A stretch of DNA of 64,000 nt from an uncultured Clostridia bacterium (GTDB taxonomy: Bacteria; Bacillota; Clostridia; Oscillospirales; Acutalibacteraceae), in NCBI GenBank assembly GCA_944384835.1, contig CALWUU010000022.1, forward strand, positions 1 through 64,000, in the 5' to 3' direction. How positions within the stretch are numbered: the first letter of the stretch is position 1; each line of letters starts with the position of its first letter. The notes under the pieces were generated by a model that made no database searches, had not been told where the DNA came from, and saw nothing but the letters and a program-made list of their open reading frames with translations. A program made the translations under genes and the position numbers. Shown here one piece after another: positions 1-64,000 of the stretch.

Positions 1-126
1 TTCACATCTACCTCAGATGGGGATTGGAAAGGATTCTACAAGAATACAGAGCCAACAGGCGGTGGACAAGCACACAATAACTTGCCACCATACATCACAT
101 GCTATATATGGAAAAGAACAACATAA
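1..126 (+). CDS. C-terminal end of a phage tail/baseplate-type protein (partial)
   Basis: The first 41 codons are open from the window edge to a TAA at 124-126. The peptide ends GGGQAHNNLPPYITCYIWKR-TT. A glycine-rich turn, then H-N-N-x-x-P-Y and a terminal W-K-R-T, is the usual C-terminal signature of phage tail-collar, tail-fibre or baseplate proteins of Firmicute prophages. The upstream part lies outside the window, so length and integrity are unknown. The next 500 bases hold only broken frames and then a phage-type regulator, so this is the edge of a prophage or its remnant. The family call rests on this C-terminal pattern alone. Confidence 0.65.
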   Translation, partial: FTSTSDGDWKGFYKNTEPTGGGQAHNNLPPYITCYIWKRTT

Positions 127-275
127 ACAGGAAAGAAAAGGCACTGGAAAAAACGCTCATTCACAGTTAGGATACAGTGATGTGCATAGCATGGAAGGTA
201 TCGCTGAGGTAGAGAGTATCACGATGACTGTAAAAAGCTATACTGATGAAAGCTGTTAAATAAAGAAAAAGAATC

Positions 276-545
276 ATGGGAGCGAGTGAGAAACACAAGA
301 CGTTCGATCAGCTTGGAAAAGAACTGGAAAAAACAGAAAAATTGTATTACAAAGAACAAGCCACTGCATTGTGAAAAGAAAATAAAGTAATTGATTTTCT
401 TGCAGAGACCGATGTAGTTGCACTCACCTATGAATTTCAGTATCCTCCAGACAATGATAGAGTAATTAGCTATGAAGCTATGCATCAAAAATGAGAGCAA
501 GAGCCTATGCTTAAGAAAGCTATTGGGAACGCTGAAACAAGCTGA
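276..545 (+). pseudogene. Broken reading frame, prophage-edge remnant
   Basis: One reading frame stays protein-like over about 90 codons but is cut by in-frame TGA codons at 372-374 and 492-494 before ending at TGA 543-545. Segments such as FDQLGKELEKTEKLYYKEQ and VIDFLAETDVVALTYEFQ look like real alpha-helical protein and are continuous across the stops. I do not recognise the family. All neighbouring genes use TGA as a stop, so decay is more likely than recoding. It sits between a phage tail fragment and a phage-type regulator. Bases 127-275 show no supportable gene. Confidence 0.45.
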
Positions 546-574
546 GTTTTTCTGTTAGTACGAATCCTTTACAG

Positions 575-602
575 TTGACAAAATACAGAATTCTGATATA
601 AT
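575..602 (+). promoter_or_regulatory. Sigma-A promoter of the phage-type regulator
   Basis: A TTGACA box (575-580) and a TATAAT box (597-602) are separated by 16 bp and lie 42 bp upstream of the start codon at 645. Both hexamers are perfect consensus. One operator-like palindrome fills the spacer and another lies just past the -10, so strong repression is likely. Confidence 0.8.
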
Positions 603-622
603 ATAAATGCAGAATTCTGTAT
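583..622. promoter_or_regulatory. Twin palindromic operators around the -10 box
   Basis: The 10-bp perfect palindrome CAGAATTCTG occurs at 586-595 and again at 610-619, centres 24 bp apart. The whole unit is also a perfect 13-bp inverted repeat: ATACAGAATTCTG at 583-595 and its reverse complement at 610-622. One copy sits in the promoter spacer and the other over the expected transcription start, the usual place for a dimeric repressor to block polymerase. The repressor is not visible in the window. Confidence 0.7.
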
Positions 623-644
623 TTATATTATAAGGAGTATACAA

Positions 645-1055
645 ATGACAATACGTGATTTGTCTCAATTGTTGTATTTAAGAAAAGAAATTATAGTTGA
701 ACAAAAACAATTGGAAAAATTGGAAAAATCAGTAGAATTTCAAGAACTCTCACTCCCTGATGTACCCAATCTCTGCCTGAAACCAACAGACGATGAAATT
801 TTAAATCATATGGAACACTGTAAACATCAGATAGAATTATGCATGAAAAGAAGCATTCAAGAATATAAAAAATTAATTATATATATTTCGAAAATTGATG
901 ACAGTATGATTCGCCAAATTATATTTTTAAGATTTATACAAGGTCTTACCTGGGTACAAGTTGCATCAGAGATAGGGGGAGGCAACAGTCCGGATAGCAT
1001 TCGTATGATGGTAAAACGCTATTTGGCCAAATGCAATATCGACACATCATATTAA
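645..1055 (+). CDS. Phage-type late transcription regulator (DUF1492/RinA/ArpU-like)
   Basis: A 136-residue protein. Residues 1-95 are charged and helical, probably coiled coil. The C-terminal 40 residues (about 94-130) form a sigma-70 region 4-like helix-turn-helix, reading IFLRFIQGLTWVQVASEIG followed by the recognition-helix segment SPDSIRMMVKRYL. This organisation matches the small DUF1492/RinA/ArpU regulators that control late genes in Firmicute phages. The start ATG follows TAAGGAG with good spacing. It is intact while its neighbours are decayed, and it has its own strong, palindrome-flanked promoter. The exact family assignment is an inference from layout and the HTH motif. Confidence 0.65.
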   Translation: MTIRDLSQLLYLRKEIIVEQKQLEKLEKSVEFQELSLPDVPNLCLKPTDDEILNHMEHCKHQIELCMKRSIQEYKKLIIYISKIDDSMIRQIIFLRFIQGLTWVQVASEIGGGNSPDSIRMMVKRYLAKCNIDTSY

Positions 1056-1093
1056 GTGAATATTTAAAATTATATTATTTTTTATTTTTTTGA

Positions 1094-1122
1094 TTGACTT
1101 TTTCTCAAAAAAAAGGTACACT
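1094..1122 (+). promoter_or_regulatory. Putative sigma-A promoter of cysK
   Basis: TTGACT (1094-1099) and TACACT (1117-1122) are 17 bp apart. Just downstream, at 1131-1143, is the short dyad TACTA-AAA-TAGTA, a possible site for a CymR/Rrf2-type or other cysteine regulator. That regulator link is inference only. Confidence 0.5.
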
Positions 1123-1176
1123 CTATACAGTACTAAAATAGTATGAATAGTAAACATTAAGACAGGGGTGAGCATA

Positions 1177-1248
1177 ATGCGTATGTTTGCGCTTTGTCTG
1201 AACTTACGTATACGATGTTCAGGCTTAAATATTTCGAATGGACGGTAA
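1177..1248 (+). CDS. Possible cysteine-containing leader peptide upstream of cysK
   Basis: A 23-codon frame begins with ATG at 1177, preceded by AGGGGTGAG at good spacing, and ends with TAA at 1246-1248, 27 nt before cysK. The peptide carries two cysteines (MRMFALCLNLRIRCSG at its start). A 6-bp inverted repeat (CTGAAC 1198-1203, GTTCAG 1217-1222) lies inside the frame and spans the second Cys codon. Small cysteine-bearing upstream frames are known in front of sulfur genes in other bacteria, where ribosome stalling tunes expression. Here the role is inferred from position, ribosome site and Cys codons only. Confidence 0.45.
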   Translation: MRMFALCLNLRIRCSGLNISNGR

Positions 1249-1275
1249 ATTGTATTTGGAAAGGAGTCAGGCATA

Positions 1276-2208
1276 ATGGCCAACATTTATAAAAGTTTTA
1301 CAGAGTTGATAGGAAACACACCTTTATTGGAAGTTACCAATTATGAAAAAAAATATAAATTAAATGCAAAGATTCTTGCAAAACTGGAATATTTTAATCC
1401 GGCAGGCAGCGTAAAAGACCGCGTGGCAAAAGCGATGATTGAAGATGCTGAGGCAAAAGGACAATTAAAAGAAGGTTCCGTTATTATCGAACCTACCAGT
1501 GGTAACACGGGTATTGGTTTGGCTGCGGTAGGTACCGCCAGAGGATACCGCGTCATTTTAACTATGCCGGAAACCATGAGCGTAGAAAGAAGAAATTTGG
1601 TGAAAGCATACGGTGCTGAAGTTGTTCTGACTGAAGGTGCCAAAGGTATGAAAGGTGCTATTGCAAAAGCAGAAGAATTGGCTTTGGAAATACCAAACAG
1701 CTTTATTCCCGGACAGTTTGTAAATCCTGCAAATCCTGCGGTACATCTGGCAACAACGGGTCCTGAAATTTGGAATGATACCGACGGTGATGTTGATGTA
1801 TTTGTAGCCGGTATTGGTACCGGAGGTACTATCAGCGGCGTTGGTGCTTATTTAAAAGAGAAAAATCCAAACGTACGCATTATAGCGGTGGAACCCGCTG
1901 CTTCACCGGTTCTTACTAAAGGTACCCCGGGTCCCCACAAAATTCAAGGTATTGGTGCGGGTTTTATTCCCGACACTTTAAACACCGCGATCTATGATGA
2001 AATTATCACTGTAGAAAATGAAGATGCAATGGCTGCAGGAAAAGAATTTGCTCATACAGAAGGCGTGTTAGTTGGTATATCTTCCGGCGCGGCTTTATGG
2101 GCCGCAACTCAAGTTGCAAATCGTCCCGAATATCAAGGCAAGACCATTGTCGTATTGCTTCCTGACACAGGAGAACGTTATTTATCTACTGAACTTTTTG
2201 CCCAATAA
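1276..2208 (+). CDS. cysK: Cysteine synthase A (O-acetylserine sulfhydrylase)
   Basis: A PLP enzyme of 310 residues that condenses O-acetylserine with sulfide to give cysteine in the cytoplasm. The PLP-binding lysine is K47 in NPAGSVKDR. The substrate-binding asparagine loop TSGNTG is at 74-79 and the phosphate-binding loop GTGGTISG at 181-188. Length is normal for CysK. The start ATG follows AAAGGAG. It is a single gene behind a leader with a candidate leader peptide and ends inside a bidirectional terminator shared with sodA. Its stop codon lies within the terminator stem. Confidence 0.95.
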
Positions 2209-2249
2209 CAAAATCCCTTCCCAATAGCGGGAAGGGATTTTGTTATTGG
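2202..2249. terminator. Bidirectional terminator between cysK and sodA
   Basis: A perfect 21-bp inverted repeat (arms 2202-2222 and 2229-2249) with a 6-nt loop. GGGAAGGGATTTTG forms the right arm, and T-rich or A-rich tracts within the arms act as U-tracts in either direction. The stop codons of both convergent genes lie inside the stem (cysK TAA 2206-2208; sodA stop 2243-2245), so neither transcript has a 3' UTR outside the hairpin. Confidence 0.9.
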
Positions 2250-2878
2250 TGCGTATAAAACTGGAAACGCTCTTCCACTTTATCCCAATTGATAACCGAA
2301 AAGAAACTGTCGATATAAGCGTTGCGTCTGTTTTGGTAGTCAAGATAGTAAGCGTGTTCCCACACATCGATTAGCAGCAGAGGTTTTTTGCAGTGGATTG
2401 GAGGAATATTTTGATTTGGTGTTTTTAAAATTTCTAATTTAGCGTTGTCATATACAAGCCAAGCATATCCAGAACCAAATTGTCCCAGTGCGGCTTCTTT
2501 CCACTTTGTTTTAAATACATCATAAAATCCGAAACATTCCGCAATTTTTGCGGCGATTTCACCTTTAGGATGATTTTCTACAGAGTTGCTTTTGTGCATG
2601 GAAGCGAAATACAACTGGTGATTATACACGCCTCCGCCATTATTTTGAACTGCAGTGCGAATATCTGCTGGAATGTCATCTGGATTACAAAGCAGTTCCT
2701 CTAAGGTTTTATTGTGTAATTGGGGATATGGAGCCAGTGTTTTGTTTAAATTGTCTACGTATGTTTGCAAATGCTTATCATGGTGAAAATGTAATGTGGA
2801 TTGACCAATAAATGGTTCCAGTGCGTCATAAGCATACGTAAGCGGCTTTAATGAAAATGGATAATGTTGTTGATTCAT
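2243..2878 (-). CDS. sodA: Superoxide dismutase, Mn/Fe family (Mn-like residues)
   Basis: Detoxifies superoxide in the cytoplasm. With the start chosen here it is 211 residues. The four metal ligands are present: H32 (in HFHHDKH), H87 (VYNHQLY), and D171 and H175 (DVWEHAYY). A glycine-rich NNGGG before H87 and Q156 in the C-terminal domain resemble the manganese-type arrangement rather than the iron type. An ATG three codons upstream (2887) lies only one base from the GAGGTG ribosome site, so the second ATG at 2878, six bases away, is preferred. It is convergent with cysK. An oxygen-defence enzyme fits an oxygen-sensitive anaerobe with PerR and rubrerythrin elsewhere in the window. Confidence 0.92.
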   Translation of the reverse strand: MNQQHYPFSLKPLTYAYDALEPFIGQSTLHFHHDKHLQTYVDNLNKTLAPYPQLHNKTLEELLCNPDDIPADIRTAVQNNGGGVYNHQLYFASMHKSNSVENHPKGEIAAKIAECFGFYDVFKTKWKEAALGQFGSGYAWLVYDNAKLEILKTPNQNIPPIHCKKPLLLIDVWEHAYYLDYQNRRNAYIDSFFSVINWDKVEERFQFYTHQ

Positions 2879-3687
2879 ATCATACACCTCTTCATGTTAT
2901 CATATGTTTCGTATGATCCGGATTATGAACGATTTTATATGGGATATAAAAAAGCTGTATATAGTGTCTGCCCAAAAAATATGAAGTTTTGATATGTAAT
3001 AGTTGAATGTATGAAGTAAAATTGTCCTTTGACACCTTTGGAACATAATATGGTTAAAAAAATAAAAAATATTTAGGTATTGGAAGTGCGCTGTTCACAA
3101 CATAAATAAAACTTCCAATAGAATTGTCGGAAAAATGAAACCTCCAGACAGCTGATAAATTACCACCGTTATTATATGGATCAGTGTGGGTATGGTAATA
3201 ACGATACTGTTATAACCTCTCAACAAAAGGAAAGCAAAATATAGTTATCACCAGACAGAAAATATGTTTTCAGATATCCAGCTGGAGTTAGTGTTGAGAT
3301 AAAATTGATATCAGACGGTATTGAGAATAAAAACAAAAATATATGGTTATTGCTGCCATGGTGAAGGATAATCATTCAGAGACAGCGGCTTTTTTAGATT
3401 TAGAATCAACAGACAATGTTTTACATTCGATTCAGACCGGGCTTATGCACCGCTTGTGCCCGAAAGCGTGATTGATTTTGCATTGGCGGTTTTGGATATG
3501 TTGACATGTTTTTGGTATAAAAGATAGAAATCAAAATACAAACAGCTTACCTGTAATTGATGCAAAGCTGTTTTATTGCCAACACAGCTTTGGTTTCCTC
3601 ATATTGCATATATGGGAACCAAACATAACGATAAGGCTGTCCAATCCATTTTCGTGACTAAATTTTTACTTTGTTCAGAAAAATGAT
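2879..3687. other. Long gene-poor gap with decayed sequence
   Basis: About 800 bases with no gene I can support. A 42-codon frame (3343-3471) has no ribosome site, and a second frame continues protein-like (PLVPESVIDFALAVLDML) to about 3528, as if one gene had been frameshifted. CGTTATTA (3167-3174) and its inverted copy TAATAACG (3196-3203) form a dyad. A 9-bp hairpin AAACAGCTT/AAGCTGTTT followed by T residues lies at 3540-3573. These look like remnants of a lost gene and its terminator. Confidence 0.4.
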
Positions 3688-3717
3688 TGTGTATTGACCC
3701 AAGAAAGTGATATAATA
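3688..3717 (+). promoter_or_regulatory. Promoter of the DUF951-prfA-sua5-coaE run
   Basis: TTGTGT (3688-3693) and a perfect TATAAT (3712-3717) are 18 bp apart, 36 bp before the first start codon. The better-looking TTGACC at 3695-3700 is only 11 bp from the -10 and cannot pair with it. Confidence 0.55.
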
Positions 3718-3753
3718 ATCTGTACTGATAAATAAGCGGACGGAGGTGCTGAT

Positions 3754-3951
3754 ATGGATGTTCGTCCCGGGGATAAATTAATGATGAAAAAACAGCATCC
3801 CTGCGGCAGCAAAGAGTTTCTGGTATTAAGAGCCGGTATGGATTTCAAAATTCGCTGTTCCGGCTGCGGTCACGAAATTATGATTCCGCGGCTGAAATGC
3901 GAGAAGAATATTAAAAAAATTATGCGCGAAACAACAGAGTCTGGGCAATAG
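3754..3951 (+). CDS. DUF951 family protein (YyzM-like)
   Basis: A 65-residue protein of the DUF951/YyzM family, whose function is unknown. The family core is visible: DVRPGDKLMMKKQHPCGS, then a CSGCGHEIMIPR segment. Three cysteines (in HPCGS and CSGC) plus a histidine suggest a small metal- or nucleic-acid-binding fold related to OB-like domains, but this is inference. The start ATG follows GGAGGTG. In many Firmicutes the gene lies near translation or chromosome-segregation genes. Here it leads a run with prfA, sua5 and coaE, 52 nt upstream of prfA. Confidence 0.85.
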   Translation: MDVRPGDKLMMKKQHPCGSKEFLVLRAGMDFKIRCSGCGHEIMIPRLKCEKNIKKIMRETTESGQ

Positions 3952-4003
3952 TGCAAAAGCTGTGTTTTGAGATTTAGATAAAATAAAAATTTGGAGTGCA
4001 GCT

Positions 4004-5086
4004 ATGTTTGACAATTTAGTAGTATTTGAAAACAGATATAATGAAATCAATGAAAAATTGTATGACCCTGATATTGTTTCCGATCCAAAACTATATGCAG
4101 ATCTCATGAAAGAGTTAAAAAATATTACTCCTATTGTAGAAAAATATCAGGAGTATCAAAAGGTATCCACAGCAGAAGCTGAAGCAAAAGAAATGCTGGA
4201 TACAGGCGGATTGGATAAAGAGTTTCGTGAAATGGTGGAACAGGAACTTAACGATTCCCGAAAACAACTGGAAGTTATTACAGATGAACTGAAAATATTA
4301 TTGCTTCCTAAAGACCCTAATGATGATCGAAATGTAATTGTGGAAATCCGCGGCGGCGCAGGCGGTGAAGAGGCAGCGTTGTTTTCAGGTGTGCTGTTTC
4401 GTATGTACAGTATGTATGCGGAATCCAAAGGCTGGAAGGTGGAAGTGCTCAACTCCAATGAAACGGAGCTTGGCGGTTATAAGGAAATCAGCTTCATGAT
4501 TACAGGCGAAGGTGCTTATTCCCGTTTGAAATACGAAAGCGGCGTACACCGCGTTCAGCGTGTGCCCGAAACGGAAACCCAGGGTCGTGTGCATACATCC
4601 ACCGCAACGGTTGCTGTATTGGCAGAAGTAGATGACGTTGAGATTGAAATCAATCCGGCAGACCTGCAAATTGATACGTATCGTGCCAGCGGCGCAGGAG
4701 GACAGCATGTAAATAAGACAGAATCTGCCATACGCATTACCCACTTGCCTACCGGTGTGATTGTGGAATGTCAGGACGAGCGCAGTCAGCTGAAAAACAA
4801 AGACAAAGCAATGAAGATTCTGCGTTCCCGTTTGTATGAAGCAAAGCAAAAAGAACAAGATGCGCAATTGGCGGAAGAAAGACGTTCTCAAGTGGGGACA
4901 GGAGACCGCTCCGAACGAATTCGTACTTATAACTATCCGCAGGGAAGAATTACCGACCACAGAATAGGTATGACTGTATATAAATTTGACGATATGTTAA
5001 ACGGAAATATAGACGAAATGGTGGACGCTTTGATTACCGCCGACAGAGCGGCAAAAATCGAAAATTCCATGGAGTCTCAGGCATAA
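4004..5086 (+). CDS. prfA: Peptide chain release factor 1
   Basis: RF1 recognises UAA and UAG stop codons in the ribosomal A site and triggers peptide release. The protein is 360 residues, normal length. The codon-recognition tripeptide is PET at 188-190 (in [10 protein letters not shown]), as in other low-GC Firmicutes. The catalytic GGQ is at 232-234 ([13 protein letters not shown]); its Gln is the usual methylation site of the PrmC enzyme, whose gene is not next door. Immediately followed by sua5, whose frame opens right after the TAA, implying translational coupling. Confidence 0.97.
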
Positions 5087-6133
5087 TTGCAATCAGAAAG
5101 AGGGATTACAATAGAAACAAAGCGATTGAACGGTAACTGTCAGGAAGATATTGTAATTGCCGCAGAAATATTAAAAAACGGCGGCTTGGCTGCTATTCCC
5201 ACAGAAACTGTATATGGTCTTGCCGCAGATGCAACCAACGGAGCGGCTGTGGAACAAATTTTTAAAGCCAAAGGCAGACCGCAGGATAATCCTTTAATTG
5301 TCCATATTGCGTCTTATGAGCAGTTGGAACAATTGGTTTCGGAGATTCCCGAACGAGCCAAACGCCTTATGGAGACTTTTTGGCCGGGACCTCTTACAGT
5401 AATACTTCCCAAATCACAATTGGTTTCAGACCAGGTCAGTGCGGGCCTTTCCACAGTTGCCGTTCGGTTCCCGTCCCATCCTGTGGCTTGTGCAATCATT
5501 CAAACTGCAGGAGTTCCGCTGGCAGCGCCTTCCGCAAACGTTTCCGGAAGTCCCAGTCCGACCACCGCAGCTCATGTGCTGCATGATTTAGAAGGGAAAA
5601 TCGACGCGGTTGTTGACGGCGGTTCATGCACGGTAGGGTTAGAGTCCACCGTGATTACGCTGGCAGAAGAAACACCTGTGCTCTTGCGGCCGGGTGCCGT
5701 AACGTTAGAACAATTGCAGGGTGTGCTGGGTACGGTCAAAATGGCTGATGCCGTTTTGCATCAGTTAAAACAAGATGAGATTGCAGCTTCACCCGGGATG
5801 AAGTACAAACACTACGCGCCTAAAGCAAAATTGATATTGTTGGAAGGTTCTGACGCGGCGTTTTTCCATTATGTCAATACTCATGCAGAAGAAGGCATTG
5901 CGGCATTATGTTATGACGGTCAGGAAAATAGTTTGCATGTTCCCGCCGTTACATACGGCGCGAAAGACTGCCCGCAGGAACAGGCGCATGAATTATTCGA
6001 TGCCTTGCGTAAACTGGATGATCTGAATTGTACATTGGTTTATGCAAAATGCCCCAAGTCGGAAGGATTCAGCTTGGCTGTATATAACCGTATGATTCGC
6101 GCGGCAGGATTTGAGGTGCGAAAACTTGACTAA
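5087..6133 (+). CDS. tsaC: Threonylcarbamoyl-AMP synthase, Sua5/YwlC type
   Basis: Makes threonylcarbamoyl-AMP from threonine, bicarbonate and ATP for the t6A37 modification of ANN-decoding tRNAs. The N-terminal YrdC domain is clear (PTETVYGLAADATN, KAKGRPQDNPLIVHI, SPGMKYKHYAPKA linker), followed by a Sua5 C-terminal domain, about 340-348 residues in all. The start is uncertain. A TTG at 5087 directly follows the prfA stop with GGAG 12 nt upstream. By homology the protein should begin near ETKRLNGN, where the AGAGGG ribosome site (5099-5104) precedes only an ATA codon (5111). Its end overlaps coaE. Confidence 0.92.
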   Translation: MQSERGITIETKRLNGNCQEDIVIAAEILKNGGLAAIPTETVYGLAADATNGAAVEQIFKAKGRPQDNPLIVHIASYEQLEQLVSEIPERAKRLMETFWPGPLTVILPKSQLVSDQVSAGLSTVAVRFPSHPVACAIIQTAGVPLAAPSANVSGSPSPTTAAHVLHDLEGKIDAVVDGGSCTVGLESTVITLAEETPVLLRPGAVTLEQLQGVLGTVKMADAVLHQLKQDEIAASPGMKYKHYAPKAKLILLEGSDAAFFHYVNTHAEEGIAALCYDGQENSLHVPAVTYGAKDCPQEQAHELFDALRKLDDLNCTLVYAKCPKSEGFSLAVYNRMIRAAGFEVRKLD

Positions 6134-6719
6134 GATATTGGGACTGACAGGACCTACTGGTGCGGGAAAAACGACCGTGTCACAGATATTTGCGGAACAA
6201 GGCTGTGTCGTACTTGACTGTGATAAAATCGCAAGAGAAGTTACTGCGTATCATGTAGACTGCTTAAAGAGTTTATGTTATGCTTTTGGCAGTGATATTA
6301 TAAATGAAACAGGAACCTTAAACCGTACGCTTTTGGCACAGCGTGCATTTGCCGATAGAGAACAAACACAAAAGCTCAATCAAATTACACACCCATGGAT
6401 CGTAAAGGAAATCCGCATGTTAATTCAGCAGTATCAAAATCAAAATGCCAATGTGATTGTGCTGGATGCTCCCACTCTGATTGAAAGCGGATTATCTTCC
6501 GATTGCCATAAAACCATTGCGGTTTTGGCTCCTGTGCAGGTACGGTTGGAACGGATTATACAGCGCGATGGATTGACGAGAGAACAAGCTCTTTTGCGTA
6601 TTCAGGCGCAGCCACAGGATTCCTTTTATCGGTCACAGTGCGATATTATCTTAGACGGTTGTTCAGTACGCTCCGTATTGTTCGAACAGATATCAGATTT
6701 ATTAAGGGAGGCAAGGTAA
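6126..6719 (+). CDS. coaE: Dephospho-CoA kinase
   Basis: Catalyses the last step of coenzyme A synthesis, phosphorylating the ribose 3'-OH of dephospho-CoA. The P-loop GPTGAGKT lies at residues 9-16 and the substrate motif DCDKIAREV follows. Length is 197 residues, typical. The start is TTG at 6126, placed seven bases after GAGGTG (6113-6118), and overlaps the sua5 stop by 8 nt. An in-frame TTG at 6111 precedes the ribosome site and is less likely. The overlapping order sua5-coaE-transglycosylase suggests one transcript. Confidence 0.92.
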   Translation: MTKILGLTGPTGAGKTTVSQIFAEQGCVVLDCDKIAREVTAYHVDCLKSLCYAFGSDIINETGTLNRTLLAQRAFADREQTQKLNQITHPWIVKEIRMLIQQYQNQNANVIVLDAPTLIESGLSSDCHKTIAVLAPVQVRLERIIQRDGLTREQALLRIQAQPQDSFYRSQCDIILDGCSVRSVLFEQISDLLREAR

Positions 6720-6724
6720 GGGCA

Positions 6725-7378
6725 ATGGCAAGTACATATGCAAAGTCTTCAAAAAAGAATCGCTCAAAACATAAAAAAATGCCTTCCTCAAAAAAGTTTA
6801 TTTATTCTTTGGTTGGAATTTTAATGATAATCTGCATTGTGCTTGGCATTTATTTTGTCAGCGGCGGAGAAGAACAGATTCAAAGGAGTATTCATCCTTT
6901 GGAATACAGCGAAATCGTAGAGCGTGAGGCGCAAAATTACAATATAGACCCACTGCTGGTATATTCTGTGATTAAGGCAGAAAGCAATTTTGAGGCAGAT
7001 GCGGTTTCCAGTGTAGGTGCTATGGGACTGATGCAGATTATGCCTGAAACATATCAGTGGCTGGCTTCCAGAGAAGGAATCACAGAAGTTTCACAGGAGG
7101 ATTTGCTCAATCCCGAAATAAATATTAAATATGGTTGTATGTTTTTGTCCATACTATTGGAGAGATATCCGCAGTTATCTTCAGCTGTAGCCGCTTATAA
7201 CGCGGGATTTGGCAATGTAGATGAATGGCTGGAGGATATTACTATTGCACCTGACGGAGAAAATTTGGAGAATATCCCGTTTCCTGAAACTGAACAGTAT
7301 ACAGACAAAGTATTGAGAAACTACCAGCAGTATCAAAGATTATATGGAGACATAAATTCACAGGAAGCAAATATTTAG
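6725..7378 (+). CDS. Membrane-anchored lytic transglycosylase (SLT domain)
   Basis: Cleaves peptidoglycan glycan strands to 1,6-anhydro ends outside the membrane. A basic N-terminus (KKNRSKHKK) is followed by one membrane segment at about residues 25-46, then an SLT catalytic domain. The catalytic Glu is E86 in KAESNFEADAVSS, with GAMGLMQIMPET and AVAAYNAGFGNV downstream, the standard goose-lysozyme-like motifs. Total 217 residues. The start at 6725 lies 6 nt after the coaE stop region and downstream of GGGAGGCAAGG. A longer in-frame extension to 6638 would overlap coaE and lacks a ribosome site. It resembles the small transglycosylase commonly found after coaE in Clostridia. Confidence 0.9.
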   Translation: MASTYAKSSKKNRSKHKKMPSSKKFIYSLVGILMIICIVLGIYFVSGGEEQIQRSIHPLEYSEIVEREAQNYNIDPLLVYSVIKAESNFEADAVSSVGAMGLMQIMPETYQWLASREGITEVSQEDLLNPEINIKYGCMFLSILLERYPQLSSAVAAYNAGFGNVDEWLEDITIAPDGENLENIPFPETEQYTDKVLRNYQQYQRLYGDINSQEANI

Positions 7379-7391
7379 GAGGTAATGAATC

Positions 7392-8804
7392 ATGAGTAAA
7401 AAATCAGAAAAAACATCCGTGGAAAAATTGACGGAAGAATTGTTGATTAACCGCAAAAATGGTTTTATGGACGTAACAGACGAACAAGTGAAAAAAGCTG
7501 ATAAATTCTGTGAAGGATATAAAACCTTTTTAAATAAAGCGAAAACCGAGCGAGAAGCGGTATTTGAGACCATTGCGTATGCGGAAAAAAATGGATTTGT
7601 TCCATTTGACAGAAATGCTTCTTACAAAGCGGGAGACAAAGTGTATTATAACAACCGCGATAAGTCTTTGATTTTGGCGGTGATTGGTAAAGAAGGCTGC
7701 AAAAACGGCATTCGCATGGCTGCAGCACACATTGATTCTCCCCGTCTTGATTTAAAACCATATCCAATGTATGAAGCCAATGATTTGGTGCTGTTTAAAT
7801 CTCATTACTACGGAGGCATTAAAAAATATCAGTGGACGACCATTCCTCTTGCTATGCACGGACGCGTTGTGCGCCGGGACGGAACCTTTGTTGATATTCG
7901 TTTGGGAGAAGAACCCAACGAGCCGCAATTCTGTGTAACTGATTTATTGCCTCATCTTGGCGCAGAGCAAATGAACAAAACGCTGTCCAAAGCCATTGAA
8001 GGGGAAAATCTGAATATTTTAATAGGCAGCCGTCCCATTCGTGCGGACAAAGGTTCCAATTTGTTTAAATTGAATATTATGAAGCTGATTCATGAAAAAT
8101 ACGATATTGTAGAGGAAGATTTTGTATCAGCCGAAATTGAATTTGTTCCTGCTTTTCCTGCGCGTGATGTTGGCTTTGACAGAAGCATGATTGGCGGTTA
8201 CGGTCATGACGACCGTGTTTGTGCATATCCAGCCATTGAAGCAGCCATTCACTGCAAAACACCGAAACAAACAGTATTGACTGTGTTGGCAGATAAAGAA
8301 GAAGTGGGAAGCGACGGTAATACAGGTTTGAATTCTTCCTTCCTGCGTTATTTTGTAGCGGATCTTGCAAGACAGGAAGGGGTGGACGGTTATGATGTAC
8401 TGCGTAAATCCAAATGCTTGTCCGCAGACGTTACAGCAGCCTATGACCCAACCTATGGCAGTGCCTATGAACCTCTGAACTCCTGTTATTTGAACAACGG
8501 CGTAGGCGTTATGAAATATACAGGCGCACGCGGCAAAGCAGGCACTTCCGACGCTTCTGCGGAATTTATGGCTGAAATCCGCAGCATCTTTGACAGCAAA
8601 AAAATTCTGTGGCAAACAGGAGAATTAGGTAAAGTTGACGGCGGCGGCGGCGGAACGGTTGCTATGTTCATTGCAAATTTAGATGTTGACGTCATTGATG
8701 TAGGCGTTCCTGTAATATCCATGCACTCTCCGTTCGAAGTTGTTTCCAAATTAGACGTTTATATGACATACCTTGGCATTGAAGCATTTTTTGAAGCAAA
8801 ATAA
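7392..8804 (+). CDS. M18 family aminopeptidase
   Basis: A 470-residue cytosolic zinc aminopeptidase of family M18, which removes N-terminal residues (often acidic) from peptides. The N-terminal metal motif AAAHIDSPRLDLKP, the ADKEEVGSDGNTGLNS segment with the catalytic and bridging acidic residues, and the C-terminal MHSPFEVVSKLD histidine motif are all visible. The glycine run GGGGGGTVAMF near 417 is typical of the family. Start ATG follows AGGAGGTAATG, 14 nt after the transglycosylase stop. A hairpin terminator lies about 75 nt past its stop. Confidence 0.92.
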   Translation: MSKKSEKTSVEKLTEELLINRKNGFMDVTDEQVKKADKFCEGYKTFLNKAKTEREAVFETIAYAEKNGFVPFDRNASYKAGDKVYYNNRDKSLILAVIGKEGCKNGIRMAAAHIDSPRLDLKPYPMYEANDLVLFKSHYYGGIKKYQWTTIPLAMHGRVVRRDGTFVDIRLGEEPNEPQFCVTDLLPHLGAEQMNKTLSKAIEGENLNILIGSRPIRADKGSNLFKLNIMKLIHEKYDIVEEDFVSAEIEFVPAFPARDVGFDRSMIGGYGHDDRVCAYPAIEAAIHCKTPKQTVLTVLADKEEVGSDGNTGLNSSFLRYFVADLARQEGVDGYDVLRKSKCLSADVTAAYDPTYGSAYEPLNSCYLNNGVGVMKYTGARGKAGTSDASAEFMAEIRSIFDSKKILWQTGELGKVDGGGGGTVAMFIANLDVDVIDVGVPVISMHSPFEVVSKLDVYMTYLGIEAFFEAK

Positions 8805-8877
8805 AACGATATCATGTTCAGCGATGCATTCGCTTTCCGCATCTTGCAGAAAACCGTGATAAAAACACAAAACAAAC

Positions 8878-8907
8878 AAAAAGAGACGTAAACGTTCGTT
8901 TCTTTTT
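8878..8907 (+). terminator. Terminator after the M18 aminopeptidase
   Basis: Arms AAAAAGAGACG (8878-8888) and CGTTTCTTTTT (8897-8907) pair with one G-U, with an 8-nt loop and a T-rich 3' arm that serves as the U-tract. Confidence 0.7.
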
Positions 8908-9046
8908 CAAAAGACGGTAGGTCTCTTTCCAGAGAGCGATATACTTAGATGATTGAAGGCTCGAGAGGGAACGCTTATAGAAAGGATTTCCCGCCGTCCG
9001 ATGATTTCGCAATTTGCCAAGGGAACATTCGTTTTTAACAGTCCGG
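8908..9046 (+). promoter_or_regulatory. Unassigned structured leader upstream of the VanY-like gene
   Basis: The bases contain nested complementary segments: an outer GACGG (8913-8917) with CCGTC (8994-8998), an inner hairpin TCTCT-TTCC-AGAGA (8922-8935), and GGGAA (8967-8971) with TTCCC (8988-8992). This is a junction-like fold. It is followed by a strong terminator only 34 nt before the next start codon, the arrangement of a riboswitch or attenuator. It does not match the T-box, SAM-I, purine or TPP core motifs I can recall. A c-di-AMP-type leader is conceivable because such RNAs precede wall-enzyme genes, but I see no firm match. Confidence 0.4.
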
Positions 9047-9074
9047 CAGGTATGCAAGTGCATACCTGTTTTTG
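9047..9074 (+). terminator. Terminator inside the leader of the VanY-like gene
   Basis: A perfect 9-bp stem, CAGGTATGC (9047-9055) and GCATACCTG (9060-9068), with loop AAGT and the tail TTTTTG. It lies 34 nt upstream of the ATG at 9108, so it would stop transcription before the gene unless bypassed. Confidence 0.85.
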
Positions 9075-9107
9075 TTACTGGCATCAAACAGCAGAAAGGA
9101 TGAAAAC

Positions 9108-9911
9108 ATGCGGCCCAAAAAGTTTCGAGCGGAAAAAGTCATGCATACACGTCAGGGTTGGAAGCATGACAATGACGTAAAGCGTCTGCGTATCATTATG
9201 GCATGCATTGCCGCTGCGGTCGTTGTTTTTATTGCAGCAGCAGGCGTAATGATATGGATGGTTTTGCAAGGACCGCTGCAAAACAGCCAAGAAACGGCAC
9301 AGTCTAATTCTGTGCAAACTTCCAGCGTTGCGCTGCCTGTATATGAAAATTCTTTCAATCTGGTATTGGTAAATAAAAACAGGCAGTTAACAGAAGATTT
9401 CTCCATTCAGCTGGTAGAGTTCCAGGGAGTTGAAATCGAGGAACGAATTCGCCCGGCATTAGAAACGATGCTGGAAGATGCAAAACGTGACGGATGCGAA
9501 TTAAAAGTAATAGGCGGATATGTAGATAAAGATATGCAGCAGGCAAAATATGACGAAGAGGTACAGCGATTAATGGACAGCGGAGGTTATACGAGAATCC
9601 GCGCGCTGGAAGATGCCAAAACAACCGTACTGCCGGGTAATTATAGTGAGCTGCAAACAGGTATGGCAGTACAGCTGTCTTCTGCGGAAAATCCAGATGC
9701 TGATTTTGGTACAACAAAAGAGTTTAGATGGCTTGAGAAAAATTCCATTCGTTACGGCTTTATTCAGCGGTATCCATCCAGTAAAATCACAGCTACGGGA
9801 CATATTGCATCCGATACTCAATTCCGTTATGTTGGTACGGAGCATGCTACAAAAATGAGAAGTCTTGGCATGTGTTTGGAAGAATATGATACTTATGTAC
9901 GCAATCGTTAG
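9108..9911 (+). CDS. Membrane-anchored VanY-like protein lacking metal ligands (probable pseudoenzyme)
   Basis: A 267-residue protein with a basic N-terminus, one membrane segment (about 29-53) and an external domain with the M15B (VanY, D,D-carboxypeptidase) layout: LVNKNRQLTEDF at 87-98, GGYVDKDMQQ at 136-145, PGNYSELQTGMAVQL at 176-190 and FRYVGTEHA at 239-247. The zinc and catalytic residues are gone. The usual SEH has become SEL (L182), the aspartate of GLAxD is Q189, and the EPWHFRYVG tetrad is S-D-T-Q (235-238). The fold appears kept, so it may bind muropeptides without cleaving them. Start chosen at 9108, seven bases after AAAGGA. It stands behind an attenuator-like leader. Confidence 0.75.
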   Translation: MRPKKFRAEKVMHTRQGWKHDNDVKRLRIIMACIAAAVVVFIAAAGVMIWMVLQGPLQNSQETAQSNSVQTSSVALPVYENSFNLVLVNKNRQLTEDFSIQLVEFQGVEIEERIRPALETMLEDAKRDGCELKVIGGYVDKDMQQAKYDEEVQRLMDSGGYTRIRALEDAKTTVLPGNYSELQTGMAVQLSSAENPDADFGTTKEFRWLEKNSIRYGFIQRYPSSKITATGHIASDTQFRYVGTEHATKMRSLGMCLEEYDTYVRNR

Positions 9912-9947
9912 AGGTACGTAAACTTCTGAATATTTGAAAAATAACAC

Positions 9948-9976
9948 TTGCATTTTCATACTATTTGTGATAAAAT
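9948..9976 (+). promoter_or_regulatory. Promoter of rpmE
   Basis: TTGCAT (9948-9953) and TAAAAT (9971-9976) are 17 bp apart, 41 bp before the rpmE start. Confidence 0.65.
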
Positions 9977-10017
9977 TCTTTTGTTATATTGTATTATCGC
10001 TGAAAGAGGTGACAAGA

Positions 10018-10224
10018 ATGAAAGAAAATACACACCCAAAGTTTGAAAAAACTACCATTAAATGTGCATGCGGAAATGAAATCGAAACAAGATCTACAAA
10101 AGATAACATCCGCGTAGAAATTTGTTCCAAATGCCATCCTTTCTTTACAGGTAAACAAAAACTTGTAGATACAAGCGGCCGTGTTGACATGTTTAAGAAA
10201 CGTTATGGTATGCAAGATAAATAA
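10018..10224 (+). CDS. rpmE: 50S ribosomal protein L31 (zinc-binding type)
   Basis: A 68-residue large-subunit protein. It is the zinc-binding C+ form, with C16 and C18 (CACGNE) and C36 and C39 (CSKCHPF). The C+ form also serves as a zinc store in Bacillus, where a C- paralogue replaces it under zinc limitation; no paralogue is in this window. The C-terminal [11 protein letters not shown] is typical. The ATG at 10018 follows GAAAGAGGTG. An in-frame extension to 9934 overlaps the promoter and is not used. Confidence 0.96.
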
Positions 10225-10325
10225 TTATCTTTGGCAGTCATTGCTTTGGGTAACTGTATTATCTAAAGCAAAGAAAACCATTTACGCATAATTGTTATTT
10301 CTTTTGGTTTTGTCTTTAAAATTGA

Positions 10326-10361
10326 CGGACGGTGCACACAGCTGTACCGTCCGCATTTTTT
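10326..10361 (+). terminator. Terminator after rpmE
   Basis: CGGACGGT (10326-10333) pairs with ACCGTCCG (10346-10353), followed by CATTTTTTT. It ends about 25 nt before the next start codon, so yigZ is either attenuated or transcribed from a promoter I could not see. Confidence 0.8.
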
Positions 10362-10385
10362 ATATATTGGCAAAAGGAGATTTCT

Positions 10386-11015
10386 ATGGAATCATACCGT
10401 ACGGTGAAACAGGAAACCAGCGCAGAATTTATCGAAAAACGTTCTAAATTTATCGGCTATATCAAACCGGTTGAGACTGAGGAAGAAGCCATTGCTTTTA
10501 TTCAGAGCATTAAAGCGAAGCATTGGGATGCTACTCATAATGTGTACGCATATTCATTAAGAGCAGGACAAACCCGCCGTTATTCGGATGATGGTGAACC
10601 CCAGGGTACTGCTGGAATTCCCACTTTGGATGTATTGCAAAAAGCAGAAATTACTGATGTGGTAGTGGTTGTTACCCGTTATTTTGGAGGAATTCTGCTG
10701 GGCGGCGGAGGTTTGGTGCGCGCTTATTCCCACGCTGCTTCTTTGGCTGTTGAGGCAAGCGGTATACTCCACATGCGCCAATGCTTATTGGCACATCTGA
10801 CATGTGATTATAACCAATACGGCAGAATTGCATCCCTTATTCCGGAATGCTTTGGTACGATAGATGAAACTGTATTCGAAGATACCGTTCAAATACAGTT
10901 TCATATGGCACAGAATGATTTTCAGACATTTGAAAAACGTCTGGCAGACGTTACCTGCGGAGCGGTGACGGCAAATGTGACAGGAAAAGAATTTTTTGCC
11001 GTTTCTGAGATATAA
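10386..11015 (+). CDS. YigZ/IMPACT family protein (UPF0029)
   Basis: A 209-residue protein with an N-terminal IMPACT (UPF0029) domain and a C-terminal ferredoxin-fold DUF1949 domain. Family marks are visible: EFIEKRSKFIGYIKPV near the N-terminus, HNVYAYSLR, the YSDDGEPQGTAGIPTLDVL loop, and VVVTRYFGGILLGGGGLVRAY. In eukaryotes IMPACT modulates Gcn2; the bacterial role is unknown, though nucleic-acid binding is suggested. Start ATG at 10386 follows AAAGGAG. It stands alone between the rpmE terminator and dgt. Confidence 0.9.
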   Translation: MESYRTVKQETSAEFIEKRSKFIGYIKPVETEEEAIAFIQSIKAKHWDATHNVYAYSLRAGQTRRYSDDGEPQGTAGIPTLDVLQKAEITDVVVVVTRYFGGILLGGGGLVRAYSHAASLAVEASGILHMRQCLLAHLTCDYNQYGRIASLIPECFGTIDETVFEDTVQIQFHMAQNDFQTFEKRLADVTCGAVTANVTGKEFFAVSEI

Positions 11016-11107
11016 AAGTAAAAATAAAAAATTTTTTAGAAAAAAGAAGGATATTTGAAAGCAATGGCGTATATCTACTTAACGGATTTTATAAAGGTGG
11101 TGACGCT

Positions 11108-12103
11108 ATGGCTATTAGAGAACGTACGGAACTGTTGGAAGAGCAAATTTTGTCATCTTTTGCCACTTTGGCAAAAAAGACAAAAGGAAGGCAGCGGCCG
11201 GAAACAGAATGCGATATTCGTACGGCATTTCAAAGGGATAGAGACCGCATCATACATTCTAAATCGTTTCGGCGTTTAAAGCATAAAACACAAGTGTTTC
11301 TTTCTCCTGAAGGGGATCATTACCGCACACGTTTGACGCATACGCTGGAAGTAGCTCAAATTGCCCGTACAGTTGCAAGAGCTTTGCGTATGAATGAAGA
11401 CTTAACAGAGGCCATAGCTGTTGGTCATGATCTGGGGCACACGCCGTTTGGGCATGCAGGCGAGAGAGCATTGAGAGAAGTCTCTCCGCTGAATTTCAAT
11501 CACAATGAACAGAGTGTCCGTGTGGTGGAACGTTTGGAAAAAAATAACCAAGGTCTCAATTTAACATTCGAGGTGAGAGACGGTATTCTTTGTCATACAG
11601 GTCCAAAGCTTGCCGATACGCCGGAAGGACGCATTGTCCGTTTTGCTGACCGCATTGCTTATATCAACCATGACATTGATGATGCCGTACGTGCGGGAGT
11701 GCTGCACCCCGATGACATTCCACGCAGTTTGACCGAGGTACTGGGGAACACCACATCAGCCAGAATCAATACCATGGTCATTTCGCTGATTGAAAACAGC
11801 ATAGACGGCAATATTCAAATGGATGATGTGGTAGGACACGCTTATCATGAAATACATAAATTTATGTTTGATAACGTATATCGAAATCCTCAGGCAAAAG
11901 ACGAAGAAACAAAAGTACCTAATCTAATTAAAACATTGTACGAATACGTATTGCAGATAGACCATCTACCAAGTGACATGCAGCAAATTGCGGAACAGGA
12001 AGGCATAGAACGTGCCGCCTGCGATTATATTGCAGGTATGACAGACCACTTTGCAGTAGCGCTGTTCCAAACAATTGTAGTTCCAAAATCTTGGGGAATT
12101 TAA
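11108..12103 (+). CDS. dgt: dGTP triphosphohydrolase-like HD-domain protein
   Basis: A 331-residue HD-superfamily enzyme that hydrolyses dNTPs to nucleoside and triphosphate. The HD metal site is present: H78 (RLTHTLEVAQ), the HD pair 107-108 (AVGHDLGHTPFGHAGE) and the later aspartate in ADRIAYINHDIDDA. The N-terminal FQRDRDRIIHSKSFRRL is diagnostic of the dgt group that neighbours dnaG in Clostridia, and dnaG does follow here, 24 nt away. The start ATG follows AAAGGTGGTG. Substrate preference within dNTPs cannot be read from sequence. Confidence 0.92.
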   Translation: MAIRERTELLEEQILSSFATLAKKTKGRQRPETECDIRTAFQRDRDRIIHSKSFRRLKHKTQVFLSPEGDHYRTRLTHTLEVAQIARTVARALRMNEDLTEAIAVGHDLGHTPFGHAGERALREVSPLNFNHNEQSVRVVERLEKNNQGLNLTFEVRDGILCHTGPKLADTPEGRIVRFADRIAYINHDIDDAVRAGVLHPDDIPRSLTEVLGNTTSARINTMVISLIENSIDGNIQMDDVVGHAYHEIHKFMFDNVYRNPQAKDEETKVPNLIKTLYEYVLQIDHLPSDMQQIAEQEGIERAACDYIAGMTDHFAVALFQTIVVPKSWGI

Positions 12104-12127
12104 CGGAAGCGAAAAGGAGGAATGACA

Positions 12128-13894
12128 ATGCCTTTGCCGGAATTATTTTTGCAGGAATTAAAACTGCGCAATTCGATTGAAGACGTTGCTTCCTCCTATG
12201 TTCAGCTAAAACGGCGCGGACGTAATCTTGTGGGGTTATGTCCGTTTCATAATGAACATACCCCTTCGTTTTATTTATATCCGGAAAACGGCTCGTTTTA
12301 TTGTTTTGGTTGCGGTGCGGGGGGAGATATTATTACCTTTGTCCGCCGTATTGAAAATTTGGATTATATGGAAGCTGTGAAATTTCTTGCGGACAGGGCT
12401 GGCTTGCAAATGCCTGAATTGGGTGTAGATGACAGTATGAGCAAACTGCGAGCCCGTATTTTGGAAATCAATCGGGAAAGCGCTAAGTTTTACCACAGCG
12501 TTTTGAAAAGTCCAAGCGGAAAAGTTGGTTTGGATTATTTTTTGCAGCGAGGCCTCAAACCTTCTACCATTACCCATTTTGGATTAGGGTTTGCGCCTGA
12601 TACCCGCTTTGCACTGGTAAATCATTTAAAAGGAAAAGGGTATACGGATGAAGAGCTGGTACAGGCGAATGTGGCTGTAAAAACTCGTTCGGGAAAGCCC
12701 ATCGACCGCTTTTTTAATCGTGTCATGTTTCCTATTATAGATTTAAGGGGAAATGTGATTGCGTTTGGCGGGCGAACAATGACGGATCAAAAACCAAAAT
12801 ATCTAAATACGTCCGATACATTGGCTTTTAAGAAAAGTTATGGATTATTTGCCATGAATTTTGCCAAAAATAGCGGAAAGGGACAACTGATACTGGCAGA
12901 AGGATATATGGATGTCATTGCATTGCATCAAGCAGGTTTTGATAATGCGATTGCCGGTTTGGGAACAGCACTCACTACGGAACAGGCCCATTTAATTGCA
13001 CGCTATACAAAAGAAGTGGTTCTTGCTTATGATTCGGACGAAGCAGGGCAGAAAGCTACAGCCCGGGCCATACAGCTGCTTAGAAGCGTAGGAGTGCTTG
13101 TGAAGGTTCTTTCCATTACGGGAGGCAAAGACCCTGACGAATACATTCGCTCTTACGGTGAACAAGGAGCTGTAAGATTCAAACAGCTTCTTGACCAAAG
13201 CGGCAATGATGTGGAGTACCGCCTGCAAAAATTAAAATCGGACTGCGATTTGGAATCTTCTGCAGGTAAGGTGCAATATTTAAACGCTGCGACAGAACTG
13301 TTATCTACATTAGATAATCATATGGAGCGAGAAATTTATGCAGGCAAACTTTCTGAAGAAATCGGAATTGAACGTGCAACGGTGATGATGCAGGTTCAAA
13401 AGCTCAGTGAAAAACGGCAAAAGGCGAAGCAGAAGAAGGCATTTCGGGAATTTCAACAGCAAACCATTGGTCTGAAAGATCAGGTCAATCCTGATAAACG
13501 GGAAAATTTCCGCGCTGCAAATGCGGAAGAAGCTTTGATTGCATATTTGTTTCAGAATAACGAGATGGCGGGAAAAATTCGTTCCGTATTATCACCGGAG
13601 CAGTTCAGCACCGCTTTTAACCGTCGTGTATATGAGGTTGTTACTGACAAAATAATTAACGGCGCGCAGATTAGTTTAACAGATATTTCAGATGTTTTTT
13701 CTATGGAAGAAATTAGTGCTATTGCAAGAATACTGGCAAAGAACAATGCGGTTTCCATGGGGCAGCGTGATGCGGAGGAATATATTAATGTAATTATAGA
13801 AGAAAAAACAAAATTAAACGCAAATGACGCAAAATATGCGCAGGCACAAGAAATACAGGATTATTTGGCGCGGCTGAAAGAGCAAAAAAAATAA
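12128..13894 (+). CDS. dnaG: DNA primase
   Basis: Synthesises RNA primers for replication with the DnaB-type helicase. The 588-residue protein has an N-terminal zinc ribbon (C38, H41, C59, C62 in LCPFHNEHTPSF and YCFGCGAGGD), the TOPRIM core (LILAEGYMDVIALHQAGF with the catalytic Glu; YDSDEAGQKA with the metal-binding aspartates), and a C-terminal helicase-binding domain. AGGAGG ends at 12120, one base from an ATG at 12122 but seven from the ATG at 12128, so 12128 is preferred. Together with rpoD downstream it forms the classic macromolecular-synthesis unit. Confidence 0.95.
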   Translation: MPLPELFLQELKLRNSIEDVASSYVQLKRRGRNLVGLCPFHNEHTPSFYLYPENGSFYCFGCGAGGDIITFVRRIENLDYMEAVKFLADRAGLQMPELGVDDSMSKLRARILEINRESAKFYHSVLKSPSGKVGLDYFLQRGLKPSTITHFGLGFAPDTRFALVNHLKGKGYTDEELVQANVAVKTRSGKPIDRFFNRVMFPIIDLRGNVIAFGGRTMTDQKPKYLNTSDTLAFKKSYGLFAMNFAKNSGKGQLILAEGYMDVIALHQAGFDNAIAGLGTALTTEQAHLIARYTKEVVLAYDSDEAGQKATARAIQLLRSVGVLVKVLSITGGKDPDEYIRSYGEQGAVRFKQLLDQSGNDVEYRLQKLKSDCDLESSAGKVQYLNAATELLSTLDNHMEREIYAGKLSEEIGIERATVMMQVQKLSEKRQKAKQKKAFREFQQQTIGLKDQVNPDKRENFRAANAEEALIAYLFQNNEMAGKIRSVLSPEQFSTAFNRRVYEVVTDKIINGAQISLTDISDVFSMEEISAIARILAKNNAVSMGQRDAEEYINVIIEEKTKLNANDAKYAQAQEIQDYLARLKEQKK

Positions 13895-13924
13895 ACAGCC
13901 GCTTCACTAGGAGGAAACAAACTT

Positions 13925-15022
13925 ATGGCAGCACCGGATAAAAAAACGGTTATGAAAGATTTACTGGAAATGGGAAAGGCAAAAGGTCAGCTTACAACAA
14001 AAGAGATTTTAGATGCCTTAGGTGAGCTGGATTTTGAACCGGAACAAATTGAAAAATTCTATGATACATTAGAATCACAAGGTGTTGAAATTGTAGAAGA
14101 TTTTGGCGACATTGCATTAGACGATATTGAATTTGCGCAAGAGGAAGGCGGAGAAGATGAAGATTTGGAATCTTCTCTCAGCACAGAGGGAATCGCGATC
14201 GATGACCCTGTAAAAGTATATCTGAAAGAAATAGGCCGTGTACCTTTGCTTTCTCCTGAGGAAGAAATTGAACTGGCAATCCGCATTATTGACGGAGATG
14301 AAGTTGCTAAAAAACGTTTATCGGAAGCAAATCTGCGTTTGGTGGTAAGCATTGCGAAACGTTATCTTGGAAGAGGAATGCAGTTTTTGGATTTGATTCA
14401 GGAAGGTAATTTAGGCTTGATTAAAGCGGTAGAAAAATTCGACTATACCAAAGGATTCAAGTTTTCTACTTATGCAACATGGTGGATTCGTCAGGCAATT
14501 ACCCGTGCCATAGCCGACCAGGCAAGAACCATCCGCATTCCTGTTCATATGGTGGAAACCATCAACAAAGTAAAAAAAGTTTCCAGCCAGTTGCTGCACA
14601 CCAACGGTCATGAACCCACAGCGGACGAAATTTCTGACGAGTTGGACATGCCGGTAGATAAAGTAAGAGAGATTATGCGTGTTGCCCAGGAGCCGGTTTC
14701 TTTAGAAACACCGATTGGTGAAGAAGAAGACAGCCATTTAGGAGATTTTATTCCAGATGATGATGCTCCGGCACCTGCGGACGCCGCTTCACATACATTA
14801 TTAAAAGAACAGCTGGCGGAAGTATTGGATACTTTAACACCCAGAGAAGAAAAAGTACTGCGCCTGCGTTTTGGTTTGGAAGACGGACGCTCCAGAACTT
14901 TGGAAGAAGTAGGAAAAGAGTTTAACGTTACCAGAGAACGTATCCGTCAAATTGAGGCAAAAGCGCTTAGAAAATTGCGTCATCCGAGCCGAAGTAAAAA
15001 ATTGAAAGACTTTTTGGATTAA
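13925..15022 (+). CDS. rpoD: RNA polymerase primary sigma factor (SigA)
   Basis: The housekeeping sigma factor, 365 residues. Region 1.1-like acidic N-terminus, then region 1.2 ([18 protein letters not shown]), region 2 with [33 protein letters not shown] and [17 protein letters not shown], region 3, and region 4 with the [23 protein letters not shown]. It lies 30 nt after dnaG behind GGAGG, as in the conserved dnaG-rpoD operon, without rpsU in this window. Promoters throughout the window fit its TTGACA/TATAAT consensus. Confidence 0.97.
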
Positions 15023-15045
15023 TCTAAAGAAAATGGGGGCTGATT

Positions 15046-15471
15046 ATGCATCTGACATTAGAGGCGGATTACGCTGTTAGAATTGTAGATAAACTTGCCA
15101 TTGAAAATAAAAAATTAGACGCGCATACAATTTCCGAAGAAACCAATGTACCGCTGCGCTTTGCGCTTAAGATTTTGAGAAAGCTGGTAGCCAGCGGTGC
15201 GGTAAAATCTTATAAAGGTGCGCATGGCGGTTATATGATTGCCAAAGAACCAAAAGACATCACGTTACGTGAAGTAATAGAAGCGGTAGAAGGACCTTTC
15301 ATGATTAGCCGTTGTCAGCAAGATGACTATTGCTGTACCAATACTTCCTGCCGCGTGCATAATATTTATGCGGAAATTTCCTATATGGTGCGGGATAAAT
15401 TGGATTCCTATAATTTTGCAAACTTTACAGGATGTGGCAGATTACCTTGCAATGATGAGAAACATGATTGA
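15046..15471 (+). CDS. Rrf2 family transcriptional regulator with cysteine cluster
   Basis: A 141-residue winged-helix regulator. The N-terminal Rrf2 HTH is clear (TLEADYAVRIVDKLA, VPLRFALKILRKLVASG, YKGAHGGYMIAK). Three spaced cysteines in the effector loop (C90, C96/C97, C102) match the Fe-S-ligating loop of IscR/NsrR/RsrR members. Extra cysteines lie at C130 and C135. A redox- or Fe-S-sensing role is therefore likely. It sits 23 nt after rpoD with GGGGGCTG as ribosome site, so it probably belongs to that transcript. Its targets are not evident, although the cysK leader has a short dyad. Confidence 0.85.
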   Translation: MHLTLEADYAVRIVDKLAIENKKLDAHTISEETNVPLRFALKILRKLVASGAVKSYKGAHGGYMIAKEPKDITLREVIEAVEGPFMISRCQQDDYCCTNTSCRVHNIYAEISYMVRDKLDSYNFANFTGCGRLPCNDEKHD

Positions 15472-15490
15472 TAATTTTTTGATATAAAGA

Positions 15491-15540
15491 AAAAGCGGCA
15501 ACAGAGAATTTTTTGTATCTGTTGCCGCTTTTGTTTGTTT
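15491..15540 (+). terminator. Terminator of the dnaG-rpoD-rrf2 run
   Basis: A perfect 15-bp stem (AAAAGCGGCAACAGA at 15491-15505 with its complement at 15518-15532), a 12-nt loop and a T-rich tail. Confidence 0.9.
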
Positions 15541-15584
15541 TCAATATATAAAATAAACAAAAATTAAAATTATTCATATGTATA

Positions 15585-15613
15585 TTGACAAATCTTGCAT
15601 ATTGTTATAAAAT
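15585..15613 (+). promoter_or_regulatory. Promoter of rpoB-rpoC
   Basis: TTGACA (15585-15590) and TAAAAT (15608-15613) are 17 bp apart. The implied transcript has a leader of about 170 nt before the rpoB start at 15793. Nothing else recognisable was seen in that leader. Usually rplJ-rplL precede rpoB; here they do not, so this promoter must drive the polymerase genes. Confidence 0.75.
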
Positions 15614-15792
15614 AATATACTGCATCATCATGGAGAGGTATGCTTTCTATATATTTTGTTATTTTAGCATAATTTTCGGAGAAACGCAAGCAGAGTCTTT
15701 AGAAATATTGACAGAATTGCGCGATGTTTGCAAAACAAAGTGTTATTGAATATGAAAAAGACGGTCAATATATGAATGGAGTGATTAAGCCA

Positions 15793-18700
15793 ATGGTGAA
15801 TGTCAAACCGGTAAAATTGGGTAGCAATACCCGCATGAGCTTCTCAAAAATTGATGAAGTTTTGGAAATGCCAAACTTAATTGAGGTTCAAAAGAATTCA
15901 TACAAATGGTTCCTTCAAGAAGGTTTAAAAGAGGTATTTAAGGATGTTTCCGGTATTACCGACTACACAGGCAATTTAGTTCTGGATTTTGTGAACTACA
16001 AGCTCGATGATAAACCAAATTACAGCGTGGAAGAATGTAAAGAACGAGATGCAACCTACGCTGCAGCGCTTCGCGTAAATGCAAGATTATTAAATAAAGA
16101 AAGCGGCGAAATCAAAGAGTCCGAAGTATTTATGGGCGATTTCCCTCTTATGACAGACAGCGGTACCTTTGTTATCAACGGTGCCGAGCGTGTTATTGTT
16201 TCACAATTGGTGCGTTCTCCGGGTGTTTACTATAAAATGGAGTACGACAAAACAGGTAAAGAATTATTTAGTTCTACCGTGATTCCGAACCGCGGTGCGT
16301 GGCTGGAATACGAAAACGACGCAAACGACGTTTTTTATGTACGTATTGATAAAAACAGAAAACTTCCGGTTACTGTATTTATTCGTGCTTTGGGCCTTGG
16401 CACAGACTCTGAAATTTTAGAGTATTTCGGTGAAGATGACCGTATCGTAGCTACCATTGAGAAAGACCCATGTAAAAATACAGAAGAAGCTTTGTTTGAA
16501 GTTTACCGCAAACTGAGACCTAGTGAACCGCCAACGATTGAAAGTGCGCAAACACATATCAATGGCTTGTTTTTTGACGCCCGCCGCTATGATTTATCAC
16601 GTGTCGGCCGTTATAAATACAATAAAAAATTAAACTTGGCAGGCCGTATTGCAGGTCAGCAGTTGACTCAGCCAATTATTAATCCTTTGACAGGCGAGTT
16701 AATGGCGGAAGCAGGAGAAGTAGTATCCTTTGAAAAAGCTCAGGAAATTGACAATGCAGGTGTTTCTGTCGCTTTTGTACTTGTCAATGAAAAAGAAACA
16801 AAAGTAATCTCCAACGGCATGGTTGATATCAACAATTTTGTAAGCTTTGACGCAAAAGAAGAATGTGGTATTAATGAACGTGTTCGTTTCAGCGTTTTGG
16901 CTGAAATTTTGGAAACCAGTGCTGATGAAGAAGAATTAAAAGAAACCATTCGTCTGCGTGCAGATGAACTGCTTCCAAAACATATTATTATTGATGATAT
17001 TTTTGCATCCATCAACTACATGAACTGCTTGGCAGTTGGTCTTGGCAATGTAGACGATATTGACCATTTAGGCAACCGCCGCATTCGTTCTGTTGGTGAA
17101 TTGCTGCAAAATCAGTTTAGGATTGGTTTTTCCCGCTTAGAGCGTGTGATTCGTGAGAGAATGACATTGCAGGCACAAGATTTAGAGGTGTTGACTCCTC
17201 ATTCCTTGATTAATATTCGTCCTGTCGTTGCTGCTATCAAAGAATTTTTCGGTTCTTCTCCGTTGTCACAATTTATGGATCAAACCAACCCATTGGCAGA
17301 GTTGACCCACAAACGCCGTTTGTCTGCCCTTGGTCCCGGCGGTCTTTCCAGAGACCGTGCAGGCTTTGAGGTTCGTGACGTTCACTACAGCCACTATGGA
17401 CGTATGTGTCCGATTGAAACTCCTGAAGGTCCAAACATCTGTTTGATTTCTTACCTTGCAACCTTTGCAAAAATCAATGAATACGGCTTTATTGAAGCGC
17501 CGTTCCGCCGTGTGGACAAAGAAACAGGCATTGTTTCTTCCGAAGTTGTTTACATGACAGCTGATATGGAAGATGATTACATTGTTGCACAGGCAAACGA
17601 ACCTTTGGATGAAAACGGACGCTTTTTGCATGCAAAAGTAAACGGACGTTTCAGAGATGAATTTGTGGAAGTAGAAAGTTCACAAGCAGACTTTATGGAC
17701 GTATCTCCGCGAATGGTAGTTTCCGTTGCTACCGCGATGATTCCGTTCCTTGAAAACGATGACGCAAACCGTGCGCTGATGGGTTCCAACATGCAGCGTC
17801 AGGCTGTGCCTTTGCTGAAAACAGAGTCCCCGATTGTTGGTACCGGCATGGAGTATAAAGCAGGCGTTGACTCAGGCGTATGCGTACTTGCACGCAAATC
17901 CGGTGTGGTGCGCAGTGTAAGTGCGGATGAAGTTACCGTTACCAATGACGACGGTTCTGTTGAAACCTACCATATTACTAAATTTATACGTTCTAACCAA
18001 GGTACATGTATCAATCAGGTGCCTGTTGTTGACCGCGGCCAGAGAATTCAGGCTGGTGAGGTGATTGCTGACGGTCCTGCTACCAGCAACGGTGAAATTT
18101 CTCTTGGTAAAAATGCGTTGATTGGCTTTATGACCTGGGAAGGTTATAACTATGAAGACGCTGTTTTAATCAATGAAAAAATTGTTCGTGACGACGTTTA
18201 TACCTCTATTCATATTGAAGAGTATGAAATTGAAGCAAGAGATACCAAACTGGGTCCTGAGGAAATTACAAGAGATATTCCAAACGTAAATGAGGACTTA
18301 CTCAGCGATTTGGATGAATCCGGTATTATTCGCGTAGGCGCTGAAGTGCGTGCCGGCGATATTTTGGTCGGTAAAGTAACTCCAAAAGGAGAAACAGAGC
18401 TGACTGCGGAAGAAAGATTGCTTCGCGCCATCTTTGGTGAAAAAGCCCGCGAAGTGCGTGATACTTCTCTTCGTGTTCCTCACGGTGAGTACGGTATTGT
18501 TGTAGATGTAAAAGTATTTACAAGAGAAAACAGCCAGGACGAACTCAGTCCGGGTGTAAATAAAGTAGTCCGCTGCTACATTGCACAAAAACGTAAAATT
18601 TCCGTTGGTGACAAAATGGCAGGCCGTCACGGTAATAAAGGTGTTGTATCCCGTATTTTACCTCAGGAGGATATGCCATACTTACCTGACGGTACTCCGC

Positions 18701-19551
18701 TGGATATTGTTTTGAATCCTTTGGGCGTTCCTTCCCGTATGAACATCGGTCAGGTGCTTGAGGTTCACTTGGGTCGTGCGGCAAAAGCATTAGGTTGGAA
18801 AATCATGACTCCTGTTTTTGACGGCGCTCACGAAGACGACATTGCCGAATGCTTAAAACAAGCAGGATTACGTGAAGACGGTAAAACATTGCTGCGCGAC
18901 GGACGTACAGGCGAGTACTTTGACAATCCTGTTACTGTCGGTTACATGTATTATTTAAAACTGCATCACTTGGTTGATGATAAGATTCACGCACGTTCTA
19001 CCGGTCCATACTCACTTGTTACACAACAGCCTTTGGGCGGTAAAGCACAATTCGGCGGACAGCGTTTCGGTGAGATGGAAGTTTGGGCTTTGGAAGCTTA
19101 TGGCGCAGCTTACACCTTACAGGAAATTTTGACCGTAAAATCCGATGACGTTGTCGGTCGTGTGAAAACATATGAGGCCATCGTAAAGGGTCAGAATATT
19201 CCAAAACCTGGCATTCCTGAATCCTTTAAAGTTTTGATTAAGGAATTGCAGTCTTTGGGCTTGGATGTAAAAGTATTGGATAAAGACGATGAAGAAATTG
19301 ATTTGAAACAAAACTTTGACGACGATGACGATATTGGATTTAAACCGTCTGAAGATTCTTTTGATGAGCAAAACGTTGTAACAGATGAATTGGACGGTTA
19401 CACAGTACAAGATGCGCAAGACAGCTTGGACGGTGTATTTGAAAATGATTATGCAGCCGATGAAGATGCGGATGTAACAGAGGATGAAGATATTTTCGGT
19501 GAACTGGACGTACCCTTCGACAGTGATTTAGAAGACAGCGACGAAGAATAA
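15793..19551 (+). CDS. rpoB: RNA polymerase beta subunit
   Basis: Catalytic beta subunit, 1252 residues from the chosen start. Canonical segments include [11 protein letters not shown], the rifampicin-pocket region ([36 protein letters not shown]), [16 protein letters not shown], and the C-terminal [20 protein letters not shown]. The pocket residues look wild type. ATG 15793 is 8 nt after GGAGTGA and yields the usual N-terminus. An in-frame ATG at 15724 has no ribosome site. After the conserved core comes an unusually long acidic tail of about 85 residues rich in Asp and Glu. rpoC follows after 16 nt. Confidence 0.97.
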
Positions 19552-19567
19552 AGCAGGGGGTTACACA

Positions 19568-22500
19568 ATGGAATTTAACGTGTTTGAATCTATAAAAATT
19601 GGCATTGCATCTCCGGATAAAATCAGAGAATGGTCTCACGGTGAAGTAAAAAAGCCGGAAACCATTAACTACCGTACCCTAAAACCGGAACGTGACGGTT
19701 TGTTCTGTGAGCGTATTTTCGGTCCTCAAAAAGACTGGGAATGCCATTGCGGTAAATATAAAAGAATTCGTTACAAAGGTAAAATTTGTGATCGCTGCGG
19801 TGTTGAAGTAACCCGTTCCAAAGTACGTCGTGAACGTATGGGCCATATTGAATTGGCAGCTCCGGTTTCACATATTTGGTACTTTAAAGGTATTCCTTCC
19901 CGTATGGGTCTTATTTTAGACATTTCTCCGCGTATGCTGGAAAAAGTATTGTACTTTGCGCTTTACATTGTTACCGATCCCGGCAATGTGCGTGAATTAC
20001 AGGAAAAGCAAATGCTAAACGAAAAAGAATACCGCGATATGCGTGAGAAATATGAAGATGATTTCCAAGCAGGTATGGGTGCGGAAGCAATCAGAACGCT
20101 TCTGGAAAAAATCGATTTGGAACAGCTTGCAGCAGAATTAAAAGAAGAATTATTCACAGCTGCAGGACAAAAACGCGTTCGTATTCTAAAACGTTTGGAA
20201 GTTGTGGAAGCATTTCGTGCATCCGGTAATCGTCCTGAATGGATGATTTTAGATGCGATTCCGGTAATTCCGCCGGATATTCGTCCAATGGTACAGTTGG
20301 ACGGCGGCAGATTTGCAACTTCTGACTTAAACGACTTATATCGTCGTGTGATTAATAGAAACAATCGTTTAAAACGTTTGTTGGAATTAGGCGCTCCTGA
20401 CATTATTGTACGTAACGAAAAACGTATGCTGCAGGAAGCCGTAGACGCTTTGATTGACAACGGCCGCCGCGGACGTCCTGTTACCGGCCCGAATAACAGA
20501 CCTTTAAAATCCTTGTCCGACATGTTAAAAGGTAAACAAGGTCGTTTCCGTCAAAACTTGTTGGGTAAACGTGTTGACTATTCCGGACGTTCTGTTATTG
20601 TTGTTGGTCCTGAATTGAAAATGTATCAATGCGGCCTTCCGAAAGAAATGGCTTTGGAACTGTTTAAACCGTTCGTTATGAAACGTTTGGTAGAAACAGG
20701 CGCAGTAGGAAACATCAAAGCTGCAAGAAAAGCGGTAGAGCGTGCTAAGCCTGAAGTTTGGGACGCATTGGAAATTGTGATTAAAAATCATCCAGTATTG
20801 TTGAACCGTGCTCCAACCTTGCATAGACTTGGTATTCAGGCATTTGAACCTGTTTTGGTAGAAGGACGCGCATTAAAGTTGCATCCGCTTGTATGTACCG
20901 CTTATAACGCTGACTTTGACGGTGACCAAATGGCGGTTCACGTACCATTGTCTGCGGAAGCGCAAGCAGAAGCCCGTTTCCTAATGCTGGCAGCCGGCAA
21001 CTTGCTGAAACCTTCCGACGGACGCCCTGTTGCTGTTCCTACGCAGGATATGGTTTTGGGCTCCTATTATTTGACATTGGAAAAAGACGGTGAGCCGGGT
21101 GAAGGCAAAGTCTTCAGAGATGAAGATGAAGCTTTGATGGCATACGATGCAAAAGCAGTCAGTCTGCATGCTAAAATCAAAGTGCGCCGTAATATGGAAG
21201 TAAATGGTGAAGCGCAATCCAAATTGGTGGATACAACGGTAGGCCGCATCATCTTCAACCGTCCGATTCCGCAGGATTTGGGTTATGTGGACCGCACCAA
21301 TCCGGATACCATGTTTGATTATGAAATCAGCTTTCTGGCCGGTAAAAAACAACTTGGCGCTATTATCGATAAATGCATTAAAGTACACGGTACTGCCAAA
21401 ACTGCCGAAGTTTTGGACGAGGTAAAAGCCCAAGGTTATAAATATTCTACCAGAAGTGCAATCACTGTTGCTGTATGTGACGCAACGATTCCACCTGCTA
21501 AAAAGCAATTGATTGCTCAGGCGGAACAAGAGATAGATGAAATTACAAATGATTTCAATATGGGTCTGTTGTCCGATACAGAGCGTTACAATATGGTTCT
21601 GAGAACTTGGGAGAAAGCAACAAACGATGTTACAAAAGCATTGCAGGAGAACCTGGACCGTTACAACCCAATCTTTATGATGGCAGACTCCGGCGCCCGT
21701 GGTTCCATGAGCCAGATTCGTCAGCTTGCAGGTATGCGCGGCTTGATTGCCAATACCTCCGGTAGAACCATCGAAATTCCGATTCGTGCAAACTATCGTG
21801 AAGGTTTGAACATTTTGGAATACTTTATTTCTTCTCGTGGTGCTCGTAAAGGTTTGGCTGACACCGCTTTGAGAACGGCTGACTCCGGTTACTTGACCCG
21901 TCGTTTGGTAGACGTTTCTCAAGAAGTGATTATCCGTGAAGACGACTGCGGTACTACAAAAGGTCTTGAAGTATTTGATATCAGAGAAGGCAAAGAATCC
22001 ATTGAGTCTTTATCCGAACGTCTCATAGGAAGATATTTGCTCCATGACTTTGTAGATGAAGCAACCGGAGAAGTTTTGGTCTCCAAGGATAAATTGATGG
22101 ATGACCGCGATGCAGATCTCATTGTCAGCCGCGGCGTTGAGAAGATAGAAATTCGTTCCATTCTGGACTGCACAGCAAAACACGGTATTTGTAAAAAGTG
22201 TTACGGTGCCAACTTGGCAAACGGCAAACCTGTTGATGTTGGTGAAGCAGTAGGTATTATTGCGGCACAGTCTATCGGTGAACCTGGTACTCAGTTGACC
22301 ATGAGAACATTCCATACCGGCGGTGTTGCAAGTGCGGAGGATATTACACAAGGTTTGCCTCGTGTTGAAGAACTGTTTGAAGGACGTAAACCGAAACATT
22401 TGGCAATTATCAGTGAAATCAGCGGTGTGGTTTCCTTTGAGGAAATCAAAAAGAACCGTCATGTTGTTGTAACTAACAATGAAGTCGGCGATCAAAAATC

Positions 22501-23110
22501 TTATTTGATTCCGTTTGGTTCCCGCATTACTGTAAAAGAGGGTCAGGCAATTAAAGCCGGCACCCGAATTACAGAAGGTTCTGTAAATCCACATGATGTG
22601 CTTGCAATCAGCGGTACTCAGGCAGTACAGGATTATCTCATTCAGGAAGTACAGCGTGTTTACCGTATGCAAGGTGTTGATATCAACGATAAGCATATTG
22701 AGGTTATCGTACGTCAAATGATGAAGAAAGTCCGCATTGATGAGGCAGGAGATACCAACTTACTGCCAAGCTCTTTGGTAGATAAGAGTGAAATGGAAGC
22801 GGAAAACAAAGTAATCCGTGAACGCATTGAAGCCGGCGAAACCGAGTTGAGAGAAGCTACTTATACTCCTGTATTGCTTGGTATTACAAAAGCTTCTTTG
22901 GCAACCGATTCCTTCTTGTCTGCTGCATCCTTCCAAGAGACTACACGTGTATTGACCGATGCGGCAATCAAAGGAAAAGTGGATCCGCTGTTGGGTCTGA
23001 AAGAAAACGTTATTATTGGTAAATTGGTGCCTGCCGGTACTGGTATGAAATGTTATAGTGACGTTGAAATTGAATCTACAAATCAAGTATTGACAAATGA
23101 TACTATCTAA
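19568..23110 (+). CDS. rpoC: RNA polymerase beta-prime subunit
   Basis: Catalytic beta-prime subunit, 1180 residues. The N-terminal zinc ribbon is [20 protein letters not shown], the active-site magnesium loop is [12 protein letters not shown], and the bridge helix and trigger loop regions ([35 protein letters not shown]) are intact, as is the second zinc site ([13 protein letters not shown]). The ATG follows a GCAGGGGG ribosome site. The last codons overlap the -35 box of a promoter for the ribosomal protein genes downstream. Confidence 0.97.
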
Positions 23111-23119
23111 TGATATAAT
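23090..23119 (+). promoter_or_regulatory. Promoter for the rpsL-rpsG-fusA genes, inside the rpoC end
   Basis: A perfect TTGACA (23090-23095) lies within the last codons of rpoC and a perfect TATAAT (23114-23119) lies just past its stop, with an 18-bp spacer. Confidence 0.8.
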
Positions 23120-23158
23120 TTTAAATCGTGATAGTGTACTTTGATTTTTAAGCTATTA

Positions 23159-23190
23159 CCCACCATGCACTGCTTGTGTATGGTGGGTTT
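23159..23190 (+). terminator. Hairpin between rpoC and rpsL
   Basis: A 12-bp stem with one wobble (CCCACCATGCAC at 23159-23170, GTGTATGGTGGG at 23176-23187), a 5-nt loop and then only three T residues. The short T tract suggests a leaky terminator, attenuator or regulatory hairpin rather than a full stop. Confidence 0.6.
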
Positions 23191-23277
23191 AGGCGTTAAA
23201 AGGAAAGTACTAAATTGCTGTTAATTGGGTAACATATACCTAATTTAACATATCATTTTTGAGAGAGGAGGTTTCTT

Positions 23278-23706
23278 ATGCCAACCTTTAACCAATTAGT
23301 TCGTACTGGACGCCAAGTTGCTGAGAAAAAGGCAAAAGCACCTGCACTTTTGAAAGGATGGAACTCTAAGAAAAGAGTTGCCATTAATCAAAGTTCTCCA
23401 CAAAAACGTGGTGTATGTACAGCAGTTAAAACTGCAACACCGAAAAAGCCTAACTCTGCTTTGAGAAAAATTGCCAGAGTAAGACTTTCCAACGGTATTG
23501 AGGTTTCTGCTTACATTCCTGGTGTAGGCCACAACCTACAAGAGCACAGCGTTGTTATGATTCGCGGCGGTCGTGTAAAAGACTTGCCTGGTGTGCGTTA
23601 CCACATCATTCGCGGTACACTGGATGCTCAAGGTGTTGCTAACCGTATGCAAGCTCGTTCAAAATACGGTGCAAAGCGTCCAAAAGCTGGCGCAGCAAAA
23701 CAATAA
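23278..23706 (+). CDS. rpsL: 30S ribosomal protein S12
   Basis: A 142-residue decoding-centre protein. The core [38 protein letters not shown] and [25 protein letters not shown] segments are standard. The lysines at the usual streptomycin-resistance positions (in TPKKPNS and GGRVKDLPG) are wild type, implying no rpsL-type resistance. The ribosome site GAGAGGAGG precedes ATG 23278. First gene of the str operon, rpsL-rpsG-fusA-tuf. Confidence 0.97.
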
Positions 23707-23859
23707 TTGAACAAAGGTTAAGTTGAAAGAAACCTTATGGCTGCTTGCAGCAGCGTTATATAGATACACAATTTGTATGTGGATAACGCTCTGTATTGGC
23801 CAACGGGAGATAATCTTTCGAGTACCTATGATATCATTCATGTGAAGGAGGGAAGTGAA

Positions 23860-24330
23860 GTGCCAAGAAGAGGCTCTATTGCAAAACGTGACGTTTTGGT
23901 TGATCCACTATATAATTCTAAGCTTGTTACTCGTTTAATTAACAATATTATGTACGACGGTAAAAAGGGTGTAGCCCAAAAAATCGTTTATGGTGCATTT
24001 GATATTGTAAAAGAGAAAACAGGAAGAGAACCATTAGAGGTTTTTGAGGAGGCTATGGAAAATATCATGCCTTCTTTAGAGGTAAAAGCTCGCCGTGTTG
24101 GTGGCGCTACTTACCAAGTTCCAATGGAGGTTCGTCCTGAAAGAAGACAAACATTAGGTCTTCGTTGGATGACTAACTATGCAAGACTTCGTTCTGAAAA
24201 AACAATGAAAGAAAGACTTGCTAATGAGATTCTTGATGCTATAAATGGTGCTGGCGGCGCTGCTAAGAAGCGTGACGATACACACAAAATGGCAGAAGCT
24301 AACAGAGCGTTTGCTCACTACAGATGGTAA
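23860..24330 (+). CDS. rpsG: 30S ribosomal protein S7
   Basis: Head-domain assembly protein that nucleates the 3' part of 16S rRNA and, in other bacteria, represses its own operon. It is 156 residues, beginning [19 protein letters not shown] after a GTG start at 23860. GAAGGAGGGAAGTGAA precedes it. An upstream in-frame extension to 23773 would add 29 non-homologous residues and is rejected. The C-terminal [14 protein letters not shown] is typical. The gap from rpsL is 153 nt, longer than usual. Confidence 0.96.
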
Positions 24331-24383
24331 TTCCATTGTAGTTTTTGTGATCCAACACAACCTAATTACGATAGGAGGAAATT

Positions 24384-26465
24384 ATGGCTAGACAAGTATC
24401 TCTAGAGATGACTCGTAATATTGGTATCATGGCTCACATTGATGCTGGTAAAACGACGACCACAGAACGTATTTTGTTCTACACAGGTGTTAACCATAAA
24501 GTTGGTGAAACACATGACGGTTCTGCTACTATGGACTGGATGGCTCAAGAGCAGGAAAGAGGTATTACCATTACTTCTGCTGCTACTACTTGCTTCTGGA
24601 AAGACCATAGAATTAATATCATCGACACCCCAGGCCACGTTGACTTCACTGTTGAAGTTGAACGTTCCCTTCGCGTATTGGACGGTTCCGTAACTGTTTT
24701 CTGCGCAAAGGGCGGTGTTGAGCCTCAGTCTGAGACTGTTTGGCGTCAAGCGGAAGAATATAAAGTTCCTCGTATGGCTTACATCAATAAGATGGACATT
24801 ATGGGTGCTGACTTCTACCGCGTTGTTCAAATGATGAAAGATCGTCTGCAATGTAATGCTGTTCCGATTCAATTGCCAATCGGCAGTGAAGATGAATTCA
24901 GAGGCATTATCGATCTTGTTGAAATGAAAGCTGATGTTTTCTACGATGAGTTTGGTAAAGATATGCGCGTGGAAGATATTCCTGCTGATTTGCTTGAAAA
25001 AGCACAAGAGTATCACACTCAATTGGTAGAGCATGTTGCTGAGCAAGACGATGAATTGATGGAAAAATATTTGATGGGTGAAGAGTTGACAGCAGAAGAA
25101 CTTGTTGCCGGTATCCGCAAAGCGACTTTGGCTAACAATATGGTTCCTGTATGCTGCGGTACATCTTACAGAAATAAAGGTGTACAAAAACTATTGGATG
25201 CAATCGTAGATTATATGCCATCTCCGCTTGATATTCCTGATATGAAGGGTGTTAATCCTGAAACAGGTGAGGAAGATGTCCGCAAGGCTTCTGATGAGGA
25301 ACCATTCTCTGCACTTGCATTTAAAATTGCAACTGACCCATTTGTTGGTAAATTGTGCTTCTTTAGAGTATATTCCGGTACACTAAGTGCTGGTGGTCCG
25401 GTTTACAACTCTTCTAAAGACAACACAGAACGTATTGGCCGTATTCTTCAAATGCACGCAAATCATAGACAAGACATTGATATTGTTTATGCAGGTGATA
25501 TTGCAGCTGCAGTTGGTTTGAGAAACACTACAACCGGTGATACACTTTGTGATCCAAAGCATCCAATTATTTTGGAATCTATGGAATTCCCAGAGCCTGT
25601 TATCCACGTTGCAATTGAACCAAAAACAAAAGCTGGTCAAGAGAAAATGGGTATTGCTTTGGCAAAACTTGCTGAAGAAGATCCAACTTTCCGTGCATAC
25701 ACAGATGAAGAAACAGGACAAACCATTATTGCAGGTATGGGTGAGCTTCACCTTGAAATTATCGTAGACAGACTGCTGCGTGAATTTAAAGTTGAAGCAA
25801 ATGTAGGTAAACCTCAGGTTGCTTACAAAGAGACAATTCGCAGAAATTCTGAGTCTGATACTAAGTACGCAAGACAATCCGGTGGTAAAGGTCAATATGG
25901 TCACGTTAAAATTCGTATTGAGCCTAACCCAGGTAAAGGCTACGAATTTGTTAATGAAATTGTCGGCGGTGCTATTCCGAAAGAATACATTCCTGCAGTT
26001 GACCAAGGTATTCAAGGTGCATTGCTAAGCGGTACTTTGGCAGGTTATAACGTTGTAGACGTTAAAGTAACATTGTATGATGGTTCTTATCATGAGGTTG
26101 ACTCCTCTGAAATGGCATTTAAAATTGCCGGTTCTATGGCAGTAAAAGATGCAATTAAGAAAGCTGACCCTGTTTTGTTGGAACCAATTATGAAAGTTAC
26201 AGTTATTGTACCTGAAGAGTATATGGGTGATGTTATCGGTGACCTGAACTCCCGCCGCGGTATGATTCTTGGTATGGATGCAGTGCCGGGCGCACAGCAA
26301 ATTAATGCTGAAGTTCCGCTTTCCGAAATGTTTGGTTACGCAACAGATATGCGTTCCAAAACACAAGGCCGCGGACAGTACACAATGGAACCTGCTCATT
26401 ACAATGAGGTTCCAAAATCTGTAAGTGAGGAAATCATTTCCGCACGTGGAAAAAAGAGTGAGTAA
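24384..26465 (+). CDS. fusA: Elongation factor G
   Basis: Translocase GTPase of 693 residues. G1 is [14 protein letters not shown]3 [21 protein letters not shown], and G4 NKMD in [12 protein letters not shown]. Domain IV carries [17 protein letters not shown], and domain V includes [16 protein letters not shown]. It is canonical EF-G, not an EF-G2 or tetracycline-protection protein. The start follows AGGAGG. Its 3' end is 103 nt before tuf, which has its own promoter. Confidence 0.97.
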
Positions 26466-26478
26466 TTTATAAAAACAC

Positions 26479-26507
26479 TTGATTTTCCATAACAGAATTG
26501 ATAAAAT
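26479..26507 (+). promoter_or_regulatory. tuf: Promoter of tuf
   Basis: TTGATT (26479-26484) and TAAAAT (26502-26507) are 17 bp apart, between fusA and tuf. This would give tuf extra transcription beyond the str operon. Confidence 0.6.
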
Positions 26508-26568
26508 TGCGTTATAGTCTTTTACAATAAAACACATTATTTTTTGGTATAAAAAGGAGGAAATTCCA

Positions 26569-27771
26569 ATGGCAAAGGCAAAGTTTGAAAGAAACAAACC
26601 ACACGTAAACATTGGTACAATCGGTCACGTTGACCACGGTAAAACTACTACTACAGCAGCTATCACTAAAGTTTTGGGTCTAAAAGGTGAAGCAGAATTC
26701 GTTGATTACGCTAACATCGATAAAGCTCCAGAAGAAAGAGCTCGTGGTATCACAATCAACACTTCTCACGTTGAATACGAAACAGACAAACGTCACTATG
26801 CTCACGTTGACTGCCCAGGTCACGCTGACTACGTTAAAAACATGATTACAGGTGCTGCTCAAATGGACGGTGCTATTCTAGTTGTATCCGCAGCTGACGG
26901 TCCAATGCCACAAACAAGAGAGCACATCCTTCTATCCCGTCAGGTTGGTGTTCCATACATCGTTGTATACATGAACAAAGCTGACCAAGTTGACGATGAA
27001 GAGTTGCTAGACCTTGTTGAAATGGAAATCCGTGAACTGCTAAACGAGTATGGCTTCCCAGGTGATGATACTCCAATTATCCGTGGTTCTTCTCTAAAAG
27101 TACTTGAATCTACTTCAACAGACATCAATGCTCCAGAATACAAATGTATCCTAGACTTGATGAATGCTGTTGACGAGTTCATTCCAACTCCAGAAAGAAA
27201 GAGCGACCAACCTTTCCTAATGCCTGTTGAAGACGTATTTACAATTACAGGCCGTGGTACTGTTGCTACTGGTAGAGTTGAGCGTGGTCAAATCAACGTT
27301 AACGAAGAAGTTGAAATTGTTGGTATGACTGACGAAAGCAGAAAAGTTGTTGTTACCGGTCTGGAAATGTTCAGAAAAATTCTAGACTTTGCTGAGGCTG
27401 GCGATAACGTTGGCGTATTGCTGCGTGGTGTTCAAAGAACTGAAATTGAGCGTGGTCAAATCCTAGCTAAACCAGGTTCCATTAAACCTCACACAAAATT
27501 CAGAGGTCAAGTTTATATTCTAACAAAAGAAGAAGGCGGTCGTCATACTCCTTTCTTCAACAACTATCGTCCTCAATTCTACTTCAGAACAACTGACGTT
27601 ACAGGTGTTATTACACTTCCAGAAGGTACTGAAATGTGCGTTCCTGGCGACAACGTTGAAATGGATGTTGAATTGATTACTCCAATCGCTATTGAAGAGG
27701 GTCTGCGTTTTGCTATCCGTGAGGGTGGTCATACAGTAGGTTCCGGCGTTGTTACAGCTATTAACGACTAA
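26569..27771 (+). CDS. tuf: Elongation factor Tu
   Basis: Delivers aminoacyl-tRNA to the ribosome; 400 residues. G1 is [14 protein letters not shown], the switch region reads [19 protein letters not shown]3 [12 protein letters not shown], and G4 is NKAD. AAAAGGAGG precedes the ATG. Leucine codon use differs sharply from the neighbours: about 11 of 24 Leu codons are CTA, whereas fusA of similar expression has only a few in a longer gene. This may reflect an independent origin or gene conversion. A strong terminator follows. Confidence 0.97.
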
Positions 27772-27796
27772 TTTTAAGCGTTTTGTAACGTAATAT

Positions 27797-27838
27797 AAAA
27801 ATAAGACCATCGGAATTCATCCGGTGGTCTTATTTTTT
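27797..27838. terminator. Terminator after tuf, usable from both sides
   Basis: A 17-bp stem with one G-U (27797-27813 with 27820-27836 region), loop of 5, and T/A runs at both ends. It separates tuf from the convergent small gene at 27851-28114. Confidence 0.9.
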
Positions 27839-27850
27839 ACGTTTTAGTTA

Positions 27851-28114
27851 TTAAAAAGTGTAAGATTGTTGTTGAGCATGTCTGTTTTTACTTGCGTGTT
27901 TAGCATGGGCTTTGTTGTTTTGTATTTGATTTTGTGATGCTTTAGAATTGACAAGGTTACACATTTCTTCATAAGAATTGCAATGTGTGCAGCTATCGAT
28001 TAAAGCAGTTTGCTCTTCTTGAGAAGCAAGTGCAAAGTTTCTTCTTGCTTCAGGATTTCTTGCAAGAACAGCGCCAATGCCCATTGGAATGTTGTTGTAT
28101 TGATTGTAATGCAT
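27851..28114 (-). CDS. Small hypothetical protein, unknown family
   Basis: An 87-residue protein on the minus strand. The start ATG at 28114 follows GTGAGGTGATAAAA. The N-terminal half, with IPMGIGAVLARNPEARRNFA followed by a short helical EEQTALIDSCTHCNS segment and an EEMCNLVNS helix, resembles a recurrent type of small clostridial protein of unknown function. The C-terminal 30 residues are rich in Gln, Asn, Lys and His and likely disordered. A CTHC pair might be redox active, but there is no direct evidence. A longer frame to 28198 lacks a ribosome site. Confidence 0.6.
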   Translation of the reverse strand: MHYNQYNNIPMGIGAVLARNPEARRNFALASQEEQTALIDSCTHCNSYEEMCNLVNSKASQNQIQNNKAHAKHASKNRHAQQQSYTF

Positions 28115-28314
28115 TTTTATCACCTCACAATACTTATTATCTCCAACGACAAACAAATATGATTTCCAATTGTCTACGGCAAAATTTGTACTGCACACAC
28201 TGCGTAAACTATGTAAATTTGGCGGTTTCAGACTATTTAACAGGAAGTTTGTGCTAAAAAAATTGTCAAAAGGAATTTGTAAAAAATATATTTTATCAAA
28301 TTTTAAAATGGATA

Positions 28315-28343
28315 TTTACTTTGATAACGATTCGTGCTATACT
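28315..28343 (+). promoter_or_regulatory. metK: Promoter of metK
   Basis: TTTACT (28315-28320) and TATACT (28338-28343) are 17 bp apart, 24 nt upstream of the SAM-I aptamer. Confidence 0.55.
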
Positions 28344-28366
28344 AGCTATATTGAAATTTAAATATT

Positions 28367-28466
28367 TCCTTATCAAGAGTGACGGAGGGAACAGGCCCGA
28401 TGATGTCCGGCAACCTGCAATTATTGTAAAGGTGCCAAATCCTGCGGTTAAGCCGAGAGATGAGGT
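28367..28466 (+). promoter_or_regulatory. SAM-I (S-box) riboswitch aptamer
   Basis: The conserved blocks appear in order: CTTATCAAGAGTGACGGAGG at the 5' side, GGCCCGATGATGTCCGGCAA in the middle, then GGTGCCAAATCC and the closing GAGATGAGG strand that pairs with CTTATC to form P1. It is followed by a terminator and metK. With SAM bound, P1 is stable and the terminator forms, so metK is switched off when SAM is plentiful. Confidence 0.97.
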
Positions 28467-28474
28467 TTACAATT

Positions 28475-28509
28475 CACCGAACGGCTGCAAAGCGCGTTCG
28501 GTGTTTTTT
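28475..28509 (+). terminator. Riboswitch expression-platform terminator
   Basis: CACCGAACG (28475-28483) pairs with CGTTCGGTG (28495-28503), followed by TTTTTT, directly before the metK ribosome site. Confidence 0.9.
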
Positions 28510-28536
28510 GATATTTTTTATTTTTTGGAGGATACT

Positions 28537-29718
28537 ATGTCTAAATACTTTTTTACTTCAGAGTCTGTAACAGAAGGACATCCAGACAAAGTCTGTGATA
28601 AAATTTCTGATTCTATCTTAGATGCTATTTTGGAACAAGATCCAAAAGCACATGTTGCATGTGAAGTAACAGCCACTACCGGCATTATTAATGTAATGGG
28701 AGAAATTTCTACTGAATGTTACGTTGATATTCCGTCAGTTGTGCGCGATGTGATCAAAGAAATCGGCTACGATGATCCCGCATGCGGATTTGACGGCAAT
28801 ACTTGCGCTGTAACCACTTCTATTGATGTACAGTCTCCTGATATTGCTATGGGTGTAAATGAGTCTTATGAAGCACGTCACGGCGCAACAGATGAAAATG
28901 ACAAGATAGGCGCTGGTGACCAAGGCATGATGTTTGGATTTGCGTGTGATGAAACACCTGAATTGATGCCTTTGGCAATTTCATTGGCTCATAAATTGGC
29001 AAAACAATTAACAAAAGTTCGCAAAGACGGAACTTTGTCTTATTTAAGACCGGATGGTAAAACACAGGTTACTATTGAGTATGATGATGACAAAGCGATA
29101 CGTGTGGACACAATTGTATTGTCTACTCAGCATGATCCAAATATTGCTCACGTAACCTTGTGTGATGATATTTTAAAACATGTAATCAAACCTATTATTC
29201 CCGAAAATCTCTTGGATGATAAAACCAAATATTTCATAAATCCAACAGGTAATTTTGTTATTGGTGGTCCGGTGGGCGATACAGGTTTGACTGGCCGTAA
29301 AATTATCATTGATACATATGGCGGTTACGGCAGACATGGCGGCGGCGCTTTTTCTGGAAAAGATCCGACTAAAGTAGACCGCTCCGGCGCATATGCGGCA
29401 CGATATGTTGCTAAAAATATTGTTGCAGCAGGTCTTGCTAAGAAATGTGAAGTTCAAATTGCATATGCGATTGGTGTTGCGCGTCCTGTTTCCGTTATGG
29501 TTGAAACATTCGGTACTTCTTCCTATTCCAATGACCAATTGGCAGATGCGGTAAACAAAGTATTTGATCTGCGTCCTACTTCCATTATTGAAGGTTTGGA
29601 ACTGCGCAAACCAATTTATCGTAATCTTGCTGCTTACGGACACATGGGTCGTGAAGATTTACAGGTTAGTTGGGAAAAGACAGATAAAGTGGAAGCGTTA
29701 AAAAATGCGTTAAAATAA
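28537..29718 (+). CDS. metK: S-adenosylmethionine synthetase
   Basis: Makes SAM from methionine and ATP; 393 residues. Signature motifs are [19 protein letters not shown] at the N-terminus, [12 protein letters not shown], and the phosphate-binding [16 protein letters not shown]. The start ATG at 28537 follows TTGGAGGATACT. Earlier in-frame codons lie inside the SAM-I riboswitch and are not used. Controlled by that riboswitch, giving product feedback. A perfect hairpin terminator follows. Confidence 0.97.
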
Positions 29719-29729
29719 AATATTTAATC

Positions 29730-29766
29730 AAAAACTCCTTTAAAGTTTTACTTTAAAGGAGTTTTT
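29730..29766 (+). terminator. Terminator after metK
   Basis: A perfect 16-bp stem (29730-29745 with 29751-29766), loop TTTTA, ending in TTTTTC. Confidence 0.9.
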
Positions 29767-29976
29767 CTTAATTTTTACTTATATGCTTTTTTATTTTGGA
29801 AATAACAAAGCTTCTTTCAGAAAAATATGATTTTAAACTCAAAATAATACGGAAAAATGAAAATAGTATTTTTATCATCTTATAAAAGAATAAGCTTAGC
29901 GTAAAATATGAAATCCACATATTTTTTGAAGTACCTACTTTTTATTCTCTACATACAATATAATGAGGTGAGGATG

Positions 29977-30315
29977 ATGCCCGACATTGTAATCAATATT
30001 ATATTGGCGATATTGTCTATTGTAGGATTAATCTATCTGTACCAATTGATTTCGGGCTGGCTGCTTCGGTCAAAAAATGTTTGCAGACAATATACTATTT
30101 TACAATTTAACGAAAATCAAGAAGATGCCGAATATATACTGCGCGGGCATATATCAAAAATCAAGTCGGAACACAGCGAACAATACAGCCGTATTTTATG
30201 TATAGAAGAAACGATGAGTGACTCCATGAAACACGTTTGCAGAAAATTAGAAAAAGAATATCCGTTTGTCATTGTTTGTTCGCTGAATCAGGTACACGAT
30301 TATATTACGCAATAA
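29977..30315 (+). CDS. Small single-pass membrane protein, unknown function
   Basis: A 112-residue protein with one hydrophobic helix at about residues 2-30 (IVINIILAILSIVGLIYLYQ), a positively charged WLLRSKNVCRQ flank suggesting a cytosolic C-terminal part, and a soluble region of mixed alpha/beta character (ILCIEETMSDSMKHVCRKL, PFVIVCSLNQVHDY). I do not recognise the family. The ATG at 29977 is six bases after GAGGTG; the neighbouring ATG at 29974 is also possible. It stands alone between the metK terminator and an azoreductase-type gene. The remaining bases of the gap (29767-29976) show nothing else. Confidence 0.6.
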   Translation: MPDIVINIILAILSIVGLIYLYQLISGWLLRSKNVCRQYTILQFNENQEDAEYILRGHISKIKSEHSEQYSRILCIEETMSDSMKHVCRKLEKEYPFVIVCSLNQVHDYITQ

Positions 30316-30550
30316 ACAGAATATTTTATAATTGTACGGAGAATTATTTGAAGCTTTTCTCTCAGAATAGAACCTCTTTGCAATTAGATTAATCCACTTT
30401 AACTTATACTTTCCATCTGAATGTATTTGATAGGATAATCATGAGAATAGAAGCAGATTAAATAGACCTGTCTCTTTTCTCATGTACATTCATCAAAAAA
30501 TGTGGTAAAATCAAAGTCAAGATTTCAATATGATAGGAAAGGAGTTTTCT

Positions 30551-31189
30551 ATGAAACTGCTTCATATTGCCGCAAGCCCCAAATTGGACAAGCAATCTTC
30601 CAGTAAACGAGTTGCAAATGCATTTATAGAGGCATATTTAATGAAACACGAACAAACACAATGCCGCTATATTGATTTGAACACATTAGAAATACCCCAT
30701 ATGACAAAAGAATTGCTTGAAGCCTTTGAAAGCGGTATTGCACAGCACCAAACAGAACAGCGGGCATTACAGATATATAATAACCTATGCGATGAGTTTA
30801 TAACAGCAGACCGTTATGTTATTTCATTTCCCAACTGGAATTTAACAGCACCTCCTGCCTTGGTTTCTTATATTTTAGCTGTCATCAGAGCAGGAAAAGC
30901 ATTTCGATATACGGAACATGGTTCCGAAGGATTGCTTCACAATAAAAAAGTGACTCTTGTAGTTGCAAGCGGAGGTATTACCTCAGGAAATCATCCCAAA
31001 GAAACATGCACAGCCATTGTATGGCTGAAAAACCTGTTTTGTGTTTGCGGAATTTGTGATGTGCAAGTTCTTTATTGTGAGGGGATCGAGCAAATGCCGG
31101 ATCAGGCAGAAGAAATTATTACAGCTGCTGTACAAAATGCAAAGGAACAAGGCGCTGTTTGGGATATAAATGCGGGGGATAAGCTATGA
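30551..31189 (+). CDS. FMN-dependent NADH-azoreductase family protein
   Basis: A 212-residue flavodoxin-fold quinone/azo reductase of the AzoR/AcpD type. The FMN-phosphate loop ASPKLDKQSSSKRV is at the N-terminus; FPNWNLTAPPALVSYI and the AGKAFRYTEHGSEGL segment match the family substrate and FMN-ring motifs. It probably performs two-electron reduction of quinones or nitro/azo compounds. The ATG at 30551 follows AAAGGAG. Its last codons overlap gpsA by 4 nt (ATGA), so they are co-transcribed, though no functional link is obvious. Confidence 0.85.
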   Translation: MKLLHIAASPKLDKQSSSKRVANAFIEAYLMKHEQTQCRYIDLNTLEIPHMTKELLEAFESGIAQHQTEQRALQIYNNLCDEFITADRYVISFPNWNLTAPPALVSYILAVIRAGKAFRYTEHGSEGLLHNKKVTLVVASGGITSGNHPKETCTAIVWLKNLFCVCGICDVQVLYCEGIEQMPDQAEEIITAAVQNAKEQGAVWDINAGDKL

Positions 31190-32139
31190 ATATTTCGGTT
31201 ATGGGATGTGGACGATGGGGAAGTTTTATCGCTTGGTATTTGGAGCGCGTATCACATCAAGTTACGCTGTATGGCAGGAAGGGTTCTGCACATTTGGAAC
31301 AATTCCGTCAGACACGTTCGAACGGGTTACTGACGCTAGATGAAAAAATTCACCTGACTGATGATTTGGAATCAGCCGTAAAAAGCGCGGAAGTAATTGT
31401 GGTATCCATTTCGGCACAAAACTTTCGAGCTTTTATGAAAGAAATGGTGCGATATGATTTAACCGGAAAATGTTTTGTACTATGCATGAAAGGTATTGAA
31501 GCTGATACGGGAAAACGTTTAACGGAAATTGTAAAAGAATATACAGATACTCCTACAGCTATTTGGGTTGGTCCGGGACATGTACAGGATTTTACCAGAG
31601 GAATACCAAACTGCATGGTCATTGACAGTGACGATAAAGCTTTGAAAGAAAAATTGGTGCATGCTTTTTCCAGCCGTCTGATTCGTTTTTATTACGGAGA
31701 TGATCTGTTAGGCAATGAAATTGGCGCTGCTTCAAAAAATGTAATAGGCATTGCGGCAGGTATGCTGGACGGTAAAGGAAAAACGGCGCTGAAAGGGGCA
31801 TTAATGTCCAGAGGTACACGTGAAATTGCCCGTTTGATCAAAGCTATGGGAGGAAAAGAAATTACCGCATACGGACTGGGTCATTTGGGCGATTATCAAG
31901 CGACTGTTTTTTCAGAATTCAGTCATAATCGAAAATTTGGAGAGTTGTTTGTACAAGGTATGGATTATGGCGAATTAGCTGAAGGGGTTGCAACGGTAAA
32001 AGCATTGCTTCGCTTAGGTGAGGAGTATCATGTGGAACTTCCTATCTGCCAAGCAGTTTATGATATTGTTTACGAGAAAAAAGACCCTGAACAAGTGTTA
32101 TCTGATTTATTTTTACGAAGTATAAAAATGGAGTTTTAA
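31186..32139 (+). CDS. gpsA: NAD(P)-dependent glycerol-3-phosphate dehydrogenase
   Basis: Reduces dihydroxyacetone phosphate to sn-glycerol-3-phosphate for phospholipid synthesis. The 317-residue protein has an N-terminal Rossmann fold (SVMGCGRWGSFIAWYLERV) and the catalytic C-terminal domain, with the lysine in ASKNVIGIAAGMLDG and the GLGHLGDYQATVFSEFSHNR motif (usual family form: GxGDLxxTcxSxxSRNR, here with H for the more common D). It begins within the stop region of the azoreductase gene. Slightly short and divergent relative to E. coli GpsA, so substrate assignment is likely rather than certain. Confidence 0.85.
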   Translation: MNISVMGCGRWGSFIAWYLERVSHQVTLYGRKGSAHLEQFRQTRSNGLLTLDEKIHLTDDLESAVKSAEVIVVSISAQNFRAFMKEMVRYDLTGKCFVLCMKGIEADTGKRLTEIVKEYTDTPTAIWVGPGHVQDFTRGIPNCMVIDSDDKALKEKLVHAFSSRLIRFYYGDDLLGNEIGAASKNVIGIAAGMLDGKGKTALKGALMSRGTREIARLIKAMGGKEITAYGLGHLGDYQATVFSEFSHNRKFGELFVQGMDYGELAEGVATVKALLRLGEEYHVELPICQAVYDIVYEKKDPEQVLSDLFLRSIKMEF

Positions 32140-32151
32140 TTTTTCTTAACA

Positions 32152-32180
32152 TTGACAATCTGATTATTTTGGAGTAAGAT
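32152..32180 (+). promoter_or_regulatory. Promoter of the Mrp-type ATPase
   Basis: TTGACA (32152-32157) and TAAGAT (32175-32180) are 17 bp apart. Confidence 0.6.
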
Positions 32181-32223
32181 TTTAAATATACCAAAAAGGT
32201 ATACAATAGAAAGGATGAATGGT

Positions 32224-33051
32224 ATGAGTGAACAAAATTGCACACATGATTGTGGTTCATGCAGTTCTGACTGCAGCGCAAGAACAGAACCTATGAAAGA
32301 ACCTACACATGAGTTAAGCAACATTAAAAAAGTAATTGCAGTAGTGAGCGGAAAAGGTGGAGTTGGCAAATCTTTGGTCACTTCTTTAATGGCTGTGACC
32401 ATGAACCGCCGTGGACATAAAACAGCAATATTGGACGCAGACGTAACGGGGCCATCCATTCCGAAAGTGTTTGGTATTCATGAAAGAGCCATGGGTACTG
32501 AAGTTGGAATTGTACCATGCAAAAGCAAAACCGGAATTGAAGTCATGTCTGTCAATCTATTGTTGGAAGATGCGACTGCTCCTGTTGTTTGGAGAGGTCC
32601 TATTATTGCAGGTACAGTAAAACAATTTTGGTCTGAGGTAATTTGGGGTGATGTTGACTATATGTTTGTCGACATGCCGCCGGGCACGGGAGACGTTCCG
32701 TTGACAGTCTTTCAATCTCTGCCTTTAGACGGAATCATCATTGTGACATCTCCTCAGGAATTGGTATCTATGATTGTGGAGAAAGCGGTCAATATGGCTG
32801 GTATGATGAATATTCCTATTTTGGGACTTGTAGAAAATATGAGTTATTTAAAATGTCCTGACTGCAGCAAAGAAATTCAGGTATTTGGTGAAAGTCATGT
32901 AGACGAAATAGCAAAAAAACATGGTTTAAATGTATTAGCGAAACTTCCAATTGACCCAAGTATTGCAAAGAATTGTGATAAAGGTCTTGTAGAATTAGTG
33001 GAAGGTAATTGGTTGGATGAAGCAGCCAAACTAATTGAAAACTTATCTTAA
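32224..33051 (+). CDS. mrp: Mrp/NBP35-type iron-sulfur cluster carrier ATPase
   Basis: A 275-residue P-loop ATPase that carries Fe-S clusters to target proteins. The deviant Walker A GKGGVGKS is near residue 44, with the DADVTGPS and DMPPGTGD motifs following. A cysteine-rich N-terminus (CTHDCGSCSSDC) precedes the ATPase domain, and a C-terminal CPDC pair is present for cluster binding at the dimer interface. The ATG at 32224 is 8 nt after AAAGGA; an ATG at 32215 overlaps that site. A single gene with its own promoter and terminator. Confidence 0.9.
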   Translation: MSEQNCTHDCGSCSSDCSARTEPMKEPTHELSNIKKVIAVVSGKGGVGKSLVTSLMAVTMNRRGHKTAILDADVTGPSIPKVFGIHERAMGTEVGIVPCKSKTGIEVMSVNLLLEDATAPVVWRGPIIAGTVKQFWSEVIWGDVDYMFVDMPPGTGDVPLTVFQSLPLDGIIIVTSPQELVSMIVEKAVNMAGMMNIPILGLVENMSYLKCPDCSKEIQVFGESHVDEIAKKHGLNVLAKLPIDPSIAKNCDKGLVELVEGNWLDEAAKLIENLS

Positions 33052-33056
33052 ATATG

Positions 33057-33087
33057 ATGCCGGCAGCATGTCAAATGTTGCCGGCAT
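33057..33087 (+). terminator. Hairpin after mrp
   Basis: ATGCCGGCA (33057-33065) pairs with TGCCGGCAT (33079-33087), with inner CAT/ATG pairing. The T tract after it is weak (TTTG). Confidence 0.65.
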
Positions 33088-33676
33088 TTGTGGTATGTAA
33101 AATGCTTTTTTCATTATGTTTCGGAGTTAAATGTTATTTGCAAAGAGTTTTTGATGTAACACGATATGCTTTTTTCCGGATTAATATCTTTCTGAAACAA
33201 TCGTTTATTTACTATTAGATACTGTTTATCAAAAAAACGTATTTTCCGATATGTTCAAAATACTTTATGGAATAAATAAGTGAACATATCTATTTTATTT
33301 TTTTGGAATATCTTAAGATATCATTGGATGATAAAACGATATACGGAAAAATATTCCTCTGATATAAATTGAGCCGGCAGAAAAGTTCTTAACAGGTTAC
33401 TTGCTGTGTGGGCAGAATAAAATATATTTTAAATAATCATTTCAACACAAAATCCGAAAGGAAATCTTTAACAATTCTAATGGCAAAGTTTCCATCATGA
33501 TAAGATATTAAAATATTCTAAGTATCATATTGAAAAAAGATGAAAAATGTTTTATGATATACAGTTGTAAGACCCACTTCTTTTATCATTTATAAATGGT
33601 ACTTTACAAAACGATATGTATATGATATTATTAAATTGAAAACAGTAATTATTATCATTTTGTGAGGTGAGGATCG
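33088..33676. other. AT-rich gap before perR
   Basis: About 590 bases with no frame I can support on either strand and no recognisable RNA. The last 40 bases before perR are AT-rich with repeated ATTATTA-like stretches (around 33624-33660), where a Fur/PerR-type site would be expected, but no clean 15-bp palindrome is visible. Confidence 0.4.
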
Positions 33677-34072
33677 ATGGTTAGGAAACAAAATTTTAGT
33701 AGGAAAAGACAAGCGATTCTAGAAGCACTTCGAAGCACAAAAATTCATCCAACCGCCGAGTGGGTGCATCAAACATTAAAAAATGATTATCCTGATTTAA
33801 GCCTCGGTACTGTTTACCGTAATCTTGCTCAGTTCAAAGAAGAAGGCGTTATTTTAAGTATGGGGGTTATGAACGGGCAGGAGCGTTTTGACGCCAATAT
33901 ATCACCGCATTCTCATTTTATTTGTAATTGCTGCGGTGCAGTGATTGATATTGACGAAACTTTTGAAAATTATGAGGCTGCAAGACAGGTAAACAACAAA
34001 TACGGTTTTACAGTGGAAGAACAAAAAATTATTTTTTATGGTGTTTGTAATCAATGTAAAGTTAGGCATTAG
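33677..34072 (+). CDS. perR: Peroxide-sensing Fur-family repressor PerR
   Basis: A 131-residue Fur-family regulator. The winged helix (LGTVYRNLAQFKEEGVI) is followed by the dimer domain. All five residues that hold the regulatory metal in Bacillus PerR have counterparts: H24, D72 (ERFDANI), H78 and H80 (PHSHFIC) and D91. Aspartate rather than glutamate at D72 is the PerR-type signature. The structural zinc site is C83/C86 and C124/C127. The start follows GTGAGGTGAGG. Rubrerythrin lies 41 nt downstream, the classic clostridial peroxide-response pairing. Confidence 0.88.
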   Translation: MVRKQNFSRKRQAILEALRSTKIHPTAEWVHQTLKNDYPDLSLGTVYRNLAQFKEEGVILSMGVMNGQERFDANISPHSHFICNCCGAVIDIDETFENYEAARQVNNKYGFTVEEQKIIFYGVCNQCKVRH

Positions 34073-34113
34073 GCCATAACTATATTTAATGAATGTATTT
34101 GGAGGTTTTTACA

Positions 34114-34659
34114 ATGAAAAAATTTGTATGTAGTGTATGTGGTTATGTTCATGTAGGAGATGAGGCACCAGAATTCTGCCCAATTTGTAAAGCGCCTAGA
34201 GACAAATTTTATGAGCAAACAGAAGAAACAGGATATGCAACTGAGCATGTAATCGGCGTAGGTGCAGCAGACAAAATTGAAAAAGATGTTTATGAAGATT
34301 TAGTTGCTCATTTCAACGGCGAATGCTGCGAAGTTGGTATGTATTTGGCAATGAGCCGTCAAGCAGACCGCGAAGGTTATCCTGAAATTGCAGAGGCTTT
34401 CAAAAAATATGCTTTTGAAGAAGCTGAGCATGCAGCAAAATTTGCTGAACTATTGGGTGAAGTTGTAACAAACTCTACAAAGAAAAATCTTGAATTACGT
34501 GTAGCTGCTGAAGCTGGTGCTTGCGAAGGTAAATTTGAAATTGCAAAACGTGCAAAACAATTGAATTATGATGCGATTCATGATACTGTTCATGAAATGG
34601 CAAAAGATGAAGCACGTCATGGCTCTGGTTTTGCAGGTTTGCTAAAAAGATATTTTTAA
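34114..34659 (+). CDS. Reverse rubrerythrin (rubredoxin domain first)
   Basis: An NADH-linked peroxide and oxygen reductase in the cytoplasm. Unlike classical rubrerythrin, the rubredoxin domain is N-terminal: C6/C9 (CSVCGY) and C22/C25 (CPICKAP). The di-iron four-helix domain follows, with glutamates and histidines in [36 protein letters not shown] and [12 protein letters not shown]. 181 residues. The ATG at 34114 follows TTTGGAGG. Co-located with perR, as in Clostridium acetobutylicum, where PerR represses reverse rubrerythrins. A terminator follows. Confidence 0.92.
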
Positions 34660-34710
34660 TTTTACTTATGACTTGTCATAATCTTTGATTACGACGTTTT
34701 CATATTTTCA

Positions 34711-34750
34711 ACAAGAACAGGATCGTTTTTCGGTCCTGTTCTTGTTTTTT
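34711..34750 (+). terminator. Terminator after rubrerythrin
   Basis: CAAGAACAGGA with TCCTGTTCTTG form the stem (34712-34722 and 34734-34744), extended by inner CG pairs, then TTTTTT. Confidence 0.9.
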
Positions 34751-34757
34751 ACTATAT

Positions 34758-34773
34758 ACACAATATTTATGGC
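34758..34773 (+). promoter_or_regulatory. NrdR box 1
   Basis: ACACAATATTTATGGC matches 12 of 16 positions of the NrdR box consensus (acaCwAtATaTwGtgt). It starts 31 bp before the second box, about three helical turns, the spacing expected for cooperative NrdR binding. Confidence 0.7.
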
Positions 34774-34788
34774 GGTTACAAAAATGAT

Positions 34789-34804
34789 ATACAATATATA
34801 TTGA
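34789..34804 (+). promoter_or_regulatory. NrdR box 2 overlapping the -35 region
   Basis: ATACAATATATATTGA matches 13 of 16 consensus positions and overlaps the -35 box TTGATT at 34801. Bound NrdR would block polymerase when dATP is high. Confidence 0.7.
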
Positions 34805-34828
34805 TTTTTTTGAATTAACCGTTATAAT
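34801..34828 (+). promoter_or_regulatory. Promoter of nrdA-nrdB
   Basis: TTGATT (34801-34806) and TATAAT (34823-34828) are 16 bp apart, 37 bp upstream of nrdA. Confidence 0.65.
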
Positions 34829-34865
34829 AATAAATAGACCAATTTTAAGTTATAAGGAGAGCAGA

Positions 34866-37394
34866 ATGGAAATTATAAAAAGGGACGGCAGGATTGAGCC
34901 TTACCAAAGTGAAAAAATAAAAGCTGCGATTGCGGCGGCTTTTCAAAGCATAAACACAGAAATTGATGAAGCTGTTTTGAATAGCATTACGGAAGACGTG
35001 CAGCAGCAATTGATTCATTTGCAGCAGCAAAATAAATCTTTGCAAGTGGAAACCATTCAGGATATTGTAGAAAAGACGTTAGTTGCACGTAATTTTTATA
35101 ATGAAGTTAAAAGCTTTATTTTATATCGCGACAGTCAGGCAAAAAAAAGAGCCGCCAGACAAAGTATTGCCTCTTTATTTGAAAACAGACAAGTAGGCGA
35201 TGTATTAAAAGGAATTCAAAAGGATTTTGACAGCGATGAATACCATCTCGACTTGCTGTATCATAAATTTTTTTCCTTTCAAAAAGAGCAAATGTCTGAA
35301 ACAGAAAAATTGTCTATGCTCATAAAAGCGGCTGTGGAGTTAACCTCGCAGGAGTCTCCCAAATGGGAGTATATCGCAGCGCGTTTGTTGATGCTGCGCT
35401 TTAAAATCCAATTGCAGGTTGAACTGGAGAAACAGCAAATTACCAGTTTTTATGATAAAATTGCTTATTTAACAAATCAAAACCTATATGGTTCCTATAT
35501 ATTACACGCATACACAAAAGCAGAGATTGATGAATTTGAAACTTGGATTGTAGAAGAACGCAATCATCTGTTTACATACAGCAGTTTGGATGTGCTCTTA
35601 AAACGTTATGTCATCCATACGCATCAATTGTTGTCCTTTGAAACACCGCAGGAGATGTTTATGGGAATTGCGATGCATCTGGCTATGAATGAAACACAAA
35701 ACCGTTCTCAGTGGGTAAAACGTTTTTATGATATGCTTAGCCAATTACAAGTAACTATGGCAACGCCCACATTATCCAATGCCAGAAAACCATTTCACCA
35801 ATTATCAAGCTGTTTTATTGATACGGTTCCGGATTCCTTATCTGGTATATACCGCAGTATTACAAATTTTGCCCAGGTTTCCAAATTCGGCGGGGGAATG
35901 GGCATGTACTTTGGTAAAGTACGTGCTTCCGGTTCTCCAATCCGTGGCTTTCAAGGCGCTGCAGGCGGTGTGATACGATGGATTAAACTCGCCAATGATA
36001 CAGCTGTAGCCGTAGATCAATTGGGCGTACGTCAGGGAGCAGTGGCCGTATATTTGGATATATGGCATAAAGATATCCCTGAATTTTTACAATTGCGTAC
36101 CAATAACGGTGATGACCGCATGAAAGCCCATGACGTATTTCCTGCTATCTGTTATCCCGATTTATTCTGGAAAATGGCTCGTGACCAGATTGAAGATAAT
36201 TGGTATTTGATGTGCCCTCATGAGATTTTGTCAGTAAAAGGCTATGCCTTGGAAGATTATTATGGGGAAGAATGGGAAAAACGGTATTTTGATTGTGTGG
36301 CGGATCATCGTATTTCAAAACGCGTGATTCCAATCAAAGAATTAATTCGATTGATTATTAAATCAGCAGTGGAAACAGGTACTCCGTTTACCTTTAACCG
36401 TGACCATGTCAATAGAATGAATCCAAACGGACACAAGGGCATGATTTATTGCTCCAATTTGTGCACAGAAATTGCCCAAAATATGAGTCCGATTTCTACC
36501 ATCAGCCAAGAAACAAAAACGGTTGATGGAGAAACCGTTGTAGTGAATACCACGAAACCGGGCGAATTTGTAGTTTGTAATTTGGCTTCTCTTTCTTTAG
36601 GAAACATTGATGTGGAAAACCAAGAGGAACTTCGCAGTATTATTCACACGACTGTACGCGCTTTGGATAATGTAATTGACTTGAATTTTTATCCGCTGCC
36701 TTATGCAAAATTGACCAATCAAAAATATCGTTCGATTGGTTTGGGCATCAGCGGTTATCATCACATGCTGGCCAAACATAAAATTCAGTGGGAATCTGAG
36801 ACACATTTGGAATTTGTGGATCAAGTATTTGAAAATATCAATTACTACGCCATTGAAGCAAGTACTCAGGTGGCCAAAGAAAAAGGAAGCTACGATTTAT
36901 TTGAAGGTTCTGACTGGCAGACAGGAGCATATTTTGAAAAACGCGGCTATACTTCAGAGCGTTGGAATACACTAAAAGATACAGTGGCACAAAACGGTAT
37001 GCGTAACGCTTATTTAATGGCAGTGGCACCAACCAGTACCACTTCTATTATTGCAGGTACCACTGCAGGTTTAGATCCTGTGATGCATCGTTACTTCTTG
37101 GAAGAGAAGAAAAACAGTATTGTACCCAGAGTCGCTCCGGATTTGTCTATGGAGACTTTCTGGTACTATAAAAACGCGCATACCATTGACCAAGCTTGGA
37201 CAGTAAAATCATGCGGTGTACGCCAGCGTCATATTGACCAGGCACAATCTTTGAATTTGTATATTACAAATGATTATACATTCCGTCAAATTTTACAGTT
37301 ATATATTTTGGCATGGGAAAAACAAGTAAAAACAATTTACTATATTCGCAGCAAGGCTTTGGAAGTGGAAGAGTGCGAAGTATGTTCATCTTGA
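34866..37394 (+). CDS. nrdA: Class Ia ribonucleotide reductase alpha subunit
   Basis: Reduces ribonucleoside diphosphates to deoxy forms, with the NrdB radical subunit. The 842-residue protein starts with an ATP-cone (KRDGRIEPYQSEKIKAAIAA), the allosteric on/off domain. The catalytic barrel shows LSSCFIDTVPDS (redox cysteine), the NxCxE active-site motif in CSNLCTEI, and ATSTTSIIAGTTAG-like segments near the end. The C-terminal redox pair is CEVC in EECEVCSS. Longer than E. coli NrdA. It is 21 nt upstream of nrdB and controlled by two NrdR boxes. An oxygen-dependent class in an apparent anaerobe is noteworthy. Confidence 0.93.
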   Translation: MEIIKRDGRIEPYQSEKIKAAIAAAFQSINTEIDEAVLNSITEDVQQQLIHLQQQNKSLQVETIQDIVEKTLVARNFYNEVKSFILYRDSQAKKRAARQSIASLFENRQVGDVLKGIQKDFDSDEYHLDLLYHKFFSFQKEQMSETEKLSMLIKAAVELTSQESPKWEYIAARLLMLRFKIQLQVELEKQQITSFYDKIAYLTNQNLYGSYILHAYTKAEIDEFETWIVEERNHLFTYSSLDVLLKRYVIHTHQLLSFETPQEMFMGIAMHLAMNETQNRSQWVKRFYDMLSQLQVTMATPTLSNARKPFHQLSSCFIDTVPDSLSGIYRSITNFAQVSKFGGGMGMYFGKVRASGSPIRGFQGAAGGVIRWIKLANDTAVAVDQLGVRQGAVAVYLDIWHKDIPEFLQLRTNNGDDRMKAHDVFPAICYPDLFWKMARDQIEDNWYLMCPHEILSVKGYALEDYYGEEWEKRYFDCVADHRISKRVIPIKELIRLIIKSAVETGTPFTFNRDHVNRMNPNGHKGMIYCSNLCTEIAQNMSPISTISQETKTVDGETVVVNTTKPGEFVVCNLASLSLGNIDVENQEELRSIIHTTVRALDNVIDLNFYPLPYAKLTNQKYRSIGLGISGYHHMLAKHKIQWESETHLEFVDQVFENINYYAIEASTQVAKEKGSYDLFEGSDWQTGAYFEKRGYTSERWNTLKDTVAQNGMRNAYLMAVAPTSTTSIIAGTTAGLDPVMHRYFLEEKKNSIVPRVAPDLSMETFWYYKNAHTIDQAWTVKSCGVRQRHIDQAQSLNLYITNDYTFRQILQLYILAWEKQVKTIYYIRSKALEVEECEVCSS

Positions 37395-37415
37395 GTGTGA
37401 GGAGAGTAAAAATAA

Positions 37416-38459
37416 ATGGCAATCTTAAAGAAAAAACCTTTGTTTAATCCTGACGGAGATGTGGAAGTATTAAAACGCCGTATGATTGGCGGCAATACCA
37501 CAAACCTGAATGATTTTAATAATATGAAATATGCTTGGGTAAGCGATTGGTATCGCCAAGCAATGAATAACTTCTGGATTCCTGAGGAAATCAACTTAAA
37601 TACAGATATCCAGAACTACAATCAGCTGACAAAAGCAGAACGTACTGCATATGATAAAATTTTATCCTTTTTGATTTTTTTAGACAGTGTGCAAACTGCA
37701 AACCTGCCTAACGTTGGCGAATATATTACGGCCAATGAAGTCAACCTTTGTTTAACCATTCAGGCGTTTCAGGAAGCCGTTCACTCACAAAGTTACGGCT
37801 ATATGCTGGATACCATTTGTTCTCCCGTAGAACGCAATGAAATTTTATATCAGTGGCGTCAGGATGAACATTTGCTTCGCAGAAATGAATTTATAGGTAA
37901 TTTATATAATGAATTCCAAGAAAAGAAAGACGATTATACGCTGGTTCGCACTATGATTGCCAACTATATTTTAGAAGGCATATACTTTTATTCCGGTTTT
38001 ATGTTCTTTTATAATTTGGGACGAAATAATAAAATGCCGGGTTCCGTACAAGAAATCCGTTATATTAACCGTGATGAAAATACCCATTTATGGTTGTTTC
38101 GCTCTATTATTTTAGAATTGAAAAAAGAGGAACCGCATTTATTCACAGATGAATTGATTGAAGAATACCGCAGCATGATAAAAGAAGGGGTAGAGCAGGA
38201 AATTGCATGGGGACATTATGTGATCGGCGATGATATTTCAGGCTTAAACTGCCAGATGATTACTGATTATATCCGTTATTTGGGTAATTTACGCTGTATG
38301 AATTTAGGCTTTGAACCTTTATATCCGGGATATGAAAAAGAACCGGATTCCATGTCTTGGATCAGCCAATACAGCAATGCAAATTTAATTAAAACAGATT
38401 TCTTTGAAGGACGTTCCACAGCTTATGCAAAAAGCACTGCTTTGGTAGACGATTTATAA
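37416..38459 (+). CDS. nrdB: Class Ia ribonucleotide reductase beta subunit
   Basis: Carries the di-iron or di-manganese cofactor and tyrosyl radical that starts catalysis in NrdA. Of 347 residues. Metal ligands are visible: Asp in FLDSVQ, Glu and His in AFQEAVHSQSY, Glu in ILEGIYFYSGF, and Glu and His in RDENTHLWLF. The radical tyrosine is present in HSQSYGYM at the position of E. coli Y122, so this is a Tyr-radical form rather than the Phe-bearing class Ic. GAGGAGAG precedes the ATG. Confidence 0.93.
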   Translation: MAILKKKPLFNPDGDVEVLKRRMIGGNTTNLNDFNNMKYAWVSDWYRQAMNNFWIPEEINLNTDIQNYNQLTKAERTAYDKILSFLIFLDSVQTANLPNVGEYITANEVNLCLTIQAFQEAVHSQSYGYMLDTICSPVERNEILYQWRQDEHLLRRNEFIGNLYNEFQEKKDDYTLVRTMIANYILEGIYFYSGFMFFYNLGRNNKMPGSVQEIRYINRDENTHLWLFRSIILELKKEEPHLFTDELIEEYRSMIKEGVEQEIAWGHYVIGDDISGLNCQMITDYIRYLGNLRCMNLGFEPLYPGYEKEPDSMSWISQYSNANLIKTDFFEGRSTAYAKSTALVDDL

Positions 38460-38461
38460 TA

Positions 38462-38492
38462 AAAATGTAGGCACCCAGTGCCTGCATTTTTT
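38462..38492 (+). terminator. Terminator after nrdB
   Basis: AATGTAGGCAC pairs with GTGCCTGCATT around a CCA loop (one wobble), followed by TTTTT. Confidence 0.8.
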
Positions 38493-38976
38493 ATTCTGCT
38501 TCTTTTAGATTCTTTTCTGGATACAATCGGCTTTGTTGTTTGCTGTATCCATATTTATTTCTAAATACATATAAGAATATTACAAAAAATTAATGTTATT
38601 ACTTCAGCCAGCGGTATCACCGGCTAAATTCCTATAATTTCCAATAAAAGAGGCAATGTAACCATTTCTATTGCACAAAATTAAAGTTCTAAAGGAAGAA
38701 ACTGAATGTGGAAATTCATCCGTTGGATAATGTTGTGAATAGCCCGGTTCACGGATGCAATTTTTTGAAAAACCAAAAGGAGTTTATTTATGTACTTATC
38801 ATCAAAGGTCATATGAATGAACAGGCAGTGCTTGTGAAAAATGATTACCTATGTGAAAGAACATCCTATTAAATTAAATGGATATTCCTTTGAAAAAGGA
38901 ATATTGAATAAATTGGTGACGCAAGCTGCCGAAAGACGGTTAACTAAAATTTCTATTTGTATTGAGGAGGTTCCAT
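38493..38976 (+). other. Gap with two short overlapping frames, probably gene remnants
   Basis: No recognised gene. A 54-codon frame runs from GTG 38708 to TAA 38870-38872 with AAAGGAAG nine bases upstream; it includes the segment EFIYVLIIKGHMNEQAVLV. A second frame in another phase, ATG 38841 to TAA 38988-38990 (49 residues, with IKLNGYSFEKGILNKLV), overlaps it and the start of sfsA. Both look protein-like, and the switch of phase suggests a frameshifted remnant of one gene. No family was recognised. Confidence 0.35.
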
Positions 38977-39660
38977 GTGCATTATTCTAATATAGAAAAA
39001 GGGATTTTTCTCTCAAGGCCAAATCGTTTTTTGTCACATGTGGTAGTAGGCGGAAAAGAAGTCATTTGTCATGTAAAAAATACAGGACGCTGTAAAGAAT
39101 TGTTAATTCCAAACTGCGAAGTCTATGTACAGCATCATGATAATCCTAATCGCAAAACGGAATACTCGTTGATATCAGTTCAAAAGGGAAGCCGGCTTGT
39201 GAATATAGATTCTCAAGCGCCGAATGCAGCAGTGAAAGAATGGCTGGAACAGAATCAAGTGATACCGCATATACAAAATATTTATCCTGAAAAGAAATAC
39301 TGCGATTCAAGATTTGATTTTTATTTGGAACGGAAAGAGCGACCTGCTTATGTTGAAGTGAAAGGCGTCACTCTTGAAGAAAACGGAGTGGTATTATTTC
39401 CGGATGCACCGACAGAACGGGGAGTGAAGCACGTATATGAATTATGCAAATGTAAGAAAAACGGTTTCGATGCTTACCTCATTTTTGTGGTTCAAATGCA
39501 GCATGTAACATATTTTACGCCTAACATAAACACACATCCTGAATTTGGAGAAGCGTTGCGGTACGCGAAAGAGTGCGGCGTGAATATTTTGGCTTTTGAT
39601 TGTGAAGTAACTCCGGAGACAATGTCGATTTCTTCACAAATTCCTGTGTATTTGCCGTGA
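38977..39660 (+). CDS. sfsA: SfsA family DNA/RNA nuclease-like protein
   Basis: A 227-residue SfsA protein, named for sugar-fermentation stimulation in E. coli but with an OB-fold N-terminus and a PD-(D/E)XK-like C-terminal nuclease domain. The motifs FLSHVVVGGKEVICHVKNTG, CKELLIPNCEVYV, YVEVKGVTLEENGVVLFPDA and PTERGVKHVYEL are typical. The start is GTG at 38977, six bases after GAGGAGG. The overlapping ATG at 38975 is out of frame and the TTG at 38962 precedes the ribosome site. Its cellular role here is unknown. Confidence 0.9.
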   Translation: MHYSNIEKGIFLSRPNRFLSHVVVGGKEVICHVKNTGRCKELLIPNCEVYVQHHDNPNRKTEYSLISVQKGSRLVNIDSQAPNAAVKEWLEQNQVIPHIQNIYPEKKYCDSRFDFYLERKERPAYVEVKGVTLEENGVVLFPDAPTERGVKHVYELCKCKKNGFDAYLIFVVQMQHVTYFTPNINTHPEFGEALRYAKECGVNILAFDCEVTPETMSISSQIPVYLP

Positions 39661-39761
39661 CAGTTTGCACATTATTTTTGTTATATCTGATAATGCGGCA
39701 AATTTTTTATATCATGTCCTATATGATAAGAACAGATGGGTATTGTCATCAGCTTTATAAA

Positions 39762-39798
39762 AACAAAACAGCGGCTGTAACACAGCCGCTGTTTTGTT
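39762..39798. terminator. Bidirectional terminator between sfsA and the zinc-ribbon gene
   Basis: A perfect 17-bp stem (39762-39778 with 39782-39798) around a 3-nt loop, with A/T-rich arms ending in TTTTGTT on either strand. Confidence 0.9.
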
Positions 39799-39802
39799 CC
39801 AA

Positions 39803-39994
39803 TTAAAGTTTGTCCACTTTGATAAAGCTTTTTTTATCGTCAGCCATTTTATAGAAATGATGTTTGCCGCAATCCCAGCATACCATTTCAAAACTAGTAA
39901 AATTTTCTCTGTCTTTAAACGCGTTCATCGCACGACCGCCGCATACCGGACAGGTTTTAGGTGTAAACTCCGGTGGATCTTTTCTTTCATACAT
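39803..39994 (-). CDS. Small zinc-ribbon protein, unknown function
   Basis: A 63-residue protein on the minus strand with two CxxC knuckles (TCPVCGGRA and VCWDCGKHH), the layout of a zinc ribbon that might bind nucleic acid or protein. The start ATG at 39994 follows GTGAGGACCC with 8-nt spacing. A longer frame to 40066 has no ribosome site. It is convergent with sfsA and divergent from groES. I know no specific family name for it. Confidence 0.65.
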   Translation of the reverse strand: MYERKDPPEFTPKTCPVCGGRAMNAFKDRENFTSFEMVCWDCGKHHFYKMADDKKSFIKVDKL

Positions 39995-40189
39995 AATAGG
40001 GTCCTCACTTTCATTGTTCTGTATAGATATGTTTCTATTATAATATACAACCTGTTCCTTTTGCAATAACTCACATCATAATTGATAAACTTTAGGCAAG
40101 TACTTGGTGTGTATAGAAAACAGTACAGAAAGATTTGTAAATATAATTGTAAATAATTTATGAAATTTACATTTTCCATAAAAATTCTC

Positions 40190-40218
40190 TTGATTTTTTG
40201 TGATAAAGACGTTAAAAT
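40190..40218 (+). promoter_or_regulatory. Promoter of groES-groEL
   Basis: TTGATT (40190-40195) and TAAAAT (40213-40218) are 17 bp apart. The CIRCE operator follows immediately. Confidence 0.75.
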
Positions 40219-40222
40219 AGTT

Positions 40223-40249
40223 TTAGCACTCGAAGTTAAAGAGTGCTAA
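40223..40249 (+). promoter_or_regulatory. CIRCE operator (HrcA site)
   Basis: TTAGCACTC, nine bases (GAAGTTAAA), then GAGTGCTAA: a perfect match to the CIRCE consensus. It overlaps the expected start of transcription, so HrcA represses groESL until heat or misfolding titrates GroEL. Confidence 0.98.
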
Positions 40250-40266
40250 AACTATCCAGTAACTAA

Positions 40267-42262
<1,996 letters not shown>

Positions 42263-42293
42263 TCTGACCAATAGTCATATATTTTCTCTTTTT

Positions 42294-42322
42294 AAGGTAC
42301 TGTGTCATACAGTACCTTTTTT
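42294..42322 (+). terminator. Terminator of groES-groEL
   Basis: AAGGTACTGT (42294-42303) pairs with ACAGTACCTT (42309-42318), loop GTCAT, followed by TTTT. Confidence 0.9.
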
Positions 42323-42423
42323 ATTTTGTCTTTCAAATCAGCAGACAAATTGCGATAATATATACATATATCATTTAGTTTTTTATATTAACCGTACAAA
42401 AAAAATCTATCTTGAAACCGCTA

Positions 42424-42452
42424 TTGAATTTGTTACAGAAATGAAATATAAT
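42424..42452 (+). promoter_or_regulatory. Promoter of the purine operon leader
   Basis: TTGAAT (42424-42429) and a perfect TATAAT (42447-42452) are 17 bp apart. The transcript would start near 42459, giving a leader of about 185 nt before purE. No purine or ZTP riboswitch core was found in it. Confidence 0.6.
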
Positions 42453-42489
42453 ACTATATATAATGTTTTGTCAGGAAGGAGCATGAAAT

Positions 42490-42552
42490 ATGTCATATGG
42501 TGTAATGCATACGTTTCATTCTCTTTCCGTTGATTCGCTACATGTCGTATAA
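42490..42552 (+). CDS. Possible 20-residue leader peptide upstream of purE
   Basis: ATG 42490 lies nine bases after AGGAAGGAG, and the frame runs 20 codons (MSYGVMHTFHSLSV, then DSLHVV) to TAA 42550-42552. The stop abuts the 5' arm of an intrinsic terminator (42554), an arrangement typical of translation-coupled attenuation. Three of twenty residues are histidine, and histidine synthesis shares the purine intermediate AICAR. That link is speculative. It could also be a chance frame. Confidence 0.35.
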   Translation: MSYGVMHTFHSLSVDSLHVV

Positions 42553-42589
42553 GGGCTACGCTGCACATTTTGCTCCGTAGCCTGTTTTT
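42553..42589 (+). terminator. Terminator inside the purE leader
   Basis: GGCTACG (42554-42560) pairs with CGTAGCC (42576-42582), with a 15-nt loop allowing inner GC pairs, then TGTTTTTG. It sits 54 nt upstream of purE. Confidence 0.75.
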
Positions 42590-42642
42590 GTGTTAGTGAA
42601 AATGAAAACGAACGAATGAAACAAATTTAGAGGTGTTTTACT

Positions 42643-43143
42643 ATGTCCAAAAAAGTTGCAGTTATTATGGGCAGTGACAGTGATTTTCCAACTGTTTCTG
42701 CTGCAGTGAAAAAATTGAAATCTTTTGGTGTTCCTGTTGAGGTTCATGTTATGTCCGCTCACAGAACGCCTCATGATGCCGCCGAATTTTCTGAGCATGC
42801 AAAAGACAATGGTTTTGGTGTGATTATTGCAGCTGCAGGTAAAGCTGCTCATCTTGCAGGTGTTTTGGCAGCTCATACTACACTGCCTGTCATTGGTATT
42901 CCTATTAAATCCTCTACTTTAGACGGACTGGATGCTTTGCTGGCAACCGTACAAATGCCAAGCGGTATTCCGGTAGCGACTGTAGCAATTGACGGCGCTG
43001 CAAATGCAGCTATCCTTGCAGTACAAATGCTGGCAATCAGCGATGAGGATTTGGCAAAAAAATTAGATGCGATGAAAACAGAAATGGTAGAAGGCGTAAA
43101 GAAAAAAGACGCAGCTTTGCAGGCTGAAGTAAATGCGTTATAA
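42643..43143 (+). CDS. purE: N5-carboxyaminoimidazole ribonucleotide mutase
   Basis: Converts N5-CAIR to CAIR in purine synthesis. 166 residues. The class I PurE core is clear: [21 protein letters not shown], the active-site [32 protein letters not shown] and [16 protein letters not shown]. PurK, the partner that makes N5-CAIR, is not in the window. TAGAGGTG precedes the ATG. First gene of a six-gene purine operon, behind a leader with a mini-ORF and terminator. Confidence 0.95.
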
Positions 43144-43190
43144 GCATCATTCATAAATAGGACTTAAACATATTGAGGAGAACGTAGACC

Positions 43191-44225
43191 ATGAAAAATT
43201 TTAGTGACAGCTACAAAGAGGCAGGCGTTGACGTAACAGCAGGTTATAAAGCCGTTGAGTTGATGAAACAGCACGTTGCACGTACCAATATTCCGGGTGT
43301 CGTTTCCAATATCGGAAGTTTTGGCGGATTGTTTCAACCGGATTTTACAGGTATGAAAGCGCCTATTTTGGTTTCGGGAACGGATGGCGTTGGTACAAAA
43401 TTACGTTTGGCGTTTTTAATGGACAAGCACGATACCATTGGTATTGACTGCGTGGCGATGTGTGTAAACGATGTTATTTGCTGCGGCGCGCAGCCATTAT
43501 TCTTTTTGGATTATTTGGCAGTGGGCAAGAATTTTCCTGAAAAGATTGAAAAAATTGTTTCCGGTGTTGCCGATGGATGCGTACAGTCTCAGTGTGCTTT
43601 GGTTGGCGGTGAAACTGCCGAAATGCCCGGATTTTATCCAATAGATGAATATGATTTGGCAGGGTTCTGCGTAGGTATGGTAGACCGAGATAAAGTCATA
43701 GACGGCTCTGCTATGGTAGAAGGCGATGCAATTATAGGCATTCAGTCTTCCGGTGTGCATTCCAACGGTTTTTCTTTGGTGAGAAAAGTCTTTGATGTAA
43801 ACGAAGAAAATTTGAAACAATATTATGATGAATTGGGCACAACATTAGGAGAAGCATTGCTGACTCCAACAAAAATTTATGTTCGTCCTATGTTGTCTTT
43901 GATGAAAGCTTGTACAGTGAAAGCAGTGTCTCATGTAACCGGCGGTGGTTTTTATGAAAATCTTCCTCGTATGATGAAGGAAGGATATACCGCAAAAATT
44001 GAAATGGACGCTTTCCCGACTTTACCTATTTTTGACTTAATTCAAAAAACAGGTAATATTCCAACACAGGATATGTACAGCACCTTTAATATGGGTATTG
44101 GTATGTGCGTGGTAGTGCCTGCATCGGAAGCAGAAAAAGCCATTGCCCTCTTAAAAGAAAACGGAGAAGAAGCGTTCGTGATCGGAACTGTGGTAAAAGG
44201 CGAAGAAGGTGTCATTTTATGCTAA
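43191..44225 (+). CDS. purM: Phosphoribosylformylglycinamidine cyclo-ligase (AIR synthetase)
   Basis: Closes the imidazole ring to give AIR, using ATP. 344 residues. [19 protein letters not shown] at the N-terminus, [14 protein letters not shown] (phosphate/ATP region), [33 protein letters not shown] and [14 protein letters not shown] are all standard PurM motifs. The start follows TTGAGGAG. Its end overlaps purN by 7 nt, indicating translational coupling. Confidence 0.96.
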
Positions 44226-44845
44226 AAATTGCGGTCTTGGTATCCGGCGGGGGAACCAATCTGCAAGCTTTGATTGATGCGGAAAAACGCGGGGAAATTG
44301 TCAACGGAAAAATTTCTTTGGTGATTTCCAGTAAATCAGATGCTTTTGCTTTGGAACGAGCCAAAAAAGCAGGTATTCCTTCTGAAGTGTTGATTCGTAA
44401 GCAATATGCTGCCATGGAAGAATATGACCAAGCTCTGATAGGTTTGCTGGAAAAAAATCAAATTGATTTAATCGTATTGGCAGGCTTCATGACCATTATC
44501 AGTGACCGAGTCATCCATGCTTATCGCAACAGAATCATCAATGTGCATCCTTCTTTGATTCCTGCTTTTTGCGGCGAAGGATTTTATGGTTTGCGTGTGC
44601 ATGAGGCAGCACTGAAACGCGGTGTGAAATTAACAGGCGCAACCATTCACTTTGTAAACGAAATTTGTGACGGCGGACCTATCATTTTGCAAAAAGCCGT
44701 TGCAGTATCTCCTGACGATACTGCGCAGACTTTGCAAAAACGCATTATGGAAGAAGCTGAGTGGAAATTGCTTCCTCAGGCAGTTTCGCTGTTTTGTCAA
44801 GGTAAGCTTGAAATAGAACATGATGTTGTAAAAATAAATGAGTAA
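44219..44845 (+). CDS. purN: Phosphoribosylglycinamide formyltransferase
   Basis: Transfers a formyl group from 10-formyl-THF to GAR. 208 residues. The catalytic triad region is present: Asn and His in [20 protein letters not shown], and Asp in [26 protein letters not shown] forms the N-terminal phosphate loop. The ATG at 44219 lies inside the end of purM, 8 nt after GAAGAAGGTG. An in-frame extension to 44105 is not needed. Confidence 0.95.
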
Positions 44846-44870
44846 CTATTTTTGAAATTGGAGTAAGAAC

Positions 44871-45581
44871 ATGGAATTGAAAAATTTTGCTGAGCTTTTA
44901 AAAAGCAATACGTATCCCGGCCGTGGTATTATGATTGGAAAAACCAAAGACGGAACTCACGGCGTCATTTCCTATTTTATTATGGGCAGAAGCGAAAACA
45001 GCCGTAACCGTGTATTTGTGGAAGATGGTTTGGGTATCAAAACAAAAGCATTTGATGAATCTAAATTAACAGATCCGTCTTTGATTATTTATGCTCCTGT
45101 TCGTGTCATTGGCAATACGACTATTGTAACAAACGGTGACCAAACAGATACCATTTATGAAGCATTAGAGCAAGGTCGTACCTTTGAAGATGCATTGCGC
45201 ACCCGTACCTTTGAACCGGACGCACCGAACTTTACCCCTCGCATTTCGGGAGAAGTGGTGGTAAATAAAGGACTGCAATATAAACTTTCTATTTTAAAAA
45301 GCAATAACGGTAATCCTGACAGTGCATTGCGTTATTTTTATGAATATGCCCAGCCGGTCAATGGAGAAGGTCATTTTATTCACACTTATCGCTGTGACGG
45401 AAACCCAATTCCTTCTTTTGAAGGGGAGCCTATTCGTGTAGCAGTTGAAGGTGATATTGATTTTTTCACCAATACTGTATGGGATAGTCTGAATGAGGAC
45501 AATAAAGTGTCTTTGTTTACTTGCTTTATCCAGCTGAACAATGGTTTCACAGAAACAAGAATCATCAACAAAAATAAGTAA
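44871..45581 (+). CDS. purO: Stand-alone IMP cyclohydrolase (PurO-like)
   Basis: Catalyses the final ring closure of FAICAR to IMP. The 236-residue protein belongs to the stand-alone IMP cyclohydrolase family first described in archaea (N-terminal SNTYPGRGIMIGKTKDG, VISYFIMGRSENSRNR, FTPRISGEV). In most bacteria this activity is the MGS domain of PurH; here it is a separate gene directly before a separate AICAR formyltransferase gene. A GGAG site precedes the ATG. The family match is by recognisable motifs; enzymatic activity is inferred. Confidence 0.85.
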   Translation: MELKNFAELLKSNTYPGRGIMIGKTKDGTHGVISYFIMGRSENSRNRVFVEDGLGIKTKAFDESKLTDPSLIIYAPVRVIGNTTIVTNGDQTDTIYEALEQGRTFEDALRTRTFEPDAPNFTPRISGEVVVNKGLQYKLSILKSNNGNPDSALRYFYEYAQPVNGEGHFIHTYRCDGNPIPSFEGEPIRVAVEGDIDFFTNTVWDSLNEDNKVSLFTCFIQLNNGFTETRIINKNK

Positions 45582-45596
45582 AGGAGGATATTTCTC

Positions 45597-46775
45597 ATGT
45601 CTAATGAATTAATGCTGAAATATGGATGTAATCCAAATCAAAAACCATCCCGTATTTTCATGAAAGACGGCTCTGAATTGCCAATTACGGTTTTAAACGG
45701 AAAACCGGGATACATCAATTTTTTAGATGCGTTTAACAGCTGGCAATTGGTAAAAGAATTAAAAGAGGCAACAGGACTGCCTGCGGCAGCTTCTTTTAAG
45801 CACGTTAGTCCTGCAGGCGCAGCAGTGGCAGTCCCAATGAGCGACACATTGAAAAAGATTTATTTTGTAGATGACTTAGAGCTATCTCCAATTGCAACTG
45901 CATATGCAAGGGCACGCGGTGCAGACAGAATGTCTTCCTACGGTGATTTTGTTGCATTATCCGATACCTGTGATGCACAGACAGCAACTTTGCTGGCAAG
46001 AGAAGTTTCTGACGGTGTGATTGCGCCCGGATATACGCAGGAAGCATTGGAAATTTTGAAAACAAAACGCAAAGGCAATTACAATGTCATTCAAATTGAT
46101 GAATCATATCAGCCGGCTCCCATAGAGCATAAAGATGTTTACGGCATTACATTTGAGCAAGGCAGAAATGAAATTAAAATAAATGAAGAGATGCTTCAAA
46201 ATATTGTAAGTGAAAATAAAGAGATGCCTCAGGAAGCAAAACGCGATTTGCTGATTGCATTGATTACTTTAAAATATACACAATCCAATTCCGTTTGTTA
46301 TGCAAAAGACGGACAGGCAATCGGAATTGGAGCAGGACAGCAGTCCCGCATTCACTGCACCAGATTGGCAGGAAATAAAGCGGATATCTGGTTCTTGCGC
46401 CAACATCCGAAAGTAATGAACTTGCCGTTTAAAGCGGATATTCGTCGTCCTGACCGTGATAACACCATTGATGTATATATTTCAGATGATGACATGGACG
46501 TATTGGCAGACGGCACATGGGAGTTGTTCTTTACAGAGAAACCGGAACGTTTGACCAGAGAAGAGAAACGTGCTTGGCTTGACCAGCAAACCGGTGTTTC
46601 TCTAGGTTCAGACGCATTTTTCCCATTTGGAGATAACATTGAACGTGCGCACCGCAGCGGTGTTTCTTATATTGCGGAAGCAGGCGGCTCTATTCGTGAT
46701 GACCACGTAATCGATACCTGCAATAAATACGGTATTTGTTTGGCGTTTACAGGAGTTCGTTTGTTCCATCATTAA
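45597..46775 (+). CDS. AICAR formyltransferase, stand-alone (PurH C-terminal domain type)
   Basis: Formylates AICAR with 10-formyl-THF. At 392 residues it lacks the MGS cyclohydrolase domain of normal PurH (about 510 residues) and corresponds to the AICARFT domain alone. The catalytic Lys-His is in ASFKHVSPAGAAVAVP. The segments TLKYTQSNSVCYAKDGQAIG, GAGQQSRIHCTRLAG and FFPFGDNIERAHRSGVSYI are family hallmarks. AAAGGAGG precedes the ATG, 15 nt after the cyclohydrolase stop. Together the two genes replace purH. Confidence 0.92.
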   Translation: MSNELMLKYGCNPNQKPSRIFMKDGSELPITVLNGKPGYINFLDAFNSWQLVKELKEATGLPAAASFKHVSPAGAAVAVPMSDTLKKIYFVDDLELSPIATAYARARGADRMSSYGDFVALSDTCDAQTATLLAREVSDGVIAPGYTQEALEILKTKRKGNYNVIQIDESYQPAPIEHKDVYGITFEQGRNEIKINEEMLQNIVSENKEMPQEAKRDLLIALITLKYTQSNSVCYAKDGQAIGIGAGQQSRIHCTRLAGNKADIWFLRQHPKVMNLPFKADIRRPDRDNTIDVYISDDDMDVLADGTWELFFTEKPERLTREEKRAWLDQQTGVSLGSDAFFPFGDNIERAHRSGVSYIAEAGGSIRDDHVIDTCNKYGICLAFTGVRLFHH

Positions 46776-46811
46776 TCATTAGTGTCATTTCAGAAAGGAA
46801 CGGTAGCGTTT

Positions 46812-48071
46812 ATGAAACTGCTTGTAGTAGGCGGCGGCGGTCGTGAGCACGCCATTATCCGCAAACTGTTAGAAAGTCCAAAAGTAGAAAAAATCTATTG
46901 TGCTCCCGGTAACGGCGGTATTTCCTGCGATGCACAGTGTGTTGATATTAACGCCATGGATAAACAGGCCATGGTAACCTTTGCAAAAGAAAATGGGATT
47001 GACTTTGTCGTTGTTGCGCCGGATGATCCATTGGCTGCAGGTATGGTAGACGCAATGGAAGAAGCGGGAATTCCGGCATTTGGTCCAACAGCCAATGCTG
47101 CTGTGATTGAAAGCAGCAAAGTGTTTTCCAAAAACTTAATGAAACAGTACGGCATTCCTACTGCCGGTTATGAAGTGTTTGATGATTCAGCATCTGCGAT
47201 TGCTTATATTGAGCAGAACAATACATTTCCGATTGTAGTTAAAGCAGATGGACTTGCTTTGGGAAAAGGTGTTATTATTGCAGAGACGTTACAAGCGGCA
47301 AAAGATGCGGTTCAGTCTATTATGGAAGATAAAATTTTTGGTCAGTCGGGTAACAAGATTGTAGTAGAAGAATTTATTACAGGTCCTGAAGTTTCCGTGC
47401 TGGCATTTACCGATGGTAAAACTTTAAAACCAATGGTATCTTCCAAAGACCACAAACGGGCGTTGGACAATGACAAAGGGTTAAATACAGGGGGAATGGG
47501 CACAGTTAGTCCAAACCCATATTATACAAATGAAATTGCAAAAGAATGTATGGAGACCATTTTTCTTCCTACTGTTGCTGCGATGAATCAGGAAGGCAGA
47601 CCCTTTAAAGGATGTTTGTATTTTGGATTGATGCTGACTCAAAACGGACCGAAAGTAATCGAATATAACTGCCGTTTTGGCGACCCTGAAACGCAAGTGG
47701 TACTGCCGAGATTACAATCCGATTTGTTAGAGATTATGATGGCTGTACGCAATGAATGCTTGGCAGGTGTAGACATCAAATGGTCCGATGAAGCTGCAGC
47801 ATGTGTGGTAATGGCTTCAGGCGGTTATCCTGAAAAATACGAAAAAGGCATTGAAATAACAGGTCTTAATGAAAATGGTCAGATTGATGGGGCAACTGTT
47901 TATCATGCGGGAACCAAAAAAGAAAACGGTAAATTTTATACAAATGGCGGCAGAGTGCTGGGTGTAACTGCAACTGATACAACACTGGAAGGCGCATTGA
48001 AAAAAGCATATGATGCTGTTTCAAGAATTCATTTTAATGGCGCACATTACAGAACAGATATTGGTAAATAA
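46812..48071 (+). CDS. purD: Phosphoribosylamine-glycine ligase (GAR synthetase)
   Basis: Joins phosphoribosylamine and glycine with ATP. 419 residues with the ATP-grasp layout: LLVVGGGGREHAI at the N-terminus, FPIVVKADGLALGKGVIIAE (ATP loop), DHKRALDNDKGLNTGGMGT, and YNCRFGDPETQVVLPRL. The ATG at 46812 follows GAAAGGAACGG. The earlier in-frame ATG at 46782 lies 6 nt after the previous stop without a good ribosome site. Last gene of the purine operon; a hairpin follows. Confidence 0.96.
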   Translation: MKLLVVGGGGREHAIIRKLLESPKVEKIYCAPGNGGISCDAQCVDINAMDKQAMVTFAKENGIDFVVVAPDDPLAAGMVDAMEEAGIPAFGPTANAAVIESSKVFSKNLMKQYGIPTAGYEVFDDSASAIAYIEQNNTFPIVVKADGLALGKGVIIAETLQAAKDAVQSIMEDKIFGQSGNKIVVEEFITGPEVSVLAFTDGKTLKPMVSSKDHKRALDNDKGLNTGGMGTVSPNPYYTNEIAKECMETIFLPTVAAMNQEGRPFKGCLYFGLMLTQNGPKVIEYNCRFGDPETQVVLPRLQSDLLEIMMAVRNECLAGVDIKWSDEAAACVVMASGGYPEKYEKGIEITGLNENGQIDGATVYHAGTKKENGKFYTNGGRVLGVTATDTTLEGALKKAYDAVSRIHFNGAHYRTDIGK

Positions 48072-48074
48072 GAA

Positions 48075-48122
48075 AAAGACAGAAGCTGCCCTTTTTATCA
48101 GACGGCATTCTGTCTTTCTTTT
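48075..48122 (+). terminator. Terminator after purD
   Basis: AAAGACAGAA (48075-48084) pairs with TTCTGTCTTT (48108-48117), followed by CTTTTAT. The 23-nt loop contains an inner GCTGCC/GACGGC partial pairing. It ends about 30 nt before the acetyltransferase gene, which may partly be fed by read-through. Confidence 0.7.
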
Positions 48123-48150
48123 ATCTATAAAAGGGAGAGATAAAAATAGT

Positions 48151-48645
48151 ATGGTATACGAAGCAAAACTTGCAGATTTACAAACCATTAAAAATATGGT
48201 GCACCGTACCATAAAAGAATGTTATCCTGAGTGTTTTTCAGAAACGATAGTAAACTTTTTTCTGAATTTACATTCAGAAGAAGCAATTAAAGATGATTTG
48301 GAGAATGCCAACGTTTATTTAATGGAAAGTGACGGTTACTTGGTCGGAACCGGTACCATTCGTGATAATCTAATCAAACGTTTGTTTATACTGCCTCAGT
48401 ATCAACACCATAAATTTGGAACGGAACTTTTACAATGTCTTGAAGATGAATTGGCAGTAAATGAAATTTTCACTGCAGAAGTAGAAGCGCATGAGCAAGC
48501 AAAAGGTTGGTATCAGGCAATGGGGTATACTGTGATTTCAGAAGAAAAGATAGATGTAAATGGGGAAGCATTACCGTATTACCGTATGGAAAAGCATGTA
48601 ACCGCTATGAACCTGGATCATTTAAATCAAGGCTTAATGTTTTAA
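48151..48645 (+). CDS. GNAT family N-acetyltransferase
   Basis: A 164-residue acetyl-CoA-dependent acetyltransferase. The GNAT fold is seen in the KLADLQTIKNMVHRTIKECY N-terminus, the central GYLVGTGTIRD beta strand, and motif A IKRLFILPQYQHHKFGTELL with the Q-x-x-x-G-x acetyl-CoA loop. The C-terminal AKGWYQAMGYTVISEE is motif B. The ATG at 48151 follows GGGAGAG. The longer upstream frame overlaps purD and its terminator. Substrate is unknown. Confidence 0.85.
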   Translation: MVYEAKLADLQTIKNMVHRTIKECYPECFSETIVNFFLNLHSEEAIKDDLENANVYLMESDGYLVGTGTIRDNLIKRLFILPQYQHHKFGTELLQCLEDELAVNEIFTAEVEAHEQAKGWYQAMGYTVISEEKIDVNGEALPYYRMEKHVTAMNLDHLNQGLMF

Positions 48646-48742
48646 AACAGATTCAACTGACGATGAATAACAATCAAGTATCATAAATAGAATATTTCAG
48701 TTTTGTTATACTAACGCAGATGCGCGTGAACGAAACGAAAAT

Positions 48743-48787
48743 AAAAATCTCCGTATAAACGAATAATCGTTTGTACGGAGATTTTTT
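48743..48787 (+). terminator. Terminator after the acetyltransferase
   Basis: A 20-bp stem (AAAAATCTCCGTATAAACGA with its complement, one T-G mismatch) around an ATAA loop, ending in TTTTTT. Its A-rich 5' side could also serve the convergent merR gene. Confidence 0.9.
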
Positions 48788-48877
48788 CTGTTATTATCAC
48801 ATATTTTATTAGCTTAAAATGGGTTCATATATCTCAAGTTGTTTTGCGAAATTAAAGCATGTTTTTTATTTACGGTG

Positions 48878-49279
48878 CTATTCATCTTTGGTTCGAATAA
48901 GATTGCTGACATACGGACGTTTTCCTGAAAGTACTTCATCATAAAAATTTTGTTTCCAGTCAATATAGTCAACGCTGTCTTTTAACATTTGAATGGAAGC
49001 CTGCAATGCCTCTTGTTTGTTTTTCAGCATAGCTTTTCTCTGCGGAATCGTTTGTTCTCCTTGAAGACATAAATTTAAATACTCTTTCATTTCTTGAATG
49101 CTCATACCGCATTTTTTGAGACAAACAAGGTCTTTGATCCATTTGATATCTCTTTCATCAAAGGCACGTCTATTGTTTTTATCCCTTTTTACGTTGGGAA
49201 TCAATCCTTCATTGCAGTAATATTTTAATGCTTGATAAGTCATGTTGGTTTCTTTGCACACTTGCATCATGGTATACAT
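48878..49279 (-). CDS. MerR family transcriptional regulator
   Basis: A 133-residue regulator. The N-terminal MerR winged helix is clear: TMMQVCKETNMTYQALKYYC, then EGLIPNVKRDKNNRRAF and DERDIKWIKDLVCLKKCGMS. A coiled-coil dimer helix (about 80-120) and a short C-terminal tail follow. No metal-binding cysteine pair at the tail end, so a small-molecule or redox ligand is more likely than a metal. It is divergent from the redox cassette at 49437-52023, whose promoter has the 19-bp spacer typical of MerR targets. Confidence 0.88.
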   Translation of the reverse strand: MYTMMQVCKETNMTYQALKYYCNEGLIPNVKRDKNNRRAFDERDIKWIKDLVCLKKCGMSIQEMKEYLNLCLQGEQTIPQRKAMLKNKQEALQASIQMLKDSVDYIDWKQNFYDEVLSGKRPYVSNLIRTKDE

Positions 49280-49321
49280 GAAAACGGTCCTTTCTAATTT
49301 TAAATTTTTTATAAAAAGCTC

Positions 49322-49352
49322 TTGACCGATTGTTACAACCGCATATTATAAT
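49322..49352 (+). promoter_or_regulatory. MerR-type promoter of the redox cassette
   Basis: TTGACC (49322-49327) and a perfect TATAAT (49347-49352) are 19 bp apart, two more than optimal, which is the hallmark of MerR-activated promoters. The spacer holds the dyad CGATTGT-T-ACAACCG (49327-49341, one mismatch). A similar dyad, ATCGATT/AACCGAT, lies just downstream at about 49351-49369 and may be a second site. Confidence 0.8.
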
Positions 49353-49381
49353 CGATTGTAGAAACCGATAATTTCAATGGA

Positions 49382-49410
49382 ATTATAGCACGGTTCCCAT
49401 TTTAGTGCAA
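49382..49410 (-). promoter_or_regulatory. Promoter of the merR gene
   Basis: On the minus strand, TTGCAC (49405-49410) and TATAAT (49382-49387) are 17 bp apart. Transcription leftward would pass through both dyads, allowing autoregulation. Confidence 0.65.
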
Positions 49411-49436
49411 GAAAACAAAAAGGAGGTTTGACGGTT

Positions 49437-50210
49437 ATGCTATTTTATTTTACTGGAACGGGCAATAGTCTTTATATTGCAAAACAAATTGAAGAAAACC
49501 CGCTTAGTATTCCACAGATGATTCATAGAGAACCTTTGCATTATAACGATGACAGGATTGGAATTGTTTCTCCTATTTATGGTCACGAGTTACCACAGAT
49601 GGTAAAAGACTTTTTGCAGAAATTTATTTTTCAAAGCAAATATTTTTATATCATTTTGACTTATGGCAATCGACATGGGGGAGCAGCAGAATTGACAAAA
49701 AAGTTTTGTGACGATTGCGGTATTCATGTTGATTATATGAATGTAATTCAAATGGTAGACAATTGGCTTCCGGGATTTGATATGGATGAACAAAAGAAAA
49801 TAGATAAAAATGTTGAACAGCAGTTACACAATATCATTGCTGACTTAAATGTTAAAAAAAGCATGATTTCTCCGGTTACAGAAAACAATCGCGCTGCGCA
49901 TCAACAGTTTCTTGAGCGAATGAATCAAACTGTGCCCGGGTTATGGCAGCATTTATTTAGAATTACAGACAACTGTATTGGCTGTGGTATCTGCCAAAAA
50001 GTATGTCCGTCCGCTTCCATTCGATTAATGGAGAGAAAAGCAGTTTATTTTTCAGGAAATTGCCAAACTTGTTTGGCATGCGTCCATGCATGTCCTCAAA
50101 AAGCAATCGCATTAACCGTTCCGGAGAAAAATCCCCAAGCACGTTATCGCAACGGGCATATTTCGCTGCAGGAAATTATTAGAGCAAATTGTCAATTTTT
50201 ATCCGCATAA
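49437..50210 (+). CDS. EFR1-type flavodoxin-ferredoxin protein
   Basis: A 257-residue electron-transfer protein. The N-terminal flavodoxin-like domain has the FMN loop YFTGTGNSLYIAK and GIVSPIYGHELPQMVKDF. The C-terminal part has two 4Fe-4S motifs: CIGCGICQKVCPSASI and CQTCLACVHACPQKAI. Such fusions shuttle electrons between flavin and ferredoxin partners. The ATG at 49437 lies ten bases after AGGAGG; the TTG at 49428 is too close to it. First gene of the MerR-controlled cassette. Confidence 0.9.
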   Translation: MLFYFTGTGNSLYIAKQIEENPLSIPQMIHREPLHYNDDRIGIVSPIYGHELPQMVKDFLQKFIFQSKYFYIILTYGNRHGGAAELTKKFCDDCGIHVDYMNVIQMVDNWLPGFDMDEQKKIDKNVEQQLHNIIADLNVKKSMISPVTENNRAAHQQFLERMNQTVPGLWQHLFRITDNCIGCGICQKVCPSASIRLMERKAVYFSGNCQTCLACVHACPQKAIALTVPEKNPQARYRNGHISLQEIIRANCQFLSA

Positions 50211-50232
50211 CATTTAAAAGGAGGAATATATC

Positions 50233-51279
50233 GTGAATCAGTTTACTTATGTTTGTCCAACAAAAGTATATTTTGGAGAAGGAATCACATCAGAGGCACT
50301 CCAAAAAGAACTTCCCAGGATAGGCAAAAAGATTATGTTGGCATATGGAGGTGGTTCGGTAAAAAAGAATGGAATTTATGATGAAATCAAACATCTTCTT
50401 ATGCAAGCGGAAAAAGAAATTGTGGATTTTGGGGGTATTATGCCAAATCCAACTTATGCAAAAGTGCAGGAGGGAGCCAAACTTGCAAGAGAACATAACA
50501 TTGATTTTATATTAGCAGTGGGAGGCGGAAGCGTCATTGATTGCTGCAAAGTGATTTCTGCACAAGCGATGTTAAAAACGGATATTTGGAACATGGAATA
50601 TACACAGGAAACAGTTCCGGAAACGGGAATACCGCTGGGAGCAGTGATTACCGCTTCGGGGACAGGAGCAGAAATGAATGCAGGAGCAGTTATTACTTAT
50701 GAGGAAAAGAAGTGGAAAGGACCTATTATAGGCACATGTGCTTCTTTTGCAATTTTAAATCCGCTATATACCGCATCTGTTCCCACAATACAAGTTTATT
50801 CGGGAGCGTTTGATACATTAAGCCACGCGATGGAAACTTATTTTGGCAGATCAGATAATGATAATGTATCTGATGACGTCGCGCTGGCAATTATGCGAAA
50901 TACAGTTGTCAATATGCGCCGTCTGCTTAAAAACATTAATGATATGCAGGCTCGCGGCAATTTGATGTGGGATTCTGCCATGGCAGAGAATGGCATTCTA
51001 AAGGTAGGACGTTCTACTGATTTTCAGGTTCATCAGATTGAGCATCAGCTTGGCGCGTATACAGATTGCAATCATGGACAGGGGCTATCGGTGATTCAAC
51101 CCGTTTATTATCGTCACATTTTAAAAGATGCAGAGGCAAAATTGACAGAACTGGAATCTAAAGTAGAAATTACGTTGGAAGTGCTCCGTCAAGTGGCCGA
51201 TACCTGTAATATTATCACAAGCAATCCTCGAGCATTGGATCGTGAAGAAATTTATCATATTCTCTGCGAGTGTATGTAA
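50233..51279 (+). CDS. Iron-containing alcohol dehydrogenase (butanol dehydrogenase-like)
   Basis: NAD(P)H-dependent reduction of aldehydes by a group III metal alcohol dehydrogenase. The GGGSVIDCCKVIS cofactor loop and metal ligands D and H in GAFDTLSHAMETYFG and the two histidines in VHQIEHQLGAYTDCNHGQG are present. 348 residues, about 35-40 shorter than the usual 385-residue BDH/YqhD type; the C-terminal helices appear trimmed although the last conserved L-D-R-E-E-I segment is there. Starts with GTG after GGAGGAATATATC. Likely an aldehyde-detoxifying enzyme in this cassette. Confidence 0.88.
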   Translation: MNQFTYVCPTKVYFGEGITSEALQKELPRIGKKIMLAYGGGSVKKNGIYDEIKHLLMQAEKEIVDFGGIMPNPTYAKVQEGAKLAREHNIDFILAVGGGSVIDCCKVISAQAMLKTDIWNMEYTQETVPETGIPLGAVITASGTGAEMNAGAVITYEEKKWKGPIIGTCASFAILNPLYTASVPTIQVYSGAFDTLSHAMETYFGRSDNDNVSDDVALAIMRNTVVNMRRLLKNINDMQARGNLMWDSAMAENGILKVGRSTDFQVHQIEHQLGAYTDCNHGQGLSVIQPVYYRHILKDAEAKLTELESKVEITLEVLRQVADTCNIITSNPRALDREEIYHILCECM

Positions 51280-51390
51280 TACAGGAATAGGTTGTTATCA
51301 TAGAAAATGAATGTTTTCAGTCAAAAATTTTACTCATTTGATAATTGCGAACAGAAAGAACGCATGTTTAAAAGAAAGGAATTTATCATT

Positions 51391-52023
51391 ATGAAAAAAT
51401 TTTTAAGCATTGTAATGGCCCTCACATTGATACTATCTTTGGCAGCATGCGGGCAGACGTCGAACAATGAAAATACATCAATTAGCTCCGATTCTACTGA
51501 ACGTTTGGAAAGCACCCTGGATACAGACAATCCTAATACATCCGAGCATAAAATTTTGGTTGCTTATTTTTCATGGTCTGGCAATACGGAAGATATGGCT
51601 GCTTATATTGCGGAACAAACCGGAGGGGATTTACTGGAAATTCAGCCGAGTACTCCTTATCCAACCGATTATAACGAATGCGGAGAATTGGCCTTAACAG
51701 AACGAGATAATAATGAACGACCGGAAATTTCAAATCTTCCTGAGTCCATTGATGAATACGATACTATTTTGATAGGATACCCTATTTGGTGGCATACTGC
51801 TCCCATGATTATAGGCAGCTTTTTGGAAAGCTACGATTTAAGCGGAAAAGAAATATATCCTTTTACTCAGTCTGCTTCCATGGATACGGAACAGTTTAAC
51901 AATTCCATCGCATTTGTGAGGGAAAGCGCTGCAGGCGCTGCGGTTCATGATGGATTATTTGCAAGACCTTCTAATACTGAAGCCATTGATGAATATCTTT
52001 TAACGAATGCTCTTGTTCGCTAA
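51391..52023 (+). CDS. Flavodoxin-domain lipoprotein
   Basis: A 210-residue exported protein. MKKFLSIVMALTLILSLAAC is a lipoprotein signal peptide with lipobox LAAC, followed by a Ser/Thr/Asn-rich linker and a flavodoxin domain (ILVAYFSWSGNTEDMAAYIAE for the FMN phosphate; IGYPIWWHTAPMIIGSFLE). The ATG at 51391 follows AAAGGAA; the extension to 51307 has no ribosome site. A surface flavodoxin next to cytosolic redox proteins suggests extracellular electron or quinone chemistry, but that is inference. Confidence 0.88.
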   Translation: MKKFLSIVMALTLILSLAACGQTSNNENTSISSDSTERLESTLDTDNPNTSEHKILVAYFSWSGNTEDMAAYIAEQTGGDLLEIQPSTPYPTDYNECGELALTERDNNERPEISNLPESIDEYDTILIGYPIWWHTAPMIIGSFLESYDLSGKEIYPFTQSASMDTEQFNNSIAFVRESAAGAAVHDGLFARPSNTEAIDEYLLTNALVR

Positions 52024-52213
52024 TATAATTTGTTTGTCTAAAGAACAAGTGTTCCACACTCATAAGATTCTACATGAAATTTTCAAAAATATAATACATT
52101 CTTTTATTGTGGATATTTTTAATGGAATGCTGCTGTTTTAAACGTTTATAATTGAACTGCGTTTTCCGCGTTCACATTGAAATATTAAAAGTAGAAATAG
52201 TAATGAGAGTGTC

Positions 52214-52265
52214 TTAAATCAATAAAACCGGCATAGCATATGCTATGCCGGTTTTATTGATTTAA
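52214..52265. terminator. 52-bp perfect palindrome, bidirectional terminator
   Basis: Two 26-bp arms are exact complements with no loop; the centre is GCATATGC and the outer arms read TTAAATCAATAAAACCGGCA and its complement. It lies between the convergent flavodoxin lipoprotein gene and the small gene at 52304-52612. T-rich outer arms could serve as U-tracts in both directions. The rest of the 280-base gap shows nothing else. Confidence 0.75.
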
Positions 52266-52303
52266 TTTTCCAAAAATACGAAATAGAAAATGATTGATAT
52301 AGT

Positions 52304-52612
52304 TTATTCTTCATCATGAGCTAAGGCACGTTCCAACCAAGCTTCTGAAATATCCATTGCCAAATATAGTCCATTTTTTTTACTTGTTTTTACAATTTGC
52401 TTTTTCGTACTGATTGTACTGTCTGTACGCATAAGTTGTATGGTTATTTCATCTGCAATATCTTGATCGGCCAGTTTTTTTGTTGACTTAATATCCATTT
52501 TAATTACATATGGATCTTTCATATCACCATAGTAAATAGTGTTTCCGCATCTAACAAGAGGTTTGCCTTTATAAGTTGGAAACTTTGACGCATTCGCTTT
52601 TTTTGCTTTCAT
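52304..52612 (-). CDS. Small conserved hypothetical protein
   Basis: A 102-residue protein on the minus strand, with a lysine-rich start and the segments YKGKPLVRCGNTIYYGDM, YVIKMDIKSTKKLADQ, QLMRTD and the C-terminal DISEAWLERALA. I recall similar small proteins in clostridia with no assigned function; mixed alpha/beta, soluble. The start ATG at 52612 follows GAGGAGG. It has its own promoter (TTTACT-17-TATAAT) and lies downstream of ireB, possibly as a separate unit. Confidence 0.7.
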   Translation of the reverse strand: MKAKKANASKFPTYKGKPLVRCGNTIYYGDMKDPYVIKMDIKSTKKLADQDIADEITIQLMRTDSTISTKKQIVKTSKKNGLYLAMDISEAWLERALAHDEE

Positions 52613-52648
52613 TGATCGATACCTCCTCATTCGTTACTTTGAAACTAA

Positions 52649-52677
52649 ATTATATCATAATTGTTATTATAAGTAAA
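52649..52677 (-). promoter_or_regulatory. Promoter of the small conserved gene
   Basis: On the minus strand TTTACT (52672-52677) and TATAAT (52649-52654) are 17 bp apart, 37 bp upstream of the start. Confidence 0.65.
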
Positions 52678-52681
52678 GAAA

Positions 52682-52714
52682 ATAAAAACTGTCATTGTAT
52701 TTTACAATGACAGT
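52682..52714 (-). terminator. Terminator after ireB
   Basis: Arms ACTGTCATTGTA (52688-52699) and TACAATGACAGT (52703-52714) form a perfect stem with a 3-nt loop; on the minus strand it is followed by TTTTTA. Confidence 0.85.
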
Positions 52715-52720
52715 CTAATA

Positions 52721-52963
52721 TTAATTGAGATAAGATTTTAACAATGCCTGCAATAATTCATCACGATCAATTTTACGAATGAGGCTGCGGGCATTATTGT
52801 GTGTTGTAATATAAGTTGGATCTTCAGATAGAATATATCCTACAATTTGATTGATGGGGTTATAACCTTTTTCTTGCAATGCGTTATATACCGTTGTCAA
52901 AATTGCTTTTATATCATCGTCACGGTTATCATGAAATGAAAACGTCATAGTTCTGTCTAGCAT
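52721..52963 (-). CDS. ireB: IreB family regulatory phosphoprotein (UPF0297)
   Basis: An 80-residue cytosolic protein of the IreB/YrzL family, a substrate of the PASTA kinase IreK in Enterococcus, where it lowers cephalosporin resistance. [50 protein letters not shown] and [18 protein letters not shown] are full family hallmarks, with threonines at T5 and T7 near the N-terminus where phosphorylation occurs. Usually it sits next to alaS and the Holliday-junction resolvase gene; here it follows pheT instead. GGAGGG precedes the start. Confidence 0.93.
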
Positions 52964-53039
52964 TGTAATTATCCCTCCATTACAAGTCCATCATACAACA
53001 TATTACAAATAATTACAAGTAAAAACAAATAAATTTTCT

Positions 53040-55415
53040 TTATACTCGTAAACTAGCGCCCACTTTTTCAAGTTCTTTCATTACTTTTTTCATTGCAGCG
53101 TTTACTTGTTCCTCTGCTAAAGTATTTTCAGAAGAACGCAAAACAATGTTAAATGCAACACTCTTTTTACCGTTTTCAATTTGCTCACCTTGGTAAACGT
53201 CAAACAATTGTATAGTTTCAAGTAAATTGCCTGCACCCTTTATAATTGCTTTTTCTAATATACGCACAGGAATGGTTTCTTCACAAATCAGGGCAAGGTC
53301 ACGGGTAACGGCCGGGAATTTAGGAAGAGGCTTGTAAGCAGCTTCATTTTGTGCATGTGCAAATAGACTGTCAACATCTAAAGTAAAACATAAAATTCTT
53401 TCGTTCACACCATAATTTTCTGCTACTTTTGGATGAATTTCTCCAATTACGCCAATTATCGTATCGCCAATGGTAATGTGTGCGCAGCGACCCGGATGAT
53501 ACGCATACTCGTCAGAGGAAGCTTCAAATTCATAATTTGAAATAAACAGTGTATCCAGCAACTGTTCTACCATACCTTTTGCAGTGAAAAAATCACAATC
53601 ACTGCCGTACAAGCCGGCAATGAGTTTTGTTTTTTCATCAGGTAATTCTTGCCCGTCCACAGGATGATATTCAGAGGCAAGTTCAAACAGAGCAACCGCT
53701 CCATTTCTGTTATTGTAATTCAAAGCCAATGTGTCTAACATGGATGGAAGGGCAGTCGTACGCATGATGCTGGTATCTTCACCCAAAGGGTTTGAGATGG
53801 TAACGGAATTTCTAAGACTGTCCTGTTCAGGCATACCAATTTTATCATATGCCTTAGGACTAAGGAAAGAATATGTCATAATTTCGCTTAATCCCAATGC
53901 AAGCATGGTATTGGAAATTTTATCTTCAAATTTTTGTCTTGGAGTATATTTTCCTTGGGCATCGCCGCGTAAAGGCGTACTTGGAATATGATTATATCCG
54001 TAAAAACGTGCAATTTCTTCGGCTATGTCTGCTTTATGTTCCAGGTCAGGACGGAAGGTAGGTACCAAAATGGTATCTCCGTCGAATTGGCAGTCGATTT
54101 TCTTTAAAATTGCTTTCATTTCTTCTGTGGACAGTTGAATATTTAGAAAACGGTTGATCCATTCAGCCTCCAATGGAATTTGTCTTTGTTCATGAGAGGA
54201 ATGGTCGTCTACTAAAACATCATCCAGCACATCGCCTGCATCCAGTAATTCTACCAATTCACAAGCACGTTCCAAAGCAGGCAGACAATTGTTAGGATCT
54301 AATCCCTTTTCATAACGGGAGGATGCATCTGTGCGCATACCTTGGTCACGAGCAGTAGTGCGCACAGAAGAGCCGTCAAAACAAGCGGATTCAAATACGA
54401 TGGTGGTGGTGTCATCCATAATTCCGCTGTATTCACCGCCCATAACACCGGCAATTGCTACTGGTTTTTTACTGTCTGCAATGACCAAGTTATCATGTGT
54501 CAGTGTACGGTCAACACCATCCAAGGTCGTAATGGTCTCACCGTCTTTGGCACGTCTGACACGTATTTTTTTATCCTCAATGAAGCGTAAGTCAAATGCA
54601 TGCATTGGCTGTCCGTATTCCAGCATCACATAGTTTGTAATGTCTACAATATTGTTAATTGGGCGAACTCCCATAGCGCGCAGTCTTTCACGCATCCAGC
54701 GGGGAGAAGGTTTTACTCTAACATTTTCAACGATTCTTGCGCTGTAAATAGAGCATAGGGAGGGTTCTTCTATTTTTACATCCAGCATGTCTTTGCAGGA
54801 ACCGTTTCCTGCTTTTACAACAGGCGTATGCAGGGTAAGCGGTTTGTCAAATGTAGCTGCAGCTTCTCTTGCAAGTCCGATCACAGAAAAACAATCAGGG
54901 CGATTGGAGGTGATTTCAAATTCTACCTTAATATCATCAAGACCGATTGCTTCACAAATCGGTTGGCCCGGCTGACAGTCTTCTTGCAGGACAAAAATGC
55001 CATCTTCAATTGCATATGGAAAATCATTGAGGGTAAGACCCAGCTCGCCCAAAGAGCACAGCATACCGTTGCTTTCTGCACCGCGTAATTTTCCTTTTTT
55101 AATTTTTACTCCGCCGGGTAAAGTAGAATTGTTCAGTGCGGCAGGCACCAAATCTCCTACCGTCAGGTTGCTGGCTCCTGTTACAATTTGAATTGGCTCT
55201 GATTCTCCGATGTCCACTTGGCAGATAACCAAATGGTCGGAATCTTGATGAGGGACAATAGACAGTATTTTTCCTACTACCACATTGGAGATTTCAGAAC
55301 CTTCTATTTCGTATCCTTCTACTTTAGAGCCGCTGATTGTCATTGCTTCGGAAAAATCTCTTGGTTTTATATCGATATCTACGAATTCTTTTAACCATTT
55401 CATGGATAAATTCAT
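53040..55415 (-). CDS. pheT: Phenylalanyl-tRNA synthetase beta subunit
   Basis: Charges tRNA-Phe together with PheS as an alpha2-beta2 complex. 791 residues, with the EMAP/OB-fold tRNA-binding domain at the N-terminus (VVVGKILSIVPHQDSDHLVICQVD), B3/B4 editing region (VIGLAREAAATF, VRPINNIVDITNYVMLEYG), B5, and the C-terminal FDX-ACB anticodon-binding domain (FPAVTRDLALI). Placed 29 nt downstream of pheS on the minus strand under a T-box. AAAGGA precedes the ATG at 11-nt spacing. Confidence 0.97.
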   Translation of the reverse strand: MNLSMKWLKEFVDIDIKPRDFSEAMTISGSKVEGYEIEGSEISNVVVGKILSIVPHQDSDHLVICQVDIGESEPIQIVTGASNLTVGDLVPAALNNSTLPGGVKIKKGKLRGAESNGMLCSLGELGLTLNDFPYAIEDGIFVLQEDCQPGQPICEAIGLDDIKVEFEITSNRPDCFSVIGLAREAAATFDKPLTLHTPVVKAGNGSCKDMLDVKIEEPSLCSIYSARIVENVRVKPSPRWMRERLRAMGVRPINNIVDITNYVMLEYGQPMHAFDLRFIEDKKIRVRRAKDGETITTLDGVDRTLTHDNLVIADSKKPVAIAGVMGGEYSGIMDDTTTIVFESACFDGSSVRTTARDQGMRTDASSRYEKGLDPNNCLPALERACELVELLDAGDVLDDVLVDDHSSHEQRQIPLEAEWINRFLNIQLSTEEMKAILKKIDCQFDGDTILVPTFRPDLEHKADIAEEIARFYGYNHIPSTPLRGDAQGKYTPRQKFEDKISNTMLALGLSEIMTYSFLSPKAYDKIGMPEQDSLRNSVTISNPLGEDTSIMRTTALPSMLDTLALNYNNRNGAVALFELASEYHPVDGQELPDEKTKLIAGLYGSDCDFFTAKGMVEQLLDTLFISNYEFEASSDEYAYHPGRCAHITIGDTIIGVIGEIHPKVAENYGVNERILCFTLDVDSLFAHAQNEAAYKPLPKFPAVTRDLALICEETIPVRILEKAIIKGAGNLLETIQLFDVYQGEQIENGKKSVAFNIVLRSSENTLAEEQVNAAMKKVMKELEKVGASLRV

Positions 55416-55444
55416 TGTGATTGCAGTCCTTTCATTGTGTTATT

Positions 55445-56464
55445 TTAGAATTGTTTTAAAAATCTTACGTCATTTTCATAGAACAGACGCAAATCATCAA
55501 TGTTATAACGGCGCATAACAACACGTTCCAGACCCATTCCCAGCGCAAAACCACTGTATACTTCAGGGTCAATGCCACAGTTGCTTAATACTTTTGGGTG
55601 CACCATACCGCAGCCTAAAATTTCGATCCAGCCTTCATTCTTGCATAAACGACAGCCTTCACCATGGCAACTAAAGCATTGCACGTCAACTTCAGCGGAT
55701 GGTTCTGTAAACGGGAAGTGGTGAGGACGGAAACGAACAACAGAATCTTCTCCGTATAAACGCTTAATAAAGGTTTCCAGAGTGCCTTTTAAATCGGCAA
55801 ATGTAATTCCTTTGTCGACAACCAATCCTTCAATTTGATGGAATAAAGGAGAGTGGGTTGCATCCACTGCGTCAGAGCGATATACGCGCCCCGGTGAAAT
55901 GATACGGATAGGAGGCTCACGGTTTTCCATAGTGCGAATTTGCACAGGAGAGGTTTGTGTACGCAATACTACATTTTCATTAATATAAAACGTATCTTGT
56001 GTATCGCGGGCAGGATGGTTTTTGGGAATATTCAACGCTTCAAAATTGTAATAATCCGTTTCTACTTCAGGACCTTCTACAATGTCAAAGCCCATGCCGA
56101 CAAAGATTTCTTTGATTTCATCCAGTACAATGGAAAGCGGATGCTTAGAACCAAGTTCCTTATGTTTACCCGGCAAGGTTACGTCAATGGTTTCATGTTT
56201 TAATTTTTGTTTCAGCAATGCTTCCTTCAGATACGCTGCTTTTTTTGAAAATGTATCTTCAATTGCTGCGCGTACGTCATTGGCCAATTGTCCCATAACA
56301 GGACGTTCTTCAGCGGATAGCTTTCCCATTTGTTTTAAAATAGCGGTAAGTTCTCCTTTTTTTCCAAGATATTTTACGCGCAGATTTTCCAAATTTTGCT
56401 GGTCTGCTGCTTCATCAATTGCTTTTAGCGCCAATTGACGAATGGTTTCAAGCTGTTGCTTCAT
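55445..56464 (-). CDS. pheS: Phenylalanyl-tRNA synthetase alpha subunit
   Basis: Catalytic class II subunit, 339 residues. N-terminal coiled coil ([16 protein letters not shown]), then motif 1 ([18 protein letters not shown]), motif 2 ([32 protein letters not shown]), and motif 3 ([20 protein letters not shown]). A metal-ligand-like [12 protein letters not shown] precedes motif 3, as in other Firmicutes. Start taken at 56464 because the upstream ATG (56476) overlaps the AAAGGA ribosome site. Regulated by a T-box leader. Confidence 0.97.
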
Positions 56465-56514
56465 AAAATTTGACATCCTTTCAGAAAATTATCGTAAAAG
56501 GGATGATTTTGGCA

Positions 56515-56757
56515 TAAAAAAAGCCTTCATCCCAAACAGGGACGAAGACGTATGCTCCGCGGTACCACCCTTATTTTTGTAAACCAAACACTCGAATGAC
56601 TTTTAACGGGGTCTGCCGTCACAGCTTACTGTTTTGTTCGGCTGTGCCGCTCCAAAGGGAACTTCGCCATTTCCATACTGTAAATTTGATTTCAGCTGTT
56701 ACAAATTCTCTCTGGACAGCGGTAAATGGTTACTTTTCTTTTTCATAGCGTTATTTA
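56515..56757 (-). promoter_or_regulatory. T-box riboswitch upstream of pheS
   Basis: Read on the minus strand, the T-box sequence GGGTGGTACCGCGG (56557-56570) is followed by a terminator: CGTCTTCGTCCC pairs with GGGATGAAGGC (about 56523-56549) and a run of seven T residues. Upstream lies the AGAGAGAA/Stem I region. A candidate specifier TTC (Phe codon) is at 56659-56661 in GCGAAGTTCCC. Uncharged tRNA-Phe would stabilise the antiterminator and allow pheST transcription. Confidence 0.93.
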
Positions 56758-56762
56758 TAATA

Positions 56763-56791
56763 ACTATACCATGTTTATGTCTTGTTTGCAA
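56763..56791 (-). promoter_or_regulatory. Promoter of the pheST T-box transcript
   Basis: On the minus strand TTGCAA (56786-56791) and TATAGT (56763-56768) are 17 bp apart, placing the start of transcription at the T-box 5' end. Confidence 0.65.
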
Positions 56792-56844
56792 GATTCCCGC
56801 ATAAACTTGAGGAGAGATTCTAAGGATTAGAACTATCTTTATAT

Positions 56845-56872
56845 GTTATTTACAAATTTTTTTGTAAATAAC
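56845..56872. promoter_or_regulatory. Inverted repeat upstream of malQ, possible operator
   Basis: GTTATTTACAAA (56845-56856), four T, then TTTGTAAATAAC (56861-56872): perfect 12-bp arms ending 8 bp before the -35 box of malQ. It is A/T-rich and could bind a regulator such as a LacI or GntR type, or be an incidental hairpin. Confidence 0.5.
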
Positions 56873-56880
56873 AGCATTTA

Positions 56881-56909
56881 TTGAAACTATTATGCAAAAA
56901 TGATATAAT
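56881..56909 (+). promoter_or_regulatory. Promoter of malQ
   Basis: TTGAAA (56881-56886) and a perfect TATAAT (56904-56909) are 17 bp apart. Confidence 0.75.
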
Positions 56910-56943
56910 CAATCTAAATAAAAAGGAAATGAGGCGTGATTAC

Positions 56944-58428
56944 ATGGAGGCTTGCCGTACCAGAGGAGCAGGCGTATTGCTGCCTGTCAGCGCATTACCG
57001 TCACCTTATGGCATTGGAACTTTAGGAAATGCCGCATATCGTTTTATTGATCAATTACATGCGGCCGGTCAAAGGTATTGGCAAGTACTTCCTATTGGCC
57101 CGACAGGGTTTGGAAACAGTCCTTATCAGTCCTATTCCGCATTTGCGGGAAATCCTTATTTGATTGATTTAGACCGTTTGATAGAACAAGAACTGCTCAC
57201 TCAACAGGATATTTTAAAGTTTGACTGGGGTGAAAATCCGTCTTGTATTTCCTATGACAAAATTGCAGAACATCGCTTACAATTGCTGCAAACCGCCTAT
57301 GAAAACAGCAATCATTTATACCGTTCCGATTATGCTGCGTTTTGTAAAAAACAAGAATATTGGTTAGACGACTATGCGCTGTTTATGGCCTGCAAAGACC
57401 ATTTCGGACAACGTGAATGGCTCAAGTGGAGTCCTGACATCAAAGAGCGCAATCCATCTGCGTTAATGAACTATCGCATTCTGCTAAAAGAAAAAATTCA
57501 GTTTTGGAAGTTTTGTCAGTATCAGTTTTATCAGCAGTGGAACGATGTAAAAACGTACGCAAATGAAAAGGGAATTTACATCATTGGCGATATACCGATT
57601 TATCTTGCTTTGGACAGCGCCGATGTGTGGACGCATCCCGAATTATTTTTATTAGATGATGAACAGCAGCCTAAATCAGTTGCTGGAGTACCTCCAGATG
57701 CATTTTCCGCCACAGGTCAGTTATGGGGAAATCCACTGTATGATTGGGAACAAATGGAACATACGGGCTTTCAGTGGTGGAAGCATCGTATGGCCCGCTG
57801 TGCTGAATTATACGACTTTACCCGCATTGACCATTTTATAGGAATTGTGAGATATTATGAGATTCCCGCAGGAGAAGAGAATGCGGTAAAAGGTCAATGG
57901 CAGCAGGGACCGGGAGAAAAACTGCTGCATGCCATTCATGACGTTATAGAACCGCACCGCATTATTGCGGAAGATTTAGGTGCATTAACGGATGAGGTCA
58001 CTTCTCTTCGAAAACAAATGGGATACCCTGGTATGAAAGTACTGCAATTTGGATTTGACGGAAATCCCCAAAATGAACATTTACCTCATACTTATGAAAA
58101 AGATACAGTCGCTTACAGCGGTACTCATGACAATGAAACGGTTTTGGGATATTTTTCCGGACGGGAAGAAGAGCGAAAAAGAGCGTGTTTTTATTGTAAT
58201 GTGCCTGTATTAAAGGAATTACCCAGTGCATTTATGAGGACATTATACGCCAGTGTCGCAGATATTGCGATGCTGCAGATGCAGGATATCCTATCACTGC
58301 CCAATACTGCAAGAATGAATTTCCCTTCTACCATAGGAGAAAATTGGCAGTGGCGGTTAGAGCAGGGACAATTTACGGATAAAATCGCAGAAGATATGAG
58401 ACAGCTTGCTCATATTTACGGAAGATAA
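56944..58428 (+). CDS. malQ: 4-alpha-glucanotransferase (amylomaltase, GH77)
   Basis: Disproportionates maltooligosaccharides in glycogen and maltodextrin metabolism. 494 residues. GH77 landmarks: RGAGVLLPVSALPSPYGIGTLG, WQVLPIGPTGFGNSPYQSYSAFAGN, GDIPIYLALDSADVW, the catalytic nucleophile Asp in DFTRIDHFIG, the acid/base Glu in IIAEDLGALTDEV, and YSGTHDNETVLGYF. ATG at 56944 follows GAGGCG; an ATG five codons earlier (56929) is also possible. Probably co-transcribed with nnr, 34 nt downstream. No other glycogen genes are in the window. Confidence 0.94.
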   Translation: MEACRTRGAGVLLPVSALPSPYGIGTLGNAAYRFIDQLHAAGQRYWQVLPIGPTGFGNSPYQSYSAFAGNPYLIDLDRLIEQELLTQQDILKFDWGENPSCISYDKIAEHRLQLLQTAYENSNHLYRSDYAAFCKKQEYWLDDYALFMACKDHFGQREWLKWSPDIKERNPSALMNYRILLKEKIQFWKFCQYQFYQQWNDVKTYANEKGIYIIGDIPIYLALDSADVWTHPELFLLDDEQQPKSVAGVPPDAFSATGQLWGNPLYDWEQMEHTGFQWWKHRMARCAELYDFTRIDHFIGIVRYYEIPAGEENAVKGQWQQGPGEKLLHAIHDVIEPHRIIAEDLGALTDEVTSLRKQMGYPGMKVLQFGFDGNPQNEHLPHTYEKDTVAYSGTHDNETVLGYFSGREEERKRACFYCNVPVLKELPSAFMRTLYASVADIAMLQMQDILSLPNTARMNFPSTIGENWQWRLEQGQFTDKIAEDMRQLAHIYGR

Positions 58429-58462
58429 GCATATATATGTGCTACAAGACTAGGAGGATTGT

Positions 58463-59977
58463 ATGAAAGCATTAAACAATCAACAAACACGAGAGTTGGA
58501 ACAATGGGCAGTGGATGAAGGAATACCGTATATCACTTTGATGGAACATGCAGGAACCGCGGTCGCAGAATATATCAGCAGTCATTATCATATCAGAGAA
58601 AAGAGAACCGTGATTCTATGCGGAAAAGGAAATAACGGAGGAGACGGTTTTGTTGCCGCAAGAAGACTGGATGCAGCAGGAGGAGAAGTTATTATTGCAT
58701 TGGTAGACGGTTTACCGAAAACGGATATTGCAAAAGAGACCTTATCCCGTATCAGACAAACCAACGTGCAGGCATTCAGCATTGCGGATGATCAGGAGCT
58801 TATTTTTGAACTGATACGTACAGCTGATGTCTTGGTAGACTGTATTTATGGCATTGGCTTTAAAGGCGCTCCGGATGCACGTATGACAGAAGTGCTGGAG
58901 ACAGCCAATTTGTCAGGAGCGGACAAAATTGCGGTAGACATTCCAAGCGGTATTGAATGCGACACAGGTAATGTGGATACCGTTTGTTTTCAGGCAGATG
59001 TTACCATAACATTTACAACCATGAAAACAGCACATTTACTGTCTCCGGCAAAAGAGTACTGCGGTGAAATTGTAGTTGCCGATGTTGGCATTCCTCATAA
59101 TCTGGTGGCTCAGCAAGAGGCGGATATCGAGGTTGCAGAAGAATGGCAGATTAAGTCCATGTTTAAACCCAGAAAGCAAAATACAAACAAAGGTGATTAT
59201 GGCCATTTGCTGTGTATTTGCGGAAGCGAGGGAATGGCAGGCGCGGCAATTATGTGCGGAAAAGCAGCATTGCGCAGCGGAACAGGTCTTGTACATATGG
59301 TTGTTCCAAAAGAAATTTATCCGATTGTAGCAGGGCAGCTGACAGAACCGATTTATACGGTACTGTATCAGGAGCGTATGCTCCAGCAGTTAGACGAAGC
59401 AATGGAAAAGGCCACTGCTTGTGTGATTGGTTGTGGAATGGGAACAAGTGAGAATGCAAAAGCAATCCTTACTTACGTTTTGAAACATTTTAAACATCCC
59501 ATAGTATTGGATGCCGACGCTTTGAACATTGTGTCTGAAGATATAGAATTGCTCCAGAATGCCACTGTTCCGTTGATTTTGACGCCGCATCCGGGAGAAA
59601 TGGCTCGATTATTAAAAATTACAACCAAAGAGGTTCAGCGTAATCGTCTGCAAATTGCCAGAGAGTTTGCAAAAAAATACGGTATCACGCTTGTATTAAA
59701 AGGATACGGAACAGTAGTTGCAGCTCATTATGGAAAAATCAGTATGAACCCTACGGGAAATGCCGGCATGGCAAAAGGCGGAAGCGGAGATGTGTTGGCA
59801 GGTATGATAGGGGGAATCACAGCGCAGGGAGAAGATCCATTTGAAGCTGCGAGAACGGCTGTGTATCTTCACGGCATGGCTGGCGATCAGTGCGCTGATA
59901 AATTATCGCAAATATCTATGCTTCCTACTGATATGATAGAAGAATTGCCGAAATTATTTTTGAAATTTGAGAAATAG
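58463..59977 (+). CDS. nnr: Bifunctional NAD(P)H-hydrate repair enzyme
   Basis: Repairs hydrated NAD(P)H. 504 residues with two domains. The N-terminal YjeF_N epimerase (about 1-210) has EHAGTAVAEYI, ILCGKGNNGGDGFVAARRL and DIPSGIECDTGNV. The C-terminal ribokinase-like ADP-dependent dehydratase (about 225-500) has KGDYGHLLCICGSEGMAGAAIM, LDADALNIVSE, LTPHPGEMARLL and GNAGMAKGGSGDVLAGMIGG. AGGAGG precedes the ATG. Downstream is a lipoprotein and MazF, an order known in clostridia, but without the usual alanine racemase and antitoxin. Confidence 0.95.
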   Translation: MKALNNQQTRELEQWAVDEGIPYITLMEHAGTAVAEYISSHYHIREKRTVILCGKGNNGGDGFVAARRLDAAGGEVIIALVDGLPKTDIAKETLSRIRQTNVQAFSIADDQELIFELIRTADVLVDCIYGIGFKGAPDARMTEVLETANLSGADKIAVDIPSGIECDTGNVDTVCFQADVTITFTTMKTAHLLSPAKEYCGEIVVADVGIPHNLVAQQEADIEVAEEWQIKSMFKPRKQNTNKGDYGHLLCICGSEGMAGAAIMCGKAALRSGTGLVHMVVPKEIYPIVAGQLTEPIYTVLYQERMLQQLDEAMEKATACVIGCGMGTSENAKAILTYVLKHFKHPIVLDADALNIVSEDIELLQNATVPLILTPHPGEMARLLKITTKEVQRNRLQIAREFAKKYGITLVLKGYGTVVAAHYGKISMNPTGNAGMAKGGSGDVLAGMIGGITAQGEDPFEAARTAVYLHGMAGDQCADKLSQISMLPTDMIEELPKLFLKFEK

Positions 59978-59988
59978 GGTGATTGCAT

Positions 59989-60498
59989 TTGAAAAAGACA
60001 ATGCAAGCTTTTTTATGCAGTGGATTGGTGTTATGTATGGCGCTGTTTATTATAGGATGTCAATCATCGAGCAAAGGCGGAGCGTTAAAAGCAGAGCAAA
60101 TTGTCTTTGATATGGAATGTGAAATATCAGTGTCGGCTTCAGAAAAAGAAGTTGCCTATGGAACGTTAAAAAACAGCGAATCAGAAACCGTTTTTATACT
60201 TACAAGCCCCGAAACGGCAAAGGGATTAAGTTATCAGGATGTCAACGGAACCGTTCAGATATCTTTGAATGATTTGGCAATAGACGGGGCAGAAGCTTTA
60301 TTGCCGGAATATAGTTGGTTTTCACAGCTGGTATCTGTATTGCGTTATGCAAGGGAGCAGCCCCAGCTATTGGAAAGTCAAGGAAACGGACAATTTTCAG
60401 GCAGTACGGAACAAGGTGTATCGTTTGTAATTACAGCCAGAAGTAAAGGAACCATTGAATCTATTACAGTTGGGCAATACCAAATCAAATATTTGTAA
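59989..60498 (+). CDS. Lipoprotein, unknown function
   Basis: A 169-residue predicted lipoprotein: KKTMQAFLCSGLVLCMALFI then lipobox IIGC. The mature part, about 145 residues, looks beta-rich (ECEISVSASEKEVAYGTL, VQISLNDLAIDG, VSFVITARSKGTIESI), reminiscent of LolA/LppX-like lipid-carrier folds, though this is only by general pattern. The start is TTG at 59989, six bases after AGGGTGA; the TTG at 59983 is a less likely alternative. It follows nnr by 11 nt and probably shares its transcript. A hairpin terminator follows. Confidence 0.75.
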   Translation: MKKTMQAFLCSGLVLCMALFIIGCQSSSKGGALKAEQIVFDMECEISVSASEKEVAYGTLKNSESETVFILTSPETAKGLSYQDVNGTVQISLNDLAIDGAEALLPEYSWFSQLVSVLRYAREQPQLLESQGNGQFSGSTEQGVSFVITARSKGTIESITVGQYQIKYL

Positions 60499-60504
60499 AC
60501 AAAA

Positions 60505-60534
60505 GGAGTGTGCAGGATTCGCATGCTCTTTTTT
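60505..60534 (+). terminator. Terminator after the lipoprotein gene
   Basis: GAGTGTGC (60506-60513) pairs with GCATGCTC (60521-60528) using two wobbles, followed by six T residues. Confidence 0.75.
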
Positions 60535-60700
60535 GTTTGTTTTAATATAATCAAAAAAGAATCACAAGCAAAAAACGTCAAAATTAATATTATAGATTAG
60601 GGCATAAATTAATTTTAATTTTCATGATTAAAACTTGTTGTTTCAGGCAAATATAAATTCAGGGCCCAAAATCTATATAATAATTCGGAGCGTGAAAAAA

Positions 60701-61072
60701 TTGAATATAAGAAGAGGCGATATCTTTTATGCTGACCTTAGTCCAGTCATTGGTTCTGAGCAAGGCGGAGTGCGTCCTGTATTGATTGTTCAAAATGATG
60801 TTGGAAACCGTTTCAGCCCAACAGTAATTGCAGCGGCAATTACAAGTCAGCGTGCAAAAGCCAACTTACCCACGCATATTATGCTGCACGCAGAAAATAC
60901 AGGATTGGCACGAGATTCAATCGTACTTTTGGAACAAATCAGGACCATAGATAAACATAGATTAAAAGAACGTATGGGACGCTTAGATCCAAACTCAATG
61001 ATGCAGATTGACCAAGCGTTATCCATCAGCTTTGGTTTAGATGCAGATGGTGCGATGTCACAGGCTACATAA
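60701..61072 (+). CDS. mazF: MazF/EndoA-type endoribonuclease toxin, no antitoxin beside it
   Basis: A 123-residue PemK-fold RNase that cleaves mRNA at short sequences. It closely follows Bacillus EndoA: RRGDIFYADLSPVIGSEQGG, VRPVLIVQNDVGNRFSPT, VIAAAITSQ (with the catalytic Arg in VRPV and Thr in AAIT) and SIVLLEQIRTIDKHRL. The start is TTG at 60701, ten bases after GGAG; GTG at 60692 is too close to that site. No CopG/MazE antitoxin frame lies in the 200 bases upstream or just downstream. A TATAAT at 60676-60681 may be the -10 of its promoter. Confidence 0.92.
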   Translation: MNIRRGDIFYADLSPVIGSEQGGVRPVLIVQNDVGNRFSPTVIAAAITSQRAKANLPTHIMLHAENTGLARDSIVLLEQIRTIDKHRLKERMGRLDPNSMMQIDQALSISFGLDADGAMSQAT

Positions 61073-61123
61073 ACGCCTTCATCGCATTTAATAACAGAAA
61101 TGCAGTATAAAGGAGATACAGAT

Positions 61124-61303
61124 ATGTTAACAGCAAAGGAATTGTTATCAATAGAAGAACAACTAAAAGCAGAAAAACTGCTCATAACAAAAAATAAAGC
61201 GTACGCACAATTATGTGATGACCCTGAACTGAGAAAAAAATGCGAGCAAATGGCCGCAAAACATGAGGATCATTACCAAACGCTATTGGCATTGTTAGAT
61301 TAA
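61124..61303 (+). CDS. Small spore-coat-associated protein
   Basis: A 59-residue, mostly helical, charged protein (LTAKELLSIEEQLKAEKLLI, then CEQMAAKHEDHYQTLLALL). It resembles the small helical partner proteins commonly found next to CotF-type coat genes in clostridia. The family has a ferritin-like two-helix appearance. AAAGGAG precedes the ATG at 61124. It lies 11 nt before the CotF-like gene and near spoIIGA-sigE, so a sporulation role is likely. This is a context-based call. Confidence 0.7.
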   Translation: MLTAKELLSIEEQLKAEKLLITKNKAYAQLCDDPELRKKCEQMAAKHEDHYQTLLALLD

Positions 61304-61314
61304 AGGAGACGTAT

Positions 61315-61581
61315 ATGAGCAGAAAATCCATGAAAGAGCGGGACTTGTTTGAAGATATTTTGACAAATCAGAAATATATTACCGAAACTTACAATACATT
61401 TGCAAATGAATGTAAAAGTTTATCTGTACGCAATGATATTTTAAATTTATTGAACGAAGAACATCAACTGGAATCTGATGTGTTTGATGAAATGCACCGC
61501 AGAGGGTGGTATCCTACCGTATTGGCAGAACCTCTGGCTATTGATGAAACAAAAACAAAATATGAAAATGAGCAATCATAA
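61315..61581 (+). CDS. Spore coat protein, CotF family
   Basis: An 88-residue coat protein of the CotF family (ferritin-like helical pair). Family hallmarks are DLFEDILTNQKYITETYNTFANEC, the LNEEHQLESDVFDEMHRRGWYP ending, and a variable tail. AAAGGAG precedes the ATG. It is co-transcribed with the preceding small gene and ends in a terminator. Proteins like this are made in the mother cell late in sporulation; no SigK or SigE promoter could be identified with confidence. Confidence 0.85.
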   Translation: MSRKSMKERDLFEDILTNQKYITETYNTFANECKSLSVRNDILNLLNEEHQLESDVFDEMHRRGWYPTVLAEPLAIDETKTKYENEQS

Positions 61582-61598
61582 TGTTTTTTTATTTAAAT

Positions 61599-61632
61599 AA
61601 CAACATGGCAATTTTGCCGTGTTGTTTTCTTT
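61599..61632 (+). terminator. Terminator after the CotF-like gene
   Basis: AACAACATGGCA (61599-61610) pairs with TGCCGTGTTGTT (61615-61626, one wobble), loop ATTT, then TTCTTTTT. Confidence 0.85.
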
Positions 61633-61645
61633 TTACGTACATTTT

Positions 61646-61678
61646 CTGACAGAATTATTCTGTCCGGCTGACTATAAT
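61646..61678 (+). promoter_or_regulatory. Long-spacer promoter of spoIIGA-sigE, Spo0A-type
   Basis: CTGACA (61646-61651) and a perfect TATAAT (61673-61678) are 21 bp apart. The Bacillus spoIIG promoter likewise has an over-long spacer (22 bp) that needs Spo0A to fire. A perfect dyad GACAGAAT-T-ATTCTGTC (61648-61664) overlaps the -35 and is the obvious candidate for the activator site, though it is not a clean 0A box (TGTCGAA). Confidence 0.6.
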
Positions 61679-61712
61679 AGTGTTACAACTTTTTGGGAAA
61701 AGGAGGAAATAT

Positions 61713-62624
61713 GTGAAGCAGACTATTTACATTGATGTACTGCTGGCTGTCAATATCTTTATTAATTACTTTTTACTGCTTGCTGCAGCAAAATTTTTGG
61801 CAGTGCGGCGAATCCGTCTCAGAATTTTAGCAGCCTCTATATTGGGCGCGGCATACTCGCTTACCATGCTGCTGCCGGCAATCCCTATGGTACTGGCTCT
61901 TTTAATGAAATTGGCAATGTCTGCATCGCTTATATTCATTGCTTTTCCCTGGGGAGGTAAAAAACAATTTCTAAAATCGCTTGCTTGTTTTTATATTATG
62001 AATTTTGCATTTGCAGGCTTCATGATGGCAATTTGGTACTTTATTTCACCGCAAGGCATGATCATTAAAAATTCTATTGTTTACTTTAATATTTCGCCAA
62101 TCATTCTAATTGGTTCAACAGCTGTATGCTATGTTGTCATTCGCTTGATTTACAGGTTTATTGGAAAACACGAGGTTTCGGGAGGATGCTGCACTGTTAC
62201 AATTGTATGGAAAGAGAAAACCGTGGAATGTAATGCAAAAATTGACACAGGTAACAGTTTGGTAGAACCTTTTTCTCATTATCCTGTGATAGTAATGGAA
62301 TTGGAACCGCTGTCTGAAGTGTTTTCAAAGCATTTATGTACTTTTTTTCAGGAGAAAAAATGGGAATATCCCAGCAATACAGCAGAGAGTGAAGAGATAC
62401 CAAAAATCAGAATGGTACCGTTTCAGACCATTTCAGGTGTGGGTGTGCTTCCTGCGTTTGCGCCGGATAAAGTTGTCATAAAATCTGCGAAAAAACAAAT
62501 AGAGACAGAAGATGTATATGTTGCGGTGTGCCAAGAAAAAATTACAAGCGACGGTTTTAAAGCGCTGTTAAATCCGGATTTATTTTCACAAGGCAAAGAA
62601 ACAGTTATGGGGAGGAAATGCTGA
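61713..62624 (+). CDS. spoIIGA: Sigma-E processing protease SpoIIGA
   Basis: The membrane aspartic protease that cuts pro-SigE in the mother cell. The 303-residue protein has five hydrophobic segments in the first 150 residues and a cytosolic protease domain with the catalytic DTGNS at 178-182 (AKIDTGNSLVEPFS). The C-terminal KALLNPDLF is typical. The start is GTG at 61713, nine bases after AAAGGAGG; the ATG at 61711 is out of frame and is followed at once by TGA. Its stop overlaps the sigE start (TGATG). Confidence 0.92.
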   Translation: MKQTIYIDVLLAVNIFINYFLLLAAAKFLAVRRIRLRILAASILGAAYSLTMLLPAIPMVLALLMKLAMSASLIFIAFPWGGKKQFLKSLACFYIMNFAFAGFMMAIWYFISPQGMIIKNSIVYFNISPIILIGSTAVCYVVIRLIYRFIGKHEVSGGCCTVTIVWKEKTVECNAKIDTGNSLVEPFSHYPVIVMELEPLSEVFSKHLCTFFQEKKWEYPSNTAESEEIPKIRMVPFQTISGVGVLPAFAPDKVVIKSAKKQIETEDVYVAVCQEKITSDGFKALLNPDLFSQGKETVMGRKC

Positions 62625-63346
62625 TGAAACAACTATTTTTACAGATGAAATGGGTACAAACAATTCTGCAGTGGTGGATAAACAGAAAATATCGAGAGGC
62701 TATTCATTATATCAACGGACCGGAAACACTGCCTGCGCCGCTTTCTGCTGAAGAAGAAGCAAAAGTAATGGATAATATACGCAATAATGTGGAAGGCGCC
62801 AGAGAACCTTTGATTACGCACAATTTGCGTTTGGTTGTTTACATATCAAAAAAATTCGAATCAAGTTTTGCCAGCGTAGAAGATTTGATTTCCATTGGCA
62901 CCATAGGATTGATTAAAGCAGTAAACACATTTTGTCCCGATCGGAACATTAAACTGGCTACCTATGCGTCAAGATGTATTGAAAATGAAATTTTGATGTA
63001 TTTAAGAAAAAGCGCTCAATTAAAGCATGAAATTTCGATTGATGATCCATTAAATGTAGACTGGGACGGCAATGAATTGCTGCTGTCAGACGTATTGGGG
63101 AGCGATCCGAATTTGGTAAATCAAAATATAGAAAAGCAAGTAGAACGAGATTTGTTAATGGCGGCAGTTTCGAACCTATCTCAGAGAGAGAAAACAATTA
63201 TGCAGCTGCGTTTCGGATTAAATCAGGAAACAGAGCACACGCAAAAAGAAGTTGCCGATACCTTGGGAATTTCTCAGTCTTATATTTCAAGACTGGAAAA
63301 AAGAATTATGGAACGTTTAAAAAAAGATTTAGAACGGGTGGGATAA
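62624..63346 (+). CDS. sigE: Sporulation sigma factor SigE (pro-form)
   Basis: Early mother-cell sigma factor, 240 residues. The N-terminal 27-31 residues (LQMKWVQTILQWW, then YREAIHYINGPETLPAPL) form the pro-sequence removed by SpoIIGA. Region 2 is LRLVVYISKKFESSFASVEDL, with IGTIGLIKAVNTFCP and LATYASRCIENEILMYLR; region 4 is QKEVADTLGISQSYISRLEKRIMERLK. ATG 62624 is 8 nt after GGAGG; ATG 62618 is too close. Directly follows its protease gene, as in all spore-formers. sigG, usually next, is absent here. Confidence 0.96.
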   Translation: MKQLFLQMKWVQTILQWWINRKYREAIHYINGPETLPAPLSAEEEAKVMDNIRNNVEGAREPLITHNLRLVVYISKKFESSFASVEDLISIGTIGLIKAVNTFCPDRNIKLATYASRCIENEILMYLRKSAQLKHEISIDDPLNVDWDGNELLLSDVLGSDPNLVNQNIEKQVERDLLMAAVSNLSQREKTIMQLRFGLNQETEHTQKEVADTLGISQSYISRLEKRIMERLKKDLERVG

Positions 63347-63410
63347 AGCATTAATGCGCATTCTAATTACGATTGTGAAATATAACAGAAAAGAAGAAAA
63401 ACGGCAGGAA

Positions 63411-63438
63411 AAAAAGGAGGCCGCAAGGCCTCCTTTTT
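63411..63438. terminator. Terminator shared by sigE and the cardiolipin synthase gene
   Basis: AAAAAGGAGGCC (63411-63422), loop GCAA, GGCCTCCTTTTT (63427-63438): a perfect 12-bp stem with A/T tracts at both ends, so it works on either strand. It overlaps the stop codon of the minus-strand gene. Confidence 0.9.
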
Positions 63439-64000
63439 ATAAAATCGGTGCAAAAATACGTAAAATAGAACGTCCTAAGCGAATATACCACGGTACAGAC
63501 TGACACATTTTCAGTGTAATTTCCTGACTTAATTTTTGTGTTTGCAGGAAATCATCTTTTACTTCAAACACACTGTTCATATTGTAAAGCCATACACCGC
63601 ATTCAAAATGCAGGTATAAACTTCTATAGTCCAAATTAATGGTGCCTACTGTTGCATATTTATCATCAACAGTAAACGTTTTTCCATGTATAAAGCCCGG
63701 AAGATATTCAAATATTCTCACGCCGCTTTCTACCAAGATTTGATAGTTAGATTTTGTAACAGAGTGAACATACCATTTGTCCGGTATATGCGGTGTAATA
63801 ATTCTGACGTCAATCCCACGTTTTGCGGCATTGCATAAAGCTGTCTGCATTTCGTTGTCCAGTACCAAGTAGGGTGTAGTAATATAAATATATCGCTGGG
63901 CGGCTCCAACCAGATTCAAATATACATTTTCGCCAACGGCTTCGTAGTCTAAAGGACTGTCTGCATAGGGTTGTACATATCCGGAAGAATGAAAGCGTGC
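63437..64000 (-). CDS. cls: Cardiolipin synthase, C-terminal half (partial)
   Basis: Phospholipase D-family enzyme that makes cardiolipin at the membrane. The frame is open from the window edge at 64000 to its stop at 63437, 187 codons. The second HKD motif is HGKTFTVDDKYATVGTINLD, and YIYITTPYLVLDNEM precedes it. The C-terminal SVPWYIRLGRSILRIFAPIL is typical of the family. An apparent start (TTG at 63919) is internal; residues ARFHSSGYVQPYADSPL upstream continue the homologous core. The N-terminal half lies beyond the window. Confidence 0.9.
   Translation of the reverse strand, partial: ARFHSSGYVQPYADSPLDYEAVGENVYLNLVGAAQRYIYITTPYLVLDNEMQTALCNAAKRGIDVRIITPHIPDKWYVHSVTKSNYQILVESGVRIFEYLPGFIHGKTFTVDDKYATVGTINLDYRSLYLHFECGVWLYNMNSVFEVKDDFLQTQKLSQEITLKMCQSVPWYIRLGRSILRIFAPIL

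Follow-up and report, generated by a model that had tools for sequence, protein, structure and literature searches.

The window (the whole 64,000-nt stretch of DNA that was analysed) encodes at 9108-9911 a protein that is almost certainly a pseudoenzyme. The product is a real VanY/M15B-fold protein by descent and by fold. Alignment and modelling showed that its domain lacks every residue for catalytic zinc binding and carboxypeptidase action. A whole group of gut-type Clostridia retains dead copies of this kind, which are under strong selection and probably serve as a regulator or adaptor, not as an enzyme. The overall explanation that we moderately favour is a maintained, membrane-anchored pseudoenzyme that would work by contacting other proteins at the outer face of the membrane.

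An earlier note on this DNA had given the open reading frame, its coordinates and its residue numbers, all of which are right with the start at ATG 9108. The gene (pseudo-VanY), its flanking signals and the parts of its product are as follows.

9108..9911, + strand: coding sequence of pseudo-VanY, a zinc-less VanY-fold pseudoenzyme, 267 aa plus stop (translation, Pfam, orthologues)
9093..9099, + strand: Shine-Dalgarno-like AGAAAGG, 8 nt 5′ of ATG 9108 (sequence)
9045..9070, + strand: intrinsic terminator-like hairpin in the gap between the M18 gene and pseudo-VanY (sequence)
9108..9188, + strand: residues 1-27, positively charged N-terminus, predicted to be cytoplasmic (membrane side from the positive-inside rule)
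9189..9266, + strand: residues 28-53, single membrane helix (AlphaFold helix 21-53)
9267..9344, + strand: residues 54-79, Ser/Gln-rich linker of low confidence (pLDDT 41-60)
9345..9908, + strand: residues 80-267, VanY-fold ectodomain (pLDDT mostly about 97; Foldseek against VanYB)

The kinship with the M15B/VanY family is far beyond chance. The protein scored 67.7 bits against Pfam PF02557 (VanY; E 1e-18, cut-off 25), and phmmer matched it to VanYB structures with E 1e-28. PF02557 was the only Pfam domain found; an M23/LytM domain was not among the hits. The score with the NCBIfam model vanY_BG was 121 bits, far under the resistance cut-off of 400, so an identity as a glycopeptide (vancomycin) resistance vanY was rejected. 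A mobile origin was rejected as well, because phage and plasmid collections gave only relatives at ≤36% identity; the best plasmid matches were vanYB clusters.

An AlphaFold2 model was built with 31 family sequences. It had a pLDDT of about 97 across most of the ectodomain, a disordered linker and a long helix at 21-53, which backs the membrane anchoring proposed before. Structure prediction against VanY had been suggested as a check, and it returned the M15/VanYB fold and no non-M15 fold. Foldseek aligned the model with VanYB 5hnm at a TM-score of 0.91 (target-normalised) and 1.7 Å over 179 columns; the fold matches were M15 and not M23. A Ruminococcus bromii member that is 30% identical to the window protein has the same fold (target TM-score 0.86-0.88 against VanYB). 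The cytoplasmic tail is conserved inside subgroups, not clade-wide, and its motif EK..K....W....QV is present in the close orthologues. The R. bromii subgroup (L131, L164, L083, L125, L132, L139) has a strongly conserved tail of its own, SPYDKKRYKESKRRRRQA...TG.I.P, which differs from that of the window's subgroup. The differing tails hint at subgroup-specific cytoplasmic contacts.

The active site was compared with VanYB, in which the reference motifs read SEHQLGLAVDI and NEPWHYRYVG. The alignment confirmed the reported replacement of the zinc ligands and the catalytic Glu: L182 stands for the ligand His, Q189 for the ligand Asp, S235 for the catalytic Glu and Q238 for the second ligand His. 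It also revealed a fifth loss that had not been noticed earlier, namely the active-site Arg of GYR, which is V139 here. In LdcB of Streptococcus pneumoniae the equivalent residue is Arg120, which holds the carboxylate of the product (PMC4087270). Position 237 has likewise lost its Trp. Three segments carry these changes.

9516..9524, + strand: GYV (137-139), active-site Arg of GYR replaced by Val (alignments; LdcB Arg120 in PMC4087270)
9636..9677, + strand: GNYSELQTGMAVQL (177-190), first motif, with His replaced by L182 and Asp by Q189; Q183 is newly conserved in the clade (alignments)
9804..9836, + strand: IASDTQFRYVG (233-243), second motif, with Glu replaced by S235, Trp by T237 and His by Q238; RYVG is kept (alignments)

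None of the five active-site residues is kept, and the window protein thus has neither the His-Asp-His zinc ligands nor the ExxH Glu nor the GYR Arg of a VanY D,D-carboxypeptidase.

A single-protein search of the genome contigs found no close relatives, and an alignment was needed to recover them. By profile search we gathered 88 dead ectodomains, which were confined, within the searches made, to one bacterial family. This family includes Caproiciproducens- and Anaeromassilibacillus-type genera, Acutalibacter and R. bromii. Acutalibacter, R. bromii and Clostridium sporosphaeroides are among the named carriers, the last with a tetrad that has lost just its first His; the same profile search also matched Caproiciproducens faecalis and Anaeromassilibacillus. 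No member has all three zinc ligands, two members have two, 24 have one and 62 have none. Arg139 is present in 2/88 members and Trp237 in 0/88. At position 238, His is kept in 23 members and Cys is found in 13. Position 182 may be L, Y, F, S, N, A or K, and position 189 E, R, T, K or Q. Even in the six genomes of the window's genus the tetrads are LQSQ (the window and G004), YNEH, YIEH, YDNH and ACRQ. The earlier note had asked whether orthologues share the substitutions. The loss is indeed common to the clade of 88, but the exact residues differ between lineages, and residue-by-residue sharing was rejected. No orthologue in the clade keeps the His/Asp/Glu/His set, which leaves the pseudoenzyme reading unrefuted, and no alternative ligand set is conserved clade-wide among the 88 sequences.

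The dead copies are clearly maintained. Nearly all of them have open frames, and dN/dS was 0.04-0.18 in most pairs with unsaturated synonymous change, which is the range of the intact paralogues. The five closest pairs gave 0.04-0.13 and most others less than 0.2; one pair, L127/L121, was an outlier at 0.59. The comparison of the window protein with G004 was saturated at synonymous sites. By column entropy, 182 and 189 are the fourth and fifth most variable of 175 columns in the dead clade and are invariant in the intact group. By contrast, the dead clade shows no variation at G185, G217, R221, R240, V242 and G243. The active site has been released and the scaffold has not. New constraints have also appeared in the clade: V or I at 139, Q183 (82/88), R251 (79/88) and a basic residue or Met (R/K/M) at 165. 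Those at 183, 251 and 165 suggest a new interaction surface. The proposal of a maintained pseudoenzyme is therefore supported by fold, by a loss shared among 88 members and by purifying selection.

Two quick trees placed the dead copies together. Against 43 intact HDEH copies and two independently degenerate paralogues they formed one clade (SH-aLRT 97). Since shared loss could itself attract sequences, the tree was rebuilt with all motif and active-site columns removed, and the clade persisted (SH-aLRT 99). From the phylogeny, the dN/dS values and the column variability, it appears that catalysis was lost once in the clade and that the folded protein has been kept since. Zinc or catalytic residues are also gone from other VanY paralogues of the window's genus: L009 (G002) with SEYITG/QPWR, L013 (G003) with SEYETG/QPFH and L021 (G002) with SEYHTG/QPYH. 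L009 and L013 lie outside the main dead clade. These losses are independent; thus VanY was inactivated more than once in the genus.

The gene lies in a recognizable locus, with the following neighbours.

10018..10224, + strand: rpmE (ribosomal protein L31), conserved downstream neighbour
10401..11015, + strand: YigZ-family gene, conserved downstream neighbour
11108..12103, + strand: dgt-like dNTPase gene, conserved downstream neighbour
7392..8804, + strand: M18 aminopeptidase, upstream neighbour in the genus, not family-wide
6725..7378, + strand: SLT lytic transglycosylase, upstream in the genus and in two other lineages (L090, L121)

Pseudo-VanY precedes rpmE-yigZ-dgt in all six genomes of the genus, with the M18 gene upstream wherever the contig reaches. 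Within the DNA searched, about two thirds of the 88 dead copies adjoin rpmE and/or yigZ, compared with 0/43 intact copies. This location spans many genera, although it is patchy in the window's own family (2/28 evenly drawn genomes). Across the lineages compared, no neighbours were conserved beyond the rpmE-yigZ-dgt housekeeping genes; in other lineages the upstream genes, named by eye, were pyruvate kinase, Thr-tRNA synthetase or NadA. Two upstream processing genes had been offered as functional context. The one at 6725 is a lytic transglycosylase, whereas that at 7392, an M18 aminopeptidase, is not a wall enzyme. The argument is weak in any case because the upstream genes differ across the family, and functional linkage by neighbourhood was rejected, as these genes vary by lineage and give no partner. 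In a subgroup without rpmE linkage (L106, L107, L109, L112, L114-L116), the genes upstream of the dead copy are nadA, one resembling a flavin reductase gene and one that by eye appears to be of the SpoVAC type.

The rpmE-yigZ-dgt block is also conserved in a second family of the order, where it mostly lacks a VanY. One of its genera has a VanY directly upstream of the block in three genomes (loci L224, L225, L226, and L195), with the tetrad HDKH, i.e. intact zinc ligands and Glu replaced by Lys. The HDKH copy was placed among the intact copies in the free tree, and a single clade of HDKH and the dead group was not rejected (p-AU 0.53). A stepwise loss, the base first and then the zinc, is possible on these sequences.

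As to function, pseudo-VanY is predicted to be a bitopic protein in which a basic cytoplasmic tail, one helix and a flexible linker carry the VanY/M15B domain on the outer membrane face. The domain might dock on a wall hydrolase or synthase by protein-protein contact, and the docked enzyme might be tethered or switched at the membrane in the manner of degenerate LytM factors. Whether protein contact is the mechanism seems to us an evenly balanced matter. The adaptor or regulator reading is preferred on two grounds. The floor of the pocket varies freely, in contrast to the fixed scaffold and a few newly fixed positions. There is also a precedent in DipM, whose degenerate LytM domain uses a groove to bind autolysins (PMC10336132). 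Against protein contact, the conserved neighbours are housekeeping genes and point to no partner, the rpmE-locus gene is found in so few genomes of its family, and the tail is not conserved clade-wide. In addition, Q144 (82/88), Y222 (75/88) and S or N at 180 are partly kept, which fits residual ligand binding. These retained residues keep alive the main rival, in which the cleft, though zinc-free, would go on binding stem peptides with a terminal D-Ala, so that the protein could serve as a muropeptide sensor or link the membrane to the wall. In LdcB, Gln125, Ser151 and Tyr191 contact the terminal D-amino acid (PMC4087270), and they map by alignment to Q144, S/N180 and Y222; the membrane helix and the subgroup-conserved tail could carry a signal. 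We nevertheless regard such a receptor or tether as rather unlikely. The cleft floor (182, 189) is among the most variable places of the protein, and this variability speaks against a conserved sensor pocket and puts a scaffold or regulator ahead. Moreover, the Arg needed to hold the carboxylate is missing, and Q144 and Y222 may be kept for the fold only.

The remaining explanations are less probable still. Pseudo-VanY could be a dominant-negative or regulatory partner, as a heterodimer or decoy, of an active VanY paralogue in the same cell. Of the 46 genomes that carry the dead gene, 41 do have another VanY-family gene, including that of the window, whose other VanY (C2:36928-37320) has an intact HDEH. 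However, G079, G262, G138, G250 and G276, four of which are ≥99% complete, have no other VanY. As the dead copy is the sole VanY in these five genomes, a simple role as partner to an active VanY does not fit; an obligate partnership is contradicted, and the idea as a whole is improbable. That the protein is still an enzyme by another route, whether with a metal site that has moved or is atypical or with a different chemistry, is highly improbable. The Cys or His at 238 might act as a ligand in some lineages, and pseudoenzyme reviews caution about migrated catalytic residues (PMC10211241), but the ligand positions show no substitute set common to the clade and the window protein lacks all five active-site residues. 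It is hardly credible that the gene is decaying and on its way out, a view already largely refuted. The active-site residues vary freely and the gene is missing from many family genomes at the rpmE locus, yet the frames are open nearly everywhere, dN/dS is low, scaffold positions are invariant over 88 sequences and the locus is conserved over many genera.

Among known systems, the M15B D,D-carboxypeptidase VanYB (PDB 5zhf, 6a6a, 5hnm; PF02557) has the same fold and domain length as pseudo-VanY and shares the framework motifs SE.QTG, YGF..RYP, RYVG and CLEEY. It differs in that pseudo-VanY has lost all zinc ligands and the catalytic Glu, Arg and Trp and falls far below the resistance-gene cut-off. 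The L,D-carboxypeptidases LdcB/DacB (PDB 4ox5, 4oxd, 4mph) also have this fold; the equivalents of Gln125, Ser151 and Tyr191 are largely kept in pseudo-VanY, whereas the zinc site and the equivalents of Arg120 and Glu204 are lost. Degenerate LytM factors (EnvC, NlpD, DipM; M23) likewise retain a LAS-group peptidase domain after loss of metal ligands, and a non-catalytic wall role is plausible here too. However, they have the M23 and not the M15 fold, are Gram-negative proteins and have demonstrated autolysin partners. We raise only tentatively, as a doubtful possibility, that the clade is their Gram-positive counterpart, evolved independently from M15/VanY: a membrane-tethered zinc-less clade of one Clostridia family that would recruit or switch wall enzymes, perhaps reached by stepwise loss, with the HDKH form at the rpmE locus of the second family looking like an intermediate. 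Sonic hedgehog, whose N-domain also uses an M15-related fold for protein contact, is the sole M15 entry in a 2024 review of metallo-pseudopeptidases (PMC11266112). It is an animal signal that keeps its zinc ligands, whereas the pseudo-VanY clade is bacterial and membrane-anchored and cannot hold that zinc.

No dead VanY or bacterial M15 pseudoenzyme was found in the open-access literature searched, and bacterial pseudoenzymes of the M15 family seem to be undescribed so far. If the clade is a regulator, it would be such a family, and a second, independent conversion of a LAS-group wall peptidase into a control protein. Automatic annotation names such proteins D-Ala-D-Ala carboxypeptidase or VanY; therefore wall-trimming and resistance-like functions are over-counted in gut bacteria. 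The residues of interest for function are Q183, R251, Q144 and Y222. Elsewhere in the window, at 61680-63346, translations read by eye revealed genes for a SpoIIGA-like protease and a SigE-like sporulation sigma factor, which suggest that the lineage is spore-forming.
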